NCBI GenBank assembly: GCA_036504675.1
Contig: DASXUT010000196.1
Location: forward strand, 1-60,742
DNA: 60,742 nucleotides
Direction: 5' to 3'
From: Bacillota bacterium
GTDB taxonomy: Bacteria > Bacillota > Sulfobacillia > JAJYWN01 > JAJZPE01
The position numbers and the translations under genes are program-made. Shown one piece after another: positions 1 to 60,742 of this stretch. The first letter of the stretch is position 1, and every line of letters begins with the position of its first letter. A model generated the notes under the pieces. The model did no database searches. It was given only the letters and a program-made list of their open reading frames with translations, and was not told the DNA's origin.

Positions 1-2
1 AC

Positions 3-671
3 GTCGATGGCGACGTGATCATCGACAACGGGCTGGTCATCGGGGCCCTGGGCACCGCCAGGGGCGATCTGAACCTGGCCACCGGCCACACCATCACCGA
101 CCCGGGTCGGAAGCTGAGCGTGGCCGGCACCATCTACTACGACCAGAACATCACCCTGCCCCCGTTGCTCACGCTCGACTTCTACCGCACCTACGCCACC
201 CGGATCCTCGCCGGGCCGCAGACCTTCCAGGACGTGCTGGACATGACCCTTCCGGCCAACCGGCTGATCCTCATCGAAGGTGACGTCCACCTGGGCGCGG
301 CCAGCGCCCTGAGGATCAAGGGCAAGGGGACGATCGTCGCCACCGGCAACATCTGGATCGACAACAAGAGCTACTACTACACCAATTCGGCGACCGACAA
401 GCTCTTCGTCTTCGGCCTCGACCCGGCCAGTCGCCTGGTCTTCAACACCGCCTCGCAGTTCATCGGGATCTACCGCGTCCCGGGAAATGTCGACTGCACG
501 CGTAGCCAGCCGTCGAGCATCGAGGGAGCGATCATCGCCGCCAGCTACACCATGGGCGGGGCCCAGGACTCCTTCAAGATCTACCTCGATCCGTACTCGG
601 CCGCCAACCCAACCGCCGGCGTGCCGGGGACGATTACGAAAGTCCTGTCCTGGCAGGAGATATCGCCCTGA
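3..671 (+). CDS. C-terminal part of a secreted, pilus-associated protein (cut by window edge)
   Basis: The frame is open from the left edge, and V-D-G-D is encoded just before the first possible start (GTG at 15), so this is the end of a longer protein. The visible 218 or so residues are rich in beta-forming stretches, Gly, Asn and Tyr and contain no membrane segment. They resemble the C-terminal domain of PilX/DUF-type proteins found beside Gram-positive type IV pilus genes, but no catalytic motif is seen. The stop lies only a few bases before the PilM-like gene, so the two probably share a transcript. A role in pilus assembly is inferred from position only. Confidence 0.55.
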   Translation, partial: VDGDVIIDNGLVIGALGTARGDLNLATGHTITDPGRKLSVAGTIYYDQNITLPPLLTLDFYRTYATRILAGPQTFQDVLDMTLPANRLILIEGDVHLGAASALRIKGKGTIVATGNIWIDNKSYYYTNSATDKLFVFGLDPASRLVFNTASQFIGIYRVPGNVDCTRSQPSSIEGAIIAASYTMGGAQDSFKIYLDPYSAANPTAGVPGTITKVLSWQEISP

Positions 672-685
672 GCTAGAAGAATCCC

Positions 686-3100
686 ATGGAGATGAGGGGG
701 CTTTTCCCTAGCATGGAACCGTATTCCAGCCGGGCCGACAAGCTGCAGGCGGCGCGCCGGGAGGTCAGGGCCACGTCCATCGGCGGCCTGACCCTTCTGA
801 CCGTTGCCTACGTGGGTGTCGGGCTGGGGCTCGGTTACGTGCAGGACTTCATCCCGTCGTGGCGGGTCGCGGCGCAGACGGCCGGCTGGTACTGGATCGG
901 CGGCCTGGCCGCCGTGTTGGCCGCGGCCGTCGGGGTCTGGGTCTGCCTTGGGCGGCTTTCGCGGAATGAAGCGAGGGAGGCCGTCCCCGGGCGGCCCTTA
1001 CCGCCGCGCCAGGCCGGACGTGCGGGGATGTCCCGGATGAGCGTCACCCTGACCGCCTTCACCGTCGCCCTCTTCGGCTTCAGCCTCGGGGTCGCCGGCT
1101 ACTTCGAATGGACCTGGTGGACCGATGGGCAACCCCAACGCCTATGGGCCTTCGGGGCCTGGGCCCTGGCCCTCGGGCTGGTGGTCGGGCTCGTCCTGTT
1201 GATCTCGGGGGTCAGCTCGGCCCGCCGCGAGACCAGGCAGGAAGCGTCCGACCTGATCGCCGCGGGGGGTCAGGTGGTGACCGAAGAGACCGTGGTGGCC
1301 ATGGGCCAACCGCGGCTGGTGACGACGACTGATGCCGATGGCCTCCGTCAGGCCGTCGACCAGGTCCTCAACCACGCAGAGTCCGATGGGCGGGCTTCCA
1401 CGGATGAGACTCCCACGCCGGTAGCCACGCCCGCGCCAACGCCGGCGGTGTCAGTGGTCGCCCTACCGCCCCACCGGACGAACTGGGGCGCCGTTCTCGG
1501 GAGGGCCCTGGCCATCCTCATCTGGATCGCCCTCATCGCCGGCACCACCGGGCTGGAGATGCGCCTCGGCGCCGAGGCCTCGGAATACCGCTACTACCCG
1601 CTGGCCGGGCTGGCCGTCCTCGCCGTGGTCTGGTGGGCGGTCGGTCAGGCCCTCGCCGGCCGCGGGAAGTATCCGACCGCCGCCGTCGTCCGGCACCGGG
1701 TGGCGAAACCGAAGCCGGTCAGGCCGCCGAAGCGCCGCCGCGTCCCCCTTCCGGCTTCGAGCCTCGAGGAGGCGGCCGCCACGGCTGAGCCCATTGTCGC
1801 CGAGCCCGCCGAACCCGAGCCCGTCGCGGCCGAGGAACCGGAGGAGGCCCAATTCCCAGTGCCCGATCAGCCTGAAACCATTCAGCCGGAGCCCGCGACC
1901 ACCCCCGCGGAGCCCCAACCCAAGGCCAAGCCGGCCCGCGTCCCCAAGCCGGGTCCGCAGCGGCGGACCTGGGTCGGTCTGGACCTCGGCTCGCGGACCA
2001 TCCGGGTCGTCCAGGTCGCTCCCGGCAAGCCCTATCCGGTCGTGGTCAACTTCGCCTCCGCGCCGACGCCCGACCGCTCGGTCAAGGACGGCGTGGTCAT
2101 CCGTCCGACGGCTGTCGCCGACGCCATCAACGACCTACTCAACAAGGCCGGGATCAAGCAACGACGGGTCATCGCCGCCCTCAGCGGGCAGGCGGTCATC
2201 CTTCGCCAGGCCCAGTTCCCCCTGATGTCCTCCAACGAGCTGCGCGAGGCCCTCAAGTGGGAATCTGAACAGCACATCCCCATCCCGGCCGACGAGGCCA
2301 TCGTCGACTTCGCCATCCTCGGCGAGGGCGCGCCCGCAGGCGCGACGGGGCTTGCCGCCATCACCGGTCCCGCCGGGTCGACCGCCGGGCCGGCCCCGGC
2401 CGTCACCGGCCCATCCATGCAGGTCCTCCTGGTCGCCACGCAGAAGCGGATCGTTCAGGGCTACCTGGACACCTTCGAGGCGGCCAGGCTCAAGCCGGTC
2501 GCCCTCGAAGTCGACCTGTTGGCCGTCTACCGCGCCCTCCAGACCGACGGCTACCTGCCCGAAGAGGGCCACCCCGTGGCCATCCTCAACATGGGTGCGG
2601 CCAATGCCGGCCTGAGCCTCTTCGCCAACCACTCGGCCCAGCTCACCCGGACTATCGCCGCCGGCGGAGAGGTCTTCGCCCAATCAATCATGGAGGCCTT
2701 CCAGGAGACCCCGGCCGGCGCCGAAGCCCTCCTCCGCGAGCACGGGGCCAAGCCACTTACGCCGATCGCCCGCTGCGTCTCGCCGGTCGTCGACGAGTTG
2801 AGCATCGAGGTCCGCCGCTCCCTGGAGTTCTACCTGATCAAGAACCGCCAGTACGGCATCAAGCAGCTCTTCATCGTCGGCGGGGCGGCCGTCCTCCCGG
2901 GGCTGGCCGAAGCCGTAGCCGATTCGCTCAACGACGCCCTTCGGGACAAGAACCCAGGCGGCCAGGCGATCGAGGTCATCGTCCCCGACCCGTCCCGCCG
3001 CCTGACCGTCGCCGGACCGGCCCGGGCCCGCCTGGACCAGTTCGGTCCCGACTACATGCAGGCCTTGGGGCTGGCCTTGCGAGAGGAGTCGCCGCAGTGA
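686..3100 (+). CDS. pilM: PilM-like type IV pilus ATPase-fold protein with a large N-terminal membrane domain
   Basis: The C-terminal half, from about residue 430, is an actin-like PilM domain: GLDLGSRTIRVVQ is its first phosphate loop and FIVGGAAVLPGL its late nucleotide loop. PilM recruits PilN and PilO at the inner face of the membrane. The N-terminal 330 residues hold about six predicted membrane spans, and a Pro/Glu-rich linker (about 340-425) joins the halves. Ordinary PilM proteins are about 350 residues and cytosolic, so this 804-residue form is a fusion. An alternative ATG at 713 follows GAGGGGG at a long spacing, so the start is uncertain. The stop overlaps the pilN start (GTGA). 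Confidence 0.8.
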   Translation: MEMRGLFPSMEPYSSRADKLQAARREVRATSIGGLTLLTVAYVGVGLGLGYVQDFIPSWRVAAQTAGWYWIGGLAAVLAAAVGVWVCLGRLSRNEAREAVPGRPLPPRQAGRAGMSRMSVTLTAFTVALFGFSLGVAGYFEWTWWTDGQPQRLWAFGAWALALGLVVGLVLLISGVSSARRETRQEASDLIAAGGQVVTEETVVAMGQPRLVTTTDADGLRQAVDQVLNHAESDGRASTDETPTPVATPAPTPAVSVVALPPHRTNWGAVLGRALAILIWIALIAGTTGLEMRLGAEASEYRYYPLAGLAVLAVVWWAVGQALAGRGKYPTAAVVRHRVAKPKPVRPPKRRRVPLPASSLEEAAATAEPIVAEPAEPEPVAAEEPEEAQFPVPDQPETIQPEPATTPAEPQPKAKPARVPKPGPQRRTWVGLDLGSRTIRVVQVAPGKPYPVVVNFASAPTPDRSVKDGVVIRPTAVADAINDLLNKAGIKQRRVIAALSGQAVILRQAQFPLMSSNELREALKWESEQHIPIPADEAIVDFAILGEGAPAGATGLAAITGPAGSTAGPAPAVTGPSMQVLLVATQKRIVQGYLDTFEAARLKPVALEVDLLAVYRALQTDGYLPEEGHPVAILNMGAANAGLSLFANHSAQLTRTIAAGGEVFAQSIMEAFQETPAGAEALLREHGAKPLTPIARCVSPVVDELSIEVRRSLEFYLIKNRQYGIKQLFIVGGAAVLPGLAEAVADSLNDALRDKNPGGQAIEVIVPDPSRRLTVAGPARARLDQFGPDYMQALGLALREESPQ

Positions 3101-3846
3101 CGACCAAGATCAACCTCTTGCCGCCAAGATTGAAGGCGTCGCGGCGGGTCAATTGGGCCCGCTGGCTGGTGGTCGTGGTGGCCGTCGCGATGATGGCCGC
3201 TCCCATCGGCTACTGGGCAACCCTCTTCACCCAGACGGCCGATCACGACAACCGGACGGCCACGGCCAAGGCCGAGTACGCCACGTACACCAGGGTCCTG
3301 GCCAAGGACAGGCAGCTCCAGGAGATGGAGCGCTCCCTGACCGACAAGAAGCAGTTCATCCAGGGCCTCAACTCCCCGGTCAAGTGGGCCGGGATGCTCT
3401 ACGAGGTGACCACCTACATACCGCCATCGGTGGTCCTCGAAGAGATCCGTTCGCTGGGAATGGAGGCCGAGACGGCCCAGACCGGCCAGGCCCAGACCCA
3501 ACCGAGCCAGTCAACGGCGCCGACTCAGGGAACCCAAGGGTCCCCCAGCGAGGAGAACCCGCTGAACCAGACGACCACAACCGCGCCCTCGACGACGCCC
3601 TCGACGACGCCCTCGACGACGCCCTCGACCACGCCCTCAGCTGGCTCCAGCGGCCAGACCGCTTTCACTGTGCCGGCGACCACCGACCGCGTCCTGATGG
3701 TCGGCACGGCCGGCTCGCTCGAGGCCATCGGCCGGTTCATCGTCGGCATCCAGAACGCCAAGTACCTGTCCAACCCGGAGCTGACCTTCGCCGTCGAGGA
3801 CAAAGACGGCTTCCGCTTCGAGATCATCGCCGCCATCAGGCGGTAG
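3097..3846 (+). CDS. pilN: PilN-like type IV pilus inner-membrane protein
   Basis: The protein begins with the short cytosolic motif KINLLPP, the classic PilN N-terminus that docks into PilM. A single membrane helix (about residues 20-42), a coiled-coil stretch and a C-terminal ferredoxin-like periplasmic domain follow. Gene order pilM-pilN-pilO and the GTGA overlap with pilM support the call. A Ser/Thr/Pro/Gln-rich insert (about residues 125-190) interrupts the periplasmic part, and it includes a run of TTPS repeats encoded by a 12-bp tandem repeat. Members of this family usually lack such an insert. The start is GTG. Confidence 0.85.
   Translation: MTTKINLLPPRLKASRRVNWARWLVVVVAVAMMAAPIGYWATLFTQTADHDNRTATAKAEYATYTRVLAKDRQLQEMERSLTDKKQFIQGLNSPVKWAGMLYEVTTYIPPSVVLEEIRSLGMEAETAQTGQAQTQPSQSTAPTQGTQGSPSEENPLNQTTTTAPSTTPSTTPSTTPSTTPSAGSSGQTAFTVPATTDRVLMVGTAGSLEAIGRFIVGIQNAKYLSNPELTFAVEDKDGFRFEIIAAIRR
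3586..3633 (+). repeat. 12-bp tandem repeat inside pilN
   Basis: Four adjacent copies of CCCTCGACGACG are present, the last with one changed base. Because the unit is a multiple of three, copy-number changes would lengthen or shorten the TTPS linker of PilN without breaking the frame. Confidence 0.9.
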
Positions 3847-3858
3847 GGGGTGAGGGCG

Positions 3859-4479
3859 ATGTCCTTCCTGAGCCGTCTCTCCAAGCGCGAGCGGGCGATC
3901 ATCATCGGGGCCGGGCTGATCGCCTTCGTCCTGGCCGTCTACTTCCTGGCCATCGATCCTCAGGAGAAGAAGCTGGCCGCGGCCAAAGCGGCCGAACTGA
4001 AGGCGGCCGCGCAGGTTCGTGAGGGTCGGGCGGTCAAGGCCCGCGAGGACCAGATCGACCAGCGGATGAAGGCCATCCAGCAGGAGATGAAGACCCTCGA
4101 CCTGACCGTCCCCGGGGAGCGTGAGGTGGCCGAGTTCCTGTTCTACATCGACGCCTCGGCCCGCACCACCAAGGTCGCCGTCAACGCCCTCAAGTTCGCC
4201 ACCGCCGCCCAGGTCCGCGACTTTGCCCAGTATCCCATCCAGTTCGAGCTGACCGGCAAGTACCCCAACATCGTCAACTTCCTCAACCGGGTCGAGTCAT
4301 ACCCGCGGCTGATCCGGGTCGAGGGCTTCCGGGCGGCCCCCGTGGGCCAGGAACCCGGTGTGGTCTCCAGCGATTTCGTCGCCTTCATCTACTCCCAGCC
4401 GAGCCGGGCCGTGGGGACGAAACCGGGCTCTCTCGTCCTCAAGTGGCCGGTCGGGCGGACGAACCCGTTTACCCCCTAG
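3859..4479 (+). CDS. pilO: PilO-like type IV pilus inner-membrane protein
   Basis: A 206-residue protein with one membrane helix near the N-terminus (AIIIGAGLIAFVLAVYF), an Ala/Lys-rich coiled coil and a C-terminal periplasmic domain with the PilO-type stretch FELTGKYPNIVNFLNRVE. PilO pairs with PilN in the alignment subcomplex that links PilM to the rest of the machine. ATG at 3859 is preferred because GGGGTGA lies a few bases upstream; a GTG at 3850 would add three residues. It follows pilN after about a dozen bases, as part of the same operon. Confidence 0.8.
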   Translation: MSFLSRLSKRERAIIIGAGLIAFVLAVYFLAIDPQEKKLAAAKAAELKAAAQVREGRAVKAREDQIDQRMKAIQQEMKTLDLTVPGEREVAEFLFYIDASARTTKVAVNALKFATAAQVRDFAQYPIQFELTGKYPNIVNFLNRVESYPRLIRVEGFRAAPVGQEPGVVSSDFVAFIYSQPSRAVGTKPGSLVLKWPVGRTNPFTP

Positions 4480-4534
4480 GCGCGCGGGCGGCTCGCGCCG
4501 CGTAATCTGGCCGCTGAAACGGTAGGTGAGGGGC

Positions 4535-5053
4535 ATGTCCCGGTTTCACCATAGCCGTCGCCGGGGCCTTCTCCGGGATCTCTACCGGAACGACGAGGGA
4601 TTCTCGTTCTTCGAACTCCTGGCCGTGGTCCTGATGCTGGCCGCTCTGGTCACCATGGCCGTGCCCTCGGTCAGGAAGGCGATGTCCTGGGGCAACCTCA
4701 ACAACGGCGCGCGAACGGTCATTTCCGACCTTCGGACGGCCCAGCAGACGGCGATCCAGAAGGCCCTCAAGGTCCAGGTTCGCTTCACCGTGGTCGCCGG
4801 GCAGCCCGGGTACTACGAGTTCTATGAGGAGAACCCGGTCACCCACCTGATGGTCGCCTCAGGCAAGCGGGTCGACCTGGAACAGGCATCGAGGCTCGAG
4901 TCGGCCAACTTCGGCGCCGGCGGGGCCACGGTCGAGTTCGACGCCCTCGGCGGGGCGACCAACGCCGGCACGGTGACCCTGGCCAACCCCACCGGCGAGC
5001 AGCTGAAGATCGAGGTCGTCGCGGTGACGGGACGGGCGAGGATAAGAAAGTGA
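4535..5053 (+). CDS. Type IV pseudopilin with GspH/FimT-like body
   Basis: The sequence has a prepilin signal: a positively charged leader of about 22 residues, then EG|FSFFELL, with the cut expected after Gly and Glu at position 5 of the mature protein, followed by a hydrophobic helix. The remainder (RTVISDLRTAQQTAIQ and a beta-rich C-terminal part) resembles minor pseudopilins of the GspH/FimT group. The leader is longer than the usual 6-12 residues. ATG at 4535 has GGTGAGG upstream; the GTG at 4526 is less well placed. It is the last gene of the pilus cluster seen here. No prepilin peptidase or PilB/PilC lies in the window. Confidence 0.82.
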   Translation: MSRFHHSRRRGLLRDLYRNDEGFSFFELLAVVLMLAALVTMAVPSVRKAMSWGNLNNGARTVISDLRTAQQTAIQKALKVQVRFTVVAGQPGYYEFYEENPVTHLMVASGKRVDLEQASRLESANFGAGGATVEFDALGGATNAGTVTLANPTGEQLKIEVVAVTGRARIRK

Positions 5054-5067
5054 AACGGACAGACCAT

Positions 5068-5107
5068 TGAGGCCGGCTCAGTCACGCAGGGTGACGGGCC
5101 GGCCTCA
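5068..5107 (+). terminator. Hairpin after the pilus operon
   Basis: A 10-bp arm TGAGGCCGGC pairs with GCCGGCCTCA, with a further 5-bp inner stem (GTCAC/GTGAC). Only a weak T-rich stretch follows, so termination is likely but not certain. Confidence 0.5.
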
Positions 5108-5222
5108 GTCGTTGGGTTACGATATCTTGGCCTGACGGGAATGCTAGGCTGGGTTAAGATGGGATCGGCGGGAAGGCGAGACACCATCCCCGGCGGCGGA
5201 TCTCCGCCACGAAGGAGCGACC

Positions 5223-5822
5223 ATGGGCCACGTCGACTTGACCATCTTCTCCGCCCTCAACGGACTGGTCGGGCGGAACCAAGCCTTCGACCGGGCGGTC
5301 GCCTGGTTCACGACCTACGTGCCCTTTCTCTTACTTCTGCTCTTGGCGGTGGCTTTCGTCATCCCCGGGCCGGGCGCCGCTGGGCGCCGCCGGGCGGCCG
5401 TCGTCGCCGGGCTGGCCGGGGTGATTGGCGTTCTCATCGCGGTCCTGATCGGACAGATGGTCTTCAGGCCGCGGCCTTTCGCCGCCCTTCCGACCGAGCG
5501 GGTTCGCCCGCTCATCCATCACGCCCCCGACTCGTCCTTTCCGAGCGACCATGCCACGGGCAGCTCGGCCATGGCCGCCGGAATGTGGGCCTCGGGCACC
5601 CGGCTTTGGCGGGTCGTCTTCGCCACCGTGGCCGTCTTGGCCGGGCTGTCGCGGGTCATCGCCGGGGTCCACTGGCCTGGCGACGTCCTCGGCTCATTCA
5701 TCATCGGTGTCCTTACCGGGGCGGTCACCGTCTATGCGGCCAAACCCCTGATGCCGCTGATCGATCGGGTCATCCTGTGGTACGGTCGTTTGGAGAGGCT
5801 GTGGCTCCGGAAGTCGGAGTGA
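5223..5822 (+). CDS. PAP2-family membrane phosphatase (undecaprenyl-diphosphatase BcrC type)
   Basis: This multi-span membrane protein of 199 residues carries the three phosphatase motifs of the PAP2 family: FRPRPF (about residue 84), PSDH (about 108) and SRVIAGVHWPGD (about 142-153). The His of the second motif and the His and Asp of the third are the catalytic residues. BcrC-like members dephosphorylate undecaprenyl diphosphate on the outer face of the membrane and recycle the carrier lipid for peptidoglycan. Length fits that group. Its 3' end overlaps the end of the convergent histidine kinase gene by about 50 bases. The precise lipid substrate is inferred. Confidence 0.85.
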   Translation: MGHVDLTIFSALNGLVGRNQAFDRAVAWFTTYVPFLLLLLLAVAFVIPGPGAAGRRRAAVVAGLAGVIGVLIAVLIGQMVFRPRPFAALPTERVRPLIHHAPDSSFPSDHATGSSAMAAGMWASGTRLWRVVFATVAVLAGLSRVIAGVHWPGDVLGSFIIGVLTGAVTVYAAKPLMPLIDRVILWYGRLERLWLRKSE

Positions 5823-7194
5823 CCGGAACCGTGATCGCCGGCAGCCTGATCGTGAACTGGCTGCCCCGGCCGGGTTTGCTGGCGACCTCGAGCCGTCCGC
5901 CGTGGGCCTCGACGATGGCCCGGGCCGTCGGCAGGCCGAGGCCAAATCCACCGCCCAGGTTCCGGGCTTGGTCCGAACGATAGAACCGCTCGAAGATGCG
6001 GGGCAGTTCTTCTTCGGCTACGCCCGGCCCGTTGTCGGCCACGCTCAGGTAACCCTCGGCCCCCTCCCGTTCCGCCGAGCCGTTCAGGCCGGCCGAGATG
6101 GTCACCCGGCCGCCCCCGTACTTGAGGGCGTTGTCGACCAGGGCCCAGACCGCCCGACGGAGATGGGTCACGTCGGCCGACACCGTCACCGGCTCGAGCG
6201 GCCCCTCCTCGACCGTGGCATCGGGCGCCACGGCGCGCGCCTCCTTGACCGTCTCCGAGGCGATCTCGTCCAGACGCAGCAGGGAGGCGTCGAGCTTGAG
6301 CCTGGCGTCCAGCCGGGCCAGCAACAATAGGTCGTTGACCAGCCGCTCCATGGTCACGGCGGCCCGGCCGATGGCCCGGGACGATTCGGACACCACCTCG
6401 CGGTCGCCGCCGCCCCATCGCCCCAGGAGATCACTGTAACTGCGGACCACCGCCAGCGGCGTGCGCAGGTCGTGCGAGGCCGCGGCCACGAACTCCCGCT
6501 CCCGGCGATAGCCGTCTTCAAGCCGCTCCAGCATGCCATTCACCGTCTCGCCGAGGATGTGGATCTCGTCGCGAGGCCCGGCCAGGGGAATCCGTCGGCT
6601 CAAGTCACTGGCGGTGATCTCCCGCGTCGTCCGGGTCAGGGTCTCCACCGGGCGCAGGGCCTGCCGGGCGATCATCCGGCCGCCGATCACGGCGGGGGCC
6701 AGGCTGGCCAGGGCCACCAGGGCGAAGACCCGTTCCAGGGTGGCCAGGAAGTCCTCCTCTCGCCCCAGCGAGCGGACCACCTGGAGTTGAACGTTGGCCG
6801 CGAGCTTCGCCCCGGCTACGATGGCGTCGATGGTCCCGAGCCTGATCTGCTTCGGCGGACCGACGTAGGCCGGGACCTGGGGGAGACCTTCGAGTCCCCG
6901 CGAGCGGTTGAGGACCCGGCCGTCGGGGGTCGTAACCTGAACCCAATCCGGGCCACTCCCCAGGATGGCGGTGATGGCCGGATCCTCGAGGTCCATGTGG
7001 TTGTAGTCGCCCTGCTCGTCACCGCCGCCGTCGGTCAGCTTCTGGACGTTGGCCAGCGCCGTTTCGGCTTCGCGGCCCGCCGCCGTAAAGAGGACGTGGC
7101 GGACGCCGAAGAAGGCCACCAGCCCGAAGATGAGCAGGACGGCCAATAAGAGAGCGGTGTACCAGAGGGTCAGGCGCCACGAGAACGAACGCAC
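5770..7194 (-). CDS. Two-component sensor histidine kinase
   Basis: Domain order from the N-terminus: membrane helix (residues about 10-32), an extracytoplasmic sensor of about 120 residues, a second membrane helix, HAMP (with ETLTRTTREI), a HisKA dimerisation helix with AASHDLRTPLAVV (phospho-acceptor His near 242), and an ATP-binding domain with the N box (ALVDNALKYGGG), G1 (VADNGPGV) and GGGFGLGLP. It lies five bases after the response regulator and should form a pair with it. The stop overlaps the convergent PAP2 gene. The start is GTG. The signal is unknown; the divergent PepSY gene hints at an envelope stimulus. Confidence 0.92.
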   Translation of the reverse strand: MRSFSWRLTLWYTALLLAVLLIFGLVAFFGVRHVLFTAAGREAETALANVQKLTDGGGDEQGDYNHMDLEDPAITAILGSGPDWVQVTTPDGRVLNRSRGLEGLPQVPAYVGPPKQIRLGTIDAIVAGAKLAANVQLQVVRSLGREEDFLATLERVFALVALASLAPAVIGGRMIARQALRPVETLTRTTREITASDLSRRIPLAGPRDEIHILGETVNGMLERLEDGYRREREFVAAASHDLRTPLAVVRSYSDLLGRWGGGDREVVSESSRAIGRAAVTMERLVNDLLLLARLDARLKLDASLLRLDEIASETVKEARAVAPDATVEEGPLEPVTVSADVTHLRRAVWALVDNALKYGGGRVTISAGLNGSAEREGAEGYLSVADNGPGVAEEELPRIFERFYRSDQARNLGGGFGLGLPTARAIVEAHGGRLEVASKPGRGSQFTIRLPAITVPVTPTSGATASPNDRTTG

Positions 7195-7199
7195 TCAGG

Positions 7200-7931
7200 T
7201 CAGGCCTCCCGTCGCGTCAAGTCCCGCGTCGTGCCGGCCTCGCGGAGGGTGTAGCCCACGCCCCGGACGGTTTGGACCAGCTTGGTCGGGAAGGGTTCAT
7301 CGATCTTCGCCCTCAGGTAACGGATATAGACCTCGACCACGTTGGTCTCGCCGTAATAGTCAAAGCCCCAGACGTGGTTGAGGATGGCTTCGCGGGTGAG
7401 GACCAGGCCGGCGTTTTCCGCCAGATAGGCGAGGAGATCGAATTCTCGGCGGGTGAGGGCGATCGACCGGCCGGCCCGTTCGACCATCCGCGAGCCGCGG
7501 GAGATGGCGAGGTCGCCGACGACCAGCCGCTCACCGTCCCGATGGAGGGGGGCCGATTGCCGCAGGCGGGCCCGTACCCGGGCCAACAGCTCTTCGATGG
7601 CGAAGGGCTTGGCGACGTAATCGTCGGCTCCGGCGTCCAGGCCGGCTACCTTGTCGCCCGTGCTTTCGCGGGCGGTCAACATGATGATCGGCACGGCCGA
7701 ACGTTGTCGCACCTGGCGACAGACGGCGAGGCCGTCCAGTCCAGGCAGCATGAGGTCGAGGAGGATGAGGCTCCAATCCCCCTCGGACGCCCTGGCCACG
7801 GCCTCGTAGCCGTTGCCGGCCACTTCCACTCGGTAACCCTCGTGCTCGAGCTCCAGTTGGAGGGCCCTCGCCAGGCTGGCCTCGTCTTCAACGACGAGGA
7901 TTCGCGGCTTGGGTGCGCCTTCGTCAGGCAT
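7200..7931 (-). CDS. OmpR/PhoB-family response regulator
   Basis: The receiver domain contains VVEDEASLARAL (acidic pocket), LILLDLMLPG (phosphorylated Asp) and the conserved Thr and Lys (MLTARES, VAKPF). The C-terminal half is a winged-helix DNA-binding domain ending in RYLRAKIDEPF and VRGVGYTL. ATG at 7931 is preferred over the upstream TTG at 7952 because GAGGTG lies seven bases before it. The gene precedes its kinase in one transcript and is divergent from the PepSY gene, with repeated sites between them that it probably binds. Confidence 0.93.
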   Translation of the reverse strand: MPDEGAPKPRILVVEDEASLARALQLELEHEGYRVEVAGNGYEAVARASEGDWSLILLDLMLPGLDGLAVCRQVRQRSAVPIIMLTARESTGDKVAGLDAGADDYVAKPFAIEELLARVRARLRQSAPLHRDGERLVVGDLAISRGSRMVERAGRSIALTRREFDLLAYLAENAGLVLTREAILNHVWGFDYYGETNVVEVYIRYLRAKIDEPFPTKLVQTVRGVGYTLREAGTTRDLTRREA

Positions 7932-7976
7932 GTTCAACACCTCGATCGCCAATCCATCCGCATTCTACACTCGAAA

Positions 7977-8019
7977 GATTAAGAGGCGATTAGAGCGAAT
8001 CCTAATCATCTTCTAATCA
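7977..8019. promoter_or_regulatory. Putative response-regulator binding boxes between the two-component operon and the PepSY gene
   Basis: CTAATCA occurs at 8002 and 8013, an 11-bp period, and the inverted form occurs as GATTAAG at 7977 and GATTAGA at 7988, again 11 bp apart. Direct repeats with one-helical-turn spacing are the usual target of OmpR/PhoB-type dimers. A -10-like TATATT lies at 8050-8055 with no good -35, as expected of an activated promoter for the PepSY gene. Confidence 0.6.
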
Positions 8020-8115
8020 CCGCTTAAGGCCGTTCTCATCGCCGATTGATATATTGTTCCCTGACGGGGCCTTGAGCGACAAGCCCCAGCACGATCATTC
8101 CAAGGAGGGAAGACG

Positions 8116-8634
8116 ATGAACAAAAGAGTTCTGGTCTATGTCATCTCCGGCGCGCTGGTGATCGGCGGGGTCATCGGCCTCGGGCTGACCCGTCCCGCGA
8201 CGGCCAAGGCCAGCCCCGCTCCGGCCCAGACGACCGGAGCGAACGGAGACGCCACGGCCGAGAAGGATGGCGCGAAGGAGTCCGGCACGGTCGAGAACAA
8301 CGCGGAGAACGGGTCGGCTGAGGAAACCGCCGAGGCCGCCAGCCTCCAGGCGATGGCCAAGATCACCCCGGACCAAGCCAAGGCGGCGGCCCTGCAGGCC
8401 GTCCCGGGGACCGTCCTCAAGGTTGAGTTGGACAACGAGAATGGCAACCTGGTCTACAGCGTGGAGATTAAGACTGCCAACGGTGACCAAGACGTCAAGG
8501 TCGACGCCGGCAACGGCACCGTCGTAGCCCAGGATAGCCAGCAAGATGATGGCGACAAGGCCCAGGGCAATGATAACGAAAAGGATTCCGGCGCACCGGA
8601 CAACGACCAGGTCCAGGAGGAGTCCCAGAACTAG
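8116..8634 (+). CDS. Secreted or membrane-anchored PepSY-domain protein
   Basis: A 172-residue protein with an N-terminal hydrophobic segment (about residues 5-24), a low-complexity Ala/Glu/Thr linker, one PepSY domain (KITPDQAKAAALQAVPG, then LVYSVEIKT and a DVKVDAGNG strand) and an acidic Gln/Asp-rich tail. PepSY domains act outside the membrane, often as inhibitors or sensors of envelope proteases. It is divergent from the two-component genes, an arrangement typical of PepSY targets of such systems. GGAGGG precedes the ATG. Confidence 0.85.
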   Translation: MNKRVLVYVISGALVIGGVIGLGLTRPATAKASPAPAQTTGANGDATAEKDGAKESGTVENNAENGSAEETAEAASLQAMAKITPDQAKAAALQAVPGTVLKVELDNENGNLVYSVEIKTANGDQDVKVDAGNGTVVAQDSQQDDGDKAQGNDNEKDSGAPDNDQVQEESQN

Positions 8635-8661
8635 GCGGGGCCACTGAACCTAAGCAACTTG

Positions 8662-8700
8662 GAAACCCTGAGAGAGAGACATTCTCTCAGGGTTTCTTTC
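8662..8700 (+). terminator. Strong rho-independent terminator after the PepSY gene
   Basis: A perfect 14-bp stem (GAAACCCTGAGAGA with its complement at 8683-8696) is followed by TTTC, and the A-rich left side allows it to work on both strands. Confidence 0.85.
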
Positions 8701-9135
8701 TTGTCCTTCCGGCCGGCCGTCGTGGCAGGCCGGTTGGCCCCCGACAGGATTTCCCCGGCCGGGGCGAAACTCCTTTTTCAGGGCCGGAGGCGGGACGGAG
8801 GGATGATCTTGCGGGCCGGTCGGAAGCCGGAAGGTACGGGTGTAGCCTGGTCGGACTCAAGGCCGAATGTTCGAGTTGCTCGCCGGGGCCCTTGTGGCCG
8901 AGTCCGGCAAGACCAGACTGTCGCGGGGTTTCCCGACAAGAAGGCCGGCTTCGCGTAGTCGCGAGGCCGGCCTTAGGTTTTGCAGCCGGAAGAGGGGCGG
9001 ATTGGCAGGATTCACGGTTTACCGGTCGAAGGCAAGTCGGCCATTAAGAGATGAATGACGTCATATCTAGTGTCATGCAGAGCGAAATCGGTCATGCTTG
9101 AAGAGGACGAAAGATGGGTTTCACCAGGTGAAGGC
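8701..9135. other. Gene-poor stretch with one hairpin
   Basis: No convincing gene is seen here. The one clear structure is a 15-bp stem at 8941-8974 (AAGGCCGGC arm, loop TAGT, one G-U pair), with a TAGGTTTT tail. It may be a terminator or the edge of an untranslated RNA. No riboswitch consensus was recognised. Confidence 0.4.
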
Positions 9136-9549
9136 ATGCGAAGCGAAGAAGCCCGGACGATCCGCTACCCTTTCATCGTCCGCCAGGTGGTCAACGACCA
9201 GGGGAAGCCGGAGTGGGAGGCTGAGGTCCCGGACCTACCCGGGTGTGCCGCGGGGGCGGACACCTTCGACCAGCTGGCAGCTCTCCTAGGCGACGCGATC
9301 GACGACTGGATTCAGGCCGCCCGAGAAATGGGCCAGGACATCCCCCTACCCAGCGATGATGAGGACTATAGCGGCAGGGTCACCGTCCGCATGCCCCGCT
9401 ATCTCCACCGCCGGTTAACCCAACTGGCGAAGCTCAACGACACCAGTCTCAACTTGTTTATCGTGGCGGCGTTGGCCCTGAAGGCTGGAGAGGTGCCCAC
9501 CACGCTTTCGGCTCCCGCCGGTACGCGAAGCCAATCAGGGCCGGCATGA
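9136..9549 (+). CDS. HicB-like antitoxin-type protein (UPF0150 fold plus ribbon-helix-helix)
   Basis: The N-terminal part has the partial RNase H-like HicB fold (RYPFIVRQV, WEAEVPDLPGC, DTFDQLAALLGDAIDDWI). The C-terminal part is a short ribbon-helix-helix-like DNA-binding region (RVTVRMPRYLHRRLTQLA, NLFIVAALA). ATG at 9136 is chosen because AGGTGAAGG precedes it. HicB proteins neutralise the HicA mRNA interferase, but no HicA-sized gene lies on either side, so this may be a solitary regulator. Confidence 0.75.
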   Translation: MRSEEARTIRYPFIVRQVVNDQGKPEWEAEVPDLPGCAAGADTFDQLAALLGDAIDDWIQAAREMGQDIPLPSDDEDYSGRVTVRMPRYLHRRLTQLAKLNDTSLNLFIVAALALKAGEVPTTLSAPAGTRSQSGPA

Positions 9550-9612
9550 CCCCGGTCTGGCTTTCTCGCGTCTTGGCAAGCCGCGTTTTGTCTGCGGACG
9601 CACGCGAGGTCT

Positions 9613-11280
9613 CTAGACTCCGTAGTCGAAGCGGGTGGCCTTGATGAACTCGCTTTGGAACTCGGGCCGTTCGGCCAGGGGGACATGCTCGATCCGCCGA
9701 GCGAGTTCCTCGGCTTCCCGCCGCCTGGTCCGGCTGAGGGCGGCCAACTCGGCCCCGACCCCGGCGGCGTTGCCGACCGGGGTGATCCTTTCCAAGGGGA
9801 TGTTGGGCAAGAGCCCGATCCTCCTGGCGCTGGTCGGGTCGATGTAGTTGCCGAAAGCGCCGGCCAGTAAGATGCGGTCCAGGCGGGCTTCCTCCAGGCC
9901 GACCTCCTTGAGAAGGAGCTGAACGCCGGCCCGGATGGCCGCCTTGCCGAGCTGCAACTGGCGGATGTCGGTCTGGGTCAGACGGACGCGTCGACCATCG
10001 GCCCCCGACTCCGCCAGGATGAAGGCAGGGCCATCAGGATCCGCGACGACGCGCTCCCCGATTGCCGGGGGCACATCGGCCGGTTGTGACGGGCCGCTGA
10101 GGCGCCCCGAAGCGTCCAGGGCGCCCGCCGCCAGCAGCACGGCCACGGCGTCGATCAGCCCCGAGCCGCAGATGCCCGCGGGCGGGCCGCCGCCGATGAC
10201 CTGAAGGTGCAGATCCTTGTCGTTCCTATCCCCGGGCCCCAGGCTCACCCGCTCGATGGCCCCGGCCGCGGCCCTCATCCCGTCGCCGATCTGGGCCCCC
10301 TCGAAGGCCGGTCCCGCCGCCGTGGAACAGGCCCACAGGCGGCCATCCCCGGCCAGGACGAGCTCGCCGTTGGTCCCGATGTCGAGGGCCAGACTCCAGC
10401 CGGGCAACTCGGCCAGGCGGGTGGCCAGGACCACGCCGACCGTGTCGGCCCCGAGGAAGCTGGCGATCCCCGGGAGGACGTGGACCTCGGTGGATGGGGC
10501 CAAATCGAGGCCGAGGCTCCCGGCATCGACCGTGCGGCCGGCCGTGAAGGCCGCCTCGTAAGGCGCCCGCGACAGCCCGTCCGGTCTGACCCCGAGGAAC
10601 AGGTGGATCATCGTGGCGTTGCCGACCACGGCCGCCGACCTGATCTTCGCCGTGGGGACTCCGGCCCGCCGGCCGAGGTCGCCCAGGAGCCCGTTGATCA
10701 CGCCGATGACCTTCTCCTGGAGCTCGGCCGTGCCCCGCTCGCCGCCAATGGCGTGGGTGATCCGCGAGATGACGTCGGCCCCGTAGACGTTCTGGGCGTT
10801 GGTGGCGGTCGAAGTGGCCAAGGGCCGCCCGGTCCCAAGGTCGAGGAGGGTGGCCACGACCGTCGTCGTCCCGATGTCCACGGCCACGGAGAAGGCTTGC
10901 CCGGACGGGTCGAGGCCCGATCGGTCGATCCCGCTGTCCAGGAGGCGAGCCCCCGCCGACAACCTGGCCAGGGCGCCCTTACGCCAGGTCTCCGAGATGG
11001 GCTGGCCGATCTCGACCTTCGTCGCTCCAAGGACCCGAGTCTGGCAGGCCAGGCGCCAGCCGGCGGCGAGGTCCGGACCCAAGGCGGCGATCTCCGCTTC
11101 GCTCGGGGCCGACACCTCGCCCTCGACCACTCTGACTCGGCACTTCTCGCAGGTGCCTTGTCCACCGCAGTCGCCGCTCAGATCGAGGCCGACCGACGCG
11201 GCCGCCTCCAGAAGGTCGATTCCGTTCGGAACGGTCATCGAGACCGCCCCCGGAAGAAAGGTCACCGCCACGCCGGACAA
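9613..11280 (-). CDS. Ferredoxin-ASKHA reductive activator of corrinoid proteins (RamA/ACE-like, DUF4445)
   Basis: The first 90 residues form a [2Fe-2S] ferredoxin: GDCGGQGTCEKCRV supplies three cysteines and RLACQT the fourth. The rest is an ASKHA ATPase-like fold (VAVDIGTTTVVATLLD, VVGNATMIHLFLG, LALDIGTNGELVL, ILLAGAFGNYI) typical of the family that re-reduces oxidised Co(II) corrinoid cofactors in methyltransferase systems. Length (555) fits. No corrinoid protein or methyltransferase is adjacent in this window, so its partner must be elsewhere. It starts at TTG after GGGGGGTGA. The gene is divergent from ccdA. Confidence 0.87.
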   Translation of the reverse strand: MSGVAVTFLPGAVSMTVPNGIDLLEAAASVGLDLSGDCGGQGTCEKCRVRVVEGEVSAPSEAEIAALGPDLAAGWRLACQTRVLGATKVEIGQPISETWRKGALARLSAGARLLDSGIDRSGLDPSGQAFSVAVDIGTTTVVATLLDLGTGRPLATSTATNAQNVYGADVISRITHAIGGERGTAELQEKVIGVINGLLGDLGRRAGVPTAKIRSAAVVGNATMIHLFLGVRPDGLSRAPYEAAFTAGRTVDAGSLGLDLAPSTEVHVLPGIASFLGADTVGVVLATRLAELPGWSLALDIGTNGELVLAGDGRLWACSTAAGPAFEGAQIGDGMRAAAGAIERVSLGPGDRNDKDLHLQVIGGGPPAGICGSGLIDAVAVLLAAGALDASGRLSGPSQPADVPPAIGERVVADPDGPAFILAESGADGRRVRLTQTDIRQLQLGKAAIRAGVQLLLKEVGLEEARLDRILLAGAFGNYIDPTSARRIGLLPNIPLERITPVGNAAGVGAELAALSRTRRREAEELARRIEHVPLAERPEFQSEFIKATRFDYGV

Positions 11281-11386
11281 TCAGTCACCCCCCGCCCATG
11301 TTCGCCGGCTGATACGACACTCTTTCACCGTTTACAAGGCTTCACCTTCTGACCCACGGGCCGGCCTTCCCGACCTTCAAAGAAAG

Positions 11387-11429
11387 TTGCCGGTTTCCTA
11401 ATTGCCAACGATATACCCTTGGGGGTATA
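11387..11429 (+). promoter_or_regulatory. Promoter with CsoR-type operator upstream of ccdA
   Basis: A perfect inverted repeat TATACCC-TTGG-GGGTATA lies at 11412-11429. This TACCC-N4-GGGTA form matches the known shape of copper-sensor CsoR boxes. It overlaps the likely -10 (ATATAC at 11411, 18 bases after TTGCCG at 11387), so binding would block transcription of ccdA-tlpA. Confidence 0.75.
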
Positions 11430-11477
11430 CTTGGAACGAATCGCCGGTCCGAACGGCCGGGGGATGGGGGGCAGGGT

Positions 11478-12194
11478 ATGGAGTCGGCTCAAGCGGTCGG
11501 CCTCGGGGTCGCCTTCGTCGCCGGCCTGGCCTCGTTCTTCTCGCCCTGTGTCGTGCCGCTCGTCCCGACCTACCTGACGTACCTGGCCGGTTCAGCCGGC
11601 CGCGAGGGGGATGGCCTCGGTCGACGGCAGATCCTCAACGCCGTCGCTTTCGTTCTCGGCTTCACCCTCGTCTTCCTGGTCCTCGGCCTTGGGGCGGCCG
11701 GCCTCGGGACGTTGACCGCGGCCTTGAGGTACCGGGGGCTCCTCCGCCGCCTCGGCGGCATCGTCGTGGTCGTCTTGGGATTGCAGCTCACCGGGCTCAT
11801 CCAGGTGGGCTTCCTCGAGCGCGAAGCTCGGCCCGACCTCGGCCCGGGGTTGGTTCGGAGGGGGGCCGGAGTGGGCCGGTCGGCCCTCGTCGGAATGGCC
11901 TTTTCATTCGGCTGGACCCCGTGTGTCGGGCCGGTCCTGGCGTCGATCCTGGTGATGGCCGCCGGCGCCGCCAGTCTGTCCCGGTCATTGGCCCTCCTCC
12001 TGGCTTACTCGGCCGGCCTGGCCCTACCGTTCCTGGCCGCCGCCGTCTTCCTCGACCCCCTCATGGGCTGGCTCAGACGGCGCGGCCGCGTCCTCGAATG
12101 GATCAGCCGCGCGAGCGGCGCGTTGCTCGTCCTGATGGGTCTGGCCCTGTACTTCAACTACCTGGTCAGGTTCGAAGCTTGGTTGAGCCGCTGA
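11478..12194 (+). CDS. ccdA: CcdA-type thiol-disulfide transporter for cytochrome c maturation
   Basis: A six-span membrane protein of 238 residues. Two conserved cysteines lie in membrane helices, in FFSPCVVPLVPTYL and FGWTPCVGPVL, the pair that passes electrons from cytosolic thioredoxin to the outside. Length and motifs match the short CcdA form rather than full DsbD. Its partner is the TlpA-like protein encoded just downstream. The product would keep apocytochrome c or copper-site cysteines reduced. Expression is probably controlled by the CsoR-type operator 50 bases upstream. Confidence 0.92.
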   Translation: MESAQAVGLGVAFVAGLASFFSPCVVPLVPTYLTYLAGSAGREGDGLGRRQILNAVAFVLGFTLVFLVLGLGAAGLGTLTAALRYRGLLRRLGGIVVVVLGLQLTGLIQVGFLEREARPDLGPGLVRRGAGVGRSALVGMAFSFGWTPCVGPVLASILVMAAGAASLSRSLALLLAYSAGLALPFLAAAVFLDPLMGWLRRRGRVLEWISRASGALLVLMGLALYFNYLVRFEAWLSR

Positions 12195-12251
12195 CCGGCC
12201 GGACCGCACAAAGAGCCGCCGAAAGGTGCAGACTAGGGAGGTGGAACCAGC

Positions 12252-12791
12252 ATGTCACAGCAAACCCCGCGCCGCGGCAACGCCGGCCTGATCATCGCCC
12301 TCGGGCTCGTGGCCCTGTTGGCCATCGTTTCAGTGATCGCCTGGCGGAACGGACAGAGTGCCGGCCAACCGGCCGTGGGCCGACCGGCCCCGGGGATCGC
12401 CGTCCGCGACCTTGCCGGCCACCAGGTCAGGCTGTCATCGGTGCAGGGCCCGCTGCTCTTGACCTTTTGGCAGACCACCTGCCCGGCCTGTCAAGCCGAG
12501 TTCAAGACCATCCAGAGCCTTTGGGCCGAGCGGGAAAAGACCGGGGTGCCCTGGACGGTCGTGCCGGTCGACTTGGGTGAGCCGGCCGAGGTGGTCAAGG
12601 CCTTCATGGCCGAGAACAAGTACACCTTTCCGGTCTACCTCGACGCGAGTGGGGCCGCCGGGGAGACCTATAACGTCTACTACATCCCGGCCAACTTCTT
12701 CCTCGACGGCCGGCACCGGTTGAGTTCAATGAGCGACGGAGCGATTCCCGGGCCCGAATTGAAGGCGCGGCTGGAGGCCCTGACCAGATGA
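12252..12791 (+). CDS. Membrane-anchored TlpA/ResA-like thioredoxin
   Basis: A 179-residue protein with an N-terminal membrane anchor (about residues 11-30) and an extracytoplasmic thioredoxin fold. The redox motif is CPAC in FWQTTCPACQAEF, and the cis-Pro loop is YIPANFFLD. ResA/TlpA proteins take electrons from CcdA and reduce the heme-binding CxxCH of apocytochromes or copper-site thiols. It follows ccdA in the same direction after 57 bases, with GGGAGGTGG before the ATG. It could serve either cytochrome c or copper-oxidase assembly. Confidence 0.88.
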   Translation: MSQQTPRRGNAGLIIALGLVALLAIVSVIAWRNGQSAGQPAVGRPAPGIAVRDLAGHQVRLSSVQGPLLLTFWQTTCPACQAEFKTIQSLWAEREKTGVPWTVVPVDLGEPAEVVKAFMAENKYTFPVYLDASGAAGETYNVYYIPANFFLDGRHRLSSMSDGAIPGPELKARLEALTR

Positions 12792-12882
12792 AATCGGCCG
12801 GCCCCCGCCGGCGGGCCGGACCACCCACGGGTCTCGATCATCCAGCCCTATTTTCGGTGGTTGACCGGGGGTATCATAACAA

Positions 12883-12952
12883 TTGACCCTGAAGACCTTG
12901 CGTTATACAATGTGGACAAGAGCCGCTGACTCATACCCATACGGGGGATATG
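12883..12952 (+). promoter_or_regulatory. Promoter and imperfect CsoR-type operator of csoR-copA-copZ
   Basis: TTGACC at 12883 and TACAAT at 12906 are separated by 17 bases and form a good promoter. CATACCC at 12932 faces GGGGGATATG at 12943 as an imperfect version of the operator found before ccdA, placed about 20 bases after the expected start of transcription. This would give autoregulation by CsoR. Confidence 0.7.
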
Positions 12953-13011
12953 CCATGCGAACGACGATGCATGAATCCGTTTTCATCAGTCCAGGACCGG
13001 GGGGTTCAGAC

Positions 13012-13275
13012 GTGGAGAGAAACAAACCAGATCTGCTCGAACGCCTGAAGAAGATCGAAGGACAGGTCCGCGGGGTCCAGAAGATGGTCGACGAAGACCG
13101 CTATTGCGTCGACATCCTGATCCAGGTGACGGCCATTCGGGCCGCGCTCAACAAGGTGGGGTTGCAGATCCTGCAGGGCCATGTCCGCGGGTGCGTGACC
13201 GCGGCCATCAAGGAAGGCAAGGGCGACGAGTCCATCGAGGAACTCGTCGACGTCCTCTCCAAGTTCGCCAAGTAG
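13012..13275 (+). CDS. csoR: Copper-sensing repressor CsoR
   Basis: An 87-residue all-helical protein of the DUF156/CsoR family (RLKKIEGQVRGVQKMV). The Cu(I) ligands are present in the copper-type pattern: Cys32 (RYCVDILIQ), His57 and Cys61 (GHVRGC). This distinguishes it from the formaldehyde, nickel or persulfide sensors of the family. The GTG at 13012 behind GGGGGG gives the usual length; an ATG at 12955 would add 19 untypical residues. It lies directly before copA and copZ and behind a CsoR-type operator, so copper should release it and switch on efflux. Confidence 0.9.
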   Translation: MERNKPDLLERLKKIEGQVRGVQKMVDEDRYCVDILIQVTAIRAALNKVGLQILQGHVRGCVTAAIKEGKGDESIEELVDVLSKFAK

Positions 13276-13353
13276 CTGGGGCCCGCCCCCCGCGGCGGCC
13301 CTGGCCCCAGCCCTGGTCCCAGCTCTCGTCCGTGATCATGGGAGGTCCGCGCG

Positions 13354-15924
13354 ATGAGTCTACCTACTTCAAAGACAACCGGCGCGCCCGAGCCGGCCGG
13401 CAAGTCCACCCAGGTCACCCTCGACCTGGGCGGGATGACCTGTGCCACCTGCGCCACCCGGATTGAGAAGGAATTGAAGAAGGTCGGCGGGGTCGGCTCA
13501 GCCGCCGTCAACTTCGCCACCGAGAAGGCCACCGTCGTCTTTGACCCGGCCATCGTCGAGCCCGACCGGCTGGTCAGGGCCGTCGAGGGCATCGGCTACA
13601 AGGCCTTCGTCGAAGAGGCCGAATCCCGGCCGAGCGCCGGGGCCGGGGCTGGGGCCGGGCCGGGCGGAGCCGCTCAGGCCGGCACCCGCAAGGTCGTCCT
13701 GCCCATTCAGGGGATGACCTGCGCCTCCTGCGTCGCCCGGGTCGAGCGGGCCCTCACCGGGACCAACGGTGTCGCTGCGGCCGCGGTCAACCTGGCCACC
13801 AACCGGGCGACCATCGAGTACAACCCGGCCTTCGTCAGTGTCCCGGACCTCCGCAAGGCCGTCGCCGCCGCCGGCTACGAGGCCCTTGAACCGCTGGCCG
13901 AGGAGGTCGGCCAGGACCGCGAGCGGCTGGCCCGGCAGCGGGAGATCAAAGCCCTGCGGCTGCGCTTGATCATCTCCGCCGGACTCAGTTTCCCGCTGGT
14001 CTTCGCGGCGATGACGATGATGATTCCCGGGGTCCCGATGTTCTTCCACAACTTCTGGTTCCAGCTCGTCCTGGCCACGCCGGTCCAGTTCTGGGCGGGG
14101 TGGCGCTTCTACCGGTCGGGTTTCCTGGCCGTCCGGCACGGCAGCGCCGACATGAACACCCTCGTCGCCCTGGGGACCAGCGCGGCCTACCTCTACAGCC
14201 TGGCGATGACCGTTTTCCCCGGATTCTTCGCCAGCTCGGGCTTCGAGCCGACGGTCTACTACGACACCAGCGCGGTGATTATCACCCTGATCCTCCTCGG
14301 CAAGTACCTCGAGGCCGTGGCCAAGGGCCAGACCTCCGAGGCCATCAAGAAGCTGATGGGCCTGCGGCCGAAGACGGCCAGGGTCGTGCGGAACGGGGAA
14401 GAGATGGACATCCCGGTCGACGACGTCGTCCCGGGCGACCTGGTCGTCGTCAGGCCGGGGGAGAAGGTCCCGGTTGACGGCGTCGTCCGCGAGGGCCACT
14501 CATCCGTCGACGAGTCGATGCTCACCGGGGAGAGCCTGCCGGTGGAGAAGAGCGTCGGCGATGAGGTCATCGGGGCGACCGTCAACAAGACCGGGGCCTT
14601 CAAGTTCGAGGCCACCAAGGTCGGCCGGGAGACCTTCCTCTCGCAGATCATCAAGATGGTCGAGGACGCCCAGGGTTCGAAGGCGCCCATCCAGCGCCTG
14701 GCCGACATCATCTCGGCCTACTTCGTCCCCATCGTCATCGTCATCGCCGTGGCCACTTTCGTCGTCTGGATCATCTTTGGCCCCAGGCCGGCCTTCCTCT
14801 ATGCCCTGATGAACGCGGTGGCCGTCCTGGTCATCGCCTGCCCCTGCGCCATGGGCCTGGCCACGCCGACGGCGATCATGGTCGGAACGGGCAAGGGGGC
14901 CGAGAACGGCGTCCTGATCAAGGGCGGCGAGAGCCTCGAGACGGCCCACAAGCTCAACGCCATCATCTTCGACAAGACGGGCACGCTGACCGAGGGCCAG
15001 CCGGCGGTGACCGACGTCGTCATCCTTGGCGAGTTGGACCGCCCGGCCGTCCTGCGGCTGGCCGGCGCCGCCGAGAAGGGTTCCGAGCACCCCCTCGGTG
15101 AAGCCATCGTTCGGGCGGCCGAGAGCGAGGCCGGGACCGGCGGGCTCCCCGCCGCCGAGGGCTTCGACGCCGTCCCCGGACGCGGCATCAAGGTGACCAT
15201 CGAGGGCCGGGCCCTTCTCCTTGGCAATGATAAGCTGATGAAGGAAGCCGGGCTCGACCCGGCGGTCTTCGAGCAGCACGCCGGGAGGCTGGCGGGGCAG
15301 GGGAAGACGCCGATGTTCATGGCCGTCGACGGGCGGCCGGCGGCGGTCATCGCCGTGGCCGACACCCTCAAGGCCAACTCGGCCAAGGCTGTGGCCGAAC
15401 TGCACAAGCTCGGCCTGCAGGTGATCATGATCACCGGCGATAACCGCCGGACGGCCGAGGCCATCGCCTCCCAGGTCGGCATCGATCGGGTCCTGGCCGA
15501 GGTCCTCCCCGAGGACAAGGCCGGCGAGGTCAAGAAGCTGCAGGACGAGGGGAAGATTGTGGCCATGGTCGGGGATGGTATCAATGACGCCCCGGCGCTG
15601 GCCCAGGCCGACATCGGGATGGCCATCGGGACCGGAACCGACGTGGCCATGGAGGCCTCGGACATCACCCTTATCACCGGCGACCTGCGGGGCGTGGTCA
15701 CCGCCATCCAGCTCTCCAAGCGGACGATGGCGACCATCCGCGGCAACCTCTTCTGGGCCTTCTTCTACAACGTCATCGGCATCCCCATCGCCGCCGGCGT
15801 CCTCTACCCGTTCTTCGGGTGGATGCTCAACCCGATGATCGCCGCGGCGGCGATGGCCTTCAGTTCGGTCTCCGTGGTCACCAACTCTCTGCGATTGCGT
15901 TCCTTCCGGCCGTCCTCGGTCTGA
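13354..15924 (+). CDS. copA: Copper-exporting P1B-type ATPase
   Basis: Two N-terminal metal-binding domains are visible (GMTCATC and GMTCASC), then eight predicted membrane spans, the actuator TGES, the CPC transport site in [14 protein letters not shown] (about residue 496), the phosphorylated Asp in DKTGTLTEG (about 540), an HP locus (GSEHPLGEA) and [13 protein letters not shown] with this set identifies Cu(I) export. The 856-residue length is normal for a two-domain CopA. It sits between csoR and copZ and is expected to be induced by copper. Confidence 0.96.
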
Positions 15925-15987
15925 GCGTCCACGACTCCAGGCCAGCGGCCCGGTTCTGGTTCGAACATTCCTCGGAGGTGAGTCCCA

Positions 15988-16203
15988 ATGGCTGAAACCA
16001 AGAAAGTCATCAAGGTCACCGGGATGAGCTGTAACCACTGCAAGATGGCCGTCCACAAGGCCCTCTCCGGCCTCTCCGGCGTCCAGAGCGTCGAGGTCGA
16101 CTTGGGGACCGGCAACGTTGCCATCGACTACGACACCGACAAGGTCGGCGTGGACGACTTCCGCCGGGCCGTGACCGGCGCCGGCTACGAAGTCGCCGGC
16201 TGA
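15988..16203 (+). CDS. copZ: Copper chaperone CopZ
   Basis: A 71-residue single heavy-metal-associated domain with GMSCNHCKMAV; the CxxC pair binds Cu(I) and hands it to CopA. It follows copA after a 60-base gap with a GGAGGTGAG ribosome site and closes the cop operon. Confidence 0.93.
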   Translation: MAETKKVIKVTGMSCNHCKMAVHKALSGLSGVQSVEVDLGTGNVAIDYDTDKVGVDDFRRAVTGAGYEVAG

Positions 16204-16260
16204 GCCCGGGTCAAGCGGCGAGACGGCGAAGCTAGGCGAAGCTGACTGAGATCGAACAGC

Positions 16261-16292
16261 GAAGGGCGGTCGGCGAAGGCCGGTCGCCCTTC
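16261..16292 (+). terminator. Hairpin after copZ
   Basis: GAAGGGCG pairs with CGCCCTTC, and the stem continues inward to a GAAG loop (14 bp in all, two G-U pairs). No T-run follows. Confidence 0.5.
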
Positions 16293-16677
16293 TGACGCCA
16301 CCGTCGCAGTTGTTCACCGGCTTAAGAAATCTTAACCCCCTCGCTATCCGTCCTGGAGAAGCCGGTTGCGAGCCACCATCGTGAGCGCGTGGCGGTCGGC
16401 TTCGGGCCGGAGATTCACGTTTGACGCCGCTCTGCGGGCCCCGAAGGCCCGCTTGAGGGCATCGTTGGCTACTTCTGGAATCGCTGGGTTTCGGGCCGGG
16501 TAAGATAAGGGAAGCGAAAATCGGCGTCTTAGCAAGGATAAGATAGTTTCAACGTACAAAGGTGGCCTAAGCTGGCGCCAACAGTGGTTGTGCGACAAAA
16601 GACAAAGACTATATTATTAGCCTAGCCGCCGGATTAGCTGCTTTATTGTGAAATCCGGCACTTAAGGGGTCTTTGTG
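16293..16677 (+). promoter_or_regulatory. Gene-free stretch with probable ccm promoter
   Basis: No credible gene is seen here. This block is richer in A and T than its surroundings near the right end. TTGTGC at 16588 and TATATT at 16610, 16 bases apart, form the best candidate promoter for the ccm cluster. Confidence 0.45.
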
Positions 16678-17079
16678 ATGACCAAACGCGCTCGAATTGC
16701 CATCGGTGTGGCCGTCGTCTTTGTCGCCCTGGGGTATCTCGTCTTTACCGGGATCTCCCGCTCTGCCACTTACTACGTAACGGTCAGCGAGCTCCGCGCC
16801 AAGGGCGCCGCGATGGTCGACCGGCCCGTCCGGGTCACGGGCAAATTGGACGGGTCGTCGGTGAAATGGGACTCCAGCCAGATCCTTTTGACCTTCGACC
16901 TGTCCGACGGCCAGAACCGGATGACCGCCACCTATCACGGGGTCAAGCCTGACGGCATGGACGACGGCCGAGACATCGTCGTCGAGGGGAAGCTCGACCA
17001 GAAGGGCGCCTTCGAGGTCAAGAACATCCTCGTCAAGTGCCCGTCCAAGTACGAATCCAAGCCGGCTACGGGAGGCTGA
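16678..17079 (+). CDS. ccmE: Heme chaperone CcmE, CxxxY variant
   Basis: A 133-residue protein with one N-terminal membrane anchor and an OB-fold (VRVTGKLDG, LLTFDLSDG, IVVEGKL). The heme-attaching motif is KCPSKYE, with Cys121 in place of the usual His and Tyr125 conserved. This is the CxxxY form known from archaea and some Gram-positive and sulfate-reducing bacteria. CcmE carries heme from CcmABCD to CcmF. The ATG at 16678 is preceded by a GTG that would add only one residue. Confidence 0.9.
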   Translation: MTKRARIAIGVAVVFVALGYLVFTGISRSATYYVTVSELRAKGAAMVDRPVRVTGKLDGSSVKWDSSQILLTFDLSDGQNRMTATYHGVKPDGMDDGRDIVVEGKLDQKGAFEVKNILVKCPSKYESKPATGG

Positions 17080-17083
17080 TGCA

Positions 17084-19170
<2,087 letters not shown>

Positions 19171-19174
<4 letters not shown>

Positions 19175-19638
19175 TCGCCATCCTTGGCCTCCTGTTCCTG
19201 GTCATCGCCTCGGGGGTGCTGATTGGGCTGCCCCTCCTCGTCGCGGGCGAGGACCTCTCGGGCGAGGTGGGGTCCGGCCGGGGCCGCTCCCGGGCGGCCG
19301 CGCCCGTCCCCGCGCCCGATTTCGCTCAGCTCCGCGACCTCGAGTACGACTTCCGGTCGGGGAAGATGAGCCGTGAGGACTACCAGGCGGCCCGAGCCGA
19401 CTTGGGCCTGGCTCGAGATGGATTCGACCCGAGAACGACCCCCGGTGACGGGGCTGAGGCCGACCTCGAGGCGGCTATCGAGGCGGAAGCCGAAGCCGAG
19501 GCGGCGATTCGGGCCGAGGCCGCAGGGGCCCAGCCCGCAGGGGCCCAGCCCGCCGCGACCTTCTGCCCCAACTGCGGCGCCCGCCTGCTTCGCGCCGACC
19601 AGAGATTCTGTCACCAGTGTGGCTCGCCTGCCCGGTGA
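19171..19638 (+). CDS. Membrane-anchored zinc-ribbon protein of the ccm cluster (CcmI-like position)
   Basis: One N-terminal membrane helix, then LEYDFRSGKMSREDYQAARADL, a short helical hairpin motif like that in CcmI or SHOCT-type tails, an Ala/Glu-rich coiled part and a C-terminal zinc ribbon (CPNCG, CHQCGSP). The region between has a duplicated AGAQP segment. It overlaps ccmF by four bases (GTGA), so it is translationally coupled. It resembles the small accessory genes placed after ccmF in archaeal and Gram-positive System I clusters. The function is unknown; holding apocytochrome or organising the Ccm complex are both possible. Confidence 0.6.
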
Positions 19639-19675
19639 CTTACGAACCCCACCCCTAGTCCGAGGATGTGAGCCA

Positions 19676-20692
19676 ATGAACAACGTTCAACGTCAATCTT
19701 TCGTCCGCCGGCGAGTGGTCCGGTGCCTGACGGCCGCCGCGACCGTTGTCGGCCTGCTCCTCTTGGCCGGCCTGTCGGCCACTCCGGCCCTGGCTCTTCC
19801 CGCCGGGGTCCTCGGGGTCGAGACCGAGCACCTCGTGATGCGCGTCGATGACCAGGGGATGATCATTACCTACGCCGCCCGGGTGACCAACGGCACGGCC
19901 ACCAAGGCCGACCGCCTGACCTTCTCGCTCCCGGATGGCTACACCGGCCTGACCTTCGTGCAGGGCCTCACCGAGACTCAGGTCGACAAGGGCAAGGACG
20001 GCTTCGTCGCCCGCGACGGCCTGGCCGCCGGGGCCGGCCTGGACGTCGCCTTCTCATACCACCTGCCGATCTCCGGCCATCAAGGGACGGTCGCCCGGAA
20101 GGTCAACTACCAAACGGGCAACCTATCCATCGTCGTCCAGGTCGACCAGATGGCCATCAACGGCGAGGGCCTGACCGCCGGGGACACCGTCAGTCTGAAC
20201 GGGGCCACTTTCAAGGAGTACCATCGCGGGAACATCCCCGCCGGGACGACCGTCCAGGTCGGCTGGACCCTCGGGCCGGGCGGTTCGGCCACCACGGGCA
20301 CGGGTGCGACCGGGGCGACGGGCACGGATGGCTCCAGCGCCACGGCCTCGCCGGCTCCGGGGAACCTTCTCGGCCGCCTGACCGGTGGACCCCTGCCGGT
20401 CGCCCTCTTTCTCCTCGGCCTCGTCGTCGTCGGTTATGGCGCCTATGCCTACACCCGCGGCCGGTCGGGGCGGAGCGCGGCCGTCGCCCGGACGGCCGGT
20501 GGAGCCGCCCAGCCGGCGGAGGCCGCCGGGTTGGCCGGCCGCAAGGCCGAGCTCGTCCACCACATCGCCTCCCTCGACCGCCGCCACCAGTCGGGCGAAC
20601 TGGCCGATGAGGCTTACCAGACCGAACGCTCCCGGGCCAAGGATGAACTGGTCCAGGTGATGTTGACCCTGCGCGGGTCGAGCCAGGAATGA
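19676..20692 (+). CDS. Secreted/membrane protein with C-terminal anchor, ccm-associated
   Basis: A 338-residue protein with a signal peptide (about 1-40, ending in TPALA), an extracytoplasmic beta-rich region of about 200 residues, a Thr/Gly/Ala-rich linker, one membrane span (about 240-260) and a cytosolic coiled tail (AELVHHIASLDRRHQSGELADEAYQTE, split here by motif only). The tail repeats the helical pattern seen in the preceding zinc-ribbon gene. It lies inside the ccm operon and overlaps ccmA (ATGA). The family was not identified; a carboxypeptidase-regulatory-like or heme-delivery accessory role is only a guess. Confidence 0.6.
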   Translation: MNNVQRQSFVRRRVVRCLTAAATVVGLLLLAGLSATPALALPAGVLGVETEHLVMRVDDQGMIITYAARVTNGTATKADRLTFSLPDGYTGLTFVQGLTETQVDKGKDGFVARDGLAAGAGLDVAFSYHLPISGHQGTVARKVNYQTGNLSIVVQVDQMAINGEGLTAGDTVSLNGATFKEYHRGNIPAGTTVQVGWTLGPGGSATTGTGATGATGTDGSSATASPAPGNLLGRLTGGPLPVALFLLGLVVVGYGAYAYTRGRSGRSAAVARTAGGAAQPAEAAGLAGRKAELVHHIASLDRRHQSGELADEAYQTERSRAKDELVQVMLTLRGSSQE

Positions 20693-21435
20693 ACCAGCCA
20701 GGACGGCCATCGGCGGCCGCGGCCATCGTCGCCGCGGGGGTCGATAAGCGCATCGGGCCGAAGCTCATCCTGAAGGACATCGACCTGACCGTCGAACGCG
20801 GCCGCTTCCTGACCATCCTCGGGCCGAACGGGGCCGGCAAGACGACCTTGCTCCGCATCCTGACCGGGCTGCTGCGGCCGACGTCGGGTCGGGTGATGGT
20901 CGACGGCCAGGACCTCGCCGAGGCCCCGGCCGAACTGCGCCGCCGTTTCGGCGTCATTTCCCACCACAGCTACCTCTACGACACCCTGACCGCCCGGGAG
21001 AACCTCTTCTTCTACGGGCGGCTTTACGATGTCCCCGGACTCGACCGCCGCATCGACGAGGTCCTCGCCGAGGTCGGCTTGGAGCTCTTCTTCAACGAGC
21101 CGGTCCGGACGTTCTCGCGGGGGATGATCCAGCGATTGGCCATCGCCCGGGCGATCATCCACCGGCCGACCTTCCTCTTCCTGGACGAGCCGTACACCGG
21201 CCTCGACCCGCAGGCCTCGGAGACCCTGTCGTCGGTCCTCGCCGGCCTCCGCCACGACGAACGAACCATCGTCATGATCACCCACCAGTTCGACCAGGGG
21301 TTGGCCATGGCCGACCGGGTGGTGGTCCTGGTCGACGGGCGAATCGCCCTCGACGAGGCGGCCTCCGACCTCAGCCTCGACGAACTCAACCGACGCTACC
21401 GCCTGGCCGCCGGGGCCGGGGGTGACCGCTCATGA
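20689..21435 (+). CDS. ccmA: Heme exporter ATP-binding protein CcmA
   Basis: An ABC ATPase of 248 residues: Walker A GPNGAGKTT, Q loop, signature FSRGMIQRLAIA, Walker B FLFLDEP and switch His ITHQF. With CcmB and CcmC it drives release of holo-CcmE. The signature SRGM instead of LSGGQ is common in CcmA. It overlaps the gene before it and ccmB by four bases each. Confidence 0.9.
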   Translation: MNQPGRPSAAAAIVAAGVDKRIGPKLILKDIDLTVERGRFLTILGPNGAGKTTLLRILTGLLRPTSGRVMVDGQDLAEAPAELRRRFGVISHHSYLYDTLTARENLFFYGRLYDVPGLDRRIDEVLAEVGLELFFNEPVRTFSRGMIQRLAIARAIIHRPTFLFLDEPYTGLDPQASETLSSVLAGLRHDERTIVMITHQFDQGLAMADRVVVLVDGRIALDEAASDLSLDELNRRYRLAAGAGGDRS

Positions 21436-22109
21436 GCTTCCTCGGCAAGGTCTGGCTCATCGCCTGGAAGGACCTGAAGGCCGAGTTTCGGACGAAGGAA
21501 ATGATCAGCGCGATGCTGATCTTCGCCCTGCTGGTCATCGCCATCTTCGCCTTCGCCTTCGACCCGACCCGCGAAGAGGTCCGGATCATCTTCGCCGGCC
21601 TGATCTGGGTGGCGTTCTTCTTCGCCGGCATCCTCGGCTTGAACCGGTCCTTCGCCATTGAGAAGAACAACGACGCCCTTCACGGCCTGCTGCTGGCGCC
21701 GCTCGACCGCAGCGCCATCTACTTCGGCAAGCTCGTCGCCGGCCTGATCTTCATGTTCGTGGTTGAGGTCGTCTCGCTGCCCCTCTTCATCGTCATGTTC
21801 AATTACGCGCCGACCGGGTCGTGGCTCTTGGCCGCGGCGGTCATCGTCCTGGCGACCTTCGGCTTCCTGGCCATCGGGACTTTCCTCGCCGCCCTGACCG
21901 CCAATACCAAGGCCAGCGAGATCCTCTTGCCGGTGATCCTCTTCCCGGTGGTCATTCCGGTGGTCATCGCCGCCGTGGAGGCCACCCGGGGGATCTTCTC
22001 CGGCGCCCCGACGGCCGACTTCATCACCTGGTTCAAGGTCCTCGGCGTCTATGACCTGGTCTTCGTCGCCGTTCCGTTCCTGCTCTTCGAGTACCTGTTA
22101 GAGGTTTAG
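21432..22109 (+). CDS. ccmB: Heme exporter membrane subunit CcmB
   Basis: A six-span permease of 225 residues with the family features DLKAEFRTKEMISAML near the N-terminus and a long stretch LLPVILFPVVIPVVIAA. It is coupled to ccmA by an ATGA overlap and followed by ccmC, the standard order of the CcmABCD complex. Confidence 0.9.
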   Translation: MSFLGKVWLIAWKDLKAEFRTKEMISAMLIFALLVIAIFAFAFDPTREEVRIIFAGLIWVAFFFAGILGLNRSFAIEKNNDALHGLLLAPLDRSAIYFGKLVAGLIFMFVVEVVSLPLFIVMFNYAPTGSWLLAAAVIVLATFGFLAIGTFLAALTANTKASEILLPVILFPVVIPVVIAAVEATRGIFSGAPTADFITWFKVLGVYDLVFVAVPFLLFEYLLEV

Positions 22110-22130
22110 CGCAAGGGGGAGTCCACCACG

Positions 22131-22847
22131 ATGCCTCAGGAGAAACCGGCCGCTAGGCCGGCTCCGCGGTTGGCCACCGGCCGCGGGGGGCTCGGCTCAC
22201 TGGCCATTATCACCTTCATCCTCATCGCCGTGGCCCAGTACATGATCTTCATGTACGTGCCGAACGACGCCACCCTCGGACTGATCCAGCGCATCTTCTA
22301 CTTCCACGTCGCCTCGGCCTGGAACGCCCTGCTGGCCTTCACCGTGGTCTTCGGGGCCAGCCTGGCCTACCTGGCCAAGGGCGAGCGGCGCTGGGACGCC
22401 CTGGCTCTCTCGGCGGCCGAGATCGGCGTGCTCTTCACGACCCTGGTCCTGATCACTGGGCCCATCTGGGGCAAGGTTTCCTGGAACCAGTGGTGGACCT
22501 GGGACCCGCGGCTGACCACGACCCTCATCCTCTGGTTCATCTACCTGGCCTACCTGCTGGTCCGGATGGCGGCCGACGAGCCCGAGAAGAGGGCCCGCTT
22601 CGCCGCCGTCTTCGGGATCATCGGGTTCGTCGACGTCCCCATCGTCTTCTTCTCCATCCGTTGGTGGCGGACCATCCACCCGATCGTCATCAGTTGGCAG
22701 GGGGCGGCCATGGAGCCTTCGATGCTGCGGACGATGATCGTCAGCTTCGTCGCCTTCAGCTTCCTCTTCCTCTACCTCCTGGTCAACCGCCTGCGGGTCG
22801 AGGTCATGCAGGACGAGGTGGCTCAGCTCAAGGAGCGCTTACAGTAG
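22131..22847 (+). CDS. ccmC: Heme-handling membrane protein CcmC
   Basis: A six-span protein of 238 residues with the tryptophan-rich periplasmic motif WNQWWTWDPRLTTT and conserved flanking histidines (FYFHVASAW before it, RTIHPIVI after it). CcmC loads heme onto CcmE. It shares its fold with the CcsA/CcmF heme-handling family, but its length and place after ccmB settle the call. Confidence 0.92.
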   Translation: MPQEKPAARPAPRLATGRGGLGSLAIITFILIAVAQYMIFMYVPNDATLGLIQRIFYFHVASAWNALLAFTVVFGASLAYLAKGERRWDALALSAAEIGVLFTTLVLITGPIWGKVSWNQWWTWDPRLTTTLILWFIYLAYLLVRMAADEPEKRARFAAVFGIIGFVDVPIVFFSIRWWRTIHPIVISWQGAAMEPSMLRTMIVSFVAFSFLFLYLLVNRLRVEVMQDEVAQLKERLQ

Positions 22848-22911
22848 CCGGTCGGCCGTCCGCCGGTTCGGAACGAAGCCAAGCCCGCGAGGGCTCAAAG
22901 GAGCGATCGAG

Positions 22912-23079
22912 ATGCCTGAAGCCTCCAAAGCCCTGCCTTATCTGTTCGCCGCCTATACCATCATCTGGGTGGCCGTCTTCGCCTACACGGTCAGCCTCGG
23001 CGGCCGCCAACGCAAGCTGGCCCAGGACCTGGACCTGATCAAGCGGGCCGTCGAGAAACGGATGGGGAAGGCCGGTTGA
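22912..23079 (+). CDS. ccmD: Small membrane protein CcmD
   Basis: A 55-residue protein: one membrane helix (YLFAAYTIIWVAVFAYTVSL) followed by a basic helix (RRQ-type, then DLIKRAVEKRM). Size, topology and position after ccmC are those of CcmD, which helps release holo-CcmE. AAAGGAG precedes the ATG. Its stop codon lies inside the -35 element of the next promoter. Confidence 0.82.
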   Translation: MPEASKALPYLFAAYTIIWVAVFAYTVSLGGRQRKLAQDLDLIKRAVEKRMGKAG

Positions 23080-23104
23080 CAGTTGCCATGGATTATGCTA
23101 GAGT
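23076..23104 (+). promoter_or_regulatory. trp operon promoter
   Basis: TTGACA at 23076 and TAGAGT at 23099 are 17 bases apart, and TGC before the -10 makes it an extended -10. The TGA stop of ccmD is part of the -35. Confidence 0.75.
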
Positions 23105-23110
23105 AAGCTC

Positions 23111-23424
23111 CAACTACTATTAGTCCAGGCGATGAGCGGGGAAAGTACCCAGCAGGAAGCGCTCACAGCGAGCCGGCGGGGGCTCTTCGGAGCCGCGTGG
23201 TGGAAGGTCCGGCGCGGGGATGGCTGGGGAATGGTCCCGTGAGCTACACGCTGAACGCCTCGTGATCCGGGGCCAGTAGGCGGCCGGTGTCTTCCGCCGT
23301 TATCGGAAAGAGGGTATGTCTGTACCCGCGCTCAAGAGCGGCGGCTTCGGCCGTCGAATTGGGGTGGCACCGCGCTGGCTGATTAAGCCTACGTCCTCAC
23401 TAGGGACGTGGGCTGTTCGTTTTT
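23111..23424 (+). ncRNA. tRNA-Trp T-box leader of the trp operon
   Basis: The T-box core AATTGGGGTGGCACCGCG lies at 23357-23374. Stem I shows CGGG (23137) pairing with CCCG (23236) and CCCAGC (23148) pairing with GCTGGG (23223). These enclose a specifier loop whose left side is GAAAGTA and right side is GAATGGT. The codon in the specifier position is TGG (23232-23234), so the RNA should read uncharged tRNA-Trp. A terminator stem (23387-23396 with 23404-23413, one G-U pair) and a T-run to 23424 complete the switch. Uncharged tRNA would favour the antiterminator and let trpE onward be transcribed. Confidence 0.93.
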
Positions 23425-23498
23425 CGGGCCTTCGTCCTGGCATAGGGGCGAAGGCCCGATCATTTTCCGGTCCGAGTCCATGGAAGGAGTGATCCGGA

Positions 23499-25022
23499 AT
23501 GTGCCAGCCGGGCCTGGAGAGCTATCTGGCCTTGACCAAGGAATACTCCCTGATCCCGGTCTACCGGGAGGTCCTGGCCGACCTGGAGACCCCGATTTCG
23601 GTCTACCTCAAGCTGTGTCAGGGGGAAAAAGGCGCCTTCCTGCTCGAGTCGGTCGAAGGCGGCGAGAAGGTGGCCGCTTACTCATTCCTGGGCTGCCGTC
23701 CCCTGCTCACGCTGGCCAACCGCGGCGGGATCAGCTGGATCGCCGAGGGCGAGGCCGCCAGGCAATGCCGGCTCGACCGACCGGGCGTTGACCGGAGAAA
23801 AGGGCCAGGGGTCCTTACCGGTGACCCCCTGAGCCACCTCAGACAACTGGTCGGCCGGTTCAAGGCCTTCCGACCGGCCGAGCTCCCCCGTTTTTCCGGC
23901 GGCCCCGTGGGCTATCTGGGCTACGATGCGGTCCGCTACTATGAAGAGTTGCCTGGAGTCCCCGCCGATGACCTCGGCCTGCCGGAATCGTTCTTCATGG
24001 TCACCGAGCTGGTCGTCGCCTTCAATCATCGGAAGCACAAGCTGGTCCTGATCGTCAACTCGATCCCCGGCGACCACCCGGCGACCGCCTACGAACAGGC
24101 GTCGGCCCTGCTCGAATGGGCCGTTGATCGGCTGAGGCGGCCCGTGCCGACCGGCACCGGGGTGTCACTGGGGCGGAGAAGGCCGCTTTCGGTGGAGGCC
24201 AACCTGACCCGGCCGGAATTCGAAGCGTCGGTGCGGCGGGCGAAGGAGCACATTCTGGCCGGCGACATCTTTCAGGTCGTCCTCTCCCAGCGCCTGACGG
24301 CCCGGGTGGACGCCCAGCCGTTGGACATCTACCGGCTGCTGCGGACGGTCAATCCCTCGCCTTACATGTTCTACATCACCATCGGCGACCTGAAGATCAT
24401 TGGGGCATCCCCCGAGATGCTGGTTCGGGTGGAGAACGGAACGGTCAACCTCCGGCCGATTGCCGGGACCCGGCCACGCGGCGCGACCGAGGCCGAGGAC
24501 CTGTCCCTCGAGGCCGACCTGCTGGCCGACGAGAAGGAGCGGGCCGAGCACGTCATGCTGGTTGACCTGGGGCGGAACGATCTGGGGCGGGTGTGCGAGT
24601 TCGGAACGGTCACCGTCAAGGAGATGATGAGGGTCGAGCGGTATAGCCACGTGATGCACATCGTCAGCGACCTCGAGGGGCGCTTGCGGCCCGATGCCGA
24701 CGCCTTTGCCGCGTTGACGGCCTGCTTCCCGGCGGGGACCCTGTCCGGGGCGCCAAAGGTCCGGGCCATGCAGATCATCGACACCCTCGAGCCCACCAAG
24801 CGCGGTGTCTATGGGGGAGCCATCGGCTACTTCTCCTGGGATGGGGCGATGGACACCTGCATCGCCATTCGAACCATCGTCATGCAAGGTGATCAGGTCC
24901 ATATCCAAGCGGGGGCCGGCATCGTCGCCGACAGCGACCCGACCCTGGAGTACCAGGAGTCGCTGAACAAGGCCCGGGCCCTGCTCCAGTCGTTGGAGAT
25001 GGTCGGGGAGGGGTTGGCATGA
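23499..25022 (+). CDS. trpE: Anthranilate synthase component I
   Basis: A 507-residue chorismate-using enzyme. The N-terminal part has FLLESVEGG, the LLES segment that forms the tryptophan feedback site. The C-terminal catalytic part has [27 protein letters not shown] and [12 protein letters not shown]. With TrpG it converts chorismate and glutamine to anthranilate. AAGGAG precedes the ATG by eight bases. Expression is set by the Trp T-box 75 bases upstream. Confidence 0.96.
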
Positions 25023-25603
25023 TCCTGGTCATCGACAACTACGACTCCTTCACCTTCAACCTGGTCCAATACCTCGGCGAACTGGGGGCCGAGCTGAAGG
25101 TGGTCCGCAACGACCGGACGACGGTGGAGGCCATCCGGGCGATGGCCCCGGAGCGGATCGTCATCAGCCCGGGACCGGGCACCCCGGCGGAGGCCGGGGT
25201 CTCCCTGGCGGCCATCCGAGAGATGGGGCCGAGCACGCCGATCCTTGGGGTCTGCCTTGGGCACCAGGCTATCGGCCAGGCGTATGGGGGCACGGTCTGC
25301 CGGGCGCCTTACCTGATGCACGGCAAGGTCAGCCGCATCAGGCACAACGGAAACGGCCTCTTCGCCGGGTTGCCCAACCCGCTGACGGCCACCCGCTATC
25401 ACTCCCTGATCGTCCGCCGGGAGGGCCTACCGGCCGAACTCGAGCCCACCGCCGAGACCGAGGATGGATTGCTGATGGGAGTGAGACATCGCCGCTACCC
25501 GGTGTTCGGAGTCCAGTTCCACCCCGAGTCCATTCTGACCGAGGGCGGCAAGCAGTTGCTTCGGAATTTCCTGGCCACGCCGAGCCCCGGCGGGCCGAGC
25601 TAG
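25019..25603 (+). CDS. trpG: Anthranilate synthase component II (glutamine amidotransferase)
   Basis: A 194-residue class I glutaminase with the oxyanion strand SPGPGTP, the nucleophile Cys in [10 protein letters not shown], and the His and Glu of FHPES. It supplies ammonia to TrpE. The start overlaps the trpE stop (ATGA), consistent with equal synthesis. It could also serve aminodeoxychorismate synthase, as in B. subtilis, but operon position favours Trp synthesis. Confidence 0.95.
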
Positions 25604-25615
25604 GAGGATGGGCCG

Positions 25616-26652
<1,037 letters not shown>

Positions 26653-26656
<4 letters not shown>

Positions 26657-27468
26657 TCCTGGATGAGATTCTGGCGACGAAGACGGTCGAGGTGGCGGCT
26701 TCCCGCACCATCCGGCCCATCGCGGAATGGCGCGCGGCGGCGCTCGACGGGCCGGCGCCCCGGGGGTTCCTCAAAGCCCTCGCGGCCTCCGAGGGGGTCC
26801 AGGTCATCGGGGAGATCAAGCGGGCCAGCCCATCCAGAGGGTTGATCCGCCCCGACTTCGAACCGGCGGCCATCGCCCGGGCCTACGAAGCCGCCGGGGC
26901 GGCCTGCATCTCGGTGCTCACCGACCGCCGTTATTTCCGGGGCGAGCTGGGCTACCTTTCGGCCGTCCGGGCCGCCACCGGCCTGCCGCTCCTCCGCAAG
27001 GACTTCATCATCGACGAGGTCCAGGTCTATGAAGCTCGGGCGGCGGGCGCCGACGGCCTCCTCCTGATCGTCGCCGCCTTCTCGGGCCCCTCTGCCGGGG
27101 AGCGGAGCCCCGACGACCTGGCCCGCCTGGTCGACCTGGCCCGGTCGGTCGGCCTTGACGTGCTGGTGGAGGCCCATACCGCCGAGGAACTCGAGTTGGC
27201 CCTGGGCACCGGGGCGGCCCTGGTCGGGATCAACAACCGTGACCTGGCCACCTTCGTGACCGACCTGGAGGTGACCCTCCGGCTGGCCCCGGGGGTGCCG
27301 TCGACGAAGACGGTGGTCAGCGAGTCGGGGATTCGGACCCCTGACGACGTCAGGCGGGTAGCCGCCGCCGGGGTCAAGGCGGTCCTCGTGGGCGAAGCGC
27401 TGATGGCCGGGGCGGACCCTGGGGCCACCCTCCGTTGGCTGCGCGGAGGACGAACCGATGTGGGTTAA
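26653..27468 (+). CDS. trpC: Indole-3-glycerol-phosphate synthase
   Basis: A 271-residue TIM barrel with EIKRASPSRG (catalytic Glu and Lys), LRKDFIID (catalytic Lys), VEAHT, NNRDL and SESGI. It converts CdRP to indole-3-glycerol phosphate. The TTG start overlaps the trpD stop, so translation is coupled. The 3' end overlaps trpF by 11 bases. Confidence 0.95.
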
Positions 27469-28126
27469 GGTCTGCGGCCTGCGCACCGAAGAAGCCGTCC
27501 TGGCCGCGGTCGGGGCCGGCGCCGACGCGGTGGGCTTCGTCTTCGCGGCCGGCCGGCGGCAGGTCTCACCGGATAATGCCCAAAGGATGATCGCGGGCCT
27601 GCCCGAGGCGGTCGGCAAGGTGGGGGTCTTCGTGGACGCTTCGGCGGCCGAGGTCTGGGCGATGGCGGCCAGGGTCGGGCTGACCCACGTCCAATTGCAC
27701 GGGGCCGAACCACCCGAGATCTTGGAGCAACTGAGCCTTCCAGTGATCAAGGCCTTCCGGGTCAAGGACCGGGCCGACCTGCGAAGGTTGCCTCTCTACC
27801 GGGCGGCCGCCGGGCTGCTCCTCGATCCGTTCGTCCCGGGGGAACCGGGGGGCACCGGGCGTCGCCTCGACCTGTCGCTCTTTCGCCGGGCCGAGGCGAG
27901 CCTGAGGGCCGCCGGCGTCGACCTGTCCGAGCCGGATGAGCCGCTGACCCCCGGACATCCCAAGCTAATCCTGGCCGGGGGGTTGGACCCCGAAAACGTC
28001 GGGGCGGCCATCGCCGAAGGGCGGCCGGGCGGGGTCGATGTCTCCAGCGGCGTGGAGACCGGCGGAAGCAAGGACATCGTCAAGATCAGGAAGTTCATCG
28101 AGATGGTCAAGGGGGGACGGAGATGA
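27458..28126 (+). CDS. trpF: Phosphoribosylanthranilate isomerase
   Basis: A 222-residue TIM barrel beginning KVCGLR, where the Cys is the general base, with GFVFA, VQLHG, LLLDPF (general acid Asp) and [10 protein letters not shown]. It performs the Amadori rearrangement that yields CdRP. It overlaps both neighbours, trpC by 11 and trpB by 4 bases. Confidence 0.95.
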
Positions 28127-29325
28127 GGAAGCTGTCGCAGCCGGACGAGGGGGGCCACTTCGGACCCTTCGGCGGGCGGTACGTGCCGGAGACGGTGATG
28201 GCCGCCTGCCTCGATTTGGAGCGGGCCTACCGGACCTACCGGGACGACCCCGAGTTCCTGGACGAACTGAGGTACTATCGCCGGCACTACATCGGCCGGC
28301 CCGTCCCGCTGTATTTCGCCGCCCGGCTGACCGCCCAGGTCGGGGGGGCCAAGATCTATCTCAAGCGGGAGGACCTCAACCACACGGGGGCCCACAAGAT
28401 CAACAACGCCATGGGTCAGGCGTTGCTCGCCAGGAGGATGGGCAAGCGGCGGATCATCGCCGAGACCGGGGCCGGCCAGCACGGCGTGGCGACCGCCACC
28501 GTCTGCGCCCTCTTCGGCCTGCAATGCGAGGTCCACATGGGCCAGGTGGACGTGGCCAGGCAGGAACTGAACGTCTTTCGGATGAGGCTCCTCGGGGCCC
28601 GGGTCATCCCCACGGCCTCGGGCTCCCGGACCCTGAAGGACGCCACCAACGAAGCGATCAGGGACTGGGTGACGAACGTCGAGACCACCCACTACATCAT
28701 CGGTTCGGTCGTCGGTCCGCACCCCTACCCGATGATGGTCCGCGATTTCCAGTCGGTCATCGGCGAGGAGACCATCGAGCAGATGAGGGAAGCCGAAGGC
28801 CGCCTGCCGGACGCCGTCGTGGCCTGCGTCGGCGGAGGTTCCAACGCGATGGGCATGTTCCATCCCCTGTCGGCCCACCCGGGCGTCCGGCTGATCGGGG
28901 TCGAGGCCGGAGGTCAGGGGCTGGAAACCGGCAAGCACGGGGCGACCATGACGGGGGGCGGGGAGGTCGGCGTCTTCCACGGCGCCCGGTCGTACCTCCT
29001 GCAGGACCACTTCGGCCAGGTGACCGAGGCTCATTCGATCTCGGCCGGCCTTGACTATCCGGGGGTCGGACCGGAGCATGCCTATTTCCGGGATCAGGGG
29101 ATCGCTGAGTACACGGCGGTGACTGATCGGGAGGCTCTCGAGGGGATGCGCCTCTTGGCCAGGACGGAGGGGATCATCCCGGCCCTGGAGGCCGGCCACG
29201 CCGTGTTCGAAGGGGTCAAAGTGGCGGCGACCATGGCCAGGGAGGCCATCCTGGTCATCAACATCTCCGGCCGCGGCGACAAGGACATGGCCGAGGTGGG
29301 CAAGCTCTTGGGGGTGGGGATGTGA
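28123..29325 (+). CDS. trpB: Tryptophan synthase beta chain
   Basis: A 400-residue PLP enzyme. The PLP lysine is in [10 protein letters not shown], the catalytic Glu in AETGAGQHG and the phosphate-binding loop in [10 protein letters not shown]. It condenses indole with serine and forms a channelled complex with TrpA. Length and lack of an N-terminal extension identify the common TrpB1 type. ATGA and GTGA overlaps join it to trpF and trpA. Confidence 0.97.
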
Positions 29326-30125
29326 GCCGGATCGCCGAGCGTTTTGCCGCCCTCAGGGCGAAGGGCGAGAAGGCCCTCGTCACCTACGTCGCCGCCGGCG
29401 ACCCGAGCCTGCCCGCCACGGAGGCTCTGGTCAAGGGGATGGAGCGGGCCGGCGCCGACCTAATCGAGCTGGGGCTGCCTTTCTCCGACCCGCTGGCCGA
29501 CGGTCCGACCATCCAATCCGGTCTGCAGCGGGCTCTGGCGGCCGGAGCCAACACCGATAACGTGCTGACGATGGTCGAACGGCTTCGGGCGGACGGCGTG
29601 CGGGTGCCGCTGCTGATCATGACCTACTGCAACCTGGTTCTGCGCCCGGGTGCGGCGGAGTTCTGCGCCCGGGCCCGGTCGGCGGGCGCCGATGGACTGA
29701 TCGTCCCCGACGTGCCGATGGAGGAGGCCGACACGCTCCTGCCGGCCGCCCAGGCCGCCGGGCTCGACCTGATCCAGTTCGTGGCGCCCACCTCGCCGCC
29801 CGACCGCATCGAGCGCCTAGCCAAGCCGGCGACCGGCTTCGTTTACTGCGTGTCGCTGACCGGCCTCACCGGCGCCCGAGCCTCCCTATCCCCGCGGTTC
29901 AGAAACGTGGTTCTCGAAGTCAAGAAGCACGTCGATACCCCCGTCTGCGTCGGCTTCGGGGTCTCGACCCCGGCCCACGTCAGGCAGGTCGTCGAGGTCG
30001 CTGACGGGGTCATCGTCGGTTCGGCCATCGTCCGGTTGTGCGGACAGGCCTCATCCGTCGACGGACTGACAACGGAGGTCTCCAGAGTCGTCGCCGATTT
30101 AAAGGCGGCGACCCGCCGCGCATAG
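29322..30125 (+). CDS. trpA: Tryptophan synthase alpha chain
   Basis: A 267-residue TIM barrel with the catalytic Glu in ELGLPFSDP, the catalytic Asp in LADGPTIQ and the loop 6 segment [10 protein letters not shown]. It splits indole-3-glycerol phosphate to indole for TrpB. It starts at GTG overlapping the trpB stop and closes the seven-gene operon. A new promoter begins 15 bases after its stop. Confidence 0.96.
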
Positions 30126-30139
30126 AGCGCGAAGATATC

Positions 30140-30194
30140 TTGACAGCGTCGGTGAGCGGCGGTACAATCGTCTCAAGATACCCTATGGGGTATA
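30140..30194 (+). promoter_or_regulatory. Promoter with CsoR-type operator before the zinc-ribbon/thioredoxin-like operon
   Basis: TTGACA at 30140 and TACAAT at 30163 are 17 bases apart, a near-consensus promoter. GATACCC-TATG-GGGTATA at 30177-30194 has the same 7-4-7 plan as the operator before ccdA, with one unpaired position, and covers the expected transcription start. This places the following small operon in the copper (CsoR) regulon. Confidence 0.75.
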
Positions 30195-30211
30195 TGTGGG
30201 AGGGACGCGAT

Positions 30212-30433
30212 TTGGCGACTTACGACTTCATCTGCAAGGACTGTAATCACAGCTTCACGGTGAGCGTGCCGATCAGCGAGAAGGACAAGGTAACCTGCCC
30301 GGCGTGCGTCAACAAGAGCCTCCGGCAGGACTACTCCGGGCACATCCTGGTCAAGGCTGGAGCGAAGAGCGGCTCCGGCTCATCGGCGTCCGCCGACGCC
30401 GGCTCGTCCTGCGGGTCGAGCGGTTTTGGCTGA
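30212..30433 (+). CDS. FmdB-type small zinc-ribbon protein
   Basis: A 73-residue protein. The N-terminal half is a zinc ribbon with CKDC and CPAC knuckles (TYDFICKDCNHSF, VTCPAC), the form annotated as FmdB regulatory domain. The C-terminal tail is Gly/Ser-rich and ends with one Cys near GSSCGSS. TTG at 30212 is chosen because GGGAGGG lies upstream. Such ribbons often accompany metal- or sulfur-related genes. Here it is the first gene behind a CsoR-type operator. Its molecular function is unknown. Confidence 0.75.
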   Translation: MATYDFICKDCNHSFTVSVPISEKDKVTCPACVNKSLRQDYSGHILVKAGAKSGSGSSASADAGSSCGSSGFG

Positions 30434-30506
30434 GGGGTCTGATTACCGGGCCGGCGGCCCGGCGATCGCTCCCGTCCGCTTATAACCCTTTGGAGGTGAG
30501 ATTGGC

Positions 30507-30893
30507 ATGTTCCAGTTCTGGGGCCGCCCGAAGGCGGATAAGTCCGAGCCGGTGGAGCTCCTGCCGACCGAGCTCGAACTGGTCGTCTTCGGCTCGCGCG
30601 CCAGCGATCAGTGCTTCACCGGCGGCTGAGGGCCGACGCGATCTCAGGAGGAGATCACGTTGTCCTATGGTCAGTTCCTAGACCAGCGTTACCGCGGACG
30701 GGTCAAGACGACTTACATCGACGTCGACGACTCGGCCATGGATAGCCATCCGAAGGTTATGGAAATGTTACATCAGCGGCTGGCCTCACTCCCGCTTCTG
30801 ATGGTCGACGGGGAGCTTCTGCCCGATGCCGCAGTCACCTGGCGGACCATCTCGAGGCTGATCGAGCTCAAGGGGATCAAGGAGGCCGGCTGA
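30507..30893 (+). CDS. Candidate selenoprotein: thioredoxin-like protein with in-frame UGA (Sec41)
   Basis: ATG at 30507 follows GGAGGTGAG. The frame runs 40 codons to TGA at 30627-30629 and is open again in the same frame to 30893, giving 128 residues if UGA is read as Sec. Before the UGA lies the first strand of a thioredoxin-like fold (LELVVFGS) and Cys36; the UGA gives C36-x4-U41-G-P. After it come the expected helix (SYGQFLDQRY), strand (KTTYIDVDD), helix and strand (PLLMVDGEL). Neither half makes a complete fold alone. A hairpin follows the UGA. Alternative: a 40-residue peptide plus a separate gene from TTG at 30660, since AGGAGG in the hairpin loop could be its ribosome site. Confidence 0.6.
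30631..30665 (+). promoter_or_regulatory. SECIS-like hairpin directly after the in-frame UGA
   Basis: Pairs are 631-632 with 664-665, 634-638 with 658-662 and 640-645 with 651-656 (thousands 30), with two single mismatches and loop AGGAG. The loop begins 16 bases after the UGA and has G among its first two bases, as in the published bacterial SECIS model. The same loop contains a Shine-Dalgarno-like AGGAGG, so translational control is the rival explanation. Confidence 0.55.
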
Positions 30894-30894
30894 G

Positions 30895-31524
30895 ATGCCG
30901 GAAAGCGAACCGGGTCGGGCCTTGGACCTCGCGGCTGAGATCCGCCGCACCGAACACGACCTGGCTGAGTTGAGATCGCGTCTACCGGCCCACTCGCTGA
31001 AGGTGGCGATGGCCCGGGAGCTCGACGAGCTCGAAGACCGGCTGGGCCGCCTGCGGGCTGAGCGCGCGGCGCTGATCCGATTATCGGAAGAGGGCGAAGC
31101 GGCGATGGAAAGTGACAAGTCGGCGGTTGCGCCGATGGCCGAGATGACTTACCAGGTCACCAGCGACAAGCCTTTCGATGAAGCGGTCGAAGCGGTCAAG
31201 ACCAGGACCGCTGAGAAGGGGTTCCGGGTCCTCCACGTCCACGATGTTCAGGCCACTCTGGCCGAGAAGGGTTTCAAGCAGGGCCCGATGAAGATCATCG
31301 AGGTCTGCAACGCCAAGTACGCCAACTCGGTCATCCAGGCCGACCCGGCGATCAGCCTGTTCATGCCCTGCAAGATCAATGTTTACCGGGATGAACAGGG
31401 CCGGACGGTGCTCAACGCGCTGAGACCGAGCACCATGGCGACCTTCTTCCCGGGGGCCTCCCTGGGGACCGTCCCGGATGACGTCGACTCGATCGTCCGG
31501 AGCATCGTCGACGGGGCCAGGTGA
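30895..31524 (+). CDS. DUF302-domain protein with N-terminal coiled coil
   Basis: A 209-residue protein without signal peptide. Residues 1-70 form a charged coiled coil (TEHDLAELRSRLPAHS, RELDELEDRLGRLRAE). Residues about 80-205 are a DUF302 domain with VCNAKYANSVIQ and FMPCKINVY, each carrying a conserved Cys. DUF302 proteins are uncharacterised but are often encoded near sulfur, copper and respiratory genes. It starts two bases after the thioredoxin-like gene ends and probably belongs to the same CsoR-controlled operon. Confidence 0.75.
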   Translation: MPESEPGRALDLAAEIRRTEHDLAELRSRLPAHSLKVAMARELDELEDRLGRLRAERAALIRLSEEGEAAMESDKSAVAPMAEMTYQVTSDKPFDEAVEAVKTRTAEKGFRVLHVHDVQATLAEKGFKQGPMKIIEVCNAKYANSVIQADPAISLFMPCKINVYRDEQGRTVLNALRPSTMATFFPGASLGTVPDDVDSIVRSIVDGAR

Positions 31525-31554
31525 CTTGTTCGACCCCACCTAAGGGGGCGGATA

Positions 31555-32328
31555 ATGGGTCCGATCCTCTTCACTCTCGGCCCGCTGACCTTCTACGCCT
31601 GGGGCACGCTGGCCATCCTGGGTCTGGCGGCCGGGACCACCCTGACCATCCTCGAGGGGTGCCGGCGCGGCCTGGGTTTCGCTGAGCTCCTTGACGTCTG
31701 CTTCTCCACGGCTCTCGCCGGACTGGCCGGCGCGCGGCTACTCTACGTCATCGTCGAGTGGCCGGCGTTCAGACCAGACCCGGTGAGAGCTTTCATTTTT
31801 GTCGAGGGGGGCCTGTCAATCTACGGGGCCTTCCTCGGCGGGGCCGCCGGCGTCTGGCTTCTCGCCCGCCGCTTCAGGCGATCGGCCTGGGCCTACGCCG
31901 ACATCATGGCCCCCGGCATCGCCTTGGGACTGGCCCTCGGCCGGGTCGGGTGTCTCCTGCGCGGCTGCTGCTACGGCCGCCTGACCGATCAGACCTGGGG
32001 GCTGGCCACTCAGTTGGCCCCCGGCCTGCGCTACCCGGCCCAGGCCATGGAAGCCGCGATCGACCTGGCCATCCTGGCCGTGCTGGGGGCTCCGGCCTTC
32101 CGGCCTCGCGCTCGCCCGCACCCGGCCGGCCCCCGGGAAGGCCTGCGTTTCCTGGCCTTCCTGGGTCTCTACGCCGCCGGCCGGTTCATCGTCGAGTTCT
32201 ACCGCGACTCGGAGGTCCTGATCGGTTGGATGACCACCTCTCAGGCTTTCAGCCTCGCCGTCCTGGCTCTGGTGGTCTGGCTGGCCGGTAGGGGAAGGGT
32301 GGGCCGCCGTCGAAGGGTGGGTCTGTAG
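31555..32328 (+). CDS. Prolipoprotein diacylglyceryl transferase-like membrane protein
   Basis: A seven-span protein of 257 residues of the Lgt family: YAWGTLAILG near the start, VEGGLSIYGAFLGG, GRVGCLLRGCCYGR and FIVEFYRDS late in the sequence. Lgt transfers diacylglycerol to the lipobox Cys of preprolipoproteins. The signature normally reads GRxGNFxNxExxG; here Asn and Glu are replaced and CC appears. It may be a paralog with another task. It follows the DUF302 gene closely (AAGGGGG before ATG). Confidence 0.75.
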   Translation: MGPILFTLGPLTFYAWGTLAILGLAAGTTLTILEGCRRGLGFAELLDVCFSTALAGLAGARLLYVIVEWPAFRPDPVRAFIFVEGGLSIYGAFLGGAAGVWLLARRFRRSAWAYADIMAPGIALGLALGRVGCLLRGCCYGRLTDQTWGLATQLAPGLRYPAQAMEAAIDLAILAVLGAPAFRPRARPHPAGPREGLRFLAFLGLYAAGRFIVEFYRDSEVLIGWMTTSQAFSLAVLALVVWLAGRGRVGRRRRVGL

Positions 32329-32330
32329 TA

Positions 32331-32732
32331 ATGTCCGGACGTCCGGTCCCAGGAACGTCGCGCGATCGAGGGGGGACGAACGAGCCGGCCCCGGCGGCGG
32401 GCATCTCGCCCAGCCACCTCAGCTACGTCGAGCGCGGCCAGGTCGACCCGTCCGTCGACACCCTGCGCAATCTGGCCCGGGCCCTTCAGCTTCCCATCTC
32501 GCTGATCCTCAACCCCACCAACACCCTCGGCGAGAAGGTCCGGTTGACCCGCGAGTCACTGGGCCTCTCCCAGAAGGAACTGGCCAACCGGACCGGACTC
32601 TCCCCGGCCATGATCACTCAGGTCGAGAGCGGCCTCGTCCAACCCTCCCTGAAGACCGTCGAGAAGCTGGCCGGGTCGCTTGGGGTCTCCCCCTGTTACC
32701 TGGTCATGGAAAGGGACGGGGTGGAAGAGTGA
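32331..32732 (+). CDS. Regulator with two XRE-type helix-turn-helix units
   Basis: The second unit (about residues 65-130) is a complete XRE domain (VRLTRESLGLSQKELANRTG, split here, then SPAMITQVESG). The first unit (about 25-60) keeps ISPSHLSYVERGQVDPS and the following helix, but its first helices are missing: the N-terminal 20 residues look random. Either the true start lies at an unusual codon inside, or the first unit lost its beginning. It starts three bases after the Lgt-like gene. Targets are unknown. Confidence 0.65.
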   Translation: MSGRPVPGTSRDRGGTNEPAPAAGISPSHLSYVERGQVDPSVDTLRNLARALQLPISLILNPTNTLGEKVRLTRESLGLSQKELANRTGLSPAMITQVESGLVQPSLKTVEKLAGSLGVSPCYLVMERDGVEE

Positions 32733-32878
32733 TCCACGCCATGGGTCCAGACCTCCGCCGGCTCATGGTGGACCCGGACGTGCAGGCCATCCTCCGCTCC
32801 ATCTGCCACCTCGAGACCAAGCAGATCCGGCTGATCCTCAACTTCGTCGACCTGTTGAAACGCTCGGGGTTGAGGTAG
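32729..32878 (+). CDS. Small helical protein coupled to the XRE regulator
   Basis: A 49-residue reading frame from GTG at 32729 overlaps the regulator stop (GTGA). The product (DLRRLMVDPDVQAILRSIC and RLILNFVDLLKRSG) is amphipathic, with no known motif. Overlap and composition favour a real gene, perhaps a partner of the regulator. An ATG at 32741 would shorten it by four residues. Confidence 0.5.
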   Translation: MIHAMGPDLRRLMVDPDVQAILRSICHLETKQIRLILNFVDLLKRSGLR

Positions 32879-32934
32879 AGGTCAGGGAGAGACCATCGGC
32901 CGGCCACGCCGGCGTTACGCGTCGCGTAGTATGA

Positions 32935-32968
32935 GGGGCCACCACCTTCGGCGGAATGGCCCCTTTTT
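32935..32968 (+). terminator. Rho-independent terminator of the zinc-ribbon to XRE run
   Basis: GGGGCCA at 32935 pairs with TGGCCCC at 32957, followed directly by TTTTT. Confidence 0.85.
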
Positions 32969-33168
32969 CGCTGCCGATTTCGCTGGTTCAACCCAGGCGA
33001 ATCGACTTCGCCCGGCAAACCCTTGGCCTAGCTGCGAAAACGGGACCAGAAGCTATGATGCAATCGGGCCGTTAGTGCCTCGGTTCACAAAGCTGGAAAT
33101 GCGTATCCAGAGCCGCTCTGAACCATGTCCGAGCGGCCCTTCTGGGAACCACGAAAGGGGGATCCGTC

Positions 33169-35084
33169 GTGAACGAACGAGTGAAAACCACACTCCAGAC
33201 TCTTTCCGGCGACCGAGTTCGCTTCGACCGGAATGAGCGGGTCGTCTATTCGCGCGACGTGGCCAGCCTTCCCGATGTCGTCGAGATGATGATCGACAAC
33301 CTGGCCGACGCCGTCGTCCAGCCGGAGAGCCTCGAGGACCTCATCTTCCTGGCCCAACTGGCGAACCGCGAGGGGGTCCCCGTCGTTCCACGAGGCGCCG
33401 CCACCAGCGGCTACGGCGGCAGCGTGCCAGCCAAGGCCGGCATCGTCGTGGCCCTCCGCCAAGTCCCTGATCATGATGGACATCTCGAAAAAGTACGGCG
33501 GTCGGGCCTACTCGGTCGGCCTCTACTTCACCGACGAGGCCGCCGAGGCCTTCGGACCCGAGCGGTTGGCCAAGCTCCGTCAAGCCAAGGCTGAGCTGGA
33601 CCCGAAGAACGTCTTCAACCCCGGCAAGCTCCTCGCCGGGGGCGGCAACCCGGCCCTCCTGCGGGTGGCGATGAAGGCCGCCCGGGCCGGCCAGTCGCTG
33701 GTCCCCCTGGCCGAGAAGATGCTCTCCGACCGCCCGCACATGAAGCGCCGCCTGGCCGAGCGGCTGACCAGCGCCGCCTTCGCCTGCGCCGGCTGCGGCT
33801 ACTGCGTCGACGTCTGCACCCAGCACTTCGGGACCGGCTGGGAGAGCGGCTCGCCGCGCGGCAAGTTCGCCTTCCTTCGCCAGTACCTTCGCGGCAGGGC
33901 CCAACTGGACCAGGGGATGGTCTACAATTTCCTGATGTGCACGACCTGCAAGAAGTGCGACCCGGTGTGCATGGTCCACCTGCCCGTCCAGGAAATGTGG
34001 GACGAATTCCGCCCGGTCCTCATCCAGGACATGGAGTTCGCCACCTTCCCCGCCTTCGAGATGATGAGCGCCAGCCTGAAGCTGGATCTGAACATCTGGG
34101 CCGCCCGTCGCTCGGAGCGCGATGCCTGGGTCCCGGCCGAGGTCCGGCCCTATATCAAGGAGAAGGCCCCGGTGGCCTACTGGGCCGGCTGCACGGCTTC
34201 CTTCATCGAATCGGACATCGCCGAGAACGCCGTCCGCATCCTCAAGGACGGCGGAGTCGAGTTCACCTACCTCGGGAAAGACGAAGCCTGCTGTGGCATC
34301 CCGATGGCCATGGCCGGCCTGCAGGACCAGTTCGAGGGGGTCGTCAGGCACAACCTACCGAGATGCAGAAGCGCGGGGTTGAGGAGGTCATCATCTCCTG
34401 CCCGGGTTGCTGGGTCGGTTGGACCCACTTCTATCCCAAGGTCGCCCAGAAACTCGGCCTCGACTACAAGTTCAAGGTCCGCCACATCACCGAAGTCACC
34501 GCCGACCTGATCACTTCGTCGAGACCCCCGAGAACCGCGAGAACGGTAAGTGCTGCGGCAGCGTGTTGACGCGGATCAGCGACTTCGCCGTCTCCGACAG
34601 GATCGTCGCCGACCGGCTGGACGAGGCCCTCGGCGTCGGCGCCGAGGCCATCTGCGCCACCTGCCCGTGCTGCGAGTTCCAGCTCCGCGTGGGCGGCCAA
34701 TCCACCGGCCGGAACCTTCCCGTGGTCGACTTCTCGGCCCTCGTCGCTGAGGCCCTCGGCTACGAGGTCAAGGACAGCACCGAGGACGCCCGTTACATGT
34801 GGGGCGTCTTCAAGAAGGCCATCGAGATCATGACCTCCGACGGCATCGTCGAGATGATGGGGGACATGATGCCCGAGATCATGAAGGCCATGCCCGGGGC
34901 GATGCAGGGGATGATGAACGGGATTTCGGCCATGCCCAAGGGGATCAGGAACCCGACCCTCGGGGCGATGGAGAAGATGATCCCGCTGCTGATGCCGATC
35001 CTCTTCCCGGGGATGATGCCGTCCGCGCCTGGCCCCGAAGATGGTCGGCTTCCTCAAGGGGGAGAACGTGGCCGACTGAGATGA
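33169..35084 (+). pseudogene. Decayed FAD-linked oxidase/4Fe-4S (GlcD-GlcF type) fusion
   Basis: Three frames each carry part of one protein. Frame one (33169 to about 33460): start of an FAD-binding domain (SRDVASLPDVVEMM, VPRGAATSGYGGSVPAKAG). Frame two (about 33470-34360): end of the oxidase (LDPKNVFNPGKLL), two 4Fe-4S sites (CAGCGYCVDVC, CTTCKKCDPVC) and the first CCG domain (YWAGCTASF, ACCGIP). Frame three (to about 34510): ISCPGCWVGW. The end (to 35084) returns in another frame with GKCCGS and CATCPCCEFQL. About 300 oxidase residues are missing at the first junction, and the usual DPCHLGR region is missing before GKCCGS. It cannot encode a working enzyme as written. Intact relatives oxidise lactate, glycolate or similar hydroxy acids. 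Confidence 0.85.
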
Positions 35085-35109
35085 GACGGCGATTCGCCGC
35101 GTGAGATTC

Positions 35110-35139
35110 GGGGTGGACCCCAAGGGCCCACCCCGTTTT
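35110..35139 (+). terminator. Rho-independent terminator after the broken oxidoreductase
   Basis: GGGGTGG with CCACCCC, an inner CCC/GGG and a CAA loop, followed by GTTTT. Confidence 0.8.
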
Positions 35140-35468
35140 CGTAAGCTGGTGACGGGCGACGCGCAAGGTCGGAAACACGGCTGCCCTGAGACTCTTCACG
35201 CCGGGCAACTATCCCATGGCCGGCCGCACCCGGGTGGATGGGTCGACGCGGGCGGGCCGCCGAACAGACCGGAGCCGGGGCCGTGTACCTAATGGTAAGG
35301 GCAGGCCGGGCAGCGAAGCTCATCAGGACAGGGGGGATCAGGCTGCAGCAGCCGAAAGAGTAGCTGCGAGGCAAGCTTTTTTTCCAACAGTCCCCCACTG
35401 GGAAGGAGGCTCCGTCAGCAAGACCGAATACTTGTTTGGGGCACCTCGAGGAGGCGAAAGGTACGTCG
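35140..35468. other. Left flank of a compositionally distinct island
   Basis: No gene is recognised. The GC content drops toward the right and a TTTTTTT run lies near 35378. No inverted repeats or target-site duplications of a mobile element were seen. Confidence 0.4.
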
Positions 35469-36821
35469 TTGAGGGAATTACGCGACCCGATTCACGGGTT
35501 TATTGCCCTCGAATCACGCGAAGAGAACAACATAGTCGATTCCAAGGTGTTTCAGAGACTCAGGAGAATCAAGCAACTGGCAATGGCTTCTCTGGTCTAC
35601 CCTGGGGCCCTTCACACCAGGTTTGAGCACACCCTGGGTGTGGCTCATCTTTCGGGCAAGCTAGGTGCGAGACTTCTTAGTTCCCAAGAGGACCGGCGGC
35701 TTGTTCGGCTAGCAGCCTTGCTCCATGACATTGGACACGGCCCTTTCTCGCACGTGTCCGAGAGCGTGCTGAAAAGATTCTACGATAAGGACAAGGTCAA
35801 GCTGGACAAGGGGCAGCAGATTCACGAGCACCTAACCATCTCGCTAATCAAGCACAATGAGGATCTTGACCGGCTCATCAGCGATACTGAGCGGGACTAC
35901 ATCAGCGGCCTACTCTGTGGGCAGTGGGGATCGAAGATACTCAAGGACATTGTGTCTGGCCCGCTCGACGCCGACAAGTTGGACTACCTCCTGCGCGATA
36001 GCTACTACTGCGGTGTGAAGTATGGAATCTACGACCTTGACCGACTGTTGGCAACGTTCAAGACCCTTGATGACGCTAATGACTACGCGATTGGCATTCA
36101 AGAGGATGGAGTTCATTCCCTGGAGCAGTTCTTCCTAGCCAAGTTCTACATGACCACGCAAGTGTACCGCCACCGGATTCGCCTCATAACGGATCAGATG
36201 ATTACCCGAGCTCTTGTGCTGGGTATAGAACAGGACGACCTTGAGTTCTTGAAACGCCCTTATACATACGATGGTTCGAAAGAGCATGCCGACGAATGGG
36301 TGAGATGGGACGACGAGAAGCTGATTCATGAGATTTGCCGACCAGAGGCCAAGAATGGGCTAGCCAAGAGAATCTTCACCGACCTCCGCGAACGTCGTCT
36401 CCATAAACGAGTTTTCCATGTCAACCTCAAAGATATAGAGAACCCGGGAGTCCGTGTTGCTCTCGCCCAGGACGGGCAGTTCGCCTCCCTTCGTGATCGA
36501 CTGGAACGGGATGTTGCAGCCTACCTTTCGGTTGACCATTATGCGATAATCGCTTTGAGTTATAGAGTCCAGTCAATCAGAGAGGATGATGAACCCTCAA
36601 TCGGCGACTGCGTAGTAATCAAGTCTGATGGTAGGCCCCTATTTAGGACGGAGTCCACGCTTTACCGGTCAATCGATGCGGCCCAGAAGGACGAGTATTT
36701 GGAGGTATTCGCGCCCGTCACCTTCAAGGACGAAGCCGATCAGCGGAAGCGACTACAGACATATAACACGGCCATCAGGGAGATAGTTGACAACCTGCTG
36801 AACCCACCCAGTTTACCGTGA
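35469..36821 (+). CDS. HD-domain phosphohydrolase (YwfO/dNTPase-like)
   Basis: A 450-residue protein with the metal-binding HD set: RRIKQLAMASLVYPGALHTRFEHT (written in parts: RRIKQLAM, HTRFEHTLGV), LLHDIGHGPFSH and DADKLDYLLRDS. The family includes dNTP triphosphohydrolases and B. subtilis YwfO. TTG at 35469 with GAAAGG upstream gives the usual start (LRELRDPIHGFI); a TTG at 35436 would add 11 residues. Codon use is less GC-rich than in nearby genes, which suggests transfer. The next gene is YwgA-like, the same pairing as in B. subtilis. Confidence 0.85.
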   Translation: MRELRDPIHGFIALESREENNIVDSKVFQRLRRIKQLAMASLVYPGALHTRFEHTLGVAHLSGKLGARLLSSQEDRRLVRLAALLHDIGHGPFSHVSESVLKRFYDKDKVKLDKGQQIHEHLTISLIKHNEDLDRLISDTERDYISGLLCGQWGSKILKDIVSGPLDADKLDYLLRDSYYCGVKYGIYDLDRLLATFKTLDDANDYAIGIQEDGVHSLEQFFLAKFYMTTQVYRHRIRLITDQMITRALVLGIEQDDLEFLKRPYTYDGSKEHADEWVRWDDEKLIHEICRPEAKNGLAKRIFTDLRERRLHKRVFHVNLKDIENPGVRVALAQDGQFASLRDRLERDVAAYLSVDHYAIIALSYRVQSIREDDEPSIGDCVVIKSDGRPLFRTESTLYRSIDAAQKDEYLEVFAPVTFKDEADQRKRLQTYNTAIREIVDNLLNPPSLP

Positions 36822-36836
36822 AAGGGAGGACGGTTC

Positions 36837-37394
36837 GTGAAGGTTAGAGAAGTTCTACTCCTAATGCTCGATCACGCTGGGGGTGCACTGCAGGGTCGCA
36901 CTCTGATTCAGAAGAGGTTGTTTTTCCTGAGCCTGCTGATGAACTTGGACCTGCACTATTACTCACATTACTATGGCCCTTTCTCTCCGGAGGTTGACAA
37001 GGCCCTTGGACAGTGCATTGCATTGGGCCTAGTCGAGGAAACCATCGTTGGCTTCACTGACGAGAGTGGCGGTTTTGAGGGTAGGAGTTTCAAGTACGGG
37101 CTTACGTCTGATGGTAATGTGGTCGTCAGGCTGACTAGACGGCACGAGCCAGAAATCTCAGGGGACGTGGCCATCAATCTTAGTAATCTAGACAAGGCGG
37201 GACACCTTGATTACCTTAAGCTCTCGATTGCCGCAAAGGCCCTTTATGATCTTCGTAGCAAGGACAAGCCCGTAACTCTCAGCGGGATAATTGATGAGGC
37301 CCGTAGCTTTGACTGGGATGTTCCTGAGCCGGCAGTGAGGGATGCAGTAGAGTTCCTCAAGTTCTTCGAGTTCTTTGCCGCGGAGAGTTCATAA
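36837..37394 (+). CDS. YwgA-like protein paired with the HD hydrolase
   Basis: A 185-residue protein without membrane segments. The N-terminal half (GRTLIQKRLFFLSLLMNLDL, YYGPFSPEVDKAL) has the pattern of YwgA and Panacea/SocA-type proteins, where KR.. .YGP.S marks a winged-helix-like domain. The C-terminal half is helical. It starts at GTG with GGGAGGA upstream, 15 bases after the HD gene, and shares its lower GC content. Panacea proteins act as antitoxins or adaptors; YwgA itself is uncharacterised. The function here is not known. Confidence 0.7.
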   Translation: MKVREVLLLMLDHAGGALQGRTLIQKRLFFLSLLMNLDLHYYSHYYGPFSPEVDKALGQCIALGLVEETIVGFTDESGGFEGRSFKYGLTSDGNVVVRLTRRHEPEISGDVAINLSNLDKAGHLDYLKLSIAAKALYDLRSKDKPVTLSGIIDEARSFDWDVPEPAVRDAVEFLKFFEFFAAESS

Positions 37395-37887
37395 CGTCCA
37401 GGGTCAATCGTCAATCACCCTCGCGCATATCCAGAATTGCAGCCCCCCCCGAGGCTGAGAATGAACCCAATGGTGAGTGCCCGAGCAATGACGAAGCGAG
37501 TGCGGGGCGAGAGTTCAGGCCCAACTCTGAGCGGGAACGGACGAGGTGGACCCTGAGGGGCCCGCTCTTGTGGTGTTTCAGAGTGTCTTGCGTAACTTGC
37601 CACGGACCAGCGGCAGTCCGCCAACTCCGCGATTCTTCTTCGAGGCGGGCAGGGTTGCCCATCAGGGTGGCAATCATAGGTAGATGATGCTCTATGGCTC
37701 GCAGGTGCTCGCCTAAGGCAGTTCGTTCGTCGTTGGCACTTCGCCAACTATTGGCCAGGTTTGGCCACCGCCGCTCCTCTGTCGGACCTGGTTCCATCCT
37801 GCAGCGTGCCCGCCCCCTGCAGCAGAAGCCGCTGCCCATCTGCAAAGAGGGGCGTTGCCCTCAAGCAAATTCCGCGAGGTGAACCCC
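37395..37887. other. Gene-free right flank of the HD/YwgA-like island
   Basis: Open frames exist on the minus strand (for example 37411-37845), but none has a ribosome site or a recognisable product, and codon use is unlike the genes around it. It may hold remains of an older gene. Confidence 0.4.
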
Positions 37888-39195
37888 ATGAAACTCGCCG
37901 TCATCGGGGGCGGCTCCAGCTACACCCCCGAACTCATCGAAGGCCTGATCAAGAACCGCGACGCTCTACCCGTCACCGAGTTGGCCCTGGTCGACGTGGC
38001 CAATGACGAGGCCCAGTTCAAGGTGGGAGTCATCGCCGACCTGACCCGGCGGATGTTGCGCCGGGCCGGGCTGGACGTCGCGGTGTCGGCCACGACCGAG
38101 CGCCGGGCGGCCATCGAGGGAGCGGCCTACGTCGTCACCCAGTTCCGGGTCGGCGGTCTGGCGGCCAGGGCCCGCGACGAGCGCCTTCCCCTCAAGTACG
38201 GGGTCATCGGCCAGGAGACGACCGGTCCGGGCGGCTTCGCCAAAGCCCTGAGGACCATCCCGGTCATTCTCGAGGTCTGCCGGGATATCCGCGAGCTGGC
38301 CCCCGACGCCTGGCTGGTCAACTTCACCAATCCCTCGGGGATCATCACCGAGGCCGTCGTCAAGCACGGCGGCGGGGTCAAGGTGGCGGGGCTCTGCAAC
38401 GTGCCCATCGGCATGCTCCGGGGGGCGGCCCAGTTCGCCGGGGTCGAACCGGAACGGGTCCGGATGGACTTCTGCGGCCTCAACCACCTGACCTGGGCCC
38501 GTCGGATCTACCTCGACGGCAACGACATCACTGAGTTCGCCCTGGCCCAGTTGGCGTCGGCGGCCGAGGCCGGCCTCCTTCCGCCGGACTACGCCTTCAG
38601 CCCCCGTTGGCTGCGCACGCTGGGCATGTTACCCTGCCCGTACCTCCGTTACTACTATGAGACCCAACGGATGCTGGAAGAGGAACAGAAGGCCGCGGCC
38701 GAGGGCGGGGAGGGCACCCGAGCCCAGGTCGTCCAGGCCGTCGAGAAGACCCTCTTCCAGAAGTACCAGGACCCCGATTTGGCCGAAAAACCGGAGGAGT
38801 TGTCCAAGCGGGGCGGGGCCTACTATTCGGAAGTGGCGGTGAACCTGATGACCGCCATCGAGACCGACCGCTGCGACATTCACATCGTCAATGTCCGCAA
38901 CGACGGGACCATCTCCGGTCTTTCGGACAACATCGTCGTCGAGGTCCCTTCCGTCGTCGGCCGGGATGGCCCGAAGCCCATCGCCGTCGGCCAGGTCGAG
39001 CCCAAGATCCGCGGGCTGATCCAGGTGGTCAAGGCCTATGAGGAGCTGACCGTCCAGGCCGGCGCCTTCGGTGACCGGGCAGCGGCCCTGGCCGCCCTGG
39101 CGACCCACCCGCTCGTGCCCGACGAGCGGGTGGCCGAGAAGCTGCTCGATGAGATCCTCGCCGTGAACGCCGAGCATCTGCCGCAGTTCAGATGA
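37888..39195 (+). CDS. Family 4 glycosidase (6-phospho-beta-glucosidase/alpha-galactosidase type)
   Basis: A 435-residue enzyme of the NAD- and Mn-dependent GH4 family. It has the dinucleotide loop VIGGGSSYTPEL, QFRVGG, NFTNPSGIIT, the metal Cys in GLCNVPIG and the metal His in CGLNHL. GH4 enzymes cleave glycosides by oxidation at C3 and elimination. GLCNVP and length favour the 6-phospho-beta-glucosidase branch. ATG at 37888 is preceded by GAGGTGA. No sugar transporter is adjacent, so the substrate is undetermined. Confidence 0.9.
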   Translation: MKLAVIGGGSSYTPELIEGLIKNRDALPVTELALVDVANDEAQFKVGVIADLTRRMLRRAGLDVAVSATTERRAAIEGAAYVVTQFRVGGLAARARDERLPLKYGVIGQETTGPGGFAKALRTIPVILEVCRDIRELAPDAWLVNFTNPSGIITEAVVKHGGGVKVAGLCNVPIGMLRGAAQFAGVEPERVRMDFCGLNHLTWARRIYLDGNDITEFALAQLASAAEAGLLPPDYAFSPRWLRTLGMLPCPYLRYYYETQRMLEEEQKAAAEGGEGTRAQVVQAVEKTLFQKYQDPDLAEKPEELSKRGGAYYSEVAVNLMTAIETDRCDIHIVNVRNDGTISGLSDNIVVEVPSVVGRDGPKPIAVGQVEPKIRGLIQVVKAYEELTVQAGAFGDRAAALAALATHPLVPDERVAEKLLDEILAVNAEHLPQFR

Positions 39196-39208
39196 GGGGG
39201 GAGCGGCT

Positions 39209-40183
39209 TTGCGCTACCTGTCCGGGAAGGACCTCCGGGGCCTGATCTCCATGGGCGAAGCCATCGACGCGGTGCGCTCAGGCTTCTCGGCCCTGTCGGC
39301 CGGCAATTCGATCACCCCGCTGCGCACGCCGATCGCCGCCGGTCGCCACGGCACCGTCCTGGTGATGCCGGTCTACCTTCCCCGCGAAAACACGACGACG
39401 GTCAAGGTCGTCTCCCTGTGCCCGGGGAACGTGGCCCGCGGCCTTCCTCTATTGCAGGCCCTCGTTCAGGTCTTTGACGGCGAGACCGGGACGCCGCTGG
39501 CGGTCATCGAGGGCGCCGGCCTGACCAGGCTCAGGACGGGAGCGGCCTCGGGCCTGGCCACCGACCTGCTGGCCAGGGCCGACAGTCACACAGCGGCGAT
39601 CATCGGGGCCGGCGTCCAGGGGGCGTCGCAGTTGGAGGCGGTCTGCGCGGTGAGGCCGATCACCGAAGCCTGGGCCTACGATCCAGATCGGACCAGACTC
39701 GAGGCCTTCTGCGCGCACCTGTCCGACGTGCTCCGTCGGCCCGTCCGGCCAGCCGGCACCGTCCACGAGGCGCTGGCCGGGGCCGACGTCGTCTGCACGG
39801 CGACCACCTCGTCACAGCCGGTCATCCCGGACGCTGCGGTCAGGGCGGGAACCCACGTCAACGCGGTCGGTGCCTATCGGCCCGAGGCCCGTGAGCTGCC
39901 GGGGGAACTCATCCGGCGAAGCCGGGTCTTCGTCGACTCTATCGACGCCTGCCTGGAGGAGGCGGGCGACCTTCTGATCCCCATCAAGCAAGGCCTGATC
40001 ACCCGGGAGCACCTGGCCGGGGAGATCGGGCAACTGGTCAATGGCACCGTGAGCGGCCGCCTTGACGACCGCCAGGTGACTGTGTTCAAGTCGGTCGGGG
40101 TGGCCGTGCAGGACGGGGCGGTGGCCGCGATCGTCGCCCGCCAGGCGGAACTCCTCGGGATCGGGATCGCGCTGCCGATCTGA
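39209..40183 (+). CDS. Ornithine cyclodeaminase/mu-crystallin family protein
   Basis: A 324-residue NAD(P)-binding protein with the family features SMGEAIDAVRSGF, TVKVVSLCPGN, a Rossmann loop AAIIGAGVQGASQLEAV and KSVGVAVQDGAVAA. Members include ornithine cyclodeaminase, alanine dehydrogenase of archaea and ketimine reductases, so the substrate cannot be assigned. The TTG start has GAGGGGGGAG upstream. It follows the GH4 gene by 13 bases, and a GntR regulator lies downstream. Confidence 0.87.
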   Translation: MRYLSGKDLRGLISMGEAIDAVRSGFSALSAGNSITPLRTPIAAGRHGTVLVMPVYLPRENTTTVKVVSLCPGNVARGLPLLQALVQVFDGETGTPLAVIEGAGLTRLRTGAASGLATDLLARADSHTAAIIGAGVQGASQLEAVCAVRPITEAWAYDPDRTRLEAFCAHLSDVLRRPVRPAGTVHEALAGADVVCTATTSSQPVIPDAAVRAGTHVNAVGAYRPEARELPGELIRRSRVFVDSIDACLEEAGDLLIPIKQGLITREHLAGEIGQLVNGTVSGRLDDRQVTVFKSVGVAVQDGAVAAIVARQAELLGIGIALPI

Positions 40184-40654
40184 CCCGGTTGGCCGCCGGT
40201 CGCGCCCGCTGACCGGTCCCCCGCCGCCGGCCGCCCGCTTTCCCCGCCCCGGTTCGACAAACCCGCATACCCGCATGACCACTGAACCCGGGCCATCCGC
40301 CCGGGCTCAGTCATTTACCGCCCGCCCGACAACATGGCACTCTAGCTGGAGCTTAAAGATCTACTTACCTATCCACCCAGGGGCGGCAGGAAGAAGAATC
40401 CCAATTGTGCAATCACGCGGTATCCCAAACGAGCAGAACGTGTGGAGTGGCGAAAGAGAGGGATAAGCCGGTCGAACGCTCCGCCCATGGTCACAAATGG
40501 CCTGCCAAGTCCCGCTCAGCTCTAACGCGCCAGTCGGCCGGATGACCGATAAACATGGTCCACCAGCAACTCGGCGGAAGGACTCGGTCAATTCCTGCCG
40601 AATAGCGGGACCTCGGGGTATACCATTTAGTCTACCGGCTTGGAGGTCTAGAGT
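40184..40654. terminator. Intergenic stretch with a terminator-like hairpin at 40281-40311
   Basis: ACTGAACCCGGGC pairs with GCCCGGGCTCAGT with one mismatch and a CATCC loop; only CATTT follows. The rest of the 470 bases shows no gene. GGTATACC near 40618, shortly before the GntR gene, is a small palindrome that could serve that regulator. Confidence 0.5.
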
Positions 40655-41317
40655 TTGGACAAGACGTCTTCCAAAACTCGATGGTCCGAATGCTACGCCC
40701 AGTTGAGATCGGCCATTGAGAGGGGCGAATTCGCGCAGGGTAGCCGCCTCGTCGAGCGAGATATCTGCGAACAGTTCGGAGTGAGTCGGGCGACTCTCAG
40801 GACCGTCATTCACCGATTAGCTTCCCAAGGCATCGTTCAGCTCGAGCCCCGCCGCGGGGCCCAGGTCATGAAGCTGGGGGTCCAGGACGTCGCCGACGTC
40901 CTCGAGGTCCGCGAGGTCCTCGAAGGGCTGGCCGCTTCGAAGGCCGCCTCCCAGGCCACCCAGGAGGATATCGCCGAGTTGCGACGCTTGATCGGGCTGA
41001 TGGAGAAGGCCGTCAAGAACGCCGACTACTATGAGTACAACAGCTTCAACCGGTGTTTCCACGAGGCCATCATCACCGCCAGCCGGAACGCCAAGGTCAT
41101 CGATGCCCTGGCCACCATCCGGGCCCAACTGGTCCAGGTCCACGTGCGCGGCCTGCTCATGCCCGGCCGTGCCCAGCACTCGTTGGAAGAGCACCAGAGG
41201 CTTCTCGCGGCCATCCAGAAACACGACCCCGCGGCGGCGGAAGCGGCCGCCCGTGCCCATGTCCAGAACCACATGCAGGCGACCCTGTCGGCCCTGCAGC
41301 GAGGGGTGGCCATCTAA
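40655..41317 (+). CDS. GntR-family transcriptional regulator (FCD/VanR type)
   Basis: A 220-residue protein. The N-terminal winged helix has LRSAIERGEFAQGSRLVERD and FGVSRATLRTVIHRLASQG. The C-terminal all-helical FCD ligand domain has metal-binding-type residues (FHEAII, EEHQRLLAAI). FCD regulators answer to small organic acids. The TTG at 40655 fits the family length. It probably controls the neighbouring GH4/cyclodeaminase genes or the UbiX module, but no operator could be proven. Confidence 0.88.
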   Translation: MDKTSSKTRWSECYAQLRSAIERGEFAQGSRLVERDICEQFGVSRATLRTVIHRLASQGIVQLEPRRGAQVMKLGVQDVADVLEVREVLEGLAASKAASQATQEDIAELRRLIGLMEKAVKNADYYEYNSFNRCFHEAIITASRNAKVIDALATIRAQLVQVHVRGLLMPGRAQHSLEEHQRLLAAIQKHDPAAAEAAARAHVQNHMQATLSALQRGVAI

Positions 41318-41481
41318 GATAGGTCGGGCCGCCGGCCCCCGCGCGCCCGAGGGGGGAGGGGCGCGGGCTTGAAAGCCCGACCGCCGAGGGGTTTGCGGGG
41401 ATGGCCAACTTGTCCCGGAAGGCCCGTGCAGTCAGGGAGGAAATCGCCCTAATTGCCAGACCACACCATTTGGGAGACTGA

Positions 41482-41987
41482 TGTGGCAGTCCACACCAAC
41501 CATAGAGACGCTGGGTCGGCGACTCAAGGAGCTGGCCGACACCGAGGGGGTCGACCGCTTCGGGGTGGCGACCTCGTCGACGCGATGCTCGAGCCGGTCG
41601 CCGACCAGAATGACCGCATGGCCGGCCTGACATATCGCTATTACTATTATGAGATGGTCAACGGGATCCTCAGCCGGGCCTACGCCGTGTCGGCTTCTGG
41701 TCATCACCCCCGACCATGGCCCGCGGGTCCGCTTCGCCACCGTCCTCACCGACGCCCCCCTGACCGCCGGGAAGCCCCGACCGGAAGGATGCGGCTCCTG
41801 TGACGCCTGCATCAAGGCTTGCCCGGCGGGTGCCTTCACCGGCCGCTCCTTCGATCCCGGCGAGGAACGCGGGCGGCGCAAGGATAGTTGGGGGGTCAAG
41901 GAGAACGGTAATCTATGTGGAATCTGTGTGCTGACCTGCCCCTACGGGCGGCGGCGCCAACCGGCCGACCCGGCGCCGGCCCGCTAG
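41482..41987 (+). pseudogene. Decayed QueG-like 4Fe-4S protein
   Basis: Parts of one family member appear in three frames. First is TIETLGRRLKELADTEGVDR with FGVATS (from ATG 41482). Next is LTYRYYYYEMVNGILSRAY in another frame. Last is LVITPDHGPRVRFATVLTD with CGSCDACIKACPAGAFTG and LCGICVLTCPYG in the third. The middle of the protein is missing. The ferredoxin part has two full CxxCxxxC-type sites, but the gene cannot give one product. Intact relatives are epoxyqueuosine reductase-like iron-sulfur proteins; a complete paralog lies at 44649. Confidence 0.8.
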
Positions 41988-42016
41988 ACCCGCCGGGTCA
42001 AGGAGGCGAACCAACT

Positions 42017-42592
42017 ATCAGACTTGTCGTCGGGATCACCGGGGCGACCGGGGCGATCTACGGCATCCGGCTTCTCGAGGTGGCCAAGAAGCTCGGCGTG
42101 GAGACCCACCTCGTGATGTCCCCCTATGCCGCCAAGAACATCGAGATCGAGACAGGCCGCTCGGTGGCTGAGGTCGAGGCCACGGCCCATCGCGTCCATG
42201 CCTTCAACGACCTCGGGGCGTCCATCTCCAGCGGCTCCTTCGTGACCGCCGGGATGGTCGTCGTCCCCTGCTCCATCAAGACCCTCTCCGGCATCGCCAA
42301 CTCCTACAACGACACGCTGGTCATCAGGGCGGCCGACGTCTGCCTCAAAGAGCGGCGGAAGCTCGTCCTGGTGGTCAGGGAGACCCCCCTCCACCTGGGG
42401 CACCTGCGGTTGATGACGGCCGTGACCGAGATGGGCGGGGTGATCATGCCGCCGGTACCCGCCTTCTATCACTCCCCAAAGACCATCGGCGACCTGGTCG
42501 ACCAGACCGTCGGCAAGGCCCTCGACCAGTTCGGCATCGACGCCGGGCTGTTCCGTCGCTGGCGCGAGGGCGGGGAAGGGGACGACCGATGA
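42017..42592 (+). CDS. ubiX: UbiX-like flavin prenyltransferase
   Basis: A protein of about 190 residues with the FMN and phosphate motifs GITGATGAIYG, VVPCSIKTLSGIA, RAADVCLKERRKLVLVVRE (in parts) and PPVPAFYHSP. UbiX attaches a dimethylallyl group to FMN to make prenyl-FMN for UbiD decarboxylases. AAGGAGG lies at 42000-42006, but no ATG, GTG or TTG follows in frame; ATC at 42017 or ACT at 42014 occupy the start position. The frame is open upstream through the broken QueG-like gene. It overlaps the next gene by four bases. Confidence 0.85.
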   Translation: MRLVVGITGATGAIYGIRLLEVAKKLGVETHLVMSPYAAKNIEIETGRSVAEVEATAHRVHAFNDLGASISSGSFVTAGMVVVPCSIKTLSGIANSYNDTLVIRAADVCLKERRKLVLVVRETPLHLGHLRLMTAVTEMGGVIMPPVPAFYHSPKTIGDLVDQTVGKALDQFGIDAGLFRRWREGGEGDDR

Positions 42593-43449
42593 CCCCTCGT
42601 TTCGCCGGCACGGTGGCCTCGGGAGCCCACGAAGCCGGAGGGTTTGTCGCCCTGCCGTGGTTCCGCGATTGGCTCAAGAGCCGTTTCGGATTCGACCCCT
42701 TTTCGGGAACCCTGAATCTACGCGACGTCTCGCCGGACGGTCTGGCCGAAACGCTGTTGCGGCGGGGGACGGCCCTCGTCCCCCCAAGCGACCAGTTCTG
42801 CCTGTCCATGGTCCTCCCGGTGAAGCTGGATCGCGCCCCGGAGGAGCCGGCCGCCATCGTCCGCCCGCTGGTGGCGGCCTATCCAGCGGGCGCCGCCGAG
42901 ATCGTCGCTCCCGTGCGCCTGCGGGAAAGGCTAGGCCTGGCCGACGGCGATGAGCTGGCCTTCCAGGTCGACGACGGGCGGACCGCCGGTGGCTGGCGAG
43001 CGGCGGGGGAGGCCGGCGTCCAGGCCGGTGGGCCGGCCGGCGTCCAGGCGGGCGCGGTCGCCGTCGATGTCGAGACGAGCGGGGGCCAGGTTCGCCTGTC
43101 GGCCTCCTGGTCAAAGACCGCCGACGGGATCACGGTCCAACTTTATGGCGGGCTTCCCCATGTCGGGGCGGTCGCCGTGGCCTACCCCAGGCCGAGCCTC
43201 AGAGACCCGAGCCGGCCCAGCGCGACCTCCTCGGTCCTGACCCGGCTTGGGCACAAGGACGATTTCCTCGCCCGGCCGGCCTCAGAGCTGCTGGCCAAGG
43301 CTCTTGACGCGCCGGCGGTGGTGGTCGCCGGGGTCCACGTCGGGCCAAGCGGCACCTATCAGGCCCCCGGCGACCTCGTGGACGCCCTCATCGGCGCGGT
43401 GCCGCGGCTGGTCGAGGCCATCGTGGCGGCGGTCGGGCGCGGATCGTGA
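42589..43449 (+). CDS. Riboflavin kinase (CTP-type, DUF120) fused to an LpdD-like prenyl-FMN chaperone domain
   Basis: Residues 1-125 match archaeal CTP-dependent riboflavin kinase: GTVASGAHEAGGFVALPWF, GFDPFSGTLNLRD, PVRLRERLGLADGDEL. After an Ala/Gly-rich linker, residues about 165-285 resemble LpdD (LYGGLPHVGAVAV, GHKDDFLARPASE, VVVAGVHVG), the small partner of gallate-type UbiD decarboxylases thought to handle prenylated flavin. The gene overlaps ubiX (ATGA). The fusion would make FMN for UbiX and then handle the product. No UbiD is in the window. The biochemical role is inferred from domains and context. Confidence 0.75.
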   Translation: MTPRFAGTVASGAHEAGGFVALPWFRDWLKSRFGFDPFSGTLNLRDVSPDGLAETLLRRGTALVPPSDQFCLSMVLPVKLDRAPEEPAAIVRPLVAAYPAGAAEIVAPVRLRERLGLADGDELAFQVDDGRTAGGWRAAGEAGVQAGGPAGVQAGAVAVDVETSGGQVRLSASWSKTADGITVQLYGGLPHVGAVAVAYPRPSLRDPSRPSATSSVLTRLGHKDDFLARPASELLAKALDAPAVVVAGVHVGPSGTYQAPGDLVDALIGAVPRLVEAIVAAVGRGS

Positions 43450-43838
43450 GGCCCCGATCCGCGCCGCAGCCCGTGGCGCCGCCGGTCGTTCGCCCCTGCC
43501 AGTCACAGGACGCCGGGGCCATCGCCGCCCTCCTCCGGGAACTGTCCGAGACCGCCGCTCGAGTGCGCCGGTTCCTGAGCGACTGCCGAGCTGCCCCCGG
43601 CGTCTACTCGAACTACCTGGCCGAACTGGATGGCCGAGCGGCCGGGTTCCTATCGGCCGTCTTCTACGAGACGCCGTTCCACGCCAAGGGCACCTGCCTC
43701 ATCAATGAACTCGTCGTCGCCCGGGGCGCCCGGGGACGGGGCGTCGGCCGGGGGCTGGTCGAGACCGTCCGCGAAGAGGCCCGCCGCCGCGGCTTCGACG
43801 AGGAGTATGTCCTGCTGGGACAGGAGTTTGAGCAATGA
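43446..43838 (+). CDS. GNAT-family N-acetyltransferase
   Basis: A 130-residue GNAT domain. The acetyl-CoA loop is RGARGRGVGRGLVETV after the strand CLINELVVA. The C-terminal strand is short and ends with GQEFEQ, so the last elements of the fold are reduced. The substrate is unknown. It overlaps the riboflavin kinase fusion by four bases, so it is probably co-transcribed with ubiX. Confidence 0.78.
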   Translation: MRPRSAPQPVAPPVVRPCQSQDAGAIAALLRELSETAARVRRFLSDCRAAPGVYSNYLAELDGRAAGFLSAVFYETPFHAKGTCLINELVVARGARGRGVGRGLVETVREEARRRGFDEEYVLLGQEFEQ

Positions 43839-43872
43839 AGCGCCGAAGCGCCGCCGTCCGGGCGGCGCTTAT

Positions 43873-44502
43873 TCATGTCTGGCGGGCCTTCGACCGATCG
43901 TAGTGACGACGGGCCTTCGCCCGGTTGCCGCAATCGTCCATGCTGCACCAGCGTCGCTGACCGTTGCGGGAGGTGTCCAGGAAGACCCAGCCGCAAAGGG
44001 GGTCGGCGCACAGACCGACACGGCCCAGCCGGTCGCGAGAGGTCAGGAGGTCGGCCGCCGAATACACCACCGGCCAGACCACCCGGTTGAGATTCGGCTG
44101 GTCTTCGGCCCACGACCATTCAAAGCCGGCGCCGGCCGCCCGCAGCCTGGCCATGGACAGGACTTCGGCGAGGGCCGCGTTGACCAGCTCGAGGTCGGTG
44201 GCCTCCGCTGAGCGGCCGCCGATCCGGGCGGAGAAGATGCGGAACAGGGCTTCCCGGAGCACGATGGCCCGGCGGAGGGCGGCCAAGGCCGCCTTCGGGG
44301 CCTTCTCGACCGCCCGGACCAGCCGCCCGGCCATCCTGGCATCGATGGCCCCGGCCTGACGGCCCCACGAGATCAGGTCGCCGTAGTCGCTGAGAAGCTC
44401 CACCGGCTCGTCGGCCAGCCGCCAGTCGACGGTGTTCACGAAATCCAGGGGGAGGACCCCAGCGGTGAACTTGTAGGTTTTTTCGCCCACCTGGGTCGAC
44501 AC
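43873..44502 (-). CDS. CGNR zinc-finger (ABATE-domain) regulator
   Basis: A 209-residue protein: an ABATE-type N-terminal domain (LDFVNTVDWR, LREALFRIFSAR) and a C-terminal CGNR finger (CADPLCGWVFLDTSRNG, then CSMDDCGNRAKARRH) with four cysteines. These are DNA-binding regulators of unknown ligand. It is divergent from the 4Fe-4S gene at 44649, and palindromes TAACCGGTTA lie between them, which fits auto- and cross-regulation. Confidence 0.87.
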   Translation of the reverse strand: MSTQVGEKTYKFTAGVLPLDFVNTVDWRLADEPVELLSDYGDLISWGRQAGAIDARMAGRLVRAVEKAPKAALAALRRAIVLREALFRIFSARIGGRSAEATDLELVNAALAEVLSMARLRAAGAGFEWSWAEDQPNLNRVVWPVVYSAADLLTSRDRLGRVGLCADPLCGWVFLDTSRNGQRRWCSMDDCGNRAKARRHYDRSKARQT

Positions 44503-44535
44503 TTACAGCCCACCTCCGGTGGGGGGCCAGCGCTA

Positions 44536-44611
44536 TAACCAGTTAAGTGGCTATTGACCGGTTAGGCCAAAGGAGCTACAATCTAACTGTCAAGATAAGC
44601 TTAACCGGTTA
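44536..44611. promoter_or_regulatory. Promoter with three TAACCGGTTA-like palindromes
   Basis: TAACCAGTTA (44536), TGACCGGTTA (44555) and TAACCGGTTA (44602) are variants of one palindrome. TTGACC at 44554 and TACAAT at 44577, 17 bases apart, form the promoter of the rightward gene. The second palindrome covers its -35 and the third lies after the transcription start. The CGNR regulator is the likely binder. Confidence 0.7.
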
Positions 44612-44648
44612 TGGGGACCCAGTCAAGGACCACGGGGGAGGTCTGACC

Positions 44649-45644
44649 ATGAGCCAGCTCCGGGATTCGATGGAGGCCTGGGCCCGGGACCACGGTTACA
44701 GGGTGGCCTTCGACCGGCCTGAGGTGCTCGACGTCGTCCGCGCCGATATCGAGGAACGCCGGCGCCGCGAGGAGTTCGATCGGGTCTTCTTCGACAGTGC
44801 CATCGCCACGTTACCGCTTCTAGGTCCGGCCGAGCTGGAGGGGATGAAGACCCTCCTTCTGGTCAGCGTCCCGCGGCCGGCTCATCGCCTGACCTTCCAA
44901 ACCGCCGACGGCCCCTTCGAGGCGATCGTGCCCCCGACCTATCGGGAGTACCCTACGGCCATGAGGACGAGGGAGCAACTGCTGGCCGGTCCGCTGGCCG
45001 GCTACCGGCTGACCAGGGTCGGCTCGCCGATCAAGGGCGCCGCCGCCCGGCTGGGTCTGGCCCGCTACGGCCGGAACAACATCACCTACGTTCCCGGCTT
45101 CGGCAGCTATCACCAGCTGGTCGGCCTGTTGACCGACGCCGACCTGGGGGTGGATACGGCCGGGGGGAGGGCCTCTGGGGACCCGGCTGAAGTCCCGCTA
45201 ATGGCCGAGGAGTGCGAAGGTTGCTGGGCCTGCCGCGCGGCCTGCCCGACGGGGGCCATCGGCGACGACCGCTTCCTCCTGCACACCGAACGCTGCGTCA
45301 CCTTTTGGAACGAGAGCGATTGGTCGTGGCCGGACTGGATGAGCCCGACCGCCCACAACTGCATCGTCGGCTGCCTCGCCTGCCAGGAGGCCTGTCCCCA
45401 GAACGCCGGCCGCCTGCGGTGCGAACCCCTGGGACCGGCCTTCACCGCCGAGGAGACCGGGTGGGTCCTGGCCGGCCCGCCAAAGGACGGGGACGGGGGC
45501 CGGGACGGGGGTGCGGTCGCGACAGCAAGCGCGGCCCAATGGGCGGCCATCGTCGCCAAGCTGACCGAACTGGGCTTGAACGGCTACGAGACGATCGTCA
45601 CCCGCAACCTCAGCGCCCTCATGGAGGCCCGCCGGGCCGGCTGA
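44649..45644 (+). CDS. Double 4Fe-4S protein related to epoxyqueuosine reductase
   Basis: A 331-residue protein. The N-terminal half has a weak vitamin-B12-reductase-like region (LLLVSVPRP, GSPIKGAAARLGLARYGRNN). The C-terminal half has a ferredoxin module with CEGCWACRAACPTGAI and CLACQEACPQN, plus conserved Cys in TERCVTFW. It differs from true QueG in length and in lacking the C-terminal HEAT-like repeat. It may act as a reductase on a corrinoid or other cofactor. ATG at 44649 has GGGAGG upstream. Confidence 0.8.
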   Translation: MSQLRDSMEAWARDHGYRVAFDRPEVLDVVRADIEERRRREEFDRVFFDSAIATLPLLGPAELEGMKTLLLVSVPRPAHRLTFQTADGPFEAIVPPTYREYPTAMRTREQLLAGPLAGYRLTRVGSPIKGAAARLGLARYGRNNITYVPGFGSYHQLVGLLTDADLGVDTAGGRASGDPAEVPLMAEECEGCWACRAACPTGAIGDDRFLLHTERCVTFWNESDWSWPDWMSPTAHNCIVGCLACQEACPQNAGRLRCEPLGPAFTAEETGWVLAGPPKDGDGGRDGGAVATASAAQWAAIVAKLTELGLNGYETIVTRNLSALMEARRAG

Positions 45645-45646
45645 GC

Positions 45647-46429
45647 CTACACCCCCAGCACGTTGAAGCCGTTGTCGGCGTGGATGACCTCGCCGGTGAC
45701 GCACCGCGACAGGGGCGAAGCCAGGAACAGCCCGACGTCGCCGACCTCCTCGACGGTGATGTTCCGGCGGAGCGGGGCCCGCTCCTCGACCACGTCGCGC
45801 AGGTGGCTAAGGCCCTTCACGGCGCTGGCGGCCAGGGTCTTGAGGGGACCGGCGGAAATGGCGTTGACCCTGATGTTGGCCGGTCCCAGCTCGGCGGCCA
45901 GGTAGCGCACGTTGCACTCGAGGGCCGACTTGGCCGTGGCCATGACGTTATAACGCTCGACGACCTTCTCGGCGGCCAGGTAGGTCATCGTCATGATCGA
46001 CCCGCCGCCGGCCGCCTCCATCAGCGGCCGCGCGTGGCGGGCCGCCTCGATCAGCGAGTAGGCCGAGACGTGGTGGGCCAGCGCGTAGCCATCCCAACTG
46101 ATGTCGGTGAAGGTCCCGATGAGGTCCTCCCGGTTGGCGTAGGCCACCGAGTGGACGAGGACGTCGAGCCGGCCCCAGTCCCGGCCGACCTGTTCGAAAA
46201 GGGTCTTGACCTCTTCGCCCTTGAGGACGTCACACGGATAGATCGGCACCCGCTCCCCGCCGGGCAGTCCCCCGACCAGCTCCTCCACGTTCTCCTTGAA
46301 GCGGTCGTCGGCATAGGTGAAGGCCAGATCGGCCCCCTCGCGTTGAAGGGCCTGGGCGATCCCCCAGGCGATCGAGCGCTTGTTGGCGACCCCCATGATC
46401 AGACACTTCTTGCCGGCCATCAAAGCCAT
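45647..46429 (-). CDS. fabI: Enoyl-ACP reductase (NADH), FabI
   Basis: A 260-residue short-chain dehydrogenase of the FabI type: GKKCLIMGVANKRSIAWGIA, SVAYA (VLVHSVAYANREDL), the catalytic Tyr and Lys in YNVMATAK (Tyr-x6-Lys) and SAGPLKTLAAS. It performs the last reduction in fatty acid elongation and is the triclosan target. ATG at 46429 is preferred; longer starts add residues not seen in the family. Its 3' end almost touches the convergent Fe-S gene. Confidence 0.94.
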   Translation of the reverse strand: MALMAGKKCLIMGVANKRSIAWGIAQALQREGADLAFTYADDRFKENVEELVGGLPGGERVPIYPCDVLKGEEVKTLFEQVGRDWGRLDVLVHSVAYANREDLIGTFTDISWDGYALAHHVSAYSLIEAARHARPLMEAAGGGSIMTMTYLAAEKVVERYNVMATAKSALECNVRYLAAELGPANIRVNAISAGPLKTLAASAVKGLSHLRDVVEERAPLRRNITVEEVGDVGLFLASPLSRCVTGEVIHADNGFNVLGV

Positions 46430-46513
46430 GCGGCTTGTCCCCCGTTCGGTTAAGACGTGACCATTAAGACCAGATGCCAAGGATGGTTCGACGCCGGGCG
46501 GGTCGACTCCTCT

Positions 46514-46974
46514 CTACCAGAGGGGGAGGAGGGAGCCGTTGCCGGTGCGTTCCTTGATGTAGCCCAGCAGCCAACCGTAGGCGGTGGGGACGACCAGCGT
46601 CAGAAACGCACCGCCCGGCGACACGGCCGCCCTCGCGGCCAACAACAACAGACCCAGGTGGAGCAAGCCGAACGAGGCGGCCTGGAGACCATTTCCCCAG
46701 GCGAAGCCAAGCCGGGTGATGAGGTCTGGACCCAGGCCGTCACGAGTAAGGCGTTGATGCCTCCGGCGGATAAACCCATAGCCCGCAACCGTCCGGTCAC
46801 AGTGGCCTGGCCCGCGACGATCGGCCCGAATCCGGGCCACACCGAGGCGAGCAGGATCAGCGGCGCGATTGCCAGAACGCAGGCCGTCGCCAGCCGCAGG
46901 CTCCGCGGTTCAGGCCGGTGAAAGCCCAAGTACCGGAGAACAGCCTGGGAAAGACTTCCTCCCCGGGCTTTCAC
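46514..46974 (-). pseudogene. Broken CPBP-family membrane protease
   Basis: The first part (46974 to about 46740) encodes two membrane helices (TACVLAIAPLILLASVWPGF). The second part, in another frame, encodes LGFAWGNGLQAASFGLLHLG and AYGWLLGYIKERTGNGSLLP, typical of CPBP (Abi) proteases. The catalytic EExxR motif that should stand between them is missing, and the C-terminus is short. It is therefore inactive as written. Confidence 0.7.
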
Positions 46975-47001
46975 TTTCCTTCGAGCCCTGGCGGAAAGGC
47001 C

Positions 47002-47802
47002 TTACGCGCTCATCCCCCAGCGCCTGATGGTCCGCCGCTCGATGGCCTTGAACCCGGCGTCCATCAGTAGGCCGATGGCGATGATCAGGACCAGCCCGAC
47101 GAAGACGGCCGCTGTCTCCATCGCATAGCGTTGCTTGTAGATGAACCAGCCGAGGCCGCCGTGCCCGCCGGTGGCCCCGAAGACCAACTCGGCGGCGATG
47201 ACCGTCCGCCAGGAGTAGGCCCAGGCCAGCTTGATCCCGGCGACAATGTAAGGCAGGGCGGCCGGGAAGTAGACGTCGCGGACCAGCCTCCAGCCGCTCA
47301 GGCCGAGGTTGCGCCCAACACGAACGAGCGTCTCCGGCACGGCGGCGAAGCCGGTGTACATATTCAGCGACAGGGACCAGACGATCGAGTGGAGCAACAC
47401 GAAGAGGAGCGACCTCCAACCGAGCCCGAACCAGAGGAGAGCCAGGGGCAGCAGGGCGATGGCCGGCAAGGGGTTGAGCATGGCGGTGAGGGTCAGGAGG
47501 AGGTCGCGGGCCGTCCGCGAGATGATCGCCAGGGTGGTGAAGAGGATCGAGATGAGCAGGCCCGCCAGCATCCCGCCCCCCAGGAGGACGAGGGTGGTCC
47601 AGATGTAGGGGAAGAGCTCACCGGTCCTGATCAGCTGAAGAAAAGACACGAAGACAGCCGACGGCGGGGGCAGCAGGATCGGGGTGACCTTGGTCAGCCG
47701 GCAACCCGCCTCCCAGACGACCATCAGCCCGAGGGCGATCTGCAGTTCGCGCGGGAAGAACCGGGCCAGCCTGGTCCCGAAGGATGGGCGGAGCTTGTTC
47801 AC
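47002..47802 (-). CDS. ABC transporter permease, SsuC/TauC/NrtB type
   Basis: A six-span permease of 266 residues with the EAA loop (VPETLVRVGRNLGLSGWRLV, in the family form EAARTLGAS..) and SWRTVIAAELVFGA. Members import sulfonates, taurine, nitrate or thiamine precursors. It overlaps the ATPase gene by four bases and is last in a binding protein-ATPase-permease order on the minus strand. The substrate is not identifiable. Confidence 0.9.
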   Translation of the reverse strand: MNKLRPSFGTRLARFFPRELQIALGLMVVWEAGCRLTKVTPILLPPPSAVFVSFLQLIRTGELFPYIWTTLVLLGGGMLAGLLISILFTTLAIISRTARDLLLTLTAMLNPLPAIALLPLALLWFGLGWRSLLFVLLHSIVWSLSLNMYTGFAAVPETLVRVGRNLGLSGWRLVRDVYFPAALPYIVAGIKLAWAYSWRTVIAAELVFGATGGHGGLGWFIYKQRYAMETAAVFVGLVLIIAIGLLMDAGFKAIERRTIRRWGMSA

Positions 47803-48596
47803 GATCGCATCCCCCCGAAGGCCGCCACTTGGAGCAGCGATCGGACTTCCCGACAGAGGGCGGCGAAGTGGACCGAGGTCGGGGTTCGGGCCTCCTCGTC
47901 GGGGGCGATGACCGTCTTGACCCGCCCCGGCCCCTCGGTCAGGATGACGATGCGGTCGCCGAGCATGACCGCCTCGTCGATGCTGTGGGTGACGAAGAGG
48001 ATGGTCTTGCGGGTGCGGGCCCAGATGTTCAGGAGCTCCTCCTGCATCAGGGTCCGCGTCTGGGCGTCGAGGCTGCCGAAGGGCTCATCCATGAGGAGGA
48101 TCTCCGGCTCGACGGCCAGGGCCCTGGCGATGGCCGCCCGCTGCTTCATCCCGCCCGACAGGGCGTGCGGGTAGAAGCCGGCGAAGCGGAGCAGGCCGAC
48201 CAGGTCGAGGTAGTGGCGGGCCCGCTCGGCGGCCGCGGCGGCCGGGGCTCCCTTGGCCGCCCTGACCGCGTAAGCCACGTTCTCCTGGACTGTCTTCCAT
48301 GGGAAGAGCTGATCGAATTCCTGGAAGACGACCATCCGATCGGGGCCCGGGCCCTTGACCGGTCGGCCGTCCACCAGGACCGAGCCCTCCCGTGGGGAGA
48401 TGAAGCCGGCCACGGTCTTCAGGAGGGTCGACTTGCCGCACCCGGAAGGCCCGAGGAGGACGAGCTTCTCGCCGTCCCTGAGGCTGAACGAGGCCCTCTC
48501 GATGGCCGTGTGGGCGCGGCCTTCAACGGTGTAAACGATCTTGACGTCCCGCACCTCCAGGCGCTCTGGGCGGGGACCGGCGGCGACGATGGGCAT
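47799..48596 (-). CDS. ABC transporter ATP-binding protein, SsuB/TauB/NrtD type
   Basis: A 265-residue ATPase: Walker A LGPSGCGKST, Q loop VFQEFDQLFPWK, signature LSGGMKQRAAIA, Walker B ILLMDEPFGSLD and switch His FVTHSIDEAV. QEFDQLFPW is typical of the sulfonate/nitrate group. ATG at 48596 sits six bases after GGGGGG; an earlier GTG at 48614 is possible. It drives the adjoining permease. Confidence 0.92.
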   Translation of the reverse strand: MPIVAAGPRPERLEVRDVKIVYTVEGRAHTAIERASFSLRDGEKLVLLGPSGCGKSTLLKTVAGFISPREGSVLVDGRPVKGPGPDRMVVFQEFDQLFPWKTVQENVAYAVRAAKGAPAAAAAERARHYLDLVGLLRFAGFYPHALSGGMKQRAAIARALAVEPEILLMDEPFGSLDAQTRTLMQEELLNIWARTRKTILFVTHSIDEAVMLGDRIVILTEGPGRVKTVIAPDEEARTPTSVHFAALCREVRSLLQVAAFGGMRS

Positions 48597-48686
48597 CCTC
48601 ATCCCCCCGGGCACGGGTGGGTTGGAGCTGGGGCGGCGCGAAGGCTGGGGCGGCGCGAAGGCCGGGCCGGGGCGACCCGGCCCGCC

Positions 48687-49676
48687 TCAGTCGCCCTTCA
48701 GCTTTTGCAGGTTGGGGAAGCAGACCTCCTGCCAGTTGGCCGGGACCTTCTTGATGTAGCCATAGCGCTGCATGGCCTCGGCGTAGTGGATCACGCCGCG
48801 GGGGGTGATGTCCCAGGCCGTCCGCGGCGCGGTCAGGTAGGCCAGGTACTCGTCGGCGGTGGTCTTCTTGTCGACGGCGGCGAGGATGCCCGCGCACTCC
48901 TTGGGGTTCTCCCGCATCAGGGTCAGGGCTTCCTCAAGGGCCCCGACGAAGGCCTTGTAAGCCTTGGGGTTATCCTTGTAGAAAGGGCCCGAGGCCACGG
49001 CGACGATGTAGGAGAACGGCCCGCCGAAGGCGTCGAAGGCGTCCAGGACGACCCCGAGGTTGGCCTGCTTCTGGAGCTTGTTCTGGTAGGGCGGGGCGCC
49101 GAAGTAGGCGCTGATGTCGCCCTTGCCGGCCATCAGGGCGGCCGTAGCGGCCGGGTGGGGCATGGCGACGATGTTGTTGTCGAAGTAGGTGGCCTTGTTA
49201 AACTGTTTCTCGGCGGCCATCGCCAGGATGATGTGCTGGTTCGAGCCGGGGCCGGGGAGGGCGATCTTGTCCTTGGCCTTGAAGTCCTTGAGCGAGGTGA
49301 TCTTGTCTTTGGGGGCCATCATCAGCAGGGTCATCTGATCAAGGGCGCCGGCGATCTTCCAGTCGACCCCCTTATCCCAGCCGATCAGGAACGGCGGGAT
49401 GCCGACGAACCCCACGTCCAGCTGTCCGGCGACCATGGCCTCGCGGACGGCCCCGCCCGACCCGAACTGCAGGCGTTCGATGGTCACCCCCGGCAGGCGC
49501 TTCTCGATGAGCTTCTTCTCCAGCATGATGGTGACCGGCGCGTACCCCAGACCGAACTGATCAGCCATCCGGATCTTGCTCGGGGTGGCTTTCTTGGCGC
49601 AACCGGCCCCCCCAAAGACAAGACCGACCACGAGGGCGACGGCGACCACGGCGGCCAGCCCCCTGGTCATCTTCAT
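48687..49676 (-). CDS. ABC transporter substrate-binding lipoprotein (NMT1/SsuA family)
   Basis: A 329-residue lipoprotein: signal segment with lipobox FGGAGC (Cys26) and then a two-lobed NMT1-type binding protein (QFGLGYAPVTIMLEKKLIEK in parts, VAGQLDVGFVGIPPFL, PHPAATAALMAGKGDISAYF). Family ligands include sulfonates, nitrate, bicarbonate and pyrimidine precursors of thiamine. It heads the ABC operon, with GGGGAGGA before the ATG. No riboswitch consensus was seen upstream. Confidence 0.9.
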   Translation of the reverse strand: MKMTRGLAAVVAVALVVGLVFGGAGCAKKATPSKIRMADQFGLGYAPVTIMLEKKLIEKRLPGVTIERLQFGSGGAVREAMVAGQLDVGFVGIPPFLIGWDKGVDWKIAGALDQMTLLMMAPKDKITSLKDFKAKDKIALPGPGSNQHIILAMAAEKQFNKATYFDNNIVAMPHPAATAALMAGKGDISAYFGAPPYQNKLQKQANLGVVLDAFDAFGGPFSYIVAVASGPFYKDNPKAYKAFVGALEEALTLMRENPKECAGILAAVDKKTTADEYLAYLTAPRTAWDITPRGVIHYAEAMQRYGYIKKVPANWQEVCFPNLQKLKGD

Positions 49677-49894
49677 GGTGATTCCTCCCCGCACGATGTG
49701 TGGTTTCAGGGCGCGGCGGGGCGGGCCCCGCGTGGCCCGCCGACCGGTCCCGAGCCCCTTGTTTACAGAGTATTCGCCTGGCGGGCGGCGGGTTCGAAGG
49801 GGGGGGGGACCACACCGGGCCAAGCGGAAGACAGAAGGACCCGGGCGCCCTCAGGGCGGCGCCCGGGTCTAGTTGACCCATCGGCACCATCTAA
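49677..49894. terminator. Leader of the ABC operon plus terminator hairpin at 49839-49868
   Basis: ACCCGGGCGCC pairs with GGCGCCCGGGT, an 11-bp stem. On the minus strand a CT-rich tail follows, so it likely ends the frameshifted membrane gene to its right. A poly-G run of about 12 lies at 49798. No gene is seen. Confidence 0.6.
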
Positions 49895-50366
49895 TCAACC
49901 CAACTGTCTGACCTTCGCGATCCTGGTCGACCGCCCCACCTTTTCCCGCCGGATTATGGCCGTGAGGCCGAGCGCGCTCAGGAAAGCCGGGAGCAATCCG
50001 AGCAAGAGGCCGTGTTCGACGAGCCAATCCTGATTGATCTTGGTGAGAGCCAACAGATTCCCGACGGTGACGGGCCAATGGTCCCGCCAGAGGAGGTAGC
50101 CCAGGGACCTCCCTCCCGGTCACCCCTTCCGATTTGAGGTAGGCCGCGAGGGTCGCCAGGAACGTTTCCACTTGGGCCGGGCTAAGGGTGAGGTTCCCGG
50201 TCCTTATCTTGACCGCTAAGCGATTATCGGCGAAGCCGATATCTAGGACCCTAAGCTCGGATCGGGAATCCTCGAGGAACTTCCGGAGCTTGTCCCGTCG
50301 CCCCTCATCCAGGCCGGGCAACTTCCCCAGAGGACCCGGCACGGTCATGCCCCCGTATCGCGTCAT
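49895..50366 (-). pseudogene. Frameshifted small membrane protein of unknown family
   Basis: From 50366 to about 50115 the frame encodes a soluble N-terminal part (RRDKLRKFLEDSRSELRVLD, LSPAQVETFLATLAAYL). The continuation lies in another frame: GYLLWRDHWPVTVGNLLALT and a membrane helix LLLGLLPAFLSALGLTAII followed by basic residues and a stop at 49895. Both parts look coding, so one indel near 50115 breaks the gene, or the sequence has an error there. Confidence 0.6.
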
Positions 50367-50586
50367 CCATAGGATCCAGGTTCATCCCGACGGGCTGCTA
50401 CTCCTGCCACTTCCTGGCGGGCTGTAAATCGGCAGGGGAGACGCGGGCAGTCGCCGAACAAGCCGCCTTCGGCGGACGGGCGACGAGGTGGGGGGCCCAC
50501 GCCCGGAGAACTGCAGAGGGTCTCGAATGATTGTCTTGGCGGAACAAACCCCACGGCCCGTCCGTCTCAGTAGGAGCGAAGGAAAG

Positions 50587-50622
50587 CCCCATGCCCAAGC
50601 AAGGCCCCATGCCCAAGCAAGG
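50587..50622 (+). repeat. Perfect 18-bp tandem duplication before the lipoprotein gene
   Basis: CCCCATGCCCAAGCAAGG occurs twice in direct succession. The end of the second copy contributes AAGG to the AAGGAGG ribosome site of the following gene. Confidence 0.85.
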
Positions 50623-50632
50623 AGGATGCCAC

Positions 50633-52207
50633 TTGTCCCGCCTCGTCAAAGCCTCAGCCATTGCCCTAACCATCGCCGTCGCCATCGCCCTCACCGCCGC
50701 CTCCCTCGGCCTTGCCGGGTGCTCCCGCAAGGCCAAGCAACCTGGCAACGGCGGCTCGCCGAGTGCCGGGGACCCCGCCACGACCGCGCCCGGAGCGGGT
50801 ACGCCCGTGGGCGATAAGATCACCACTTACGCCGACGGGCGTCTGACCGCCGGCCCCTTCCCCTTTGCCCAGAACGGTTTCTACTTCATCTGGACCGGTC
50901 CGAACGGGCTGGCCGTCGACATCGCCGGCAAGCTCGAAGGGCTGGTCGACGTCGCCGGTAAGCGCTATCTCTCGGCCTCCTCACTGGAGGGGACCTACGC
51001 CGCCGGCCCCGATGGCGCCAAGGTCGCCTTCAGCCGGGGCGGCCGGTTGGTCGTCAAAGACCTGAAGAGCGGCGACGAGCGGACCTGGAGCCTGAGCAAG
51101 TCCGGAAAGGACCACCCGGAACTGGCCAACGATGTCCTCCTTTGGTCGCCGAACGGCCGCTTCCTGGTGGGCGCCCTGACCTTCTACGACAGCGCCGACG
51201 CCCTCGGCAAGCTCTGGGTCCTCGACCTGGAGACCGGCAAGATGACGGTTATCTCGGGCTTCGAGGCCAACCACTGGTTCAACCAGCCGACCTGGTCCGA
51301 AGACGGAAACCAGGTCGTCCTCAGGCACTACCTCGAGGGCTACACGGAGAGCAGCTACTCCCAATGGGTCCTGCTCGACCTGGCCAAGGCCGAGTCGAAA
51401 GTGGTCGTCCCGCCCGATTCGGCCATGGTTGACTACGCCTTCACCTGGGGATCGAGTGGGGGTGTTCAGGCCACTCCGGTCAACGTCGGACCCGGGGGTG
51501 TCCGGGCGATCGGCTATGACCCCACCAGCCGTCGCTTCGAGTACGACCTCTATGAGGGCGGACCTGACGTGCCGTTCGTGGCCACCGAACTGTGCTTCGT
51601 CGATCACGACGGCCAAGCCAAGGCCCGGGTCGAGCTGCAGCCGGCCCTGGCGCAGGCCGGTCTGCCCTCCGGCGAGCTGTCGGCGTTGAACTTCCAGACG
51701 ACCTGGTCGGCCGACGGCGAGTACGTCCTTCTGCAGGGGCTGGCCAGGGACACCAAGGACAACATCTACGGCCTCAACGGCATTGTCCGGTACGCCGAGA
51801 AGTCGGTCCGCTTCGCCCCGATCAAGCCCCAGAAGAGCGTCCCGCAACCGATGCTGTCCCCCGAGTACGTCTGGAACGGCCCGCTGGCCCTGATCATCAC
51901 CGACGACAATCGCACCCTCCAGGTCCTCGACGCCAGGACGATGAAAGCCACGCAGGTCGCCGAGGGCCAGGACATCATCTTCTACGAGTGGTCCAACGGG
52001 AAAGCGGTTTACGTCACCCCCAACGAGGTTTCCGCAGTCACGCCGGGCGATGGCAACAAGAAGGTCCTCCTGTCGGCGGGCAGCGGCGAGGTCTTCATCC
52101 TCTCGACCATCCCTTCCCCGGATGGCCGCTATCTCGCCCTGACCAATGACCACCCGGCCGACAGCACCTTCAAGATCGAGGTTCTCGACCTCAGCGCGGT
52201 GAGGTAG
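50633..52207 (+). CDS. Lipoprotein with beta-propeller-like (TolB/WD40-type) repeats
   Basis: A 524-residue protein. TTG at 50633 has AGGAGG seven bases upstream and gives a signal peptide with lipobox LGLAGC. After a Gly/Ser/Pro linker, repeated strands of the type WSPNGRFLVGALTF, WSEDGNQVVLRHY, WSADGEYVLLQG and SPDGRYLALTN indicate a beta-propeller of about six blades. Such proteins act as extracellular scaffolds or binding proteins. No enzyme motif is seen. It stands alone on the plus strand, and its role is unknown. Confidence 0.75.
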   Translation: MSRLVKASAIALTIAVAIALTAASLGLAGCSRKAKQPGNGGSPSAGDPATTAPGAGTPVGDKITTYADGRLTAGPFPFAQNGFYFIWTGPNGLAVDIAGKLEGLVDVAGKRYLSASSLEGTYAAGPDGAKVAFSRGGRLVVKDLKSGDERTWSLSKSGKDHPELANDVLLWSPNGRFLVGALTFYDSADALGKLWVLDLETGKMTVISGFEANHWFNQPTWSEDGNQVVLRHYLEGYTESSYSQWVLLDLAKAESKVVVPPDSAMVDYAFTWGSSGGVQATPVNVGPGGVRAIGYDPTSRRFEYDLYEGGPDVPFVATELCFVDHDGQAKARVELQPALAQAGLPSGELSALNFQTTWSADGEYVLLQGLARDTKDNIYGLNGIVRYAEKSVRFAPIKPQKSVPQPMLSPEYVWNGPLALIITDDNRTLQVLDARTMKATQVAEGQDIIFYEWSNGKAVYVTPNEVSAVTPGDGNKKVLLSAGSGEVFILSTIPSPDGRYLALTNDHPADSTFKIEVLDLSAVR

Positions 52208-52236
52208 AAGTGAACATGGAGCCGCGCAGGTACGGC

Positions 52237-52265
52237 AACAGCCCGAGCCGCCGGCTCGGGCTGTT
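52237..52265 (+). terminator. Hairpin after the lipoprotein gene
   Basis: A perfect 13-bp stem (AACAGCCCGAGCC and complement) with loop GCC; a short TT only follows. It also interrupts the end of the BtpA relic. Confidence 0.6.
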
Positions 52266-52524
52266 CATGTCGCTGTCGTAAGAACCGGTGAAGACCTCCC
52301 GGGACCCATTGCCCGCCGGTGCCCTCGGCCACGGCGATGGCGGCCATCGGGTCCCAGACCAGCTCGACCCCGAAGGGCACCTTGACCTTCGGCAGGACCT
52401 CGCCCCTCCGAGGTCTGATCCACCTCCACCTCTCGCCCCCCGGGGACTACCTGGCAAAGATAAAGATGAAGACCGGGAGGATGATTGGAGCTCCGAGGGC
52501 GCTGAAGAACTGGTTCAGAGTCAT
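52266..52524 (-). pseudogene. Relic of a second EIIC-BtpA locus
   Basis: On the minus strand, ATG at 52524 starts MTLNQFFSALGAPIILPVFI and then stops after 24 residues. This is nearly identical to the N-terminus of the EIIC gene starting at 58250. Next, 52392-52266 encodes KVKVPFGVELVWDPMAAIAV and, after a frame change, REVFTGSYDSDM. Both match the middle of the BtpA-like gene at 55947. The order is the same as in the intact operon, but about 1.7 kb between is missing. It is a deletion remnant of a paralogous operon. Confidence 0.85.
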
Positions 52525-52807
52525 TACTTCACACTCCCCCTACGTTTTTCCCTTCAGCCTACGGGCTACGGGTTGCGGCAATCGGCCGACAAGCGCGACC
52601 TACGAATCCCCCCTTTCTCGGGCTTCTGTCACCAGGTCCTAGCAACGGGCGCTAACCTCCCGCCTTCACCTTGATTCCCCAATTCCGAACCGTCAGGTAA
52701 GTCTCCGGCAGGAGGAATCGGCAACCGGTCGACCCAAAGGTTTACTAAGTCGGGAGCCGCGCCGCCCGCGGGACCCCAAGGGTACTTCGAATCGAGGTAC
52801 CTACCAT
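52525..52807. other. Gene-free stretch
   Basis: No gene is recognised. The sequence is of lower GC content than the surrounding genes and shows no clear repeat. Confidence 0.4.
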
Positions 52808-52838
52808 GAAAAAGCGGCGGGCGAAGGGCTCGCCCGCC
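52808..52838 (-). terminator. Rho-independent terminator of the PTS operon
   Basis: On the minus strand GGCGGGCGA pairs with TCGCCCGCC across a 5-base loop, followed by GCTTTTT. Confidence 0.88.
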
Positions 52839-52888
52839 ACCTTTCGACAAACCGCCGTCTTCCCCCGGTCGGCCCGTTCATTTGTCCC

Positions 52889-54907
52889 TCATCGCCCGTC
52901 CTTCGCGGTCGCACCGTCCTTCCCCGCGTGTCCGCCGAGGCTCCCGGCCACCAGCCCGATGACCTCCTCCGGCTTGGCCGCCTCGACGATCGCCCGGCCG
53001 AGTTTCTTCCGGCGGATGGCGGCCAGGAGTTCGTAGAAGCGCATCCCGGTCACGTCGTCGAGGGCCAGGAGCGGGATGATCACCAGGCGAACCCGCAACT
53101 CCCTGGCCGGATCCTCGACGAGCTTGAAGGGGATCGCCTGCTTCAAGGTGACCAGGGCGACGGCCGTCTTGCGGGTGTAGGTCGGCCCGGCGTGCGGCAT
53201 CGCCAGGGGCACCGGCATGTTCAGGGCCGAGCCGAACTGGGCCTCTCGCTTCAGGAGGGCCTTGACGAAACCCCGCTTGGCGTACCCCCGTTGGACCAGG
53301 AACCGGCCGACCTCGGCCAGCAGCCGGCGGGAGTCGGCGTAGGTCCGATTGAGGAGGGTCGTCTCCGGGGTCAGGAGTTGGACCGCGGTCCGGTGGATCA
53401 GGTCGCGCTCCGGTTTGGCCTGAATGGCGGCAAGGATGCGGCGGCGATCGTCGGCCGTGAAGAGCGGCGAGATGACCACCACCGGCGCGTCGACGGGCGG
53501 CAGGGCGACGGTTGAGACGATCAGGTCGACCTGCGAGGTCATCCGGCCCTTGACGACGTCCTCGTATGTGCCGACCTGGACCACATCGACCTGCGGCAGC
53601 AGGTTGGTCAACTGCCAGAAGAGGAGGGTCGAGGCGGACAGGGCGGTCGTGCAGACCAGGGCTACCCGCTTCCGCCGCTGCAGCCGGTACTTGACCTTCT
53701 CCAACCCGGCGGCCACGTGCATGGCCACGTAGGTGCCTTCAAGGACCGGCACCTTGCGGCCGAGCCGCTGCGACAGCCGCTCGGTGAACATCAGCCCGAC
53801 CCCGAAGGCCAGCGGGTGCTGGCGCTTGATCTCCTCGGTCGGGCCCTCGGGTTCGAGCGGCAGCCCGAAGCGGAGCTTGCGCAGGGTCACTCCGATGTGG
53901 GTGGCCAGCAACCGGAGGAAGTCCTCGTCCTTGGCCAGCGGGACGCCGAAGACCTCCTCCGCGTCGTGGGCCACCTCGTTGGCCAGACGCTCGGCCTCCC
54001 CGCCCGGGGCGGCGTCTGTCACCGGCCTGGGTTGGAGCTTCTTGGCGCAGATGAAGTTCAGGGTGAGGTGGGTCGCTTCGGCCGGCGAGAGCTTCACCCC
54101 GCAGGCCTTCTCGACCGACCGAACGTGGCGGGTGACCAGCTTGTGCTCGCTGGTCCCAAGGAGGCTCTGGAGGTCGCCGAGGTCGTCCGGGACCCGTCGG
54201 CCGTCCCGCAGGCGGACCACGGTGATGGCGACGTAAAGGGCCAGGGCCACATAGTCCGACTCGATCAGTTCGGCCTTCGCGTCGCGCTGGAGCTCGTCGA
54301 GGAACCGGCGGACCGGGGCGAAGTCGAAGTCGCCGAGGACCGGTCGCCCATCCCGCCAGGCGGCCGGGTCCGCCAACTTCACCTCGTTCCCCTGGACGAG
54401 GTACTGGACGACGGCGTTCCGCAGGTCGAACTCCCGGGCCACCAGGGAATAGCCGACCCCCGACTTGCCGACCAGGGCCAGGCGCCGTTCGGCCAGCCAC
54501 TCCTTGACCGCCTTGATGTCCTTGACGATGCTCGGCCGGGAGACGCCGAACTCCTCGCACCACTGGTCGAGGGTCGGCAACTCGGGCGAGAGCAGGAAGC
54601 GGACGACCATCCTCCGCCGGCGTTCGTGGGAGTCGAGGGCGCCCTCCCCCTCGACCGCCGCCGCCGCCACGTCGTGCCGCAGACGCGCGCGAACCTCCGG
54701 GGCGGCTTCGATGGAGAGGCCCTGGCGCCGGCCCCGGGGAAGGAGGGCCCCCCGCTCCGCGCAATAAGATGCCAGGGCCGGCAAATCGGCCCTCAGAGTC
54801 CGTTCCTTGACCCCGAGGGCCCGTGCCGCCTCCGAGGCCGGCTGTGGTCCGGCCGCCTCCAGTAGGTATTGCAGTTCCTTGAGCTGTCTGGCGTTAAGAC
54901 CGGCCAT
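52889..54907 (-). CDS. PRD-containing transcriptional regulator with EIIB-like and EIIA domains
   Basis: A 672-residue LicR/MtlR-type regulator. Order: two helix-turn-helix units (about 1-65, with SEAARALGVKERTLRADL; about 90-155, with EEFGVSRPSIVKDIK), PRD1 (about 195-300), PRD2 (about 310-420), an EIIB-like domain (VALVCTTALSAS, Cys present) and EIIA (about 520-665, PLAMPHAGPT with the active His). In PRD1 both usual phosphohistidine positions are changed (LALYV, TLNF). In PRD2 both His remain (LATHIG, VAMHVA). It lies downstream of the PTS genes and probably activates them. Confidence 0.88.
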   Translation of the reverse strand: MAGLNARQLKELQYLLEAAGPQPASEAARALGVKERTLRADLPALASYCAERGALLPRGRRQGLSIEAAPEVRARLRHDVAAAAVEGEGALDSHERRRRMVVRFLLSPELPTLDQWCEEFGVSRPSIVKDIKAVKEWLAERRLALVGKSGVGYSLVAREFDLRNAVVQYLVQGNEVKLADPAAWRDGRPVLGDFDFAPVRRFLDELQRDAKAELIESDYVALALYVAITVVRLRDGRRVPDDLGDLQSLLGTSEHKLVTRHVRSVEKACGVKLSPAEATHLTLNFICAKKLQPRPVTDAAPGGEAERLANEVAHDAEEVFGVPLAKDEDFLRLLATHIGVTLRKLRFGLPLEPEGPTEEIKRQHPLAFGVGLMFTERLSQRLGRKVPVLEGTYVAMHVAAGLEKVKYRLQRRKRVALVCTTALSASTLLFWQLTNLLPQVDVVQVGTYEDVVKGRMTSQVDLIVSTVALPPVDAPVVVISPLFTADDRRRILAAIQAKPERDLIHRTAVQLLTPETTLLNRTYADSRRLLAEVGRFLVQRGYAKRGFVKALLKREAQFGSALNMPVPLAMPHAGPTYTRKTAVALVTLKQAIPFKLVEDPARELRVRLVIIPLLALDDVTGMRFYELLAAIRRKKLGRAIVEAAKPEEVIGLVAGSLGGHAGKDGATAKDGR

Positions 54908-54978
54908 GTTCCTCCGACCCGTTCTTCCGCTTCCGCTTGCCGCTTCCGTTTCCGCCTGCCGCTCCCGTCCGCGCCGCC

Positions 54979-55245
54979 CTAATGCTCGCCGAAGCCCGAT
55001 TCGATCAGGGACTTGAGGGCGGCCACGGCCTCCGCCTCATCCTCACCCGAGGCCTCGAGGACGATCTTCGCCCCCTTGCCGGCGCCGAGGCTGAGGACGC
55101 CGATGATGCTCTTGGCGTTGACCTTCAGGTCATCCTTGGCCACGTTGATCCTGGACTTGAACTTGTTGGCCGCCTGCACGAACTGGGCCGCCGGCCGGGC
55201 ATGCAGCCCGACGCTGTTGGTGATGGTCACTTCCGCCTTCGCCAT
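54979..55245 (-). CDS. HPr phosphocarrier protein
   Basis: An 88-residue HPr with the active His15 in GLHARPAA and Ser46 in AKSIIGVLSLG, the site modified by HPr kinase in Bacillota. It carries phosphate from enzyme I to EIIA. TGGAGGA precedes the ATG. Being inside a sugar-specific operon, it may be a dedicated or the only HPr; enzyme I is not in the window. Confidence 0.94.
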   Translation of the reverse strand: MAKAEVTITNSVGLHARPAAQFVQAANKFKSRINVAKDDLKVNAKSIIGVLSLGAGKGAKIVLEASGEDEAEAVAALKSLIESGFGEH

Positions 55246-55247
55246 GA

Positions 55248-55943
55248 TCAGTCCTCCAAAACGGTTCTTAACCTGCTGACGTTGTTGGCGACGTCGCCGC
55301 CCCGCCACAGGTAGCGGCCGACGACGAACTCAGTCGCCCCCTGGTCGGCCAGAGCGGCGGCGTTGGCCTCGCCCACTCCGCCGTCGACGATGATGGCCAC
55401 CGGGGCCGCCCCGAGCAGCCTCTTGGCCTCGGCCACCCGGGCCGGGGCGCCCTCGATGTACTTTTGGCCCTCCAGGTCCGGTTCCGAGGTCAAGAGCAGC
55501 AGGCAGTCCAGTTCCCCGGCCAGGTAGGGCAGGGCCCCGAGGGGCGTGCCCCAGTTGAAGGCCAGGCCGGCCCGCTTGCCCAGGGACCGGATCAGCCGGA
55601 TCGTCCGCAGCGGATAGGGACAGGCCTCGACGTTGACGACGATGATGTCGGCCCCGGCCAAGGCCACCTCGGGGAGATGGTCCTCCGGGTGCCGCAGCAT
55701 CAGGTGGACCTCGAAGGGCAGCCGACTATGGGGCCGCAGGTCGCGGACGACGAAGGGGCCGACGGTCAGGTTGGGGGAGAAGGAGCCGTCTTCGAGGTCG
55801 ATGTGGATCAGGTCGACGTGGCGGCTGAGCTCCTCCGCCGCCGCGCCGAGGGCGGCCTGGTCGGCCGCGGCCAGCGAGGCCGAGATGAGGGCCTTGCGGG
55901 GGTTCCGGGCCCCGCGGGGGTCCCGGGCCTTCCGCTCGCCCAC
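55248..55943 (-). CDS. Ribulose-phosphate 3-epimerase family protein
   Basis: A 231-residue TIM barrel with SASLAAADQAAL, IHIDLEDGSFSPNLTVGP, FEVHLMLRHPED, NWGTPLG and IIVDGGVGEAN, the metal and catalytic positions of Rpe. The first motif reads DLEDG instead of DVMDG, and NWGTPLG replaces the usual NPATP, so it may be an allulose-6-phosphate-type epimerase acting on another ketose phosphate. It is placed between the BtpA-like gene and HPr in the operon. Confidence 0.8.
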   Translation of the reverse strand: MGERKARDPRGARNPRKALISASLAAADQAALGAAAEELSRHVDLIHIDLEDGSFSPNLTVGPFVVRDLRPHSRLPFEVHLMLRHPEDHLPEVALAGADIIVVNVEACPYPLRTIRLIRSLGKRAGLAFNWGTPLGALPYLAGELDCLLLLTSEPDLEGQKYIEGAPARVAEAKRLLGAAPVAIIVDGGVGEANAAALADQGATEFVVGRYLWRGGDVANNVSRLRTVLED

Positions 55944-55946
55944 CCC

Positions 55947-56753
55947 TCACGCCCCCCGGGCGTGTCTGACCGCACCCATGAACTTCTTGACCCTGGCCGT
56001 CTCGACCGGGTTCCAGGTCACGCCGTCATGTTTGAAGTAGGTCCCGACGACGGCCGCGTCCGCGTGCTCCAGGAATTCCCCGATGTTGTCGGGGTTGCAG
56101 CCGGTGTTGACGATCACCGGGACATCGCCCACCGCCCGCTTCACCTCGGCGAGGGTCGACTTGTCCACGGCGTGGCCGGTCATCGGACCGGAGACACAGA
56201 TGGCGTCAGGCAACGACCCGAAAGCGACGGTCTTGGCGATGGCGGCGATGGAGCGGCAGTCGAGCCTGTCGGTGAACTCGGCGTTGATGTTCATGAACAG
56301 CTTGACGTCCTTGGCGTCGATGGCCATTCGGTAACGGGCCGCGTCGCCGATGTTGGTGTTCCAGAGGCCCATGTCACCGGCGTAGGCCCCGGTGAAGATC
56401 TCCCGGACGAAAGAGGCCCCGGTGGCCTTGCCGACGGCGACGGCGGCGATCGGGTCCCAGAGGATGTCGACGCCGAACGGCACCGAGACCTCGGAGACGA
56501 GCTTCGAGACGACGGCGGCCATCACGGCGATGGTCTCGGGCCCGGCCTTCAGCCGGTATGGGCGGTCGTTCTCGTTGCAGAACATGACCGCGTCGACGCC
56601 GCCCTCCTGGAGGGCCTCGAGGTCGCGACGGAGCCCGTCCTCGATCCCCCGGACTCCCTTGACCGGGTCATAGAGCGGCCCGCCGGGCAGTGGGATGGCG
56701 TGGACCATGCCGATGATCGGCTTCTTGCCGAAAGAGAACGCGGGCTTTTCCAC
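55947..56753 (-). CDS. BtpA/SgcQ-family TIM-barrel protein
   Basis: A 268-residue protein with the family stretches KKPIIGMVHAIPLPGGPLYD, VMFCNENDRPY, VPFGVDILWDPIAAVAVG, FVREIFTGAYAGDMG and VIVNTGCNPDNI. BtpA proteins are linked to photosystem I stability in cyanobacteria, while bacterial SgcQ homologs sit in PTS operons with unknown enzymatic function. GTG at 56753 behind AAAGGGG is chosen; an ATG at 56810 lies inside a hairpin loop. Confidence 0.85.
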   Translation of the reverse strand: MEKPAFSFGKKPIIGMVHAIPLPGGPLYDPVKGVRGIEDGLRRDLEALQEGGVDAVMFCNENDRPYRLKAGPETIAVMAAVVSKLVSEVSVPFGVDILWDPIAAVAVGKATGASFVREIFTGAYAGDMGLWNTNIGDAARYRMAIDAKDVKLFMNINAEFTDRLDCRSIAAIAKTVAFGSLPDAICVSGPMTGHAVDKSTLAEVKRAVGDVPVIVNTGCNPDNIGEFLEHADAAVVGTYFKHDGVTWNPVETARVKKFMGAVRHARGA

Positions 56754-56794
56754 TGGCCAAGACCCCTTTCTCGAAAAAAGGCCGGTGATTTTGG

Positions 56795-56823
56795 CTGGAG
56801 CCATCCTCATCGGATGGCTCCAG
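56795..56823 (-). promoter_or_regulatory. Hairpin between EIIC and the BtpA-like gene
   Basis: CTGGAGCCATCC pairs with GGATGGCTCCAG, 12 bp with a 5-base loop. No immediate T-run follows, so an RNA-processing or stabilising hairpin within the operon is as likely as termination. Confidence 0.5.
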
Positions 56824-56870
56824 CGTCTGTCCTTGCGGTTAGTCGGGCGGTTCGCCAGCGGTACTGTTCC

Positions 56871-58250
56871 TTACTTCGCGGCTTCGGCCGTCTCATCGTA
56901 GCCGGCCGCCCGGAACCAGGCCTTCTTGCGGGACTTGAAGGCCCATAGGGCGACGGCGTAGACGGCGACGACCGCGACGATCGTCAGCGGGTTGCCCATG
57001 GCGTGGTAGATGACCCAGTGGAACCAGCTGATCCCCTCGGACCCGGCGCCGATCCCGCTGGTTCCGACGGCAACCTGCCAGCCGGCGTCGACGGCGGTCT
57101 TGGTGAACATCGGGGTGATGTTGGTGATGATGAGGTCGCCGATGGCGATGTAGATCGTGGAGATGATCGTGTTCTTGAGGATGTTACCCTTGGTCACCGG
57201 GGTGATCAGGGCCACAAACCACGGGAAGGAGACCAGGTCGGCGATCCACAGGAAGCGGTTGTACGGTAGGAGGACCATGAGGACGACGGTGATCGGGATC
57301 ATCAGCAGGGCGGTGGACAGGGTGGCCGCCTCGCCGACGCAGAGGGCGGTGTCCATCCCGAAGTTGATCTCCCGAGTCGTGCCGCGCTTGGAGAACATCT
57401 CCCGGACCTGCTTGGAGATGGGGACCAGGCCGGCCATCAGGATCTGCGGCATGAGTGGGAAGATGTGCATCACGGCGGCGACGACGATGCCGTCGGTGAG
57501 GATGGTCACCCAGGCTTGGAAGGTGCTGAGGGACTGCCAGTAGGCGGCGATGCCGATCAGGAGGCCGATGACCAGGCCGATGAACCACGGCTCGCCGAAG
57601 ATCCGCATCCGCTTCTTGATCGTCTCGGGGTCGAACTTGACCTTGTCGAGGCCGATCCGGTCGAGGATCCAGTTGAGTCCGACGGCGAAGGGGATGTACT
57701 CGACCGAGCTGATGGTGGTAAAGGACACGCCCTCATAACCGTAGTACTGCTGGGCTGAGGGCTGCATCCAGTCGGCGAAGAGGAGCGAGAACAGCTCGGC
57801 GATGATGGCGGCGCCGAAGCCGAGCCAGAGGTTGCCGGTGAAGGCGACGGTCAGGGCGCCGACGAAGGCGTAGTGCCAGAAGTTCCAGACGTCGAGGTTT
57901 AGGGTGTCGGTCATCTTCAGGCCTAGGGCGATGAGGTTGACGACGATGGCGAGAGGAATGACCAGGAGGCCGACTCTCGAGGCGTAGGCGATGGCGGCGG
58001 CGGCGCCCCAGCCCACGTCGAGGTAGGGCAGGTTGACTCCGGAGTTCTTGACCATGTCGTTGACGCTCGGGGTGATCTGGGTGGTGAAGAACCCGACCAC
58101 CATGTTGATGCCGGTCAGGGCGATACCGATCAACAGCGCGGACTTGAAGGCGTCACGCGGCTTCACCCGGAGGGCGACGGCGAAGATGAAGATGAAGACC
58201 GGGAGGATGATCGGCGCGCCGAGGGACGAGAAGAATTGATTGAGGGTCAT
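56871..58250 (-). CDS. PTS system galactitol-type permease EIIC
   Basis: A membrane protein of 459 residues with about ten spans, of the GatC family: ILPVFIFIFAVALRVKPRDA, GYEGVSFTTISSVEYIPFAVG in two parts, and KRMRIFGEPWFIGLVIG. GatC-type EIIC brings in galactitol or other polyols and pentitols. EIIB is encoded just upstream and EIIA at the window edge. A near-copy of its first 24 codons lies at 52524. Confidence 0.92.
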   Translation of the reverse strand: MTLNQFFSSLGAPIILPVFIFIFAVALRVKPRDAFKSALLIGIALTGINMVVGFFTTQITPSVNDMVKNSGVNLPYLDVGWGAAAAIAYASRVGLLVIPLAIVVNLIALGLKMTDTLNLDVWNFWHYAFVGALTVAFTGNLWLGFGAAIIAELFSLLFADWMQPSAQQYYGYEGVSFTTISSVEYIPFAVGLNWILDRIGLDKVKFDPETIKKRMRIFGEPWFIGLVIGLLIGIAAYWQSLSTFQAWVTILTDGIVVAAVMHIFPLMPQILMAGLVPISKQVREMFSKRGTTREINFGMDTALCVGEAATLSTALLMIPITVVLMVLLPYNRFLWIADLVSFPWFVALITPVTKGNILKNTIISTIYIAIGDLIITNITPMFTKTAVDAGWQVAVGTSGIGAGSEGISWFHWVIYHAMGNPLTIVAVVAVYAVALWAFKSRKKAWFRAAGYDETAEAAK

Positions 58251-58276
58251 CCGTACTCCTCCTAACCAAGATATGG

Positions 58277-58567
58277 CTACTTGCCCTGGAGCTTGGCGAC
58301 GATGTCGTCAATGACCTTCTCGGTTCCGATGCCGGTGAGCAGGGGGACGGCGTTGACCACGGGGACACCGAAATCGCCCTTCAGGGCGCAGGTGCTGGCG
58401 ATCAGATCGACGCCGGCCAGGTTGGCGGCCACGGAGAAGACATCCGTCTGCTTGATCGTGACCTGTAAACCGCGCTCCTCCAATTTCTCCCTGAGTTCCA
58501 TGGCGGCGGCCGTCGAGGTGGCGATACCGCTGCCGCAGACCACCAGAATCGTCTTTGTGCTAGCCAT
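58277..58567 (-). CDS. PTS system galactitol-type EIIB
   Basis: A 96-residue GatB-like protein with the phosphorylated Cys11 in VVCGSGIATST. It passes phosphate from EIIA to the incoming sugar at EIIC. ATG at 58567 fits family length; an upstream start would add 10 odd residues. Gene order EIIB-EIIC is standard. Confidence 0.93.
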   Translation of the reverse strand: MASTKTILVVCGSGIATSTAAAMELREKLEERGLQVTIKQTDVFSVAANLAGVDLIASTCALKGDFGVPVVNAVPLLTGIGTEKVIDDIVAKLQGK

Positions 58568-58642
58568 CTTGTCCCACTTCCCCTTCTGATGACGCAAGGG
58601 CGCTCGGGCTGGAGGAACTCGGTCTGGGGCCCGGGGAGGCGG

Positions 58643-59704
58643 TCATGACCAGGGCTTGATCTCGAACTTGATCCCCTTCTGGTTCATGTGGGCGTCCAAG
58701 GCTTCCTTGGTCTTCTCCAGCGGGTAGACCCCGCTGATGTAGTCCTCGGCCTTGATGGCCCCCCGGGACAGGAGATTGAAGGCGACGACGGTTTCGTAGG
58801 CGCTGGCGCTGTAAGAACCCTTGATCGTCAGTTCATCATAATGAAGACGCTTTGTGTCCACGGTGATCTTGGTACCCGAAGGACACCCCCCGTACTCGAC
58901 CACGGTCCCCCCTTTCCTCGCCAGTTCAATCGCCAGCTCCCAGGTCTGCGGCAGGCCGACCGACTCGATGACGACGTCGGGGCCGCGGCCGCCGTTGGCC
59001 TGTTCGCGCACCGCCTTGATCAGGTCCTCATGGTCGTCGGGGTTGATCAGCAGGTCGGCGCCGAGCTTGCCGGCCGTCTCCCGACGCTCGTTGTTCTTCT
59101 CGATGCTCATAACGTAGGCCCCGCGCATCTTGGCCAGCTGGGTCTGGAGAAGGCCCATCGGGCCGGCGCCGATGATGGCCACGGTGTCGCCGATCTTCAG
59201 GTCGCCCATGTTCACCCCGTGGAGGGCCACCGAGACCGGCTCGACCATGGCCGCCTGCTCGTAGGACATCCCCTCCGGGACGACCAGCAGGTTCTGCTTG
59301 ACGATGGGGGCGTGGACGTTGATGTACTGGGCGAAGCCGCCGCCCATCTGGACGTATTCGTCGAAATCGGTCTCGATTCCCTCGCACAGGTTGTCCTGGT
59401 CACGCATGCAGTAGAAGCAGTACTGGCAGCCGGCGCCGTTCGAGGTGACCAGCCCCTTGCCGATCAGGCCGGGATCGATCCCCTCGCCGACGGCGATGAC
59501 CTCGCCGGCATACTCGTGACCGACCGGGAACGGCGGCTTCAGGAAGGGATAGCCGCGCTTGTAGATCTTGACGTCGGTCCCGCAGGTCAGGGCGGCCATC
59601 ACCTTCAGTTGGACCTCGCCCTTGCGGGGCTCGTCGATGGGATGCTCCTCGATCCGCAGGTCCAGGTTCCCGTAGCACATGGCCATCTTGTTGATGCCTT
59701 TCAT
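58643..59704 (-). CDS. Zinc-dependent polyol (phosphate) dehydrogenase, MDR family
   Basis: A 353-residue enzyme: catalytic zinc ligands in TCGTDVK, GHEYAGEV and MVEPVSVALHG, a structural zinc loop CQYCFYCMRDQDNLC and the NAD loop AIIGAGPMGLL. It resembles galactitol-1-phosphate and sorbitol dehydrogenases. In context it would oxidise the phosphorylated polyol delivered by the PTS to a ketose phosphate for the aldolase or epimerase. Confidence 0.9.
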   Translation of the reverse strand: MKGINKMAMCYGNLDLRIEEHPIDEPRKGEVQLKVMAALTCGTDVKIYKRGYPFLKPPFPVGHEYAGEVIAVGEGIDPGLIGKGLVTSNGAGCQYCFYCMRDQDNLCEGIETDFDEYVQMGGGFAQYINVHAPIVKQNLLVVPEGMSYEQAAMVEPVSVALHGVNMGDLKIGDTVAIIGAGPMGLLQTQLAKMRGAYVMSIEKNNERRETAGKLGADLLINPDDHEDLIKAVREQANGGRGPDVVIESVGLPQTWELAIELARKGGTVVEYGGCPSGTKITVDTKRLHYDELTIKGSYSASAYETVVAFNLLSRGAIKAEDYISGVYPLEKTKEALDAHMNQKGIKFEIKPWS

Positions 59705-59732
59705 CAGAAGACCCCCTTGGGAATTGGTCGCC

Positions 59733-60404
59733 TCAGACGGCCTTGATCACCGGCGGCCGGCCCTCCGGCCCAAGCAGCGGGTCGGCCTCACGAAGGGCCT
59801 TGCGGCCGGCCTCCGGGATCGGCGCGACCTTGCCGAACTGCTTGGCCACCAGGAACATGGAGGCCGTCTGCTCGACCGCGCAGGCCGCGTCGAAGGCGTG
59901 CCAGAGGGTGGCTCCGACGGCCAACGGGCCGTGCTGCCCGAGGAGGACGATGTCGTTGTCGCCGAGGTACTTGAGGGCGCTCTGGCCGAGCTCCGGCGTG
60001 CCGGGGACCTCGAAGGGGGCGACCCGTATCGGCGAGGAACAGTAGACGCAGATCTCGTGCATGATCAGGGGGATCTCGGTGTTGGCGATGGAGCAGGCGG
60101 TGGCGTGGATGGAGTGGTCGTGGACGATGCCCATGACCTTCGGCATGGCCCGGAAGATCATCGTGTGCATCGGCCACTCACTGGACGGCCGGAGGTTCCC
60201 CTCGATGACCTTGCCAGTCTCGTCGATGACCGGGACGTCCTCCGGCTTCATCGTCCGGTAGGGGACGGAGGTCGGCTTGATGACGATCAGGCCGGTCTTC
60301 GGGTCCCTGGCCGAGAGGTTGCCGCCGGTGTGCATGGTCAGGCCGGACCGGAGCATCTCCAGGCCGTAGAAGACGATCTCCTGGCGCAGTTCCTCAAGAA
60401 GCAT
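59733..60404 (-). CDS. Class II aldolase (fuculose-phosphate aldolase family)
   Basis: A 223-residue zinc aldolase: TMHTGGNLSARDP (phosphate site), KPTSVPYRTMKPED, SSEWPMHTMIF with the catalytic Glu, the zinc His pair in VHDHSIHAT and a third zinc His in LLGQHGPLAVG. It would split a ketose-1-phosphate into dihydroxyacetone phosphate and an aldehyde. Gene neighbours support a polyol pathway. AGGAGGAGAA precedes the ATG. Confidence 0.9.
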   Translation of the reverse strand: MLLEELRQEIVFYGLEMLRSGLTMHTGGNLSARDPKTGLIVIKPTSVPYRTMKPEDVPVIDETGKVIEGNLRPSSEWPMHTMIFRAMPKVMGIVHDHSIHATACSIANTEIPLIMHEICVYCSSPIRVAPFEVPGTPELGQSALKYLGDNDIVLLGQHGPLAVGATLWHAFDAACAVEQTASMFLVAKQFGKVAPIPEAGRKALREADPLLGPEGRPPVIKAV

Positions 60405-60441
60405 TCGGTTCTCCTCCTTGACGTCGATTCGGGGTCCTTGG

Positions 60442-60742
60442 TCAGCGTCCGGGTCGGGCCTCGTCGGCCAGCCGGTGCTCCCGGGCCGGATCGAGCTCGA
60501 GCATCAGGCGGACGATGTCGACCGCCTCCTGCGGCGACGCGGCTTCGGTCAGGCGGGACAGGAAGCTCTGGTCCCGCAACCCCCGCATGAACCGCTGCAG
60601 CCACTTGACCTGGTCCCTCGGGTCGACCAGGGCGAGGAGGAAGACTATCCGCACGGACAATACGCTATCAGGGTTCCCCATCTCGTGAAATTCCACAGGG
60701 GGCTTGAGGACGCCCACCGCCAGGGCCGACCGCAGGACGTTG
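60442..60742 (-). CDS. PTS EIIA, C-terminal part (cut by window edge)
   Basis: The frame is open to the right edge (LRSALAVGVLKPPVEF is encoded from the edge inward). The visible 100 residues (SVRIVFLLALVDPRDQVKWL, FLSRLTEAASPQEAV) match the end of fructose/mannitol- or GatA-type EIIA; the active His lies beyond the window. It completes the EIIA-aldolase-dehydrogenase-EIIB-EIIC operon. Confidence 0.85.
   Translation of the reverse strand, partial: NVLRSALAVGVLKPPVEFHEMGNPDSVLSVRIVFLLALVDPRDQVKWLQRFMRGLRDQSFLSRLTEAASPQEAVDIVRLMLELDPAREHRLADEARPGR

Follow-up and report, generated by a model that had tools for sequence, protein, structure and literature searches.

A probable new family of thioredoxin-fold selenoproteins with DUF1462/YuzD and ArsD as relatives

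Closest described systems

Catalogued selenoproteins with a thioredoxin fold include Trx, Grx, SaoT, Sec.1/Sec.2, UXX-star and others (PMC13188914 Table 1), and the gene studied here resembles them in being small, very likely with selenocysteine (Sec) at a redox site and a bacterial SECIS element (bSECIS). The bSECIS model of the same work (PMC13188914 Fig. 2) has a loop of 3-9 nt, an upper stem of 4-16 bp, a G in the first two loop positions, a distance of 16-37 nt from the UGA and a minimum free energy (MFE) of at most -7.5 kcal/mol. The best relative by sequence and fold together is DUF1462/YuzD (PF07315), whose solved member SA0789 (1xg8) lacks Sec and contains a CxxC pair. ArsD (PF06953, NF033727) is also without Sec; the ArsD of plasmid R773 cannot work as a chaperone without Cys12, Cys13 and Cys18 (PMC4562236, citing Lin 2007).

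The window analyzed here is the whole stretch of 60,742 nucleotides from a Bacillota bacterium (contig DASXUT010000196.1). Its positions 30507-30893 very likely form one small selenoprotein gene, in which UGA codon 41 is read as Sec. The computation supports the gene structure, the conserved UGA, the SECIS, the selenium machinery and the fold; the insertion of Sec itself is inferred, there being no protein-level evidence. A preliminary description, made from the sequence alone, had proposed that the UGA is read as Sec in a C-x4-U-G-P redox site of a thioredoxin-like fold, and this proposal is supported, both the site and the fold being right; how the family relates to DUF1462 and ArsD, how broad it is and what its likely redox partners are could not be seen at that stage.

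Organization of the locus

The gene begins at ATG 30507 and runs for 40 sense codons to TGA 30627-30629, after which 87 sense codons follow in the same frame up to TGA 30891-30893. The strong ribosome site, the 40 codons before the first TGA and the open frame behind it had been described before and hold on the sequence, except that the 88 open codons then counted after the UGA include the stop. The features of the locus, all on the + strand, are as follows.

30212..30433, + strand: FmdB-family zinc-ribbon protein, upstream neighbour (TIGR02605, 48.8 bits), found beside the UGA gene in other lineages too
30492..30497, + strand: ribosome-binding site GGAGGT, 9 nt before ATG 30507, read from the sequence
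30507..30893, + strand: very likely selenoprotein gene of 128 codons, UGA41 coding for Sec; product with a thioredoxin-like fold, related to DUF1462/YuzD and ArsD
30612..30614, + strand: Cys36 (TGC), presumed resolving or partner Cys of C-x4-U, at least 90% conserved in alignment A1
30627..30629, + strand: UGA codon 41, very likely read as selenocysteine; UGA in 13/13 members of A1 and in about 90 genes at this column, Cys in L060 and L036
30631..30665, + strand: whole SECIS-like hairpin including the lower stem, as drawn in the preliminary description (fold of 30627-30671)
30640..30656, + strand: upper stem-loop GATCTC-AGGAG-GAGATC, with 5' arm 30640-30645, loop 30646-30650 and 3' arm 30651-30656
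30792..30794, + strand: Pro96 of the invariant Leu-Pro pair (L95 P96 in A1) before strand 3, at the cis-Pro position of thioredoxin folds according to the model
30895..31524, + strand: DUF302 protein with an N-terminal helical segment (PF03625, 67.4 bits), conserved neighbour starting 1 nt after the selenoprotein stop

The SECIS-like hairpin

The window hairpin meets all the bSECIS constraints given above, with a loop of 5 nt having G as its second position, an upper stem of 6 bp, a spacing of exactly 16 nt between UGA and loop, and an MFE of -20 kcal/mol, so the earlier claim of a SECIS-like hairpin with an AGGAG loop and the published bacterial geometry held. Its z value was -3.0 against dinucleotide shuffles and again -3.0 (p 0.003) against synonymous recodings of the same peptide. 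When the 37 UGA loci were combined, synonymous recoding gave a Stouffer z of -8.2; single-locus hairpins were mostly not significant by this comparison, the signal being collective. No match was found in the window with Rfam at gathering scores.

Compensatory changes across relatives, which had been suggested as a check on the hairpin, were found. Among 29 distinct sequences the six stem pairs hold in 94% of cells, as compared with 83% in shuffled and 30-53% in slid controls, and in the same set 25 double changes were counted versus 8 in shuffles, with none of 500 shuffles reaching as high a value. The outer pair takes the forms AU, GC, CG, UA and GU across homologs, and the same stem was recovered independently by RNAalifold. 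Letters 2-3 of the loop were GG in all 30 sequences inspected, other family members having the loops AGGCT or TGGAA, and the serine codon within the 5' arm was TCT in 25 of these 30 regardless of genome G+C. The best control for the SECIS is provided by Cys homologs that encode the same SRSQEE, in which the serine codon is AGC and the hairpin is absent. Two UGA members (L026 and L049, from genomes G190 and G266) keep the loop GG without the full 6-bp stem; possibly a different hairpin acts as SECIS in them.

Homologs with UGA at the same column

About 90 distinct homologs have UGA at the column of codon 41. They belong to Bacillota, Actinomycetota, Chloroflexota and Armatimonadota, with identities falling as low as 21-30%, and since UGA, frame and hairpin all recur in them, the combination of these features exceeds chance. 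A homolog search of 201 relatives gave matches in 23 of the genomes, many of these matches being interrupted by a single TGA in frame, and when 398 genomes of the phylum were searched by profile, 79 had matches. From the genome searches 37 distinct UGA genes were extracted, 31 having the UGA at the motif place and 6 elsewhere in the active-site loop; the stops within matches of the unbiased searches were all UGA except for one TAG. In alignment A1 (13 sequences, 28-60% identity to the window protein) the UGA residue, G29, G42, E49, D72, P82, L95 and P96 are invariant. A related-locus search using the window protein alone, with Sec back-translated as Cys, returned no match, the family being diverged.

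Moreover, a DNA pattern spanning the UGA and the hairpin (TGAGGNCCN6RTCTCNGGNNGAGAY) was found in 84 stretches of named genomes, and 77 of the 80 loci tested encode the family in frame. This proportion measures specificity and not frequency, as the pattern itself requires the UGA and the stem; about 14 of the 77 duplicate genes already found, which leads to the figure of roughly 90 distinct genes. These loci are spread over Bacillota, Chloroflexota, Thermoleophilia, an Armatimonadetes MAG and the Coriobacteriia along with other Actinomycetota; among their genomes is that of Carboxydocella thermautotrophica 41, which is complete, besides MAGs that bear the name Thermincola ferriacetica. Viral contigs searched with the pattern gave no match.

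The homologs bear on the rival arrangement raised in the preliminary description, namely a 40-residue peptide that stops at the UGA, followed by a second gene that starts from TTG 30660 and has its ribosome site in the hairpin loop. It is favored by the AGGAGG at 30646-30651, which precedes the TTG. However, the TTG is not conserved, as among the 37 UGA loci only the window has it and only one other has a start-like codon (ATG) at the position; the upstream strand, Cys36 and the motif FGSRxxDxC are conserved in frame in the homologs; Cys relatives run uninterrupted across the site; and the AGGAGG arises from the Q-E-E codons, other members having the different loops already mentioned. We thus regard two genes as very unlikely and keep to the reading of a single selenoprotein gene.

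Cys relatives and Sec/Cys exchange

Continuous homologs with Cys at codon 41, which had also been proposed as a check, were found. L060 has CFSGGCGPGEDREEI, with CFSGGCGP at the site, versus CFTGGUGPTRSQEEI in the window, and L036 has CNGGCGPQPT; a more distant Cys group displays GCCGSRSQEE. In a tree of 138 rows and 101 columns the Sec and Cys states are clustered, requiring 7 changes for the main group versus 29 in shuffles. At least 2 changes are forced, which indicates that Sec/Cys exchange occurred more than once. The deep forks are unresolved and neither a root nor an ancestral state is claimed.

In a set of divergent members (L105, L080, L081, L083, L086, L082, L037 and L085) the UGA lies upstream of the C-x4-U column and a Cys is kept downstream, as in SGUGCSSSGGCSP, CGUGCSSGDAGCGPP and GGUSCSGCDSASSCGS. 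L037 and L085 are labelled Cys in the tree despite having a UGA, which falls outside the trimmed stretch on its upstream side. Several of these members are placed in ars operons beside ArsD, ArsA or ArsR. Sec appears here to shift between the two halves of one pair, an interpretation we offer only as a possibility.

Selenium machinery

In the genome that contains the window (96% complete), one contig (C65) carries selA (566 bits), selB (339 bits) and tRNA-Sec (70.6 bits), and another (C62) carries selD (383 bits), which has its own in-frame UGA in the motif SKAGUGC. Given this machinery and the in-frame UGA of selD, the organism very probably decodes UGA as Sec elsewhere too. Absence of selA, selB, selC and selD had been named as an outcome that would refute the selenoprotein reading; all are present. 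The two other refuting outcomes named with it, homologs that start at the TTG without the upstream strand and a lack of relatives with Cys at the UGA position, were likewise not borne out.

Of 35 UGA genomes across the family, 33 have a tRNA-Sec scoring above 60 bits, and the remaining two (G169 and G290) have selA. In the 398 genomes of the phylum selA was above cut-off in 256, and in 30 of the 31 UGA genomes of that sample (list read by eye). Among named-locus UGA genomes selA was found in 21 of 24; the three absences are mostly in draft genomes. In one genome (G472, locus L078), which contains a UGA member along with a tRNA-Sec of 63.5 bits, selA gave no match; a draft gap or another Sec synthase could be considered. 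Eight genomes holding only the Cys form have no convincing tRNA-Sec.

A pseudogene, a sequencing error or UGA read as Trp would look alike in a single genome with an in-frame UGA. Against these explanations, the same UGA is present in about 90 genes of unrelated assemblies, including the complete C. thermautotrophica genome, Cys substitutes for it in relatives, UGA also terminates the window gene itself, and the genome encodes tRNA-Sec; we therefore consider them all but excluded.

Fold and relationship to DUF1462/YuzD and ArsD

The AlphaFold2 model of the window protein is thioredoxin-like (pLDDT 89). The closest solved structures are 1xg8, the top Foldseek hit (E 6.7e-5), and ArsD (3mwh, 3kgk and 3ktb), with VIA Z values of 7.5-7.9. 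As these values are barely above the crowd of other thioredoxin folds, the fold alone cannot choose among relatives. For 1xg8 the comparison gave Z 7.8 over 100 residues at 3.9 A, meeting the same-fold test at near the level of other thioredoxin folds.

By sequence profile 1xg8 was detected with E 2.7e-7, and PF07315 matched 21 of the 25 members of alignment A2 (best 2e-8), another scan of members giving a best E of 5.4e-11; the second Cys of the DUF1462 motif CASC aligns with U41. Comparison of the family with ArsD by hhalign gave E 3.6e-8, with C36-x4-U41-G-P aligned to Cys13-x4-Cys18-G-P of ArsD, so that a C-x4-[C/U]-G-P motif stands at the same place of the same fold. However, the window family has counterparts only of Cys13 (C36) and Cys18 (U41) and none of the vicinal Cys12, and its main-group members are mostly found outside ars operons.

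The window protein alone scored 14.3 bits with PF07315, below the Pfam gathering cut-off of 25 bits, and 16.5 bits with ArsD, whose curated cut-off is 90 bits. As both curated cut-offs failed, we describe it as a relative and not as a filed member of either family. Membership of ArsD was rejected on this score and on the incomplete set of the three metalloid-binding Cys.

Comparison with catalogued selenoproteins

The family has no model of its name in NCBIfam (June 2026), and no selenoprotein model matched at E 0.1 or better in scans of 25 and 28 members. Membership of a catalogued selenoprotein family was rejected for this reason: the models of the thioredoxin-fold selenoproteins named above match no member, and neither C-x4-U-G-P nor DUF1462 is in their table. 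Neither DUF1462/YuzD nor a C-x4-U-G-P motif appears among the 119 prokaryotic selenoprotein families inventoried in 2026 (PMC13188914), the family is unnamed among the nine new families of deep-Sep (PMC12013277), and a full-text literature search for selenoproteins with YuzD or DUF1462 found nothing. The published lists of nine selenoproteins in Carboxydothermus hydrogenoformans and ten in Syntrophomonas wolfei (PMC1794560) contain no member of this family; two genomes that may be those of these species (G200 and G167, respectively) both carry such genes.

We conclude that this is very likely a new selenoprotein family of thioredoxin fold, uncatalogued in the sources searched, with priority uncertain, as a 2026 groundwater-MAG study has unnamed candidate selenoproteins. 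Because gene callers cut at the UGA, annotation of anaerobic Bacillota, Coriobacteriia, Thermoleophilia and Chloroflexota has either fragmented the genes of this family or overlooked them. The encoded proteins are probable selenium-dependent redox proteins. With this family, Sec would also be present in the ArsD/YuzD branch of thioredoxin folds, and the family's bSECIS, which covaries across phyla, can seed searches.

Gene neighbourhood and possible role

In the window and its nearest relatives the order is FmdB zinc ribbon (in the window), selenoprotein, DUF302 protein and Lgt-like protein. Thioredoxin reductase is located upstream in 6 loci (TIGR01292, 393-404 bits in the two tested), and a ferredoxin-like protein of ~83 residues, named from its cysteine pattern and not by family search, lies just upstream in 34 actinobacterial loci (among L119-L197), on the same strand in 94%. 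The latter protein, ~220 nt upstream of the UGA, is a possible electron donor.

These neighbours suggest redox partners, and because possible electron donors are among them we lean, with limited confidence, towards a redox role; it rests on fold and neighbours only, the catalytic roles of both residues and the electron donor being inferred. According to this proposal, the ribosome would decode UGA41 as Sec with tRNA-Sec and SelB, guided by the hairpin right after the codon, and the redox pair would be Cys36-x4-Sec41-Gly-Pro. Sec41 would attack a disulfide or other oxidised substrate, Cys36 would resolve the Sec41-substrate intermediate, and a thioredoxin reductase or ferredoxin system may regenerate the selenoprotein.

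By analogy with ArsD, the same gene and Sec could instead make a selenol metalloid binder, with Cys36 and Sec41 serving to bind or pass on a soft metal(loid) such as As(III) or Sb(III), without disulfide cycling. In favor of this are the hhalign match with its aligned active-site motifs, the essential cysteines of ArsD, the ArsD structures among the best fold matches and the divergent members of ars operons, which adjoin ArsR, ArsD, ArsA, ACR3 or ArsM. Against it, the window copy and most main-group copies are outside ars operons, beside thioredoxin reductase, the ferredoxin-like protein, FmdB or DUF302, and the third cysteine of ArsD (Cys12) has no counterpart. The binder remains possible, with the redox role preferred; a role other than these two seems unlikely.

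A bolder reading, also no more than possible, is that of a selenium-based counterpart of ArsD/YuzD, in which Sec moved between the halves of one redox or metalloid-binding pair, as C-x4-U-G-P in the main group and U-xn-C-[GS]-P in divergent members, several of them in ars operons. If true, it would be a selenol device that is supplied by ferredoxin or thioredoxin reductase and acts on metalloids or on reactive sulfur/selenium.

Three related genomes (G163, G280 and G247) have two UGA paralogs each (L096/L097, L075/L100 and L076/L101, respectively) in different settings, one by genes that by eye look like queuosine synthesis and one by thioredoxin reductase and FmdB. In the Carboxydocella-type locus (L095) a DUF302 gene and an ACR3-like transporter precede the UGA gene, and a YeeE/YedE-type transporter (sulphur/selenium transport; L095:4949-5533) follows it. 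A small helical segment with the motif R[LW]PAHS and no Pfam match is a recurrent neighbour of the selenoprotein gene, being a separate gene in the Carboxydocella-type (L095:6905-7237) and Thermincola-type (L100:5679-5867) loci and fused to DUF302 in the window (30895-31524).
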